A stretch of DNA of 33,195 bases from assembly GCA_938017685.1 (NCBI GenBank), contig CALIIL010000109.1:1-33195 (forward strand), given 5' to 3'. This stretch comes from an uncultured Chitinophagaceae bacterium (GTDB taxonomy: Bacteria > Bacteroidota > Bacteroidia > Chitinophagales > Chitinophagaceae). The notes under the pieces were generated by a model, which worked only from the letters and a program-made list of their open reading frames with translations, did not search any database and was not told where the DNA came from. Below are positions 1 through 33,195 of this stretch, in pieces; positions within the stretch are counted from its first letter, which is position 1; the number at the start of each line of letters is the position of its first letter. The position numbers and the translations under genes were made by a program.

Positions 1-96
1 CTTCAGAGCAAACCTAAGAGGCGTTACAGATACCAAATTCTTCCTCTTTAGATTAACCAAACTATTTGCTTAATCCCCATATCTGTCATGTGATCC
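1..96 (+). mobile_element. 3' end of an ISL3-like insertion sequence (left copy)
   Basis: Bases 1-96 are the exact reverse complement of 33057-33152. Identity stops sharply after base 96, so 96/97 is taken as the outer end of the element, with terminus GGATCACATGACAGATATGG read inward from the end. The transposase reading frame ends at 73, leaving 23 bp between stop codon and tip. The rest of this copy lies outside the window. ISL3-type elements commonly duplicate a few bases of target, but the other end is not visible, so no duplication can be tested. The assignment to the ISL3/ISAon1 group rests on the C-terminal peptide only. Confidence 0.8.
2..73 (+). CDS. ISL3-like transposase, C-terminal fragment (partial)
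   Basis: The frame is open from the window edge to TAA at 71-73. It encodes the last 23 residues, including FRANLRGVTDTKFFLFRLTK and ending LFA. The tract after NAESFNAKIK (seen only in the right copy) with RG(V)xDxxFFLFRL matches, from memory, the C-terminus of DDE transposases of the ISL3 group common in Bacteroidetes (often named ISAon1 family). The fragment is identical in protein and DNA to the minus-strand copy at the right end. Only the tail is present here because the window begins inside the gene, so nothing can be said about its activity. Confidence 0.75.
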   Translation, partial: FRANLRGVTDTKFFLFRLTKLFA

Positions 97-121
97 AAAT
101 AATTGAATTAATAATAACATT

Positions 122-151
122 AAAAAAGGCGAGCTATTTAGCTCGCCTTTT
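122..151 (-). terminator. Rho-independent terminator of the sdh operon
   Basis: A perfect 12-bp stem (124-135 pairing with 140-151, core GGCGAGCT/AGCTCGCC) has a 4-nt loop. On the minus strand it is followed by a T-run (complement of the A-run 122-127). It lies 20 bp past the sdhB stop. It also has four T's on the plus side, so it may stop transcription coming out of the left IS copy as well. Confidence 0.9.
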
Positions 152-170
152 ATTATTAAAATTTTATTTA

Positions 171-932
171 TTACTTAGAAATACTCGCCCCCAGATACTC
201 ACGATTCATTCTCGCAATATTAGTCAGTGATATTCCTTTAGGACATTCTACTTCACAAGCGCCTGTATTTGTACAAGCGCCAAATCCTTCTTTATCCATT
301 TGAGCAACCATATTTTGCACACGCTCTTGCGCTTCTACTTGCCCTTGTGGCAATAGTGCAAACTGCGAAACCTTAGCACCAACAAATAACATAGCCGATG
401 CATTTTTACAAGTAGCAACACATGCTCCGCAACCAATACAAGTTGCAGCATCCATGGCTAAGTCAGCATCTTCTTTACGGATTGGAATAGCATTAGCATC
501 TTGCGTATTACCCGATGTATTGACCGAGATAAAACCTCCTGCATGTTGTATTCTATCAAATGATGAACGATCCACCATTAAATCTTTTAATACTGGAAAT
601 GCTTTAGCTCTAAATGGCTCTATATGAATAGTGTCTCCATCATTAAATGAGCGCATGTGCAACTGACAAGTGGTTACGCTCTTATCCGGACCATGCGCCT
701 CTCCATTAATATACATCGAGCACATACCACAAATACCTTCTCGGCAATCGTGATCGAATGCTACTGATTCTTCGTTTTTGGCAACCAATTGCTCATTGAG
801 CACATCCATCATTTCTAAGAAGGACATATGGTCCGAAATTTCTGAAACTTTATATTCCACCATTTCGCCTTTAGCCATAGCATCTTTCTGACGCCAAACT
901 TTCAATGTAAGATTCATACTTTCTTGTGACAT
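171..932 (-). CDS. sdhB: Succinate dehydrogenase / fumarate reductase iron-sulfur subunit
   Basis: This is the electron-transfer subunit of complex II. It passes electrons between the SdhA flavin and the membrane cytochrome through three iron-sulfur clusters, on the inner face of the cytoplasmic membrane. The 253-aa product shows the N-terminal [2Fe-2S] ligands (CREGICGMC and a later TTC), then [11 protein letters not shown] for [4Fe-4S] and [10 protein letters not shown] for the [3Fe-4S] region. The start is set at ATG 930-932 (MSQES). A longer TTG-initiated form would begin inside the inverted repeat of the neighbouring element and is unlikely. ATG 915-917 (MNLTLKVW) is a possible alternative that matches many relatives. 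Unusually, it is separated from sdhA by a four-helix protein gene. It is last in the operon and followed by a clear terminator. Confidence 0.93.
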
Positions 933-964
933 AATTTTCTTATTTTTTACGAGTGAATAGCCAT

Positions 965-983
965 TAGCCAATAGGAATTAGAG
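965..983 (+). repeat. Inverted repeat arm, left
   Basis: TAGCCAATAGGAATTAGAG, matching the reverse complement of 1349-1367 at 17 of 19 positions. It is preceded by a partial second unit, ATAGCCAT (957-964), suggesting a short tandem repeat outside the arm. Confidence 0.7.
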
Positions 984-1340
984 CTTAGCCTCCAATTTAG
1001 TAATGAGTGTATTGAGCATTTTTCCTATTTCAGTAATGAGTTTATCAATATTCGCGCTTTGTGTTATAAATTCTAAATTTTTACTTATTAATATTTGTGT
1101 TTCCAATTCAAATAAAGACCCTTTCGATATTCTTAAGAATTGGATATAATTTTTTGTTGAGTTCCTTGCCCAGCCTTCAGCAATATTAGAGGGAACCGAA
1201 ACCGCCGATCGTCTTATTTGGCTTGTAAGTCCAAAGCGTTCTTCAGTTGGAAAAAATTTTGTAGATTCATATACCAATGAAACCATGGCAATTGATTTTT
1301 GCCAAACAATTAAATCTTTATATGACTTTATTTCTCCCAT
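978..1340 (-). CDS. Four-helix bundle protein (23S rRNA intervening-sequence protein family)
   Basis: The 120-aa product belongs to the S23/IVP four-helix bundle family (TIGR02436 type). Its hallmarks are DLIVWQKSI near the N-terminus, then FGLTSQIRRSAVSVPSNIAEG and GSLFELETQ. The family was first noticed inside intervening sequences of spirochaete and Leptospira 23S rRNA genes. It is structurally related to the Avd protein of diversity-generating retroelements. Its function here is unknown; a nucleic-acid-binding role is often suggested. The gene lies within the sdh operon in the same direction, 38 bp after sdhA and 45 bp before sdhB, and is bracketed by a 19-bp inverted repeat. No reverse transcriptase or variable repeat is visible nearby. 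Confidence 0.9.
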   Translation of the reverse strand: MGEIKSYKDLIVWQKSIAMVSLVYESTKFFPTEERFGLTSQIRRSAVSVPSNIAEGWARNSTKNYIQFLRISKGSLFELETQILISKNLEFITQSANIDKLITEIGKMLNTLITKLEAKL

Positions 1341-1348
1341 TTTATCTT

Positions 1349-1367
1349 CCCTAACTCCTATTGGCTA
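1349..1367 (-). repeat. Inverted repeat arm, right
   Basis: CCCTAACTCCTATTGGCTA on the plus strand, pairing with 965-983 at 17 of 19 positions. It lies between the sdhA stop (1379-1381) and the four-helix gene start (1340). Confidence 0.7.
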
Positions 1368-1378
1368 TTTTCTAACCC

Positions 1379-3394
1379 CTATTTATAAGAACGTTGTTTT
1401 AATTCGATATCGTAAAATTCTAATTGCTCTTTATGCAATACTGCCTCGCTAGGCTCTCCCTTATATTCCCAAGCTGCTACATAAGCATATTCATCATCTT
1501 TACGCTTCGCTTCACCTTTTTGCTCGCCGTCTAACTCAACTGATTCTTCACGGAAGTGACCTCCACAACTTTCATTGCGATTAAGGGCATCCTTGGCAAA
1601 TAATTCTCCAAGCTCTAAGAAGTCAGCCACACGGCCAGCTTTTTCTAACTCTGCATTTACTTGATTAGACCCACCCGGTACACTTACATTTTGCCAAAAA
1701 TCTTCACGTAATGCCTTGATGTCGGCAATAGCTTCTTTTAAACCTTTTTCATTGCGGCTCATGCCTACTTTATTCCACATGATCAAACCAAGCTTTTTAT
1801 GATAGTAGTCCACCGAATGGTTTCCTTTATTATTTACAAAGAAGTCAATTCTTTCTTTAACATCTTTTTCAGCAGCTTCAAATTCTGGTGTATCGGTTGA
1901 GATTTTTCCAGTACGAATATCGTGTGACAAATAATCACCGATGGTATATGGCAATACAAAGTAACCATCAGCTAGTCCTTGCATCAATGCAGAAGCTCCT
2001 AAACGGTTAGCTCCATGATCTGAGAAGTTAGCCTCGCCAATTGCATAACAACCAGGAATGGTTGTCATTAAATTATAGTCTACCCATACGCCACCCATGG
2101 TATAGTGCGTTGCAGGATAAATCATCATTGGAGTTTTATAAGGATCCTCAGCAACAATTTTCTCATACATTTGGAAAAGGTTACCGTATTTAGCCTTAAC
2201 AATGGCTGCTCCAAGTTCTATTATTTTTTCATCGGAAGCATTTTTAATATTATTAAGCTTGGCTTGTTCCTTACCATAGCGATGTATCGCTGATTTAAAA
2301 TCAAGATACACAGCTTCACCAGTACTATTTACACCATAACCTTTATCACACACTTCTTTGGCTGCGCGAGATGCTACATCACGTGGTACTAAGTTACCAA
2401 ATGCTGGATAGCGACGCTCTAAATAATAATCTCTTTCTTCTTCGCTCAATTCGGTAGGTTTCTTTTTTCCTTCACGAATAGCTTTGGCATCTTCGAGTGA
2501 TTTAGGCACCCATATTCGTCCATCATTTCTTAACGACTCGGACATCAATGTAAGCTTAGATTGATAATCTCCCGAACGAGGAATACAAGTTGGATGAATT
2601 TGTGTAAAACAAGGGTTAGCAAAGTAGGCACCTTTCTTATGTACTTTCCATGCTGCTGTTGTATTACTACCCATCGCATTTGTACTTAAGAAATATACAT
2701 TACCATAACCGCCAGAAGCGATTACAACTGCATGAGCCGAGTGTCTTTCTATTTCGCCAGTAACTAAGTTACGTGCAATAATACCGCGTGCCTTGCCATC
2801 TATTTTCACAATATCTAGCATTTCATGGCGATTATGCATTTCAATCTTACCACGTGCTATTTGACGATTCATTGCTGAGTAACAACCTAATAATAGCTGC
2901 TGCCCAGTTTGCCCTTTGGCATAGAACGTACGACTTACCAATACACCACCAAATGAGCGATTATCTAATAGACCGCCATAATCTCTGGCAAATGGTACAC
3001 CTTGCGCTACACACTGATCAATAATATTGGCAGATACTTCGGCCAGGCGATAAACATTGGCCTCACGAGAGCGATAATCACCCCCTTTTACCGTATCATA
3101 GAATAATCTGTAAGACGAGTCTCCATCACCTTGATAGTTCTTTGCGGCATTAATACCTCCTTGCGCTGCAATCGAGTGCGCTCTCCTTGGAGAATCTTGG
3201 TAGCAAAAAGCCTTAACATTGTAGCCTAACTCAGCCAATGTTGCTGCTGCAGAACCTCCAGCAAGACCCGTACCTACAACAATAACGTCAATATTACGCT
3301 TATTAGCAGGGTTTACTAGGTCAATTTTATTTTTATAGTTCGTCCATTTGTCGGCAATCGGGCCTTTTGGAACTTTTGAATCTAACGTACTCAT
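1379..3394 (-). CDS. sdhA: Succinate dehydrogenase / fumarate reductase flavoprotein subunit
   Basis: This is the catalytic subunit of complex II, oxidising succinate to fumarate (or the reverse) with FAD. At 671 aa it has the length typical of the Bacteroidetes form. The dinucleotide-binding motif [12 protein letters not shown] is near residues 40-51. [10 protein letters not shown] carries His73, the expected covalent FAD attachment residue. The fumarate/succinate-site region HPTCIP and the late [17 protein letters not shown] motif are present. The start ATG at 3392-3394 (MSTLDSKV) lies 12 bp after the sdhC stop, so the genes are co-transcribed. Downstream, sdhB is displaced by a four-helix protein gene. 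Confidence 0.96.
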
Positions 3395-3406
3395 AGAACT
3401 TTTATA

Positions 3407-4069
3407 TTAATGAATTAAATAATGATATATAGCAATGAAAGTAAAAACTGCAGGTACTATAATAGCAAATGCATTCACCGTTTTCTTAAGCATTGGTGTG
3501 TATTTATTATGATTGAAGCCAACCGACTGAAACGAAGATTGAAAGCCGTGCAATAAATGCAAGGCCAAGGCTACAAATGAAACTACATAGATTAATACAC
3601 GCACTGGATCTTGAAACTTCTCAACCGTTTCATGGAAATATCGTGTTGGATCCTCTGGTTGAAACTCGATATACTTAACAGTCATCTCATGCAACCAAAA
3701 ATCATAAAGATGTAATCCAAGAAAAGCCATAATTACAGCTCCCGTATAAATCATGTTTCGAGACATCCAATTAGAATTAGCACTTGGCTTGTTATAAGCA
3801 TACTTAACCGCTCGTGCTTGGTTATTCTTAAGCTCGAGGTAAATACCCATTATCAAGTGAAAAAACACCCCAAACATAAGCACAGGCTGCATTACAAACT
3901 GTATTACTGGATTAGTACCCATGAAGTGTGATGCCTGATTAAAAGCATCCTCACTAAATACGGATATAAGATTAATAGATACATGAATGACTAAAAATGA
4001 TACGAGGAATAATCCTGAAAGTGCCATCAGCACTTTTCTACCGATTGTAGTAAACTTAGAGTTTGCCAT
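3407..4069 (-). CDS. sdhC: Succinate dehydrogenase cytochrome b558-type membrane subunit
   Basis: This is the membrane anchor and quinone/haem subunit of complex II. The 220-aa product (from ATG 4067-4069, MANSKFTTIGRK) has five predicted membrane helices: VLMALSGLFLVSFLVIHVSI, the PVLMFGVFFHLIMGIYL region, MIYTGAVIMAFLGLHLYDF, VLIYVVSFVALALHLLHG and AFAIIVPAVFTFIAIYHYL. Histidines within these helices are candidate haem ligands, as in the single-chain b558 family that replaces SdhC plus SdhD. Reading could extend 17 codons upstream, but those codons would overlap a well-formed promoter, so the shorter start is preferred. It is first in the operon. Confidence 0.93.
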   Translation of the reverse strand: MANSKFTTIGRKVLMALSGLFLVSFLVIHVSINLISVFSEDAFNQASHFMGTNPVIQFVMQPVLMFGVFFHLIMGIYLELKNNQARAVKYAYNKPSANSNWMSRNMIYTGAVIMAFLGLHLYDFWLHEMTVKYIEFQPEDPTRYFHETVEKFQDPVRVLIYVVSFVALALHLLHGFQSSFQSVGFNHNKYTPMLKKTVNAFAIIVPAVFTFIAIYHYLIH

Positions 4070-4091
4070 AGTTTTTGCTAAAAAGAAAGTA

Positions 4092-4120
4092 AAGATACCA
4101 ACGGAACGTCTATTTGTCAA
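4092..4120 (-). promoter_or_regulatory. Putative sdhCAB promoter
   Basis: On the minus strand TTGACA (4120-4115) is followed after 17 nt by TATCTTTAC (from 4097), 22 bp before the sdhC ATG. This fits both a general -35/-10 layout and the Bacteroidetes -33 TTG / -7 TAnnTTTG arrangement, with A for the final G. No start site has been mapped. Confidence 0.5.
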
Positions 4121-4156
4121 TTTTTGATTACAGTCAACTATTTATGAATTATAGTC

Positions 4157-4175
4157 AATCCCAATAATTGGGATT
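4157..4175. promoter_or_regulatory. Palindrome in the sdhC-paaA divergent promoter region
   Basis: AATCCCAATAATTGGGATT is a perfect 8-bp inverted repeat around TAA. It lies 24 bp upstream of the -7 box of paaA and 37 bp upstream of the sdhC promoter. This position suits a dimeric regulator. No cognate regulator gene is nearby, so the factor is unknown. Confidence 0.5.
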
Positions 4176-4198
4176 TAAAATAAGCAATCCATAATTCG

Positions 4199-4206
4199 TA
4201 TATTTG
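4199..4206 (+). promoter_or_regulatory. Putative -7 element for paaA
   Basis: TATATTTG fits the Bacteroidetes -7 consensus TAnnTTTG exactly and lies 25 bp before the paaA ATG. No convincing -33 TTG is seen at the ideal distance; the palindrome at 4157-4175 occupies that zone. Confidence 0.45.
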
Positions 4207-4231
4207 TATCAATTATTAAAATTGAGATATT

Positions 4232-5170
4232 ATGTCAGAGGAGAGAGGAAAAAAACTATTTGAAGAAAAAATAGAAAAAGAAATAAAGATCGAAGCACGT
4301 GATTGGATGCCGGAAGCTTACCGCAAAACGCTTATTAGACAAATATCCCAACACGCGCACAGCGAAATTGTGGGCATGTTACCCGAAGGAAATTGGATAA
4401 CACGTGCACCCAATTTGCGTCGTAAATTAATATTAATAGCCAAAGCACAAGATGAAGCTGGGCATGGTCTTTATTTATACTCTTCTGCTGAGACATTAGG
4501 CATTACCCGTGATGAAATGTTCGATCAGTTACATACTGGTAAGGCTAAATACTCAAGCATATTTAATTACCCTACACTTACTTGGGCAGATGTTGGAACC
4601 ATTGGTTGGTTAGTCGATGGCGCGGCCATTATGAACCAAGTTATGTTATGCCGTACTTCTTACGGACCTTATGCACGTGCCATGGTAAAAATATGTAAGG
4701 AGGAAAGTTTTCATCAGCGCCAAGGATATGAAAGTTTATTAGCGCTAAGCAAAGGAACACCTGAACAAAAAGCAATGTTGCAAGATGCAGTAGATAGATG
4801 GTGGTGGCCTAGTCTGATGATGTTCGGACCAAGTGACGCAGAAAGTACTAATTCTGACCAGAGCATTGCTTGGAAAATCAAACGCCAAACAAACGATGAG
4901 CTACGTCAGCGATTTGTAGATGCAACAGTTGAACAAGCAGAAATCTTAGGCGTAACACTGCCTGATCCTGACTTAAAGTGGAATGCAGAAACGGGGCATT
5001 ATGACTTTGGAGAAATTGATTGGAACGAATTCTGGAATGTTGTAAAAGGAAATGGTCCTTGTAATAAAGAAAGACTAGCAGCACGCAATAAAGCCTGGAA
5101 CGAAGGCGCTTGGGTGCGAGAAGCAGCCATGGCACATGCCGAGAAAAAAGCGAAACGAAAAGCAGCCTAA
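4232..5170 (+). CDS. paaA: Phenylacetyl-CoA 1,2-epoxidase catalytic subunit PaaA
   Basis: PaaA is the diiron subunit of the multicomponent monooxygenase that epoxidises the ring of phenylacetyl-CoA in aerobic phenylacetate breakdown, in the cytoplasm. The 312-aa length is usual. Diiron carboxylate and histidine ligands are visible in the ferritin-like fold: the DEAGHG motif (D74, E75, H78) and [10 protein letters not shown] (E157/E158, H161). The C-terminal [12 protein letters not shown] is characteristic. In most genomes paaB, paaC, paaD and paaE follow directly. Here the next gene is an unrelated FKBP lipoprotein, so the partners must be elsewhere or missing. Both the -7 box and a palindrome lie upstream, suggesting independent control. 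Confidence 0.92.
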
Positions 5171-5175
5171 TTAAT

Positions 5176-5640
5176 ATGACAATGAAACGGTTTGATAATT
5201 TGGTAATACGTTTAAGTTTAATCCTTTTTATATTATTTGCTTTTACCGCTTGTAGCAATTCTGACAAAGCTTATGAAAAAAACATTAGCGAAATAGAACA
5301 ATATCTCACAGATAATAATCTTACGGCAGAAAAAACAGAGAGCGGATTACATTACATTATTACAGAAGTAGGTGACGGAAACTTCCCTACTGTTCAAGAC
5401 GAGGTTAAGGTTAACTATACTGGCTACCTGACAAGTAAAACAATTTTTGATCAAAATTTGAACATAGAATTTCCATTGACTGGAGTAATCAAAGGATGGC
5501 AAGAAGGTATACCCAAAATATCTCGCGGCGGTTCTGGCATCTTACTGATGCCAGCAAGCTTAGGTTATGGCTCGCAAGCTCAAGGAAATATTCCGGGTAA
5601 TTCTGTTTTAATTTTCGAAGTCGATTTATTAGACTTTTAG
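5176..5640 (+). CDS. FKBP-type peptidyl-prolyl isomerase lipoprotein
   Basis: The 154-aa product has a lipoprotein signal (LILFILFAFTAC, lipobox Cys about residue 24) and an FKBP domain. Visible family motifs are VKVNYTGYL, FDQN, VIKGWQEGI and LGYGSQAQGNIPGNSVLIFEV. It probably assists folding of proteins in the periplasm or at the outer membrane. ATG 5176 gives the signal peptide directly; ATG 5182 is an alternative. Upstream in-frame codons overlap paaA and are not credible. It starts 5 bp after the paaA stop, so it may be co-transcribed, though a functional link is not evident. Its stop overlaps the stop of the convergent TonB receptor gene. Confidence 0.88.
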   Translation: MTMKRFDNLVIRLSLILFILFAFTACSNSDKAYEKNISEIEQYLTDNNLTAEKTESGLHYIITEVGDGNFPTVQDEVKVNYTGYLTSKTIFDQNLNIEFPLTGVIKGWQEGIPKISRGGSGILLMPASLGYGSQAQGNIPGNSVLIFEVDLLDF

Positions 5641-7934
5641 AACTTCCACATGATACGTAGCGTTATATTTCTGCCCGTATCATCGGCAAAATAGCGTAAC
5701 CTATTCAGGTAGTTTCTATAACTTGTATTCAACAAATTTTGAGCTTGTACAGACAAATAAAACTGTTGCTCTCCTAGATTAATTGTTGTCTCAACGCGAG
5801 CACCTAACAAAAAATAAGCATCCGGCGCAGGCATAAAATCTTGCGAAGCCAACAGTCTATTTTGCCTTACAACATAATTTCCATTGATTGAAATAGTAGT
5901 GCCGCTCAATCTAATATTCTTCAAAGAGATATCCGCTAATTCATATTGTAATGAAGCATATAAATTATTAGATGGCATATAAATCAAAGGAATATTATAG
6001 GTCAAATCCTGCCCATGTATAAACGCTGCTTTGGAAAGGAAACTTAATCGATCTGTAAAATGATACTTTATAGTAGCGTCTAAACCAGTTAGACTTGCAT
6101 CAGTTTGCTCATAAATAAACAGTGGAAATGCTCCTCTAATAGTTAAGCGAAAATCAGGCTGCGGTTGGAGATAAATATAATTTTGAATATACTGATAGTA
6201 TAAAGAAAATTCAGCCTGCAATTTTTTACCTACTTTAAGGTGTTCCGTAATAATTGCTTTTGTGCCCCATTCGCTTTTCAAATTTCTATTACCTTCCTCG
6301 ATACTTGCCACTCCTTGGTGTAAGCCAACACTATATAATTCATTGACTTCAGGTCCACGCCTTACACTACTTAAATTAATATGTGTAGCTACTTTTTTAG
6401 TCCAATCATAATCTAAACCTAGCGAAAGTGAAGAATTATAATTTGTCGTAACAACAGGTTCTACCTTAAAATCTCTAATTAAACGAGCGTCAATATTTCT
6501 AATATCTTGACGAGCTCCAATTGAAAATTCGGCATGCTCATTTAATGCTATTGAATGAATAAAATAAACACCAACATCATGCAGTTGATAATCGGGCTGC
6601 AAAGGTAATATACCCGTACCAGCATCATTGGTATTACTTTGATATTGATATTGAACACCAATTTTTGTTGTTCGCTCTTCCGTTAATTTATGATAATAAA
6701 ACTTTGCATCTTGTGCTGCCAACTTCAATCCTAAGCTCGGGATCTTCGTACGACCACCTCGGCGTATATCAAATTCCTTTCGATTATTTTGCTGCAAACC
6801 ATAAACCAAATGTAATTGCACATCATCACTTAATTGATAAGCAAAGTGCGTCTTGAATAAGTGGTGTTGAACATTTTGTCGTGGGGCATCTATATCATAT
6901 TCCCTCTTTGCATCTGTAAATGCGGGTTGAGTTGCATCAATCGCATTTTCTAAATCGGTTAAATTACCAGCATGTGCACCACGTAATATGCCCAGACTAT
7001 TGGCAAAATAACTATAGTGAAAATCAGATTTTAATTTTTCTGACCATTGCTTTTCTAATTGAAGAAAGGCGCTTCCTTGCTTAAACGCTGTATTGCTCAA
7101 ATAATAATTTGGCGCACGATAGTCGCCGCCTTGCTGCAACGCCATTCCTGCACGCCATTTAAAATATTTAGATTTTTTCTCAAAGCGAGTTGCCAACAAT
7201 TGTAATCCATTATTTGTGGCATAAGAATACAACGCCTTACCATGCAAATGCGGATCATCGCTAATCGGAATGCTATTCATTTTGAGCGCACCACCAATTG
7301 TATTGCCTCCGTATTCTATTCCGTACACACCTTTTATAACCGTAATATTATCAGCGGCAAATGGATCTATTTCTGGCGCATGGTCATTTCCCCATGACTG
7401 ACTTTGCTGTGCAATATCGTTATTTATGAGCTGTATTCTTTTGCCATACAAACCATGAATTATTGGCTTAGAAATTCCAGCACCTGTTTTCAATGTGCTT
7501 ACACCGCTGACATTAGAAGCAATATTCCCTAATGAATTACCACTTTGTTGATTGAGTTCTTTTTCAGAAATCACATGTCCTTCTTCCTCATAAATACTTT
7601 TTCCTTGCACATCTATTTGATGTAAAAACGAACTATGGTGCGGTAAGTATATCGTAAAAGTCGTATCCTTTTTTACCCGAATAAAAATACGCTTGGGCTC
7701 ACAACCGATATGCGAAACCAATAAGTGCACTTCACCCGCACAAATATTTTTTATCTCAAAAAAACCATTGTCATCAGTCTTATCGCCAAAGGTGGTTCCT
7801 TCAATTTGTACGGAACTATACCCCAGTGGTTCCTGCGTAGAAATATCTAATACGCGACCGCTCAGCGTATAGTTACATTGCTGAGCGGATGCGTAAAAGG
7901 GTAATAAAAAAAATATAATAAAGTAGGGCTTCAC
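5637..7934 (-). CDS. TonB-dependent outer-membrane receptor, ZnuD-like (metal uptake candidate)
   Basis: The 765-aa product is an outer-membrane beta-barrel receptor energised by TonB. After a signal peptide (FIIFFLLPFYASAQ) comes a carboxypeptidase-regulatory-like domain (about residues 24-87, SGRVLDISTQEPLGYSSVQI). The plug follows (about 110-225), with HGLYGKRIQLINND, GNDHAPEIDPF and VIKGVYGIEYGGNTIGGAL. The barrel ends in a terminal aromatic (MWKF). The DHAPEIDP loop in the plug resembles zinc receptors of the ZnuD type. It follows a lipoprotein gene directly (stop codon next to start codon), downstream of a His/Cys-rich small protein, which supports metal transport. The substrate is inferred, not shown. 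Its stop overlaps the FKBP gene stop. Confidence 0.88.
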   Translation of the reverse strand: MKPYFIIFFLLPFYASAQQCNYTLSGRVLDISTQEPLGYSSVQIEGTTFGDKTDDNGFFEIKNICAGEVHLLVSHIGCEPKRIFIRVKKDTTFTIYLPHHSSFLHQIDVQGKSIYEEEGHVISEKELNQQSGNSLGNIASNVSGVSTLKTGAGISKPIIHGLYGKRIQLINNDIAQQSQSWGNDHAPEIDPFAADNITVIKGVYGIEYGGNTIGGALKMNSIPISDDPHLHGKALYSYATNNGLQLLATRFEKKSKYFKWRAGMALQQGGDYRAPNYYLSNTAFKQGSAFLQLEKQWSEKLKSDFHYSYFANSLGILRGAHAGNLTDLENAIDATQPAFTDAKREYDIDAPRQNVQHHLFKTHFAYQLSDDVQLHLVYGLQQNNRKEFDIRRGGRTKIPSLGLKLAAQDAKFYYHKLTEERTTKIGVQYQYQSNTNDAGTGILPLQPDYQLHDVGVYFIHSIALNEHAEFSIGARQDIRNIDARLIRDFKVEPVVTTNYNSSLSLGLDYDWTKKVATHINLSSVRRGPEVNELYSVGLHQGVASIEEGNRNLKSEWGTKAIITEHLKVGKKLQAEFSLYYQYIQNYIYLQPQPDFRLTIRGAFPLFIYEQTDASLTGLDATIKYHFTDRLSFLSKAAFIHGQDLTYNIPLIYMPSNNLYASLQYELADISLKNIRLSGTTISINGNYVVRQNRLLASQDFMPAPDAYFLLGARVETTINLGEQQFYLSVQAQNLLNTSYRNYLNRLRYFADDTGRNITLRIMWKF

Positions 7935-8495
7935 TTACTGTATTGTAATTGGAAAGTCTACTTCAATATCCGTTTCGCCACCGGCATTGGTGATATCTCC
8001 ACCACTTACACCGCTTGCAGTCTTAGTTGGTTCATGGCGCAATACAACTTGTAATGTTCCAGAAGAAGCAGTTGTAGTTACCACTTCAGAACTTAAACCT
8101 ACAGGATTACCATCGGCATCTTGATCCTTATAACTAACGCTTACATTCAAGCCACTAGTAACAGGAAAGAAAAATTGGTGCTCCTCATCTTCCTCTAAAA
8201 TCTCGGCCGTAATATCCTCTGCAGGACTTTCGCTTTCATTGGCTAAAGTCAATGTACCGTTATATGTTTTATTTTCTTCCAAAGTACCACCCTTAATTAC
8301 TGGTGCATTTCCGCCGTCACCATCTAAATCAACAAAGGATAGTTCAACCGTTGCACCACCACCAACAGGCACTAATTCATACTTCAAGGTTGTTATTACT
8401 TCTTCTTCATTTATAACTACTGGATCATCTTTTTTACAACTGTTCATTGTTATAATAGCCAAGATAAAAAGGCTTGATATTTTTAAATATTTCAT
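7935..8495 (-). CDS. Lipoprotein partner of the TonB receptor
   Basis: The 186-aa product has a lipoprotein signal, MKYLKISSLFILAIITMNSC, with Cys20. The mature part is acidic, beta-rich and without catalytic motifs: LSFVDLDGDGGNAPVIKGG, SPAEDITAEILEEDEEHQFFF, VVLRHEPTK and NAGGETDIEVDFPITIQ. I recall proteins with this pattern being annotated in Flavobacteriia as type 1 periplasmic binding fold superfamily and sitting beside TonB receptors. The fold claim is not testable here. It ends one base before the receptor gene begins, so the two are co-translated or co-transcribed. A surface accessory role in substrate capture is inference. A structured RNA candidate lies 42 bp upstream. Confidence 0.75.
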   Translation of the reverse strand: MKYLKISSLFILAIITMNSCKKDDPVVINEEEVITTLKYELVPVGGGATVELSFVDLDGDGGNAPVIKGGTLEENKTYNGTLTLANESESPAEDITAEILEEDEEHQFFFPVTSGLNVSVSYKDQDADGNPVGLSSEVVTTTASSGTLQVVLRHEPTKTASGVSGGDITNAGGETDIEVDFPITIQ

Positions 8496-8537
8496 TTTGT
8501 TTAATTTTTATAATTTATAATATGTTTTGACTTGAAA

Positions 8538-8642
8538 AAAATTCCATTATTTACCCAGAATAAAATCAGCGGTATGATATACCTACAAGTGCATAAGCGC
8601 GATTGAGTAAGCCCTTACGAACAAACTCAAAAGTGGAATTTT
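8538..8642 (-). ncRNA. Candidate structured RNA leader of the lipoprotein-TonB receptor operon
   Basis: On the minus strand a 9-bp perfect stem (AAAATTCCA at 8642-8634 with TGGAATTTT at 8546-8538) closes an 87-nt interior. That interior holds TTGAGT/ACTCAA with a competing GTAA-GGGC-TTAC hairpin, and a separate GGTAT-ATC-ATACC hairpin. The closing stem runs into seven T's, 42 bp before the lipoprotein ATG. The layout resembles a junction RNA with a terminator-like end. I match it to no known riboswitch. The same stretch can also be read as a 25-codon fragment ending VGISYR without a start, so a decayed gene end is the rival view. Confidence 0.3.
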
Positions 8643-8644
8643 AT

Positions 8645-8673
8645 TTAAACGTAACATAACAGCTAACGTTTAA
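8645..8673. promoter_or_regulatory. Long-armed dyad between the His/Cys-rich gene and the lipoprotein gene
   Basis: TTAAACGT and ACGTTTAA form perfect 8-bp arms separated by 13 nt, starting 7 bp past the stop of the His/Cys-rich gene. There is no T-run directly after it, so a terminator is less likely than an operator or an RNA hairpin. The position suits metal-responsive control of the lipoprotein-receptor pair, which is inference. Confidence 0.4.
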
Positions 8674-8680
8674 GACGGAA

Positions 8681-9076
8681 TTACGAAATGAAAATAGGGG
8701 GCGACTTATTTCGTGAAATAATGAATAATGAAGCTACTTGCTGTGCTTCATATTGGCCAAAGTTTTGATTAAGACAATCAGTATATGCCGACCAATTAGT
8801 AATTATTGTGCTGTATAATACCTGATGAAAGAATTGATCGCAAAAGTCACAATCACTTATAACAACATCAATATGTGCTTGATGCACACAATGCGTTTCT
8901 ATACTTTCGTGGTGACAGCAATGTGCATCGTTTAAGCATAACTCAATGTCATGAACATTATATTTCTTATGATGCAGTTCCTCATGAATGCCAAATTGAA
9001 ATACAAGCGTACACGCATATATTAATAGCAAGGCTCTTGCTACTAGTTTATTCGATATGCTCAACAATTGCTGCAC
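8681..9076 (-). CDS. His/Cys-rich small membrane or exported protein
   Basis: The 131-aa product begins with a hydrophobic helix (ALLLIYACTLVFQFGI). It then carries a dense cluster of potential metal ligands: HEELHHKKYNVHD, NDAHCCHHESIETHCVHQAHID and CDFCDQFFHQ. No known catalytic family is recognised. Comparable short His-rich proteins sit beside metal-transport TonB receptors in Bacteroidetes and resemble DUF2946-like genes in layout; this is by memory only. The start is GTG 9074-9076, just 6 bp after a perfect TATCTTTG -7 box, implying a leaderless mRNA. The gene lies upstream of the lipoprotein and ZnuD-like receptor, with a role in periplasmic metal binding inferred. Confidence 0.65.
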   Translation of the reverse strand: MQQLLSISNKLVARALLLIYACTLVFQFGIHEELHHKKYNVHDIELCLNDAHCCHHESIETHCVHQAHIDVVISDCDFCDQFFHQVLYSTIITNWSAYTDCLNQNFGQYEAQQVASLFIISRNKSPPIFIS

Positions 9077-9082
9077 TTAAAG

Positions 9083-9090
9083 CAAAGATA
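9083..9090 (-). promoter_or_regulatory. -7 element for the His/Cys-rich gene
   Basis: On the minus strand TATCTTTG matches TAnnTTTG exactly and ends 6 nt before the GTG start. Transcription would begin at or next to the start codon. Confidence 0.5.
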
Positions 9091-9133
9091 GGGTTTGTAT
9101 TAGAAGTAAGAGGCATTTGCAATGATTATGCGC

Positions 9134-9167
9134 AAAAAAAAGAGAGACTTCTAATGAAGCCTCTCTT
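9134..9167 (-). terminator. Rho-independent terminator of the OmpA-family gene
   Basis: A 12-bp stem (9140-9151 with 9156-9167) has one non-Watson-Crick pair that becomes G-U in the minus-strand RNA, and a 4-nt loop. On the minus strand it is followed by a T-run (complement of 9134-9141). It lies 21 bp past the stop of the gene at 9189. Confidence 0.88.
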
Positions 9168-9188
9168 AAAATATATAATGTGTAATAA

Positions 9189-9689
9189 TTACTTAGCGTA
9201 GTAAAGTTCGAACTCTACACGACGATTTTCTGCTTTTCCAGCATCTGTATTATTATCAGCAATTGGTTGAGTATCTCCTAAACCGAAATGTGCCATTCTA
9301 GTATCATCCACACCATGACCTACTAAAGACTCTTGTACATGTAATGCACGATCCTTAGATAACTGCATATTACTATCATGATTACCAGTATTGTCCGTAT
9401 GACCCGTAATGTTCAATTTTGTTTCAAGGTATTTATTTAATATTTCAGCAAACTTTGTTACACGTCCCTCAAACTTAGGCTTTAGTACACTTGACCCAAC
9501 GTCAAACATATCGTTCTGAGGGAATATTACTTTTACCTTATTGTCACCAGTCATGCTCGTTCTAGCATCTGGGAACGTTAATTTTATTAGGTCAAAAGCT
9601 GTGCGCATGTATTTCTTTTGAGACCCGCAAGCACTCATTAAAAGAGCTGTAGCAACAATGGCTACCATAAATAGTTTGTTTGTTTTCAT
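9189..9689 (-). CDS. OmpA-family peptidoglycan-binding lipoprotein
   Basis: The 166-aa product has a lipoprotein signal (MVAIVATALLMSAC, Cys about residue 21 from ATG 9687-9689) and a C-terminal OmpA/MotB domain. Peptidoglycan-binding hallmarks are present: NITGHTDNTGNHDSNMQLSKDRA, then FGLGDTQPIADNNTDAGKAENRRVEFEL. It probably anchors the outer membrane to peptidoglycan. Nineteen upstream codons are open, but starting there would bury the signal peptide, so the internal ATG is preferred. The gene is flanked by its own terminator and appears monocistronic. Confidence 0.9.
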   Translation of the reverse strand: MKTNKLFMVAIVATALLMSACGSQKKYMRTAFDLIKLTFPDARTSMTGDNKVKVIFPQNDMFDVGSSVLKPKFEGRVTKFAEILNKYLETKLNITGHTDNTGNHDSNMQLSKDRALHVQESLVGHGVDDTRMAHFGLGDTQPIADNNTDAGKAENRRVEFELYYAK

Positions 9690-9884
9690 TTGTTCAAAAT
9701 TTAGAACTCGAAAGTAATAGGAATGCCTCAGCCATATTGTTAGCAAATTTGTAATTGCATCATCATTTACATTTAAATAAGATTCTAAAACTCCTTTTAA
9801 AAGAAGGCTGATTTTGTATTTTAAATAGCAATTATTTATTTTTTACTTAACGTAATTACACCAATGTATTGATGTGTAGGATAA

Positions 9885-9892
9885 TAATTTTG
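9885..9892 (+). promoter_or_regulatory. -7 element for the alpha/beta hydrolase gene
   Basis: TAATTTTG matches TAnnTTTG exactly. It lies 4 nt before GTG 9897 and 10 nt before ATG 9903. The expected start of transcription coincides with the coding start. Confidence 0.45.
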
Positions 9893-9896
9893 CCTT

Positions 9897-10787
9897 GTGA
9901 AAATGAATAAAAAAGGAGTGGTAATAATCGTACTCAGTGCAGCTAGTCTATACTTGCTATGCTTTAGCTTGCCTAAGCTTATTGTACAAATACATCATCC
10001 AATTATTCAATTGGCTAAATATATTAAAGGCACCAATAATGGGCCAAGGCAGCAAGTACACCCCAACGAAAGGATTATCAGTCGTACTTCTTCTGATGGA
10101 TTAAATATTACGGCCTCTTACGTCCAATCGAAACAAGCCCGGAAAAATATCATTTTGGTACATGGTATCCGATCAACCAAAGCAGATTTTAGCGCCATTG
10201 CTGCACGCATGTTGGACAGCGGCTATAATTTATTAGCCATTGACCTTCGCGCTCATGGTCTAAGCGAAGGCAAGTACTGCACCTTTGGCGCCAAGGAAAA
10301 AGAAGACATATCCATGTTTGTAGATTATCTAACAACAGAGAATAACCTACCTATTGGCATCTGGGGTCGCTCACTAGGCGGTGCTGTTGCACTACAAAGT
10401 ATGGCCACCGATAAGCGCATAAGTTTTGGTATAATCGAAAGTACCTTTTCCTACTTTGATAAAATATGTAAGGACTACTTTAAACGGTATGTAGGTTTTC
10501 GATTAGACTGGTTGGTTGATTTTGCCATTTGGCGCACTGGGCATTTGGCTCAATTCAATTCAGATATCGAACGACCCAAAGAAAGCTGCCAACGTATCAC
10601 ACAAAAGATATTAATGGTTCATGGACAAGATGATTCATTTATTTCAATGAACTATGGCAAAGACAACTTTGACGCCTTAGCCACTGAACAAAAAGAATTT
10701 CTAGAAATCCCAAATGCAGGACATGCCAACCTTTGGCAGAGGGGTGGTGAAAAATATTTTAGAAAAGTATTTGACTTTATACATTAA
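9897..10787 (+). CDS. Membrane-anchored alpha/beta hydrolase
   Basis: The 296-aa product has one N-terminal membrane helix (VVIIVLSAASLYLLCFSLP) and an alpha/beta-hydrolase fold facing the periplasm. The oxyanion strand IILVHGIRSTKADF is at residues 85-98, and the nucleophile elbow GRSLGG has Ser159. The acid is D245 or D246 (VHGQDDSF), and the base is His276 (NAGHANLW). It resembles the BEM46/YqkD-like group of uncharacterised serine hydrolases. The substrate is unknown. Initiation may be at GTG 9897 or at ATG 9903 two codons later. Its 3' end overlaps the convergent flavoprotein gene by 11 bp. Confidence 0.88.
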   Translation: MKMNKKGVVIIVLSAASLYLLCFSLPKLIVQIHHPIIQLAKYIKGTNNGPRQQVHPNERIISRTSSDGLNITASYVQSKQARKNIILVHGIRSTKADFSAIAARMLDSGYNLLAIDLRAHGLSEGKYCTFGAKEKEDISMFVDYLTTENNLPIGIWGRSLGGAVALQSMATDKRISFGIIESTFSYFDKICKDYFKRYVGFRLDWLVDFAIWRTGHLAQFNSDIERPKESCQRITQKILMVHGQDDSFISMNYGKDNFDALATEQKEFLEIPNAGHANLWQRGGEKYFRKVFDFIH

Positions 10788-12348
10788 CCATGTCGGCCAC
10801 GCGCTCTCCATCAATGGCCGCGCTAATAATACCGCCAGCATATCCTGCACCTTCAGCGCAAGGGTATAATCCTTTGATTAGAATGTGCTCTAAGCTTTCT
10901 TTATCTCTCGGTATTCTCAATGGCGAGGAAGTTCTGCTTTCTGTGGCTACTACAATAGCTTCGGGATGTACGTAATTTTTTACCCTTCGGGAAAATTGTT
11001 TGATACCTCTTTGAATAGATTTATAAATAAAGGCCGGTAACACATCCTGCATATTCGATGGCGTAACACCGGGTAAGTAAGAATGCTCACCAATCGATTG
11101 CGATGTTTTATTATGAATTAAATCAGTCACTTTCTGCGCTGGAGCCACAAATTTTCCGCCACCCACTTCGTATGCTTTTTGCTCAATGCTTTCTTGAAAG
11201 TACAAACCAGCCAACACACCTTCGCTTTTAAACTGACCAAAATCTTCTTGACCCACTTTTACAACCAAGCCACTATTGGCATAAGGGTTATTTCGTTTTG
11301 AAGGGCTCCAGCCATTAACTACCAAGCTATTATTTTGGGTAGAAGCGGGAGCAATAATCCCGCCAGGGCACATACAAAAAGAAAACACCCCACGACCTTG
11401 CACTTGCTCCACAAGCGAATAAGATGCTGGAGGCAAAGAACCTTCGACATTTAATTCAATAGCTCTTGCGTAGTCTCGACCATATTGAATTTCATTAATC
11501 AACTGCTGCGGGTGTTCAATTCGTACACCAATTGCAAAATCTTTTTCTTCTAAGGCAATCTCTTTTTTATGCAACAATAAATAAATATCCTTGGCCGAAT
11601 GTCCTGTAGCCAAAACAAGCTTTTGTGTACCGACTTTTATTGAATTATTTAGTTCTATTCCTGTGATTGTATTTTCTTTTAAATAAATATCGGTGAGCTT
11701 GTGTTCAAAGTGTATCTCTCCACCACAAGCCAAAATATGCTCACGAATATTCTCAATAATCTTGGGCAACTTATTCGTGCCAATGTGCGGGTGTGCTTCG
11801 TAGCCAATTTTTTCATCGGCACCAAAACGAATAAATATTTGTAACATCTTCTGTACACTCCCTCTTTTTTTAGAACGCGTATACAACTTGCCATCGCTAT
11901 AGGTTCCTGCACCTCCTTCGCCAAAACAATAATTACTCTCTTCGTTTAAAACGCCTTCTTTATTTAAAGCTGCGAGATCTCTTCTACGGTCGCGCACTTT
12001 TTTTCCTCGCTCAAATACGATAGGTTTTATTCCCAACTCTAAACAACGCAAGGCACAAAACAAACCAGCCGGACCCGCACCAATAATAACTAACTCCTGC
12101 TTCGCATTATGTACATCTTTATAATTTAGCTCAATCGTATTATCATTATCAATGGGTTCATTGATAAATGCTTTAAGCTTTAATAAATAATGGATCGGAT
12201 GCTTACGCGCATCCAGCGAGGATTTAATTTTTTTTATTATGAGTTGGTCATCGCTTTTTAGACCAAGGCTTGATCTCGTTTTTTGAAGAATGATTTGTTC
12301 ATCCTCAATTTCGCTAGGCGATAATTTAATGGTTAGTTCTTTTAGCAT
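10777..12348 (-). CDS. FAD-dependent dehydrogenase of the COG2509 type
   Basis: The 523-aa flavoprotein has its FAD motif VIIGAGPAGLFCALRCLELG at about residues 87-106, after a roughly 80-residue N-terminal domain. Further family signatures are FGEGGAGTYSDGKLYTR, GYEAHPHIGTNKLP, VLATGHSAKDIY, FCMCPGGIIAPAS and GLYPCAEGAGYAGGI near the C-terminus. These mark the uncharacterised FAD-dependent dehydrogenases (COG2509) that are widespread in Bacteroidetes. The reaction and electron partner are not known. The length is normal. The ATG at 12346-12348 is followed by MLKELTIKL, as usual for the family. It overlaps the convergent hydrolase gene by 11 bp. Confidence 0.9.
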   Translation of the reverse strand: MLKELTIKLSPSEIEDEQIILQKTRSSLGLKSDDQLIIKKIKSSLDARKHPIHYLLKLKAFINEPIDNDNTIELNYKDVHNAKQELVIIGAGPAGLFCALRCLELGIKPIVFERGKKVRDRRRDLAALNKEGVLNEESNYCFGEGGAGTYSDGKLYTRSKKRGSVQKMLQIFIRFGADEKIGYEAHPHIGTNKLPKIIENIREHILACGGEIHFEHKLTDIYLKENTITGIELNNSIKVGTQKLVLATGHSAKDIYLLLHKKEIALEEKDFAIGVRIEHPQQLINEIQYGRDYARAIELNVEGSLPPASYSLVEQVQGRGVFSFCMCPGGIIAPASTQNNSLVVNGWSPSKRNNPYANSGLVVKVGQEDFGQFKSEGVLAGLYFQESIEQKAYEVGGGKFVAPAQKVTDLIHNKTSQSIGEHSYLPGVTPSNMQDVLPAFIYKSIQRGIKQFSRRVKNYVHPEAIVVATESRTSSPLRIPRDKESLEHILIKGLYPCAEGAGYAGGIISAAIDGERVADMVNV

Positions 12349-12389
12349 GATGTTAGGTTTTTATCCTAAAGTTCAATTCGAAGTTAGGC

Positions 12390-12397
12390 TATCTTTG
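12390..12397 (+). promoter_or_regulatory. -7 element for the small exported protein gene
   Basis: TATCTTTG matches TAnnTTTG exactly and ends 5 nt before ATG 12403, so the transcript would be leaderless or nearly so. No -33 TTG is seen at the usual distance. Confidence 0.5.
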
Positions 12398-12402
12398 AGT
12401 GT

Positions 12403-12834
12403 ATGAAATATTTCTTTTCTATTTTATTCATAACTACTACACTTTTTTGTTCAAATGTTTTGGCAAAACGTATTCCGCCTTCCGTTATGGTAAAAAATAC
12501 CTTGGAAAGAATGTTTGCGATGTGCGAATTACAAAACGATAGCGCCTTAGCTGAATATGTTATATATCGCGGGGATGATACATCACGCAAATGGAAAGAT
12601 CACTGCCAAGTAAATGCTGCTGATGAAATGCGCCAAGTTATTAGCTTAAGAAATAGAATAAATAATTATTTGCTGCCCAATGAATATAAGTTTGTTACAT
12701 TCTCTACTCAAACTGAGAGTGAAGTTACCTGGTATGTATGGGAGTTAGAGGTGAAATTTAAATATGAAACGCAAAAAGTATTTTTCGCCTTTTTAAATAT
12801 TAATGGGCAGTATGTTTTGGGGGATATTGATTAG
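12403..12834 (+). CDS. Small exported protein of unknown function
   Basis: The 143-aa product has a Sec signal peptide (MKYFFSILFITTTLFCSNVLA, likely cleaved after LA). The mature domain of about 120 residues contains two cysteines (MCELQ, HCQVN). The end is beta-rich: EVTWYVWELEVKFKYETQKVFFAFLNINGQYVLGDI. That pattern suggests a cystatin- or NTF2-like fold, but no family is recognised. The start is well fixed by a perfect -7 box 5 nt upstream. The next gene begins 11 bp after its stop, so the two probably form an operon. Confidence 0.65.
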   Translation: MKYFFSILFITTTLFCSNVLAKRIPPSVMVKNTLERMFAMCELQNDSALAEYVIYRGDDTSRKWKDHCQVNAADEMRQVISLRNRINNYLLPNEYKFVTFSTQTESEVTWYVWELEVKFKYETQKVFFAFLNINGQYVLGDID

Positions 12835-12845
12835 AGCTTTACCTA

Positions 12846-13136
12846 ATGAAATATCAAATTAGTATCCTCACCGTCTTAATTGGAATTGGTTTATTTGGGT
12901 TGGTAAGCTTTATACTTTCAACCGGGCTCATTAAGTTTAATGGATGGTGGGGCGGATATGTTACAATAGGTTTCGCACTACTGCTCATATTCCTTGTCAT
13001 TAATTTACTTAATCAATTTTTAGTTTACAGAATACTTAAAAATAAGGTCAACGACTTTTACAGATACGTAATAATTAATATTGTGGATTTAGTCATCCTT
13101 GGGACTATAATCTTTAGTTTGCCTGATCTATATTAA
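12846..13136 (+). CDS. Small integral membrane protein of unknown function
   Basis: The 96-aa product is almost entirely hydrophobic, with three predicted membrane helices: ISILTVLIGIGLFGLVSFIL, GYVTIGFALLLIFLVINLL and VIINIVDLVILGTIIFSLP. No family is recognised. It follows the exported protein gene by 11 bp in the same direction, so they likely share a transcript. The stop codon overlaps the edge of the displaced copy of the acs tail that begins at 13133. Confidence 0.6.
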   Translation: MKYQISILTVLIGIGLFGLVSFILSTGLIKFNGWWGGYVTIGFALLLIFLVINLLNQFLVYRILKNKVNDFYRYVIINIVDLVILGTIIFSLPDLY

Positions 13137-13184
13137 ACCCTCCCCAAAATAACCTCCTCCACAACCTAAGATAAAATTGTGTAG
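13133..13184 (-). repeat. Diverged second copy of the acs 3' end
   Basis: On the minus strand this 52-bp stretch aligns with the last 53 bp of acs (13903-13955) at about 44 of 53 positions, with one gap. The longest shared run is GGTTATTTTGGGGAG. Read in one frame it still spells VVEEVILGRV followed by TAA, like the acs terminus VVEVVILGRV. It covers the stop codon of the unknown gene at 13166. Confidence 0.8.
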
Positions 13185-13891
13185 AGCTTCCTTATAATAA
13201 AGAAAATTGCGACTATTAATATTCCTATCCAGTATTTTGGCTTTTTCTTCAAGACATCTATATCCTCAACAGTCGGTTTCGATTTCTTAGGAAGGTATTT
13301 TTTAAAAGGGATATCTTCCAATAATTGATCGCCATTTGCGTGGTTAAGGTTAACACCTAGCCTTCTCCTTGCAACATTAAAAGTAAATTCTTCCATTAAG
13401 CCATCCTCGGTCATCTCTTCATCCCAGAAATACTGGCCATCCTTTTCAATACCTGTTTTGTAAATTTCTTCTTCTTCCTTAATCTTTTTGCCAAGATTAA
13501 TAATCTCTCCATCAGAACTCATTGCTTTTATTCTGATTTTTTTTCCACCTTGAATAATAGAATAACCGTGATAACTTACAACACTATGACAGGCAACTGA
13601 AATAATCTCCGCAGTAGGAAAAATTGAGCAAAGATTTTTTTCTTCGTTTATTAATCTTAAGGAAGGCTCTAGCTCTAGAGATTTGCTTGTAATCTGGTAA
13701 TCGTCACTAACAATTATATTACCGCGGTAATAACCAATGCTCATTGAGTGATCTCTAGGATATATACTCTCCTCCAAAGTAGTTTCCGAGTCAAAGATAT
13801 AATCCCCTTTCCCTAATGCGTTTAGTATAGATTCGTCGTTCCTTAATTCTTTAGAACTTTCAATAATAATTAATGATACTTTCCAACCCAT
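13166..13891 (-). CDS. Unknown protein with a C-terminal membrane anchor, inserted at the acs 3' end
   Basis: The 241-aa product starts MGWKVSLIIIESS, continues as a mainly soluble domain with an acidic stretch (KKIKEEEEIYKTG, WDEEMTEDGLMEEF), and ends in one hydrophobic helix (YWIGILIVAIFFIIRKLY). This predicts a tail-anchored protein with most of its mass in the cytoplasm. No family is recognised with confidence; the opening MGWKVSL is faintly like DUF6928 proteins. It begins 11 bp after the acs stop in the same direction and probably reads through from acs. Its last five residues (YTILS) are encoded by the duplicated acs tail in a shifted frame, so the present C-terminus was likely created by the duplication or insertion event. 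Confidence 0.65.
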   Translation of the reverse strand: MGWKVSLIIIESSKELRNDESILNALGKGDYIFDSETTLEESIYPRDHSMSIGYYRGNIIVSDDYQITSKSLELEPSLRLINEEKNLCSIFPTAEIISVACHSVVSYHGYSIIQGGKKIRIKAMSSDGEIINLGKKIKEEEEIYKTGIEKDGQYFWDEEMTEDGLMEEFTFNVARRRLGVNLNHANGDQLLEDIPFKKYLPKKSKPTVEDIDVLKKKPKYWIGILIVAIFFIIRKLYTILS

Positions 13892-13902
13892 ATACTTTGA
13901 TT

Positions 13903-13955
13903 TTAAACTCTCCCCAAAATAACCACCTCAACAACCTCAGGATTTAATAGTGTAG
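13903..13955 (-). repeat. acs 3'-terminal repeat, original copy
   Basis: These are the last 53 bp of acs, including its TAA stop, coding STLLNPEVVEVVILGRV. They are repeated in diverged form at 13133-13184, so the two copies are direct repeats about 770 bp apart enclosing one unknown gene. Confidence 0.8.
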
Positions 13956-15822
13956 ATATATCTCCGAGCTGATCAATTTCTCCTTCGGCTACTTTGCGCA
14001 ATATGCGTCGCATAATTTTTCCGCTACGTGTTTTTGGTAAGCCACTGACAAATTGTATTTTATCGGGCTTGGCTACGGGGCCAATAATATCTCGTACTAA
14101 ACTTATAATTTCTTGTCGAGCTCCTTCAGCATCTTTAGGCATTTTCTCACAAATCACATAGGCATAAACACCTTGACCTTTAATATCATGCGGGTAACCA
14201 ACTACGGCGCTTTCAATAACAATAGCATGCTCATTAATCGCGTTTTCTAACTCGGCGGTGCCTATTCTATGACCGCTCACATTGAGTACATCATCTACTC
14301 GACCTGTAATTCTATACAAACCATTTTCATCGCGCAAGCAACCATCACCTGTAAAGTATTTGTTGTCGTAAGCTGAGAAATAAACTTGGCGGCAACGTTC
14401 ATGATCGCCCCAAGTAGTTCGTATCATACTCGGCCATGGGAATTTTATGCAAAGGTTTCCTTGTGCATTATTTCCTTCAACTTCTTTTCCATGTTCATCA
14501 ACTAAACAAGGCTGTACTCCCGGCAAAGGCAAGGAAGCAAAAGTTGATCTCTCAGGTGTTACTCCTGCTAGTGAACTGATCATAATCCCGCCTGTTTCCG
14601 TTTGCCACCAAGTATCGACTATTGGGCAATTGCCTTTTCCAATTTTAGTATGATACCATTGCCATGCTTCATCATTAATTGGTTCGCCTACAGTTCCCAG
14701 CACTTTAAGCGAACTTAAATCTGCACGCTCTACACAAGCATTATCGCAAGCCATTAAGGAGCGAATAGCTGTTGGTGCGGTATATAAAATGTTTACTTTG
14801 TATTTGTCTACAATATCCCAAAAACGACCTGAGTCAGGATAGGTTGGTATGCCTTCGAACATTAAACTCGTTGCGCCTGCCGCGAGAGGACCATATATAA
14901 TATAAGAGTGTCCCGTAATCCAACCAACATCCGCCGTGCAGAAATAAATGTCCCCAGGATTGTATTGAAATACATTGACAAACGAATAGGTACTATAAAC
15001 CATATAGCCCGCGCTCGAATGTACAACACCTTTAGGCTTGCCCGTACTACCCGATGTATACAAAATAAATAAGGGGTCTTCTGCCTCCATTACTTCTGCT
15101 TCAATAAAAATCGTGTCTGATACTTTTTGTTTTTCTTCATGATACCACACATCGCGTTCGGCTTTCATCCTAACTTCCTCTTCGGTGCGTTTTACAACCA
15201 ATACTTTTTTTACCCCTGAAAATATTTCAGGGTCTAGCTCTTCAATCGCTTCGTCTACCACACTTTTTAATGGAATAGATTTTGCTCCTCGAAAAGAACC
15301 ATCGCAGGTAATAATATATTCTGCCTCGGCATCGAGTACTCTATCTTTAATACTCTTAGCACTAAAGCCACCAAAAATTACAGAGTGTATAGCACCTATT
15401 CGTGCACAAGCCAAGGTAGCGAACGTAAGCTCGGGTATCATACCCATATACAAACAAACGCGATCGCCTTTTTGTACTCCAAGGTTTTTTAATATTTGTG
15501 CAAACTGATTAACCTCAATAGATAATTCATTGTAAGTAATTAGTCTGTTCTGTTCATTGGGATTATTAGGTTCCCAGATGATGGCTGTATCGTCTCCTTT
15601 GCTTTCAAGATGGCGGTCTATACAATTCTCTGTAAAATTTAATTGTGCACCCTCAAACCATTTGACTTCGGGTTTTTTAAAATCCCAACTTAAGACCTTA
15701 TCCCACTTTTTTTTCCAAGTAAAATGCTCAGCTATCTCTTCCCAAAAATCTTCGGGCGTGTCGATACTTTTTTGATACTGCCTTTTGTAGTCTTCGTATG
15801 TTTTTATTTGAAAAGGATACAT
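13903..15822 (-). CDS. acs: Acetyl-CoA synthetase (AMP-forming)
   Basis: This enzyme converts acetate, ATP and CoA to acetyl-CoA, AMP and pyrophosphate through an acetyl-adenylate, in the cytoplasm. The 639 aa are close to the usual 640-660. The AMP-binding P-loop TSGSTGKPKG is at residues 256-265. WWQTETGG, YFTGDGCLRDENGLYRITGRVDDVLNVSG and the A10 motif PKTRSGKIMRR with Lys602, the residue usually controlled by acetylation, are all present. The ATG at 15820-15822 has a TAATTTGG sequence 4 nt upstream, one base short of a standard -7 box. The last 53 bp of the gene occur again beyond the following unknown gene. Confidence 0.96.
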   Translation of the reverse strand: MYPFQIKTYEDYKRQYQKSIDTPEDFWEEIAEHFTWKKKWDKVLSWDFKKPEVKWFEGAQLNFTENCIDRHLESKGDDTAIIWEPNNPNEQNRLITYNELSIEVNQFAQILKNLGVQKGDRVCLYMGMIPELTFATLACARIGAIHSVIFGGFSAKSIKDRVLDAEAEYIITCDGSFRGAKSIPLKSVVDEAIEELDPEIFSGVKKVLVVKRTEEEVRMKAERDVWYHEEKQKVSDTIFIEAEVMEAEDPLFILYTSGSTGKPKGVVHSSAGYMVYSTYSFVNVFQYNPGDIYFCTADVGWITGHSYIIYGPLAAGATSLMFEGIPTYPDSGRFWDIVDKYKVNILYTAPTAIRSLMACDNACVERADLSSLKVLGTVGEPINDEAWQWYHTKIGKGNCPIVDTWWQTETGGIMISSLAGVTPERSTFASLPLPGVQPCLVDEHGKEVEGNNAQGNLCIKFPWPSMIRTTWGDHERCRQVYFSAYDNKYFTGDGCLRDENGLYRITGRVDDVLNVSGHRIGTAELENAINEHAIVIESAVVGYPHDIKGQGVYAYVICEKMPKDAEGARQEIISLVRDIIGPVAKPDKIQFVSGLPKTRSGKIMRRILRKVAEGEIDQLGDISTLLNPEVVEVVILGRV

Positions 15823-15845
15823 GCATCCAAATTACGAAATAGGTT

Positions 15846-16643
15846 TTACAAATCTGCTTTTTGCATTCGTAAGCGCGCAATAAAATAATAAATTAATACC
15901 CATACAAAACTCATAACAATCATGATCATAAATTCTGAACTTGTTTTACTTCCGCCGAGTATCATCTTGCCCATACCATCTAATGGCTTTACAAGTAATC
16001 CATCACTACAATCTAGTGGTGAAAATTTAGCAATATCAATTTTTACAAATTTATCAAGTAGCCAAACGACTAACTCTTCAAATAAAACAAAGGCCATGAG
16101 CAATACGATAGCTAAGCCAGAGCGCTTGATAAGTAATGCTAGCAAGGCAGCAAAGGACAAATAGTTTAAACCATACAAAAATACATAGGCTATGTTTTTA
16201 GTCCCACTGAGCACATGGCCGCCTCCATTAATATAACCAAAAACTAAACACAACAAAGTATAAAGCAAGGTCAAAGCCACATTAATACCAAGCACTAGAA
16301 CAACTTTAGAATGCAAGTAATCCATACGGCTTTGTCCATCAATAATATGTTGGCGCTGCGTTTTATATCGATAGTCATTCGCTATAAGAGTAATAACTAA
16401 TACGCATATAAATATGATACACCAACCATAATAGTAAGCCATATTTCCCCAGACTTTAGGAAAGGAGTAATCTGAATTTACAACATTCATATTTACTCCC
16501 TGAGCATTGGTTGATGTTATATTAAAAGCACCTTGATTGACCGCTACATTAAATAAAATATACACCAATAAAAATAATCCTGTGAGGATATAAAACGTTC
16601 TATACTTCTTAAGCTTTAGCCACTCTATTTTTAATAATCGCAT
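15846..16643 (-). CDS. ABC-2-type transporter permease
   Basis: The 265-aa polytopic membrane protein has about six helices, for example FYILTGLFLLVYILFNVAV, WCIIFICVLVITLIA, VLVLGINVALTLLYTLLCLVF, YLSFAALLALLIK and SFVWVLIYYFIARL. The stretch ANDYRYKTQRQHIIDGQSR after helix 2 resembles the coupling segment of ABC-2 permeases from the bacitracin/lantibiotic self-protection type. It starts 4 bp after the ATPase gene ends, so the two form one exporter. The substrate is unknown. Confidence 0.85.
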   Translation of the reverse strand: MRLLKIEWLKLKKYRTFYILTGLFLLVYILFNVAVNQGAFNITSTNAQGVNMNVVNSDYSFPKVWGNMAYYYGWCIIFICVLVITLIANDYRYKTQRQHIIDGQSRMDYLHSKVVLVLGINVALTLLYTLLCLVFGYINGGGHVLSGTKNIAYVFLYGLNYLSFAALLALLIKRSGLAIVLLMAFVLFEELVVWLLDKFVKIDIAKFSPLDCSDGLLVKPLDGMGKMILGGSKTSSEFMIMIVMSFVWVLIYYFIARLRMQKADL

Positions 16644-16647
16644 GTTT

Positions 16648-17541
16648 TTATTTTATTAATTCGAGGAATGTTTTTTCAAGACTATAATTATTTTCTTTCA
16701 AGTGCGTTAGTATTACGTTGTGCTCAAAACAAAATTTGTTAATCGCCGTAGCTGTAACTTTTTCTGTAAATGATACTATTAATAAGCCATCTTCTTCGAT
16801 TATACTATTGAGCGTAGATCTTGTATTTAAACAGTCTTTCAATGCAGCCATATTATCGGCTTTCAACTCATAAGTGGGCTCGTCCTTAAGGATTGTATGA
16901 ACCGAACCTTCTCTCAATAGAACACCTTTTTTCATTATAGCCACATGCGTGCATACTTTCTCTACTTCATCTAATAAATGGCTTGCCATGATTATGGTAC
17001 GCCCTTCACTACTCAGTTCTTTTATAAGATTTCTAATCTCAGCAATACCTTCTGGATCTAAACCATTTGTTGGTTCATCAAAAACAATAATATCTGGATT
17101 ACTCAACAATGCCGATGCAATGGCCAAACGTTGTTTCATACCCAATGAGTAGGTCTGAAACTTTGAGTGTTTTCGCTCTGCCAAACTTACTCGTTCCAAA
17201 ACGCCATTAATATCTGGGTTTTTTATTTGTTTAATCTCGGCTACAATTTTTAAATTATCAATCGCATTGAGGTAATGGTAAAAATTAGGCGTTTCAAGTA
17301 AGGCGCCTATTTGCTTTCGAGCATCTTGCGCTTGAGCATAGCCAATCCATTCGAATGAACCGCCGTTGCTTTTTAATACGTCTAAGACTATACCTAATAA
17401 TGTTGTTTTACCACTTCCATTAGGTCCAAGTATTCCGTACACCGAACCTTTGGGTACGTCAAAACTAATTCCTTTTAAAGCTTGTATAGCTCCATAGTTT
17501 TTCTTCAAACCATTTACACCTAGCACTTTATTATTTTCCAT
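16648..17541 (-). CDS. ABC transporter ATP-binding protein
   Basis: The 297-aa nucleotide-binding subunit has Walker A GPNGSGKTT (residues 39-47), Q-loop region GALLETPNFYHYLNA, signature YSLGMKQ (131-137), Walker B IIVFDEPTNGLDPEG (151-165) and the H-loop ASHLLDEVEKV. The C-terminal 80 residues form the accessory region seen in the CcmA/BcrA-like export group. It powers the permease encoded directly downstream. ATG 17539-17541 is preceded at 8 nt by TATCTTTA, a near-consensus -7 box, so the transcript leader would be very short. Confidence 0.92.
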   Translation of the reverse strand: MENNKVLGVNGLKKNYGAIQALKGISFDVPKGSVYGILGPNGSGKTTLLGIVLDVLKSNGGSFEWIGYAQAQDARKQIGALLETPNFYHYLNAIDNLKIVAEIKQIKNPDINGVLERVSLAERKHSKFQTYSLGMKQRLAIASALLSNPDIIVFDEPTNGLDPEGIAEIRNLIKELSSEGRTIIMASHLLDEVEKVCTHVAIMKKGVLLREGSVHTILKDEPTYELKADNMAALKDCLNTRSTLNSIIEEDGLLIVSFTEKVTATAINKFCFEHNVILTHLKENNYSLEKTFLELIK

Positions 17542-17549
17542 TGGTAGGC

Positions 17550-17557
17550 TAAAGATA
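17550..17557 (-). promoter_or_regulatory. Putative -7 element for the ABC exporter genes
   Basis: On the minus strand TATCTTTA matches TAnnTTTG except for the last base, the same variant proposed for sdhC. It ends 8 nt before the ATG. Confidence 0.35.
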
Positions 17558-17668
17558 TATTTTCAAATAACTAATGTCACTATAAAAAAGATAAAAGGTT
17601 GTATTATTAGTTAAGAGGCAAGGACGGCTTACACTAAATAATAATTACATAATTTCGTACAACCCACC

Positions 17669-18298
17669 ATGTGTTATCACTATAGCCCGGCTCATTTAGA
17701 CCGATTGAAACAACTTTATCCTGATAAATATAATAAACAGGACTACCCTTCCTATGCCAATGGATTTACACATCCCAAGCTTCCTGCTTTAACTGCCAAT
17801 ACTTTATCCCTATTATCCTGGGGTCTCATACCGCACTGGACCAAAGATTGGGAGACCGCACAAAAAATAAGGCGATTTTGCCTGAATGCAAAAATTGAAA
17901 CCTTATCCGAAAAACCATCCTTTCGCGATTCGCTAGAAAAACAATCCTTCTGTGCATTGCCTGCCACCAATTTTTACGAATGGCAATGGCAAGACGCCAA
18001 AGGAAAAGTGAAAACGAAATTTGAAATAGCACTGGCTAATCATCATACCATTCATTTTGCCGGTCTATTAAGCGATTGGGTTAATAAAGAAACGGGTGAG
18101 ATCATACAATCATTTACCATTATTACCTGCGCAGCTAATCCATTGATGGAAAAAATACACAACATAAAAAAAAGGATGCCTATCATATTAGACCAGTCTA
18201 GTGCCAATAGCTGGGTGAGTGGTGATTTAAATTTAGGTGAAATAAAAAACATTGCACAAGATCAAGAATTAATTGCCACACCTTATCTTGAGCAATAA
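17669..18298 (+). CDS. SOS-response-associated peptidase / abasic-site crosslinking protein (SRAP, YedK-like)
   Basis: This HMCES/YedK-family protein protects abasic sites in single-stranded DNA by forming a thiazolidine link through Cys2. The 209-aa product starts MCYHYS, so Cys2 is exposed after Met removal. Other active-site residues are Asn73 (CLNAKIETL), Glu104 (ATNFYEW) and His164 (EKIHNIKKRMPIIL). The C-terminus after the catalytic His is shorter than in many relatives, and the usual NSRKNDSP-like tail motif is not evident, so substrate contacts there may differ. A TAATTTCG sequence lies 16 bp upstream of the ATG. The next gene begins on the base after its stop. Confidence 0.9.
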   Translation: MCYHYSPAHLDRLKQLYPDKYNKQDYPSYANGFTHPKLPALTANTLSLLSWGLIPHWTKDWETAQKIRRFCLNAKIETLSEKPSFRDSLEKQSFCALPATNFYEWQWQDAKGKVKTKFEIALANHHTIHFAGLLSDWVNKETGEIIQSFTIITCAANPLMEKIHNIKKRMPIILDQSSANSWVSGDLNLGEIKNIAQDQELIATPYLEQ

Positions 18299-19549
18299 AT
18301 GAAACCGTTATCGCTTAGTATATTTCTATTGCTCATTATTTTATTTTCCGCTTGTAATGAGGGAGGATATGTAGAGGTAAAAAATTCCGACTTTATATTA
18401 AATAATGAAACCTATAAATACATGGGCTGTAATTATTGGTACGGCGGATATATTGGCGCAACGAATAAAGAACGCTTGAAAAATGAGCTTGATTTTTTAC
18501 AAGAAAAAAAGGTAACTAACTTACGTGTATTTATTTGTGGTGAAGGCGATAACAGTTATTCATACCGCATTTACCCTAATGTACAAGAGCAGCCAAGACA
18601 ATACAATGAGACATTTCTAAAAGGTTTTGACTACTTCTTGGATGAGGCTAATCAACGTGATATGAAAGTTGTATTTGTACTCAATAATAATTGGGAATGG
18701 AGTGGCGGTTTTGGGCAGTACCTTGAATGGGCAGGAAAAGAAAACCCACCCTTACCAAAAACGGACCGTTGGGATTGGGATAATTACTGCACTTATATTT
18801 CTCAATTTTATTCTAATGATTCGTGCTTGGCTTGGAGCAATGGTTGGATAGAAGAGGTAGTCACAAGACGTAATACAATTAATGGAAAACTATATGCCGA
18901 AGATGAAACAATCATGAGCTGGGAACTAGGTAACGAACCTAGACCCATGAAAAAAGAAGCAACACAAGCTTACAAGAACTGGGTCAGCAACACAGCCTCA
19001 TTGATAAAATCATTGGACCAAAATCATCTAGTTACTATTGGAACGGAAGGTGTAATTAGTACCTTTTACGACGAGGACATTTACTATAGTATTCATAATG
19101 ATAAAAATATTGATTACGCCACATTGCATCTTTGGCCCAAAACATGGCAATGGTATAATGGTGCAAGTGATGCTTCGATCCACGATACTACTTTAATAAA
19201 AACGAGAAAGTACATTGAACAACATGCGCAGATTGCCATGAGATTAAACAAACCATTAGTCATAGAAGAATTTGGATTACATCGTGATGGCAATTCGTTC
19301 TCACCCGATACAAGCGTGGGTAATCGTAATAAATATTATGCCTATATTTTTCAATTAGGTCAAGCCAACAACATTAGTGGATATAATTTTTGGGGATTTG
19401 CAGGCGTGCCTGCAAACTTTAACGCCAAAGGATTTATGCAAAAAGGAATGTCCTATAGTGCCGACCCGCCACAAGAAGAACAGGGATTGTACTCTGTATT
19501 TATGAATGATAGTTCTACTTGGGAAATGATTACAGCCTTTACTCACTAA
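18299..19549 (+). CDS. GH5-family glycoside hydrolase lipoprotein (beta-mannanase-like)
   Basis: The 416-aa product has a lipoprotein signal (LLLIILFSAC, Cys19) and a GH5 (beta/alpha)8 domain. The acid/base Glu213 lies in MSWELGNEPRPM and the nucleophile Glu324 in LVIEEFGLHRDG. VTNLRVFICGEG and FVLNNNWEWSGGFGQYLEW match subfamily 7 endo-beta-1,4-mannanases. It is probably anchored on the outer-membrane surface or in the periplasm, cutting mannan-type polysaccharide. The ATG follows the SRAP stop with no gap. The two proteins have unrelated roles, so simple compaction is likely. No SusC/D pair is nearby, so this is not a classical polysaccharide utilisation locus. Confidence 0.88.
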   Translation: MKPLSLSIFLLLIILFSACNEGGYVEVKNSDFILNNETYKYMGCNYWYGGYIGATNKERLKNELDFLQEKKVTNLRVFICGEGDNSYSYRIYPNVQEQPRQYNETFLKGFDYFLDEANQRDMKVVFVLNNNWEWSGGFGQYLEWAGKENPPLPKTDRWDWDNYCTYISQFYSNDSCLAWSNGWIEEVVTRRNTINGKLYAEDETIMSWELGNEPRPMKKEATQAYKNWVSNTASLIKSLDQNHLVTIGTEGVISTFYDEDIYYSIHNDKNIDYATLHLWPKTWQWYNGASDASIHDTTLIKTRKYIEQHAQIAMRLNKPLVIEEFGLHRDGNSFSPDTSVGNRNKYYAYIFQLGQANNISGYNFWGFAGVPANFNAKGFMQKGMSYSADPPQEEQGLYSVFMNDSSTWEMITAFTH

Positions 19550-19664
19550 AGAGTATAACTTATTGGATAATAACGATTACTATGCATTCGTATGTACAAC
19601 CTTAGCATGATATTTATACATAAGGATTACTATCTGTATAAATTTTACGTATTTTTATACATAC

Positions 19665-20765
19665 ATGGATATTTCAAATCTTATTGAAAAGTATCAATCT
19701 GTCTTAGTTCATAATCTACCAAAGAGTGAAAAGAAAAGAAAAACAATTTTAGACATAGGAGGATACCCTCATTACGAAAATGTTCTGTCAAATTTTTATG
19801 CCTTTTATTTCAATAAAGATGAGGAGCACGGTTTTAAAGACTTATTTATTAAGTCTATAATTGAGATAATTACACTCAGAACTACTTTATCATTAAACTT
19901 TGAAAATTATGATGTTTGGACCGAGGAGACCACTAATAGTGGTGGCCGAATAGATATACTAATAAAAGAAGTAGATTCATCACAAGCTATTATTATTGAG
20001 AATAAAGTAAATCATATCTTATTAAACGATTTGGCAGACTATTGGGACAGTGTACTTTGCACCACCAAAAACAAAATTGGAATTGTGCTGTCTAAAAAAG
20101 AAGAATATCCCGATCATCCGAATTTTATAAATATTACACATGTTGAGCTCATAAAAAGAATAGAATATAACATTGGTTCCTACATGAGTAATGCAGATGA
20201 CCGGCATCTCTTATTCTTCAAAGATTTTACTCAAAACATTAAAAACATTTCAACAACTATGGCCTACCAAAATGAACGTACCCAATTCTTCTTTGAAAAT
20301 ATGAAAAAAGTTGAGGAGCTATTTGACATGAGAGAAGAATATCGTAGTTATTATTTGGAGGCTATCAAAATTGCGGCCCAGCAACTAGGATATACCTTAG
20401 AGAATACAAACCCGAAATATTATAGATGTGTTCTTATTAACTCCAATCCAAATTTTAGATTTTGGCTTCAAATGAATTTCAGTGAGCCTAATGAATGTTT
20501 TGAAATTTATCTTGAAGCCTTCGGTCAGAATAAAGAACTTGCTACAAAAATCATTGAGAATAAAAAAGTGTTAGAAAAATCGCTTAAAAATTCAATAATA
20601 ATAAATATAGAAACAGAAGAAAAAAATGGCGTTGCTTTCGCACATAAACATTATCCCTTAGATGCAATTAGTTTTCAAAATTTATCAGATTCCATAATAG
20701 AAATTATTAATAATGATTGGAAAGAATTTGCTGACATTTGTATATCGAGTGCTAGTCAGTCTTAA
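19665..20765 (+). CDS. PD-(D/E)XK nuclease-family protein
   Basis: The 366-aa product has an N-terminal restriction-endonuclease-like fold. WTEETTNSGGRIDILI followed by AIIIENKVNH supplies Asp97 and the Glu112-x-Lys114 pair, the classical D...ExK metal site, with Glu86-88 as the extra acid. The C-terminal half (about 200-366) is unassigned. Relatives are annotated as PD-(D/E)XK nuclease superfamily proteins of unknown role and often occur alone. It has no methyltransferase or helicase beside it, so it is not a standard restriction system. TATTTTTA lies 7 nt before ATG 19665, a possible -7 box in a very AT-rich spacer. Confidence 0.82.
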   Translation: MDISNLIEKYQSVLVHNLPKSEKKRKTILDIGGYPHYENVLSNFYAFYFNKDEEHGFKDLFIKSIIEIITLRTTLSLNFENYDVWTEETTNSGGRIDILIKEVDSSQAIIIENKVNHILLNDLADYWDSVLCTTKNKIGIVLSKKEEYPDHPNFINITHVELIKRIEYNIGSYMSNADDRHLLFFKDFTQNIKNISTTMAYQNERTQFFFENMKKVEELFDMREEYRSYYLEAIKIAAQQLGYTLENTNPKYYRCVLINSNPNFRFWLQMNFSEPNECFEIYLEAFGQNKELATKIIENKKVLEKSLKNSIIINIETEEKNGVAFAHKHYPLDAISFQNLSDSIIEIINNDWKEFADICISSASQS

Positions 20766-20768
20766 CTT

Positions 20769-21473
20769 TTATATAAATTGATTTACTAGATCTAATATCA
20801 AACTTCTATCACTTTCAGGAAAGCCATCATTAAAATTTACATTACTAACGACTTCTTGCGAAAAATCATTTTTACAAGTCGCATGAATTTCATTTGTACC
20901 ACAATAAGTTGAAAGTTCTAAAGCATTTTCTGGTGTTACACCGGCACCTGGCATAATCTTAATTTGACTGCCGTATTTTTCTTGTAATGTTTTTATAACT
21001 TCTTTTCCTTCGATTACATTTTTATGTCCTCCACTCGTAAGTACTCGTTCAAAACCAAGATTTATAATATCCTCTAACGATTTTTCAATAGCTATTGTTC
21101 TATCCAATGCTCGATGAAAAGTTGCATGGTTGCTTCCCCATGTTTGCAATAAGTCTGCGCAAGCTTCTATGTTCACATGGCCCTCTTTTGTCAATACACC
21201 CAATACGATACCATCCACTTCTAATTTTTTACAAAGCATAATATCGGCATGCATAATGTCTATCTCCTCTTTTGAGTAAACGAAATCTCCACCACGAGGG
21301 CGTATCATTACATAGATTGGAATGGTAATCGTTTCTTTTACTTTCTTTATCATGCCATAAGAAGGTGTACAACCACCTTCTTTTAAATTTTCTATGAGTT
21401 CAATTCTGTGGGCTCCAGCTTCTTCGGCGTTCTTACAAGATTGAAAATTATTACACGCTATCTCTATAATCAT
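20769..21473 (-). CDS. cutC: CutC family protein
   Basis: The 234-aa TIM-barrel protein of the CutC family is recognised by MIIEIACNNFQSCKNAEEAGAHRIELIENL, GGCTPSYGMIK, IYVMIRPRGGDFVYS, GIVLGVLTKEG, TFHRALD, VLTSGGH and IMPGAGV (given as separate motifs). It is historically linked to copper tolerance, but many bacterial homologues lie with glycan-degrading genes and their enzymatic role is unsettled. Here it overlaps the glycosylasparaginase gene by 4 bp, downstream of a GH20 hexosaminidase, which points to amino-sugar glycan breakdown rather than copper. It is last in the operon. Confidence 0.9.
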   Translation of the reverse strand: MIIEIACNNFQSCKNAEEAGAHRIELIENLKEGGCTPSYGMIKKVKETITIPIYVMIRPRGGDFVYSKEEIDIMHADIMLCKKLEVDGIVLGVLTKEGHVNIEACADLLQTWGSNHATFHRALDRTIAIEKSLEDIINLGFERVLTSGGHKNVIEGKEVIKTLQEKYGSQIKIMPGAGVTPENALELSTYCGTNEIHATCKNDFSQEVVSNVNFNDGFPESDRSLILDLVNQFI

Positions 21474-22495
21474 TTTACTATATATTTTGCTTCCACCCGT
21501 TTACAATCCAAGCCACCCTTCGTTACTCCAAAATCAAATCCCTTGTTTATGGCATACGCGCCGTACTCACCTCCTTTGTTCAATGCAATAAATCCTACTT
21601 GAATTTCTTTAGCGTTGCGCGGTGTTTTTTTCATAATACGCTCCACCGCTTTGCGGCATGCCACGTCTGGACTATAACCTTGGCGCATAAATTCTACGAC
21701 CAAAAAACTACCACTAATCCGAATAACCTCTTCGCCATGTCCCGTGGCAGTAACGGCGCCAACTTCATTATCTACATATAGACCTGCACCGATAATTGGC
21801 GAGTCTCCTACTCGACCGCGCAATTTAAATCCCATACCACTTGTAGTACATGCACCACTTAAATTACCACTGGCATCCATGGCTATCATTCCAATAGTAT
21901 CATGATTGTATTCGCCACCTTTCATTTTATTAGGCACTTTTGGTTGCTGAATAACACCGCTCTCAATATTCATGACAGGCTTATATTCACTTTTAATGAG
22001 CCATTCCTTATACGCTTTCTCCGCATGCTCGCTTAACTTCTCTTCTTCTAATGTAAATCCATTAGCTACGGCAAACTGCTGTGCCCCTTTTCCAACCAAC
22101 ATGATGTGCGGAGATTTTTCCATTACCGCTCTGGCTACTTGTATTGGATTTTTAATTCGTTCAAGAAATGCTACACTGCCGCATTCCGTATTATGATTCA
22201 TAATACTTGCATCCAAGGTTACATGACCATCGCGGTCGGGGTTGCCTCCAAGGCCCACACAACAATTGCCCCAATCATTTTCCATAGTCATAACGCCTTG
22301 CTCCACGGCGTCTAAAGAATCGCCTCTTTCCCTAAGTATATTCCAAGCGGCTGCATTAGCCACTTTAGACTGACCATGCCATGTACTTAATACAATAGGT
22401 CTAGTTGGGGCAACAAACCTTGCTAAACCAGTTTTTTTAGCTGCTAAAAACAAACTTCCAAGTCCAAGCGTTTTTAATAATTCTCTTCTATTCAC
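21470..22495 (-). CDS. N4-(beta-N-acetylglucosaminyl)-L-asparaginase (glycosylasparaginase)
   Basis: This enzyme hydrolyses the bond between asparagine and GlcNAc in N-linked glycopeptides. The 341-aa Ntn-hydrolase precursor has its autocleavage site in YNHDTIGMIAMD, where Asp199-Thr200 is cut and Thr200 becomes the nucleophile. GMGFKLRGRVGDSPIIGAG and ATGHGEEVIR supply substrate-pocket residues. The N-terminus (MNRRELLKTLGLGSLFLAA) looks like a weak Tat or Sec signal, so it is probably periplasmic, like the Elizabethkingia enzyme. The start is GTG 22493-22495, 19 bp after the GH20 stop. It overlaps cutC by 4 bp. The operon matches stepwise removal of GlcNAc-Asn units. Confidence 0.92.
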   Translation of the reverse strand: MNRRELLKTLGLGSLFLAAKKTGLARFVAPTRPIVLSTWHGQSKVANAAAWNILRERGDSLDAVEQGVMTMENDWGNCCVGLGGNPDRDGHVTLDASIMNHNTECGSVAFLERIKNPIQVARAVMEKSPHIMLVGKGAQQFAVANGFTLEEEKLSEHAEKAYKEWLIKSEYKPVMNIESGVIQQPKVPNKMKGGEYNHDTIGMIAMDASGNLSGACTTSGMGFKLRGRVGDSPIIGAGLYVDNEVGAVTATGHGEEVIRISGSFLVVEFMRQGYSPDVACRKAVERIMKKTPRNAKEIQVGFIALNKGGEYGAYAINKGFDFGVTKGGLDCKRVEAKYIVK

Positions 22496-22514
22496 AATGG
22501 TAAATTTAGCTGAT

Positions 22515-24758
22515 TTATTCTACAATTATTTCACTACAAAAGAGCCATGGATTTTCTCCAGCTCCAGGATTTCCTGCTGGAATGACTCTTAACGGCGTAG
22601 CACTTAAAACGATATAACGTGTCTTCGTATTCAATATTAATTCAAAGAAACCATCCCTTAATACAAGAGGATAATTATTTGATACAATATGATCCGCTTT
22701 ATTATTATTGTCTTCAAAAACAACTTTCGCAGGATAATGGATCCAGCTTTCTGGTGCTTGCAAAAAAGAAACTTTAATCTTGCTTACCTCCATTTCTTTG
22801 CCAAGATCAATGGATAGATACATGTCCTTAGCTCGCCAACCTAGCCATTCATTTCCACTCCAAGGTAGCGTTCCAACCACCCCATTAATTATGGTCTGTG
22901 CACCACCCGTACTATAGTTTTTATTCGGAGGATCTTTCAATACTATTTTTTTTCCTACAGCTAAATGATAATTATAATCCTGTGAAAAAAGGTTTCCTGT
23001 TGGCTCACCGTTTTTAAACAACTTGGCTTTTAGTTTAATATCTCTGTCTATTAAAATTGCTGCATTATATAATTTAGAATCAGCCATTGGCTCGTTGCCA
23101 TTGGTCGTATATCTAATTTCGTATTCCGGGAAATCAGTACTTAGCGAAATGCTCATTTGATTATTTACAATAATCGTTTTTGCTTCAATATTAAAGAGTG
23201 CTTTGGAATAATTATAACCCAAGGTGTCTAACAAATCAAAATGAGGAATCAATCTACTTGTAAAATCATCATAAGAACTCTTACCCACACCTGACCATAA
23301 CACTTCACTCAACGCACATAACCTTGGTAGCGCCATATACATGACATGCTCAGGGTTTTCCATATATTCAGTCCACACATTGCCTTGTGCGCCCATGACA
23401 TATTTATGATATTTCTTATCTAAATGATTGGGTATTGGATTATAAGAATAGACTTTTTTAAGTGGCGTATAACCGCCAATGGCCAAAGGCTCTGATTTTT
23501 TATCCCCTTGATAATGATCGAAATAACAATGGCTTCCTGGGCTCATGACTACATTATGTTTTTGGCTTGCAGCCTCAATGCCACCTTGCTCTCCGCGCCA
23601 GCTCATGACAGCTGCATTCTTGGCCAAGCCTCCTTCCAATATTTCATCCCAACCAATGGTTTGTCTTCCTTTACTGCTGAGAAATGAATCTATACGACCA
23701 ATAAAATAGGATTGCAATTCGTGTTCGTCTTTTAAGTTGTGCTGTTTAATATTTGCCTGACAATGAGCACATTCTTTCCATCTTGTTTTGGGCGCTTCAT
23801 CGCCACCAATATGAATGTACTTACTTGGAAACAAGGCCAACACTTCGTCTAACACATCAAATAAAAAGGTGAAGGTTGAATCTTTCGTACAATAAATATC
23901 TTCGCTCACACCCCATTTGGTCAGTGGTTCCAAAGCTTGCTGCCTACAACTAAATTGAGGATAAGCACTCAATGCGGCTACTGCATGACCAGGCATTTCT
24001 ATTTCGGGCACTACGGTTATGTATCGTTCCGCGGCATAAGCCACGACTTCCTTTATTTGTTCTTGTGTATAAAAACCGCCATAGGGTTTCCCATCGCCTT
24101 TATAAGGATCAAAGTTTTTGCCAACCATCGTTTCTTTTCGTTGGCTACCAATTTGTGTAAGCTTCGGATACTTTTTTAATTCTATTCGCCAACCTTGATC
24201 ATCGGTTAAGTGCCAATGGAAGGTATTCATCTTGTGTAAAGCAAGAACATCAATATATTTTTTTATAAATTCTACATCAAAAAAATGACGGCTTACATCT
24301 AAGTGCATACCGCGCCATTTGAAGGCTGGAGAGTCTATTATTGTTTGGCATTGGAGTTTTCCTTTTGATTGGAAAATTAGCTGTTTTAATGTTTGTATTC
24401 CGTGAAAAATACTTCTTTCAGAACCTGAAATAATTATTCTTTCTTCTTTTATTTCAAGTTTATAGCCACTTTTAATTTTAGTGTTTATATTATATAATAA
24501 TGATATTGGCATTTCTACGTTTGCGTTCAAATTGATTAGAAGAGTATTATTGAATTCCTTTTCAATTTTAGACATTTGTCCAAAATAATCTTCGGTGTAG
24601 ATATCTCCTATCGCAAACAATGAAGAGCATTTAAATTTAACCTTTTCTAAATCTATATGACCATTGTGCAGTTCTATGCTAACAGGCTTTGGAATAACCC
24701 CCTGCCCAAAAACATTTACAGAAATAAAGAGTAGAATTATAATTTTAATGAAACGCAC
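22515..24758 (-). CDS. Beta-N-acetylhexosaminidase, GH20
   Basis: The 747-aa exported enzyme has a signal peptide (IKIIILLFISVNVFGQG) and a GH20b N-terminal domain (about 25-145). The catalytic barrel (about 148-500) carries the Asp320-Glu321 pair in HIGGDEAPKTRW, which acts by substrate-assisted catalysis. A chitobiase-C-terminal-like Ig domain (TTNGNEPMADSKLYN) and a C-terminal F5/8-type carbohydrate-binding domain (about 600-747, with EWLGWRAKDMYLSIDLG) follow. It releases terminal GlcNAc or GalNAc from glycoproteins or chitin oligomers. The start is GTG 24756-24758, and no in-frame ATG precedes the signal sequence. It is first in the GH20-glycosylasparaginase-cutC operon. Confidence 0.93.
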   Translation of the reverse strand: MRFIKIIILLFISVNVFGQGVIPKPVSIELHNGHIDLEKVKFKCSSLFAIGDIYTEDYFGQMSKIEKEFNNTLLINLNANVEMPISLLYNINTKIKSGYKLEIKEERIIISGSERSIFHGIQTLKQLIFQSKGKLQCQTIIDSPAFKWRGMHLDVSRHFFDVEFIKKYIDVLALHKMNTFHWHLTDDQGWRIELKKYPKLTQIGSQRKETMVGKNFDPYKGDGKPYGGFYTQEQIKEVVAYAAERYITVVPEIEMPGHAVAALSAYPQFSCRQQALEPLTKWGVSEDIYCTKDSTFTFLFDVLDEVLALFPSKYIHIGGDEAPKTRWKECAHCQANIKQHNLKDEHELQSYFIGRIDSFLSSKGRQTIGWDEILEGGLAKNAAVMSWRGEQGGIEAASQKHNVVMSPGSHCYFDHYQGDKKSEPLAIGGYTPLKKVYSYNPIPNHLDKKYHKYVMGAQGNVWTEYMENPEHVMYMALPRLCALSEVLWSGVGKSSYDDFTSRLIPHFDLLDTLGYNYSKALFNIEAKTIIVNNQMSISLSTDFPEYEIRYTTNGNEPMADSKLYNAAILIDRDIKLKAKLFKNGEPTGNLFSQDYNYHLAVGKKIVLKDPPNKNYSTGGAQTIINGVVGTLPWSGNEWLGWRAKDMYLSIDLGKEMEVSKIKVSFLQAPESWIHYPAKVVFEDNNNKADHIVSNNYPLVLRDGFFELILNTKTRYIVLSATPLRVIPAGNPGAGENPWLFCSEIIVE

Positions 24759-24788
24759 ACCCTAAAATAAGACAGTTTGTTTTCGTAC

Positions 24789-24870
24789 CACAAAGAGCAC
24801 TAAGTTTTTTCACAAAGTTCACAAGGGTTTAGTGTGCTTTGTGCTAACCTTTGTGTTCCTTGTGTTGAAC
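24789..24870. repeat. CACAAAG-type interspersed hairpin repeat
   Basis: The spacer between the GH20 and amidase genes is built from short units such as CACAAAGAG, CACTAAG, CACAAAGTT and CACAAGG, then the reverse-complement style TTAGTG, CTTTGTG, CCTTTGTG and CCTTGTG. The outer arms 24789-24803 and 24829-24843 pair at 13 of 15 positions. Similar CTTTGTG/CACAAAG repeats are widespread between genes in many bacterial genomes. It lies after the amidase stop, where it could act as a weak terminator for the amidase transcript. Confidence 0.65.
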
Positions 24871-24880
24871 TTTTCCTATG

Positions 24881-25714
24881 CTATTCTTTTGCCTCCATAG
24901 CCGGCATCATACCAAAGGGCGGTACATAAACCGAATCGGGTGGCGGCGGAAAAAAACTCGTAATACTTTTAGCCAATATATTGACAAACATATCTAAGCT
25001 ATCACTTGTTTTTTGATAATAAAAAATATCATGCTTGCCTGTAACAAAACCAAACTCAACTAACAAGCTTGGATAGTGCACACCATACAACATCCATATT
25101 CTATCGGTTCGTTCTTTTATTCCACGGTTACGCATCCCTGAGAATGCGCGTTTCGTATTGGCAGAGAGCGTTTGACAATATTTGGTCAATTGCTCAGCAA
25201 ATGGATTTTTAATATTTACAGTATCACCCAATGGTTTCTTTTTGTTTGTATCAACATAGTTTAATATGCGCCCACTGTAGGCAAATTCAAATCCATTGGT
25301 ATTAGAATCTCTATCCCAATTAGTATGCAAGCTTATTAATAAATCAGGATTGGCTTGTTCAATATATCTCGTGCGCTCGTGCCTATGAAAATCTGTATCT
25401 TTTTTACGGATGCGAATAACGTTAAATCGATCCTTGTCTAATTTTTTATATAATTGCTCACTCATGTATAGTGTAAGGTCTTTCTCCTTCACATTTAACT
25501 CAGTGGAATCGTGATTGCTCAGTCCGCCAGGGTCTATGCCACCATGACCTGCATCCAGTATGATTACAGGACGTGGGTTGGTTTCTTTAGTACGTATTTT
25601 ATCTAAGGCCGTCCAATATCCTTTTTTCTCTTGAGGCGCAGCAGCTGTTTCAGGCTTTTGGTCACACGAAAAAAGAACAATGCTTAGTAGTAGTATTACA
25701 AGTGTTTTTTGCAC
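24881..25714 (-). CDS. N-acetylmuramoyl-L-alanine amidase (Amidase_3) lipoprotein
   Basis: This zinc amidase cleaves the stem peptide from N-acetylmuramic acid in peptidoglycan. Starting at GTG 25712-25714 gives a 277-aa product with an ideal lipoprotein signal (QKTLVILLLSIVLFSC, Cys17). A TTG 11 codons further upstream is also open but lengthens the signal awkwardly. Zinc ligands are in ILDAGHGGIDPGG (His57) and in VKEKDLTLY (the glutamate); ISLHTNWD supplies the second His, and LLVEFGFVTG the catalytic Glu. It likely acts in cell separation from the outer membrane or periplasm. It is divergent from the bestrophin gene. Confidence 0.88.
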   Translation of the reverse strand: MQKTLVILLLSIVLFSCDQKPETAAAPQEKKGYWTALDKIRTKETNPRPVIILDAGHGGIDPGGLSNHDSTELNVKEKDLTLYMSEQLYKKLDKDRFNVIRIRKKDTDFHRHERTRYIEQANPDLLISLHTNWDRDSNTNGFEFAYSGRILNYVDTNKKKPLGDTVNIKNPFAEQLTKYCQTLSANTKRAFSGMRNRGIKERTDRIWMLYGVHYPSLLVEFGFVTGKHDIFYYQKTSDSLDMFVNILAKSITSFFPPPPDSVYVPPFGMMPAMEAKE

Positions 25715-25783
25715 GAAGAACAATAATAAAACGAATTGATTTATCAAATGTCAAGAAAACGTTTATAGCCGTTCTCTTTACAT

Positions 25784-25791
25784 TAATTTTA
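25784..25791 (+). promoter_or_regulatory. Putative -7 element for the bestrophin-like gene
   Basis: TAATTTTA, one base from TAnnTTTG, ends 4 nt before ATG 25796, giving a leaderless transcript if used. Confidence 0.35.
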
Positions 25792-25795
25792 CTTC

Positions 25796-26842
25796 ATGTT
25801 TGTACAAAAGAATTTTCCCGTAAAGCAAGTATTAAAATTTGCTGGAGGACATGTTATTTGGCTAACAGCCTGGGCTTTAATAGCTACAAGTTTTACAGAG
25901 TATTTGCATTATTTAAAATTTGACGGTTTTAAAGTGCCATGGTTGCCAGTTTCTATCGTTGGTACTGCCGTGGCTTTTTATGTAGGTTTTAAAAATAATA
26001 GTGCCTATGATAGATTATGGGAAGCACGAAAAATATGGGGCGCCATTGTAAACAGTAGCCGCATGTGGAGCACAACGCTGATTAGCTTTTCGAGTTTACA
26101 ATTTGCCCATGAAGAAGTGAGTGCTGAAGAAGTCGCAGCCTATCGAAGAAAATTAATTTACAGACACATAGGTTGGCTATACGCCTTGAGAAGTCAACTG
26201 CTCATTCCAACTCCTTGGGAACATATTAATCAAAGTAAGTATATCAAACGACAAACAGAAAACAGATTTAAGGCTTGGGGCATTGGCTTATTTAATGATC
26301 AAGTAACGAATATTGAATTAAAACATTATTTACCTGCCAATGAACTAGAAAGTTTAATCAATGCAAAAAATACGGCTACACAAATTATACATGCGCAGTC
26401 ACAAGCACTAAAAGAAATGCGTGAGAAAGGAATCATTGAAGATTTCCGTCACATGGAATTACAAAACATTCTAAATGAATTCTATACGCATCAAGGAAAA
26501 GCCGAACGTATAAAAAAATTTCCATTGCCAAGACAATACGGAAATGGAAGTCAAATATTTATTGGCATTTTTATTTTTCTATTACCCTTTGCCATGGTTA
26601 CAGAGTTCCATGATTTGAGTATTTGGGGCGCATGGCTTTCCATTCCATTTACTGTTTTAATCGGTTGGATTTTTGTGTTTTGGGAATTGATTGGCGATTA
26701 TTCCGAAAATCCATTTGAAGGTCTAGGCAATGATATACCCATGCTATCACTGTGCCGCACCATAGAAATTGACTTGCGCGAAATGTTAGGCGAAACGGAT
26801 TTACCTCCTGCTATTGAAGCGAAGGAGGGGGTGTTGATGTAA
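25796..26842 (+). CDS. Bestrophin-family anion channel
   Basis: The 348-aa membrane protein of the bestrophin/UPF0187 family forms pentameric anion channels. Membrane helices are at HVIWLTAWALIATSFTEYL, LPVSIVGTAVAFYVGF, IFIGIFIFLLPFAMVTEF and WLSIPFTVLIGWIFVFWEL. Family hallmarks are NNSAYDRLWEARKIWG (residues 67-82) and, after the last helix, GDYSENPFEGLGNDIPMLSL with TIEIDLREMLGE. Length and start agree with bacterial homologues. It appears monocistronic, convergent with the Abi gene 18 bp away. Confidence 0.92.
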   Translation: MFVQKNFPVKQVLKFAGGHVIWLTAWALIATSFTEYLHYLKFDGFKVPWLPVSIVGTAVAFYVGFKNNSAYDRLWEARKIWGAIVNSSRMWSTTLISFSSLQFAHEEVSAEEVAAYRRKLIYRHIGWLYALRSQLLIPTPWEHINQSKYIKRQTENRFKAWGIGLFNDQVTNIELKHYLPANELESLINAKNTATQIIHAQSQALKEMREKGIIEDFRHMELQNILNEFYTHQGKAERIKKFPLPRQYGNGSQIFIGIFIFLLPFAMVTEFHDLSIWGAWLSIPFTVLIGWIFVFWELIGDYSENPFEGLGNDIPMLSLCRTIEIDLREMLGETDLPPAIEAKEGVLM

Positions 26843-26860
26843 GAGGGTAATAAGAATATA

Positions 26861-27790
26861 TCATTTCCACATTGGTTGCTCTTGCCAATCCTCAGGAAAA
26901 GACATGCCTTTATAAATATCTATATTCTCATATTTAGCAAAAAGCTCCATTATTTTATCTTTAAAAGAGTTTTTAGGGTTTACCCTTTCCGTCAAGTACT
27001 GAACTATACAAATATAGGTATAGGATGCATTTTTAGAAATGCCTGTCATATCAACCCAATCGCCTTGAGGTTGTTTTTTAAAATTTGCCATCTTAAATGA
27101 TAATCTTCTATTCCAAAAACGTGAGTGATGTGCACAAATATTTCTAGTGTAAGTTAATATCATTAACCAATTCTCTAATATTGGCGTCTGAACACCGTAA
27201 AATTTTGCAATATCAGATTTAGCCGAGGTGTCTTTAAGATTACTATATAACTTTGATAAATGAGTAAATGTAACTGTTTCTAAAGCCATCCAACTTGGCA
27301 AGTAGGTATTTAAATAATTCTTCTTAAAATTAATTACAAAATCTTCGTTACTATCGTTCACCATTTTTCTAGTACCTAACAAACTAGCTTCATGCATCTC
27401 TACAGATTTAAATAGCTTTTCATAAGTATACCAAAAAGCGTCGTACTTATTAGAAAGTACATAGGTTATTAAAGACCGAAATGAGACTTCAATTTTTTCA
27501 ATTTCACTAGATAATAATTGCTTTAACTCTCTATCAAAACAGTAAATTCTGAAAGCATTTTCAAATGTACTTCCCTCTTTAAATAAATGCTCACTTTTAG
27601 GTTCTTGGAGCATGGGATATAAGTAACCACTTAAACGATAATAACTTAATGTAGTTAATAAATGAATAGCTTTCTCTCTATCTGCTACAATTAGACCACG
27701 ACCAATAAGCTTATCTAACTGATTATCATAAGAAAGAGGTGGTTTACTATATATATTCAAGTTCAGTAAGTCTATAAAATAAATCACCAC
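26861..27790 (-). CDS. Abi_2 (AbiD/AbiF-like) HEPN-domain abortive infection protein
   Basis: The 309-aa product opens with the family motif YSKPPLSYDNQLDKLIGRGL, then LSYYRLSGYLYPM and FDRELKQLLSSEIEKIEVSFRS (shown in parts). The HEPN-type RNase motif is RNICAH (Arg216 to His221, R-x4-H) within TRNICAHHSRFWNR. Abi_2 proteins abort phage infection, probably by cutting RNA when activated. No ATG lies near the expected N-terminus. Initiation is at GTG 27790 or 27787, or possibly a TTG further in. A TATTTTTG box and a 7-9-7 dyad lie upstream, which fits tight repression. No antitoxin gene adjoins it. Confidence 0.88.
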   Translation of the reverse strand: MVIYFIDLLNLNIYSKPPLSYDNQLDKLIGRGLIVADREKAIHLLTTLSYYRLSGYLYPMLQEPKSEHLFKEGSTFENAFRIYCFDRELKQLLSSEIEKIEVSFRSLITYVLSNKYDAFWYTYEKLFKSVEMHEASLLGTRKMVNDSNEDFVINFKKNYLNTYLPSWMALETVTFTHLSKLYSNLKDTSAKSDIAKFYGVQTPILENWLMILTYTRNICAHHSRFWNRRLSFKMANFKKQPQGDWVDMTGISKNASYTYICIVQYLTERVNPKNSFKDKIMELFAKYENIDIYKGMSFPEDWQEQPMWK

Positions 27791-27833
27791 TCCTAATGCG
27801 CATCGTGGATAGGCGGGAGTGGTTTGTTAGAAA

Positions 27834-27841
27834 CAAAAATA
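27834..27841 (-). promoter_or_regulatory. -7 element for the Abi_2 gene
   Basis: On the minus strand TATTTTTG matches TAnnTTTG exactly, 43 bp before GTG 27790. A TTG lies 22 nt further upstream, close to the -33 position and inside the dyad. Confidence 0.45.
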
Positions 27842-27849
27842 CAACAAAT

Positions 27850-27872
27850 GTTCAATATTTGTGCAATTGAAC
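27850..27872. promoter_or_regulatory. Dyad overlapping the Abi_2 promoter
   Basis: GTTCAAT (27850-27856) and ATTGAAC (27866-27872) are perfect 7-bp arms 9 nt apart, placed between the -7 box and the putative -33 TTG. This is the classic place for a repressor to block transcription. The binding protein is not identified. Confidence 0.45.
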
Positions 27873-27905
27873 AGTTATTATCACTGAGTACTTCTAATAT
27901 TAAAT

Positions 27906-29261
27906 CTATAACCGCCCCACAATCCGTTTCTGATAATAAAATATCTGGAACAACGAACGCGCCAACATAAATGCTATCATGGCAATCCAAATGGCGTGGT
28001 CAGGATAAAAACTGTGCAGCAAGAAAAATACAAGAAAGAAACTAACGACAGAAAGGAACATAGCATTACGCAATTCTTTTGAAGCTGTTGCTCCACTATA
28101 CACACCGTCCCATATAAAAGCCAAAGCACCGCATAAAGCAACTAATGCCAACCATTTAAAATAAGGCTGCGCCTCAGCAATAATAGCTTCATTATTAGTA
28201 AATATGCGCATGAACGTAGAGCCAAAGAATAAGTAACCTACCGCAAATAAACTACCAAATAGTAAGCCATAGATAAGCGTTTTACGTACAACAACTTTTA
28301 CTTTATCTGCAGATTTCTCACCAATATAACGACCTACTAAACTCTCCGCCGCGTACGCAAAACCATCGACGCTATAACTCATGAAGTAAAATAGTTGTAA
28401 CAAAATTTCATTCACTGCCAAGTACTCCTCACTTACGCCCGCGCTAAAATTCGTAAAAAAACTAAAGACCAATATCATACCGATATTGCGCAAAAACATA
28501 TCACGATTTACATTCAAAAAACGTTTCATTTTTGATAACTGAAACGTTTGTCTTTCTATATATTTAAAGACTTCTGTTTTATGACGATATAATAAAATAC
28601 CAAAGGCTAATAAGAGACTAGCGTATTGCGCAACCACTGTTCCAATAGCTACACCTTTCACTTCCATGCCGCATTGCATAACTAAGTACCAACTGAGGAA
28701 AATATTAATCACATTAGAAACGATTGTGAGCACCATGGGTGCAATGGCATTTTGCATACCAAAGAACCAACCTCTAAAAGCAAACAAACTAATAACTGCC
28801 GGAGCAGCCAATACTCTTATTGAAAAATATTCGTAGCTCAAACTCTTGACTTGCTCACTGCCATTCAAAAAGGAATAAGCAAATTTTCCAATCGGAACAT
28901 GAAATACCAATAAACTGAAACCAAAAATTAAACTCAAGCCAAAAGCTTGCAAAAAATATTTATAAACAGTAGGATAATCTTTAGCACCATAAGCTTGCGC
29001 TGTTAAGCCTGTAGTTCCTGGCCGTAAAAAACCAAAACCCCAATACAAAATATTAAACACCACACCACCCAAAGCGATGGCCCCGATATAAGCTGGATCG
29101 TCCATGCGCCCCATCAAGGCAGTATCTACTATGCCCAATAAGGGAATAGAAATATTAGAGATAATATTAGGTATCGCTATGCGAAATATTTCTTTGTTGA
29201 GATTGATGATGCAAAGGAACGGAAAACTAATTAAATTGCACTGTGAAGAAAAGCATTTCAA
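27906..29261 (-). CDS. MATE-family efflux transporter
   Basis: The multidrug and toxin extrusion protein has about 12 membrane helices and the conserved N-terminal block IFRIAIPNIISNISIPLLGIVDTALMGRM. GFGFLRPGTTGLTAQAYGAKD, the mid-protein YSVDGFAYAAESLVGRYIGEK and LALVALCGALAFIWDGVYSGAT identify the DinF-like branch. The 451-aa length is normal. Relatives usually begin at the NKEIF residues, but no ATG, GTG or TTG is available there. The only start is ATG 29259-29261, which adds 22 residues and overlaps the divergent flavoprotein start by 19 bp. Confidence 0.9.
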   Translation of the reverse strand: MKCFSSQCNLISFPFLCIINLNKEIFRIAIPNIISNISIPLLGIVDTALMGRMDDPAYIGAIALGGVVFNILYWGFGFLRPGTTGLTAQAYGAKDYPTVYKYFLQAFGLSLIFGFSLLVFHVPIGKFAYSFLNGSEQVKSLSYEYFSIRVLAAPAVISLFAFRGWFFGMQNAIAPMVLTIVSNVINIFLSWYLVMQCGMEVKGVAIGTVVAQYASLLLAFGILLYRHKTEVFKYIERQTFQLSKMKRFLNVNRDMFLRNIGMILVFSFFTNFSAGVSEEYLAVNEILLQLFYFMSYSVDGFAYAAESLVGRYIGEKSADKVKVVVRKTLIYGLLFGSLFAVGYLFFGSTFMRIFTNNEAIIAEAQPYFKWLALVALCGALAFIWDGVYSGATASKELRNAMFLSVVSFFLVFFLLHSFYPDHAIWIAMIAFMLARSLFQIFYYQKRIVGRL

Positions 29262-30433
29262 TCATTGGAGGAGGCCCCGCTGCTATGGCAGTGGCTTCTT
29301 TTTTAGACCCACTCCAATATGAAGTGACTATTTATGAAAAAAATAAATCCTTAGGCCGCAAGTTTTTGGTTGCCGGAAAAGGAGGATTCAATCTTACACA
29401 TAGTGAAGAAGGCGAGAGTTTCGGAAAAAAATATACTCCGCAAGAAATTATAACTCCTGCGTTTAAATATTTTGATAATTCAAATTTTAGAAATTGGTTA
29501 GAACAAATTGGCATTCCAACTTTTGTAGGCAGTAGCAAAAGAGTATACCCAACCAAAGGCATCAAACCAATAGAAGTATTAAATGTAATTATAAGTGAGA
29601 TTGAGAAACGCCGTGTAATAATAAAATACGATCACGAATGGATTGGTTGGACAGATGAAAATGATTTAATATTTTCAAACAAAAAGATTGTAACATCAGA
29701 TTTTACAATATTTGCGTTGGGTGGTGGCAGTTGGAAAGTAACCGGGTCAAATAGTATTTGGATAGATCCCTTTCAGAAAAAAAATATTTCGACTATTCCA
29801 TTCACAGCTTCTAATTGCGCTTATAAAATAGCATGGAGTACTGAATTTATAAATAAGCACGGCGGACAACCATTAAAAAATATTGCCATCCGATGCCAAG
29901 ATAAAATACAAAAAGGTGAGGGCGTTATTACAGATTTTGGATTAGAGGGTAATGCAATCTATGCATTAAGTCCGCAAATAAGAGAGCAGCTTAAATCACA
30001 GCTAGAAGCAACTATTTACATAGACCTAAAACCTACCCTTTCGCAGGAAAAAATAAACAACATTTTCCTAAATACTATAAACAAAAAAGTAAGCGACGTC
30101 CTGCGAAAAAAATTAAAGCTAAACGCAACACAAGTTGACTTAATTAGAAACCATACATCAAAAGAAACTTTTATAAATCCAAGCTTACTGGCCAAAGCAA
30201 TAAAGAATTTAGAAATCAAAATAATAGCCACAGCAACTACAGATGAAGCCATTTCAACCGTAGGGGGCATTTCCTTAGAAGAAATAGACCAACACTTTCA
30301 ATTAAAAAAACTACCTCATCAATATTGCATTGGCGAGATGCTAGACTACGACGCGCCAACAGGTGGCTACTTATTACAATCCTGTTTTAGCATGGGCGCT
30401 TATTTAGCAGCGCACCTAAATAAAACCTACTAA
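29243..30433 (+). CDS. BaiN/HI0933-type flavoprotein (TIGR03862-like)
   Basis: The 396-aa FAD protein begins MKKSISIIGGGPAAMAVASFL, the dinucleotide-binding motif. LGRKFLVAGKGGFNLTHSE, the diagnostic IGIPTFVGSSKRVYPTKGIKP and TFALGGGSW-like strand follow, with GGISLEEID and APTGGYLLQSCFSMG at the C-terminus. These match the PP_4765/TIGR03862 branch of the HI0933/BaiN flavoproteins, whose reaction is unknown. It must start at GTG 29243, because an in-frame TAA lies at 29228-29230. It therefore shares its first 19 bp with the divergent MATE gene. A strong hairpin overlaps its stop codon. Confidence 0.88.
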   Translation: MKKSISIIGGGPAAMAVASFLDPLQYEVTIYEKNKSLGRKFLVAGKGGFNLTHSEEGESFGKKYTPQEIITPAFKYFDNSNFRNWLEQIGIPTFVGSSKRVYPTKGIKPIEVLNVIISEIEKRRVIIKYDHEWIGWTDENDLIFSNKKIVTSDFTIFALGGGSWKVTGSNSIWIDPFQKKNISTIPFTASNCAYKIAWSTEFINKHGGQPLKNIAIRCQDKIQKGEGVITDFGLEGNAIYALSPQIREQLKSQLEATIYIDLKPTLSQEKINNIFLNTINKKVSDVLRKKLKLNATQVDLIRNHTSKETFINPSLLAKAIKNLEIKIIATATTDEAISTVGGISLEEIDQHFQLKKLPHQYCIGEMLDYDAPTGGYLLQSCFSMGAYLAAHLNKTY

Positions 30434-30459
30434 TATTTTTTACGGAAATATTAGTAGGT
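30425..30459. terminator. Long perfect hairpin over the flavoprotein stop codon
   Basis: Perfect 14-bp arms (30425-30438 and 30446-30459) with a 7-nt loop include the TAA at 30431-30433. On the plus strand no T-run follows. On the minus strand TTTTATTT follows, but no minus gene ends there. It may be an mRNA-stabilising or attenuating hairpin rather than a true intrinsic terminator. The peroxiredoxin-like gene starts 29 bp later. Confidence 0.5.
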
Positions 30460-30488
30460 AAATTCGCTTATCATCGTCTAATAGAAAT

Positions 30489-31241
30489 ATGAAATCAATT
30501 ATCACCTTAAGTCTTATTGCCACCATGGCATTATTTGCTAGTTGCGGAAATGAAACAAGCGAGCAGGCTGAAACGACAAATAATATAAATAATAACATGA
30601 GTCTGAAAGAAACTCTTGATGCAAAAAGGGAAGCATTTAATGCCAATGCCGATGAAGAAAAAAGAATTATATACGAGGAGGGTATTGAACAAGTTGCACA
30701 AAGTGGTATTTTAAAAAGTGCTATGCAAGTAGGTGACAAAGCTCCCGATTTTGTATTATATAATGCCATTGGAGAAGAAGTAAAACTTTCTGAATATTTA
30801 AAAAACGGACCAATTGTACTTACTTGGTATCGTGGTGGCTGGTGCCCTTATTGTAATATAACTTTGAATAAACTACAACAAGAAATGCCAAAGTTCGATG
30901 CATTAGGCGCTAAGTTATTAGCACTAACGCCCGAAATACCAGACAGCTCAATAAGTACAAAAGAGAAAAACGAATTGGCTTTTGAAGTAATGAGTGATAT
31001 TGGTAATGAAGTAGCACGCAAGTATGGCGTTGTTTATTCTTTGCATGAAGTTGTAGCCGACTATTATCAAAATGGTTTTGACTTACATAAGTATAATGGC
31101 GACGAAAGCGACGAGCTACCTTTATCAGCAACCTACGTTATTGCACAAGACGGTATGATTAAGTATGCCTTCTTAGATGCTGATTATCGTAAGCGTGCAG
31201 AACCAGCTGACTTGTTGAAAGTGTTGGAAGAGTTGAAATAA
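30489..31241 (+). CDS. Peroxiredoxin-like (AhpC/TSA) lipoprotein
   Basis: The 250-aa product has a lipoprotein signal (LSLIATMALFASC, Cys19), a low-complexity linker of about 30 residues and a thioredoxin-fold domain. MQVGDKAPDFVLYNAIGEEVKLSEYL leads to WYRGGWCPYCNITLN with Cys119 and Cys122. The CPYC arrangement and the preceding RGGW define the peroxiredoxin-like family, which is closest to AhpC/TSA proteins. It likely reduces peroxides in the periplasm. An internal ATG in the linker (MSLKETLDAKREAF) would give a cytoplasmic form like many relatives, but the signal peptide is convincing. A terminator follows at 31263. Confidence 0.88.
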   Translation: MKSIITLSLIATMALFASCGNETSEQAETTNNINNNMSLKETLDAKREAFNANADEEKRIIYEEGIEQVAQSGILKSAMQVGDKAPDFVLYNAIGEEVKLSEYLKNGPIVLTWYRGGWCPYCNITLNKLQQEMPKFDALGAKLLALTPEIPDSSISTKEKNELAFEVMSDIGNEVARKYGVVYSLHEVVADYYQNGFDLHKYNGDESDELPLSATYVIAQDGMIKYAFLDADYRKRAEPADLLKVLEELK

Positions 31242-31262
31242 GCTTCGCTATAATTATATTAT

Positions 31263-31296
31263 AAATTCAGGCTATCTTTAGTCTGGATTTTTTTTT
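31263..31296 (+). terminator. Rho-independent terminator of the peroxiredoxin-like gene
   Basis: An 11-bp stem (31263-31273 with 31280-31290, including two G-U pairs) with a 6-nt loop is followed by a run of T's to 31296. It lies 22 bp past the stop. Confidence 0.85.
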
Positions 31297-31365
31297 ACAA
31301 AAATTTATAACTAACATACTCAGAATAGCATTATCTATGTGATGGACTAGTTTATAAAAAACCGA

Positions 31366-32028
31366 ATGAGTAAATTAATATTAATATTTAGTCTTACACT
31401 TTTCCTTAGTTGTAATAATTATATTGAAGTAGAAAATACATCAGTTGCTCAGCAATTAGAAAGTGTAACAAAAAAGGATACAATAAAGCATTGGCTTAAT
31501 CTAGCCCAAGAAGATTCAACATTCATTATGGAAATGCCTTATGCAACGGAAGATAATTTTCTTAAAGAAAAAATATACCCCTGTGCCAAATGCTTTTTAA
31601 GGGAAGATGCCGCGAATGCATTATTGGAAGAACAAAAAATGGCACAAGACTTAGGATACAGGATTGTAATTTTTGATTGTTATCGTCCGTTGCTATTGCA
31701 ACAAAAAATGTTTAACATAATACCTGATACTAAATATGTAGCTGACCCAAAACGTGGTTCCAACCATAATAAAGGAGTAGCGGTTGATATAAGCTTGGCT
31801 GATCTAAGCGGAGAGCCCTTGGAGATGGGTACAGCCTTTGATGATTTTTCTGAGCGTGCGCATTATAATTCCCAACAAGTTTCGGCAGTAGCACAAAAAA
31901 ACAGGAAGCTCCTGCGGGATATAATGCTAAGTAATAATTTTACACCATATAATAATGAATGGTGGCATTTTAATTATAAAAAGAAGGTTTATCCCAATGA
32001 AAATTTTGTTTGGACCTGCGATGAATGA
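31366..32028 (+). CDS. D-alanyl-D-alanine dipeptidase, VanX/DdpX family lipoprotein
   Basis: This zinc dipeptidase of peptidase family M15D hydrolyses D-Ala-D-Ala. The 220-aa product has a lipoprotein signal (LILIFSLTLFLSC, Cys16). Zinc ligands are His134 and Asp141 in SNHNKGVAVDIS and His201 in NEWWHFNY. Glu198 is the catalytic base and Arg107 (DCYRPL) the usual transition-state residue. A periplasmic or outer-membrane location argues for recycling of wall peptides rather than vancomycin resistance, and no vanA/vanH genes are near. It stands alone between a terminator and the DUF1761 gene. Confidence 0.9.
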   Translation: MSKLILIFSLTLFLSCNNYIEVENTSVAQQLESVTKKDTIKHWLNLAQEDSTFIMEMPYATEDNFLKEKIYPCAKCFLREDAANALLEEQKMAQDLGYRIVIFDCYRPLLLQQKMFNIIPDTKYVADPKRGSNHNKGVAVDISLADLSGEPLEMGTAFDDFSERAHYNSQQVSAVAQKNRKLLRDIMLSNNFTPYNNEWWHFNYKKKVYPNENFVWTCDE

Positions 32029-32105
32029 GCGATTATTTTCAAGCAGCTTCTAATACAATGAGTCCTATTTTTTTCGTAGATTACATTTTGTAAAAAAACT
32101 ACTTT

Positions 32106-32531
32106 ATGACTATTGATTGGTTATCTCAAGGAGCAGCTGCTGTTTCGGCACTCGTTATCGGATTTATTTGGTACGGAATATTATTTAAAAATACTTGGAT
32201 GAGTGCTGCAGGCTTGACCCTTGCCAAAATCAAAAGAGGACTACATCCTGCCATCTTATATTCGATCGTTCTTATACTTTGTTTTATATTGAGTATAGGG
32301 TTGCACAGGCATATCATATTGATTCATGCTAAATTTGGAAGCACAACTGACTACCCATTTTGGCATGGAGTAAGCCACGGTATTACTGACTCCTTTCTTT
32401 ATGGTGCTATTACCGTATTCTTAGTGAATGCGCTTTTTGATCTTAGGAATTGGAAATACATGCTCATTAATATTGGGTATTGGATTATTGTTTTTGGTGT
32501 TATGGGCGGTATTGTCGGTTACTTAGGTTAG
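32106..32531 (+). CDS. DUF1761 membrane protein
   Basis: The 141-aa protein has four predicted membrane helices: AAVSALVIGFIWYGILF, ILYSIVLILCFILSIGL, GITDSFLYGAITVFLVNALF and MLINIGYWIIVFGVMGGIVG. The opening GFIWYGILFKNTWMSAAGLT matches the DUF1761 family signature. Its function is unknown. It ends 6 bp before the methyltransferase gene, so they are probably co-transcribed. Confidence 0.82.
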   Translation: MTIDWLSQGAAAVSALVIGFIWYGILFKNTWMSAAGLTLAKIKRGLHPAILYSIVLILCFILSIGLHRHIILIHAKFGSTTDYPFWHGVSHGITDSFLYGAITVFLVNALFDLRNWKYMLINIGYWIIVFGVMGGIVGYLG

Positions 32532-32537
32532 TAAAAT

Positions 32538-33083
32538 ATGAAACAAGAAGAAGCATTTTGGACAGAAAGGTATAATGAGAATAAAACAGGATGGGACATT
32601 GGCTATCCTTCAACTCCGCTCAAAGAATATATTGATCAACTAGAAAATAAGTTCTTGAAAATATTGATCCCTGGTGCGGGTAATGCTTATGAAGCAGAAT
32701 ATCTTTTTGCACGAGGTTTCAAAAATGTTTTTGTTTTAGACATATCACAATATCCATTGAATGCTCTTAAAAACAGAGTCCCTTCTTTCCCAGAACAAAA
32801 TTTATTACACGACAACTTTTTTGAACATGAAGGACAATATGATTTGATAATAGAACAAACATTCTTCTGCTCCTTTGAACCTAATAAAAAGAATAGAAGC
32901 GATTATGCTAAAAAAATGAGCGAACTAGTATCTCCCAATGGAAAGCTGGTTGGCTTATGGTTCTGTCACCCCTTGGATGAAAATGGAAACAGACCATTTG
33001 GAGGATCTAAAGAAGAATATTTAGATTATTTAAATCCATACTTTACAACTAAGACCGGATCACATGACAGATATGGGGATTAA
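32538..33083 (+). CDS. Thiopurine S-methyltransferase-like SAM methyltransferase, C-terminus replaced by an IS
   Basis: The TPMT-family Rossmann methyltransferase opens FWTERYNENKTGWDIGYPS. It has the SAM motif ILIPGAGNAYEAEYL and VFVLDIS, then YDLIIEQTFFCSF and GLWFCHPLDENGNRPFGGS. It acts on an unknown small thiol, halide-like or thiopurine-like substrate. The normal gene runs to 33056. The codons from 33057 (GSHDRYGD then TAA) lie wholly within the end of the right IS copy. About 15-25 native C-terminal residues, including the last strand of the fold, are therefore missing, judged from the usual length near 195-200. The 181-aa chimera is possibly unstable or inactive. Confidence 0.88.
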   Translation: MKQEEAFWTERYNENKTGWDIGYPSTPLKEYIDQLENKFLKILIPGAGNAYEAEYLFARGFKNVFVLDISQYPLNALKNRVPSFPEQNLLHDNFFEHEGQYDLIIEQTFFCSFEPNKKNRSDYAKKMSELVSPNGKLVGLWFCHPLDENGNRPFGGSKEEYLDYLNPYFTTKTGSHDRYGD

Positions 33084-33195
33084 GCAAATAGTTTGGTTAA
33101 TCTAAAGAGGAAGAATTTGGTATCTGTAACGCCTCTTAGGTTTGCTCTGAAGAGTTTTATTTTTGCGTTGAATGATTCTGCATTGGCATTTGTGT
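33057..33195 (-). mobile_element. 3' end of an ISL3-like insertion sequence (right copy)
   Basis: 139 bp are visible, the first 96 (33057-33152) being the perfect reverse complement of 1-96. The element's tip is at 33057, inside the methyltransferase gene. The flanking bases next to the two visible tips differ (97-104 versus 33049-33056), as expected for two separate insertions. The copy continues past the window edge. Confidence 0.85.
33080..33195 (-). CDS. ISL3-like transposase, C-terminal fragment (partial)
   Basis: The minus-strand frame is open from the window edge to the TAA at 33080-33082 and encodes the last 37 residues. It begins TNANAESFNAKIKLF and continues with the same FRANLRGVTDTKFF tail seen at the left end. 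NAESFNAKIK is the conserved stretch around the third acidic residue of the DDE catalytic triad in this transposase group (family knowledge, recalled). The 5' part is outside the window. Confidence 0.8.
   Translation of the reverse strand, partial: TNANAESFNAKIKLFRANLRGVTDTKFFLFRLTKLFA

Follow-up and report, generated by a model that had tools for sequence, protein, structure and literature searches.

The insert between sdhA and sdhB in the window (the whole stretch of 33,195 bp that was analysed) is one copy of a minimal unit that is found in many bacterial phyla. The best explanation is that it represents a dispersed repeat in the form that carries the gene; the repeat consists of an inverted pair of arrays with a period of approximately 7 bp, in which the G-rich strand points inward. 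Such paired arrays bracket most genes of the IVP/S23p family across phyla, and in many genomes with IVP the same motifs also form short-loop hairpins that lack the gene; these gene-less repeats are scattered as if the IVP protein spreads or maintains them. In addition, the heptad motif follows the IVP lineage. The IVP/S23p family is widespread and without known function, and the origin of the intervening sequences in rRNA is open (PMC4990558). Heptamers are over-represented in many bacterial genomes, without a detailed account (PMC4692102). A search of the open-access literature gave no publication in which IVP/S23p genes as a group are connected with heptad arrays; these two came nearest.

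The original prediction placed an S23/IVP family gene inside the sdhA-sdhB operon, and profile searches agreed. The insert protein matched PF05635 ("23S rRNA intervening sequence protein") with E = 1.9e-38 (131.3 bits, cut-off 33.8) over residues 8–110 of 120, TIGR02436 with E = 1.1e-37 (128.5 bits, cut-off 24) over residues 12–116 of 120, and NF008911 with 149 bits, also above the cut-off. Since both matches span the full domain and exceed the curated cut-offs, it is a member of PF05635/TIGR02436. Its relatives in the PDB are 2gsc (E = 1.1e-24) and 2rld. The profile searches recognised no transposase, nuclease or reverse transcriptase (RT) domain in the insert protein, only IVP and, below threshold, bAvd (32.1 bits, cut-off 40); DivGenRetAVD was likewise sub-threshold (32.8 bits, cut-off 80). 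Avd (PF22296/NF033474), the accessory protein of diversity-generating retroelements, shares the four-helix-bundle fold. However, an RT partner does not accompany the present system, as the array-rich genomes G006 and G024 were without an RVT_1 match.

The two proposed 19-bp core arms, TAGCCAATAGGAATTAGAG (965–983, forward strand) and TAGCCAATAGGAGTTAGGG (1349–1367, reverse strand), were identical at 17 of 19 positions when re-read, and the left (downstream) arm does run over the stop codon of the IVP gene (978–980). Both arms are runs of units of approximately 7 bp, (TAGNNNN)5, and the first TAG of the upstream arm is the stop codon of sdhA (Table 1). The inverted repeat of the unit exceeded a dinucleotide-Markov null (p ≤ 0.01, 100 draws). 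The expectation that further copies of the arm would be present in the genome was borne out by gene-less copies of the 19-mer at C64, C141 and C140 (at most 2 mismatches), the last belonging to a solo inverted pair. The original prediction was silent on the 7-bp period of the arms, on the cross-phylum generality for IVP genes and on the scattered gene-less hairpins with matching motifs.

Table 1. Features of the sdhA-sdhB insert and its host operon (positions in the window)
Feature	Position (bp)	Strand	Basis
sdhB, host operon gene 3' of the unit	174–932	-	
Whole unit, approximately 424 bp, in the sdhA-sdhB intergene	958–1381	-	Tight junctions (≤57 bp) in a dozen relatives
Downstream arm, five heptads TAGCCAT TAGCCAA TAGGAAT TAGAGCT TAGCC	958–990	+	Direct read; inverted with respect to the upstream arm
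IVP/S23p/four-helix-bundle protein gene, 120 aa	978–1340	-	PF05635, TIGR02436, NF008911, PDB relatives
Upstream arm, five heptads TAGGGGT TAGAAAA TAGCCAA TAGGAGT TAGGG	1349–1381	-	Direct read
sdhA, host operon gene 5' of the unit	1379–3394	-	
sdhC, cytochrome b subunit, operon start	3407–4120	-	PF01127, E = 4e-10

The suggestion that one gene plus inverted repeats forms a minimal unit gained support from comparisons across relatives and IVP copies. At the sdhA-sdhB junction an IVP unit was present in five genomes, belonging to two different subfamilies (G000 and G002; G006, G010 and G012), gene-less heptad runs were present in two (G022 and G024), and the junction was tight (≤57 bp) in a dozen relatives, among them G001 from the same genus, so that the empty site that had been looked for does exist. 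Other small genes were found at this junction in further genomes: G016 has a GxxExxY gene there, G025 a transposase of the PDDEXK_2 family, and G033 a nucleotidyltransferase-like gene with NTase_sub_bind (loci L150, L156 and L141). This genome also contains a unit (L039) between rfbB and rfbA, gene names that were assigned from reading the sequence and not by family search; in a sister species this junction is empty and reads TAA-ATG. Operon junctions thus gain or lose whole units. The filled and empty rfbB-rfbA sites were compared for a target-site duplication, which was unreadable because the flanks, approximately 76% identical, are too diverged for a short duplication; movement itself we infer from sequence comparison.

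Genome G007 carries two homologous whole units at different sites, with 80% identity over 455 bp; the match comprises the arms and the gene and ends there. The dS between the two units is high (1.6) and the upstream arm is nearly identical, indicating that the arm is either constrained or being homogenised. In the sdhA-sdhB unit of G006 (L114/L167), the same inserted palindrome is present in both arms (GCCCCGACTTCGTCGGGG on the upstream side), with one base differing in one arm, which suggests that the arms are kept alike, as if copied onto each other. A junction beside an argD-like gene is likewise occupied by IVP units in five genera (L009, L011, L017, L026 and L068). A TAAGTAT-type motif is common to three of these units; the motif of L026 is different, hinting at replacement at the same site.

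PF05635 was present in 31 of the 41 genomes searched (the host and 40 relatives), with a maximum of 14 copies per genome. Judging from its sequence neighbours, the host is presumably one of the Bacteroidota. The near set consisted of the 98 IVP copies with both flanks in the host and relatives. The cross-phylum set consisted of 80 named genome loci and 12 plasmid loci, of which one was dropped for short flanks, leaving 91. These loci were chosen by similarity to a Xanthomonas protein (80) or to the IVP of one relative (12 plasmid loci), not by repeats, and derive from Cyanobacteriota, Pseudomonadota including Xanthomonas, Planctomycetota, Nitrospirota, Acidobacteriota, Gemmatimonadota, Bacillota, candidate phyla and a Methanophagales archaeon. 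With p-values based on 100 Markov draws per locus and uncorrected for multiple testing (the aggregate contrast is large), 159 of the 189 IVP genes in relatives and many phyla had significant inverted flanks at p ≤ 0.05. In the near set this was the case for 85 of 98 copies (77 at p ≤ 0.01), against 19 with direct repeats between the flanks, and in the cross-phylum set for 74 of 91. An arm score of at least 30 was reached by 121 of 189 IVP genes (60/98 near, 61/91 cross-phylum) versus 4 of 203 controls, which were ordinary ORFs from one relative (Fisher 6e-32 for the near set).

Arrays with a period of 7 bp were found in 182 of 378 IVP flanks, where approximately 3 were expected. By set, there were 73 in 196 near flanks and 109 in 182 cross-phylum flanks, with 0.6 and 2.2 expected, respectively, from shuffles. 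Other periods were near background, with the exception of 14 (a multiple of 7), 8 and a little 6 in the near set. The sequence of the arms varied by lineage and a fixed terminal sequence was absent, the 7-bp period being constant. Of 145 units, 132 had more G than C in the upstream arm, which means that the G-rich strand points inward from both sides. The IVP itself is mostly under purifying selection, with a dN/dS of 0.03–0.24 in 11 of 12 pairs and 0.46 in one.

Inverted flanks were also observed, at p ≤ 0.01, in 18 of 29 GxxExxY (TIGR04256) genes of relatives (L169–L198 and L150). The 7-bp period was absent, being present in only 1 of 60 GxxExxY flanks, and GxxExxY was rejected as a second heptad cargo and kept as a separate phenomenon. 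The inverted repeats here are longer periodic motifs (CGCAAAGACGCTAAG, AACACAGATAACACAGAT and GAATTAGGATTT), not heptads; possibly, GxxExxY genes belong to a second, parallel system that has a distinct class of repeat.

The predicted operon orientation of the sdhA-sdhB unit proved to be the rule, since 120 of 165 scorable IVP copies were co-directional with both neighbours; 13 were opposite to both. Co-direction with the operon is not obligatory, since on plasmid pNe_5 of Nostoc edaphicum (L260) the ribonucleotide reductase beta and alpha genes are separated by an IVP gene in antisense orientation, whose arms are TAGGGAG. On cyanobacterial plasmids of two genera, heptad-armed IVP genes lie between cas6 and cas4 in CRISPR-Cas loci (L259 and L267, the latter annotated as type I-D).

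The excess of co-directional units (120 versus 13) is in line with the main rival of the repeat explanation, a reading at the RNA level. Here, the arms would pair in the operon transcript, RNase III would cut the stem and the IVP segment would be removed, leaving the operon unharmed; the arms would then be selected for pairing and not for mobility. The arms of the sdhA-sdhB unit do pair in an RNA fold (z = -3.24), which is compatible with excision by RNase III. Moreover, the 23S rRNA intervening sequence (IVS) with an S23p ORF of Coxiella burnetii has the same protein family and layout, a similar size (428–444 nt), tandem GACAGAT heptamers at its 5' end, upstream of S23p, a 28-bp terminal inverted-repeat stem and excision by RNase III (PMC4990558). 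Terminal inverted repeats around an S23p ORF are what was found here as well. However, the present unit lies between sdhA and sdhB and not in helix 9, 25 or 45 of 23S rRNA, and its motif has gene-less copies elsewhere. Pairing alone explains neither the 7-bp period, nor the motifs shared with gene-less hairpins, nor the units that face against the operon. Furthermore, no sense-strand excess of G.U was found in the arm mismatches (53 versus 57, and 66 versus 103, the latter in the wrong direction), and selection for RNA pairing by G.U asymmetry was therefore dropped as unsupported. We consider the RNA-level reading unlikely as the whole account; RNA-level processing and the repeat explanation may coexist.

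Gene-less arrays were counted in samples of 100 kb taken at random, or 400 kb in the case of one genome, together approximately 2 Mb from 17 genomes, largely of one family. Five genomes without IVP had 0–2 lag-7 arrays per sample and no inverted pairs (0.5 Mb). The twelve IVP-bearing genomes had 0–24 lag-7 arrays per 100 kb (approximately 1.5 Mb), and these samples contained 31 inverted pairs with a short gap, in 28 of which the G-rich strand pointed inward. Array density differed between the two groups (Mann-Whitney p = 0.009). Six of the twelve IVP-bearing genomes (G013, G033, G026, G016, G003 and G005) had few solo arrays despite the presence of IVP, which counts against the best explanation and shows that IVP is not sufficient.

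The gene-less arrays resembled the IVP flanks of their own genome in 73 of 173 cases, with 8.65 expected; a match was scored when the array exceeded 95% of equal-sized foreign flank sets. Over half of the solo arrays had no assigned IVP, which again counts against the best explanation. In G006, which has four IVP genes, the arms of three correspond to the solo families TAAGTAT, CGTGAAT and AAAGTCAAAATTCAA. The solo heptad family TAAGGAGTAAGG (L377–L378) of the same genome had no matching IVP among the four found there. A motif with 591 hits in the G024 genome is the same array that flanks one of the IVP genes of G024 on the upstream side. The arm motif of G007 had 111 hits in its genome, and the count was 0 both for the reversed control and in a genome without IVP. 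Between units at different sites, similarity of the arm motif climbed with IVP identity (p = 4e-8; GC-matched p = 3e-4), the means per identity bin being 10.6, 10.8, 11.6, 12.4, 15.9 and 37.7 (only 3 pairs in the top bin). Part of this correlation could arise simply because gene and arms have a common ancestry.

The heptameric repeats described in Xanthomonas (GGGAATC) and Nostoc (GGGGAYT) are likewise intergenic 7-bp arrays, in Xanthomonas often as convergent inverted pairs, of which independent work from 2015 counted 70–75 per genome for GGGAATC (PMC4692102). The IVP gene at an accB-accC-like junction in Xanthomonas and Luteimonas has GGGAATC arms, and in Xanthomonas arboricola this arm motif had 418 hits versus 0 for the reversed control. 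In that publication the heptamers were discussed as G-quadruplex repeats, generally not associated with mobile elements, and a search of its text found no mention of an IVP/S23p gene under the terms used (PMC4692102).

It could be argued that the IVP is a passenger, and that the hairpins are products of replication slippage with fold-back copying, or of another mobile factor, in which the gene settles or is tolerated. Many bacteria have an excess of heptameric repeats, for which polymerase slippage has been put forward (PMC4692102). A few non-IVP genes are also bracketed by inverted arrays, such as rpsI (ribosomal protein S9) in G007 (L133:10800–11450), with AGCTNNN heptad runs on both sides. 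This reading is improbable, however, as genomes of the same family that lack IVP also lack the arrays, array motifs match the IVP flanks of their own genome, and motifs track the IVP lineage. Nor did Y1 transposases or reverse transcriptases track array abundance among the array-rich and array-poor genomes compared. Both were rejected as drivers: G006 and G024 are array-rich without RVT_1, and G018 and G004 are array-poor with both Y1 and RT. A conventional minimal insertion sequence or MITE, served by a transposase elsewhere that reads fixed terminal repeats, would fit the inverted ends, the clean presence or absence and the intergenic sites, but is very improbable given that the unit has no transposase domain, that its end motif varies by lineage with period 7 kept and no fixed terminal sequence, and that the arm motif belongs to the resident IVP and not to a separate transposase.

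Among the known systems closest in organisation to the dispersed repeat is REPIN/RAYT. RAYT proteins are Y1/HUH transposases, and REP repeats are palindromes with a GTAG or CGTC tag. The IVP unit differs on both counts, because it encodes a four-helix protein instead of a Y1/HUH transposase, and its repeat has a 7-bp period and a lineage-specific motif instead of a tagged REP palindrome. The likeness to the system of REP-associated tyrosine transposases (PMC3116915, PMC2817692, PMC8266576) lies in a small gene between inverted repeat copies, in gene-less inverted pairs scattered intergenically in the same genome, and in a repeat class and protein lineage that go together. Inverted-copy flanks (85/98 and 74/91) and dispersed gene-less inverted pairs (31) were found here.

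On balance, the unit is probably part of a REPIN-like repeat system in which IVP is the trans-acting factor, with a mode of movement that is conjectural. That IVP has no recognised transposase, nuclease or RT domain counts against this explanation. IVP would be a non-enzymatic, nucleic-acid-binding oligomer; the S23p of Xanthomonas is homopentameric (PMC4990558), and the insert protein is related to it (2GSC). It would recognise its own heptad hairpin and help the replication or repair machinery of the host to copy that hairpin into intergenic sites, and its action would keep the two arms alike. Gene-less hairpins would also be its targets in trans, in the way proposed for RAYT transposases and REPINs. 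Host operons would stay alive because insertion is intergenic and co-directional and allows read-through.

The association of IVP with heptads ties a protein family to a repeat excess and makes both testable, as the repeat motif can be predicted from the IVP to which it belongs and genomes supply the protein-repeat pairs. If the explanation is true, a transposase-like role in a repeat system would be held by a protein without a recognised catalytic domain. More tentatively, and with somewhat less than even confidence, we propose a distinct class of bacterial interspersed repeats, present in many phyla, in which such a four-helix protein drives or maintains hairpins that are set by a 7-bp period and not by a fixed sequence, with one motif per protein lineage. 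If so, this class would explain the unaccounted excess of heptameric repeats in bacteria, and the intervening sequences of 23S rRNA would be members that have landed in rRNA genes.
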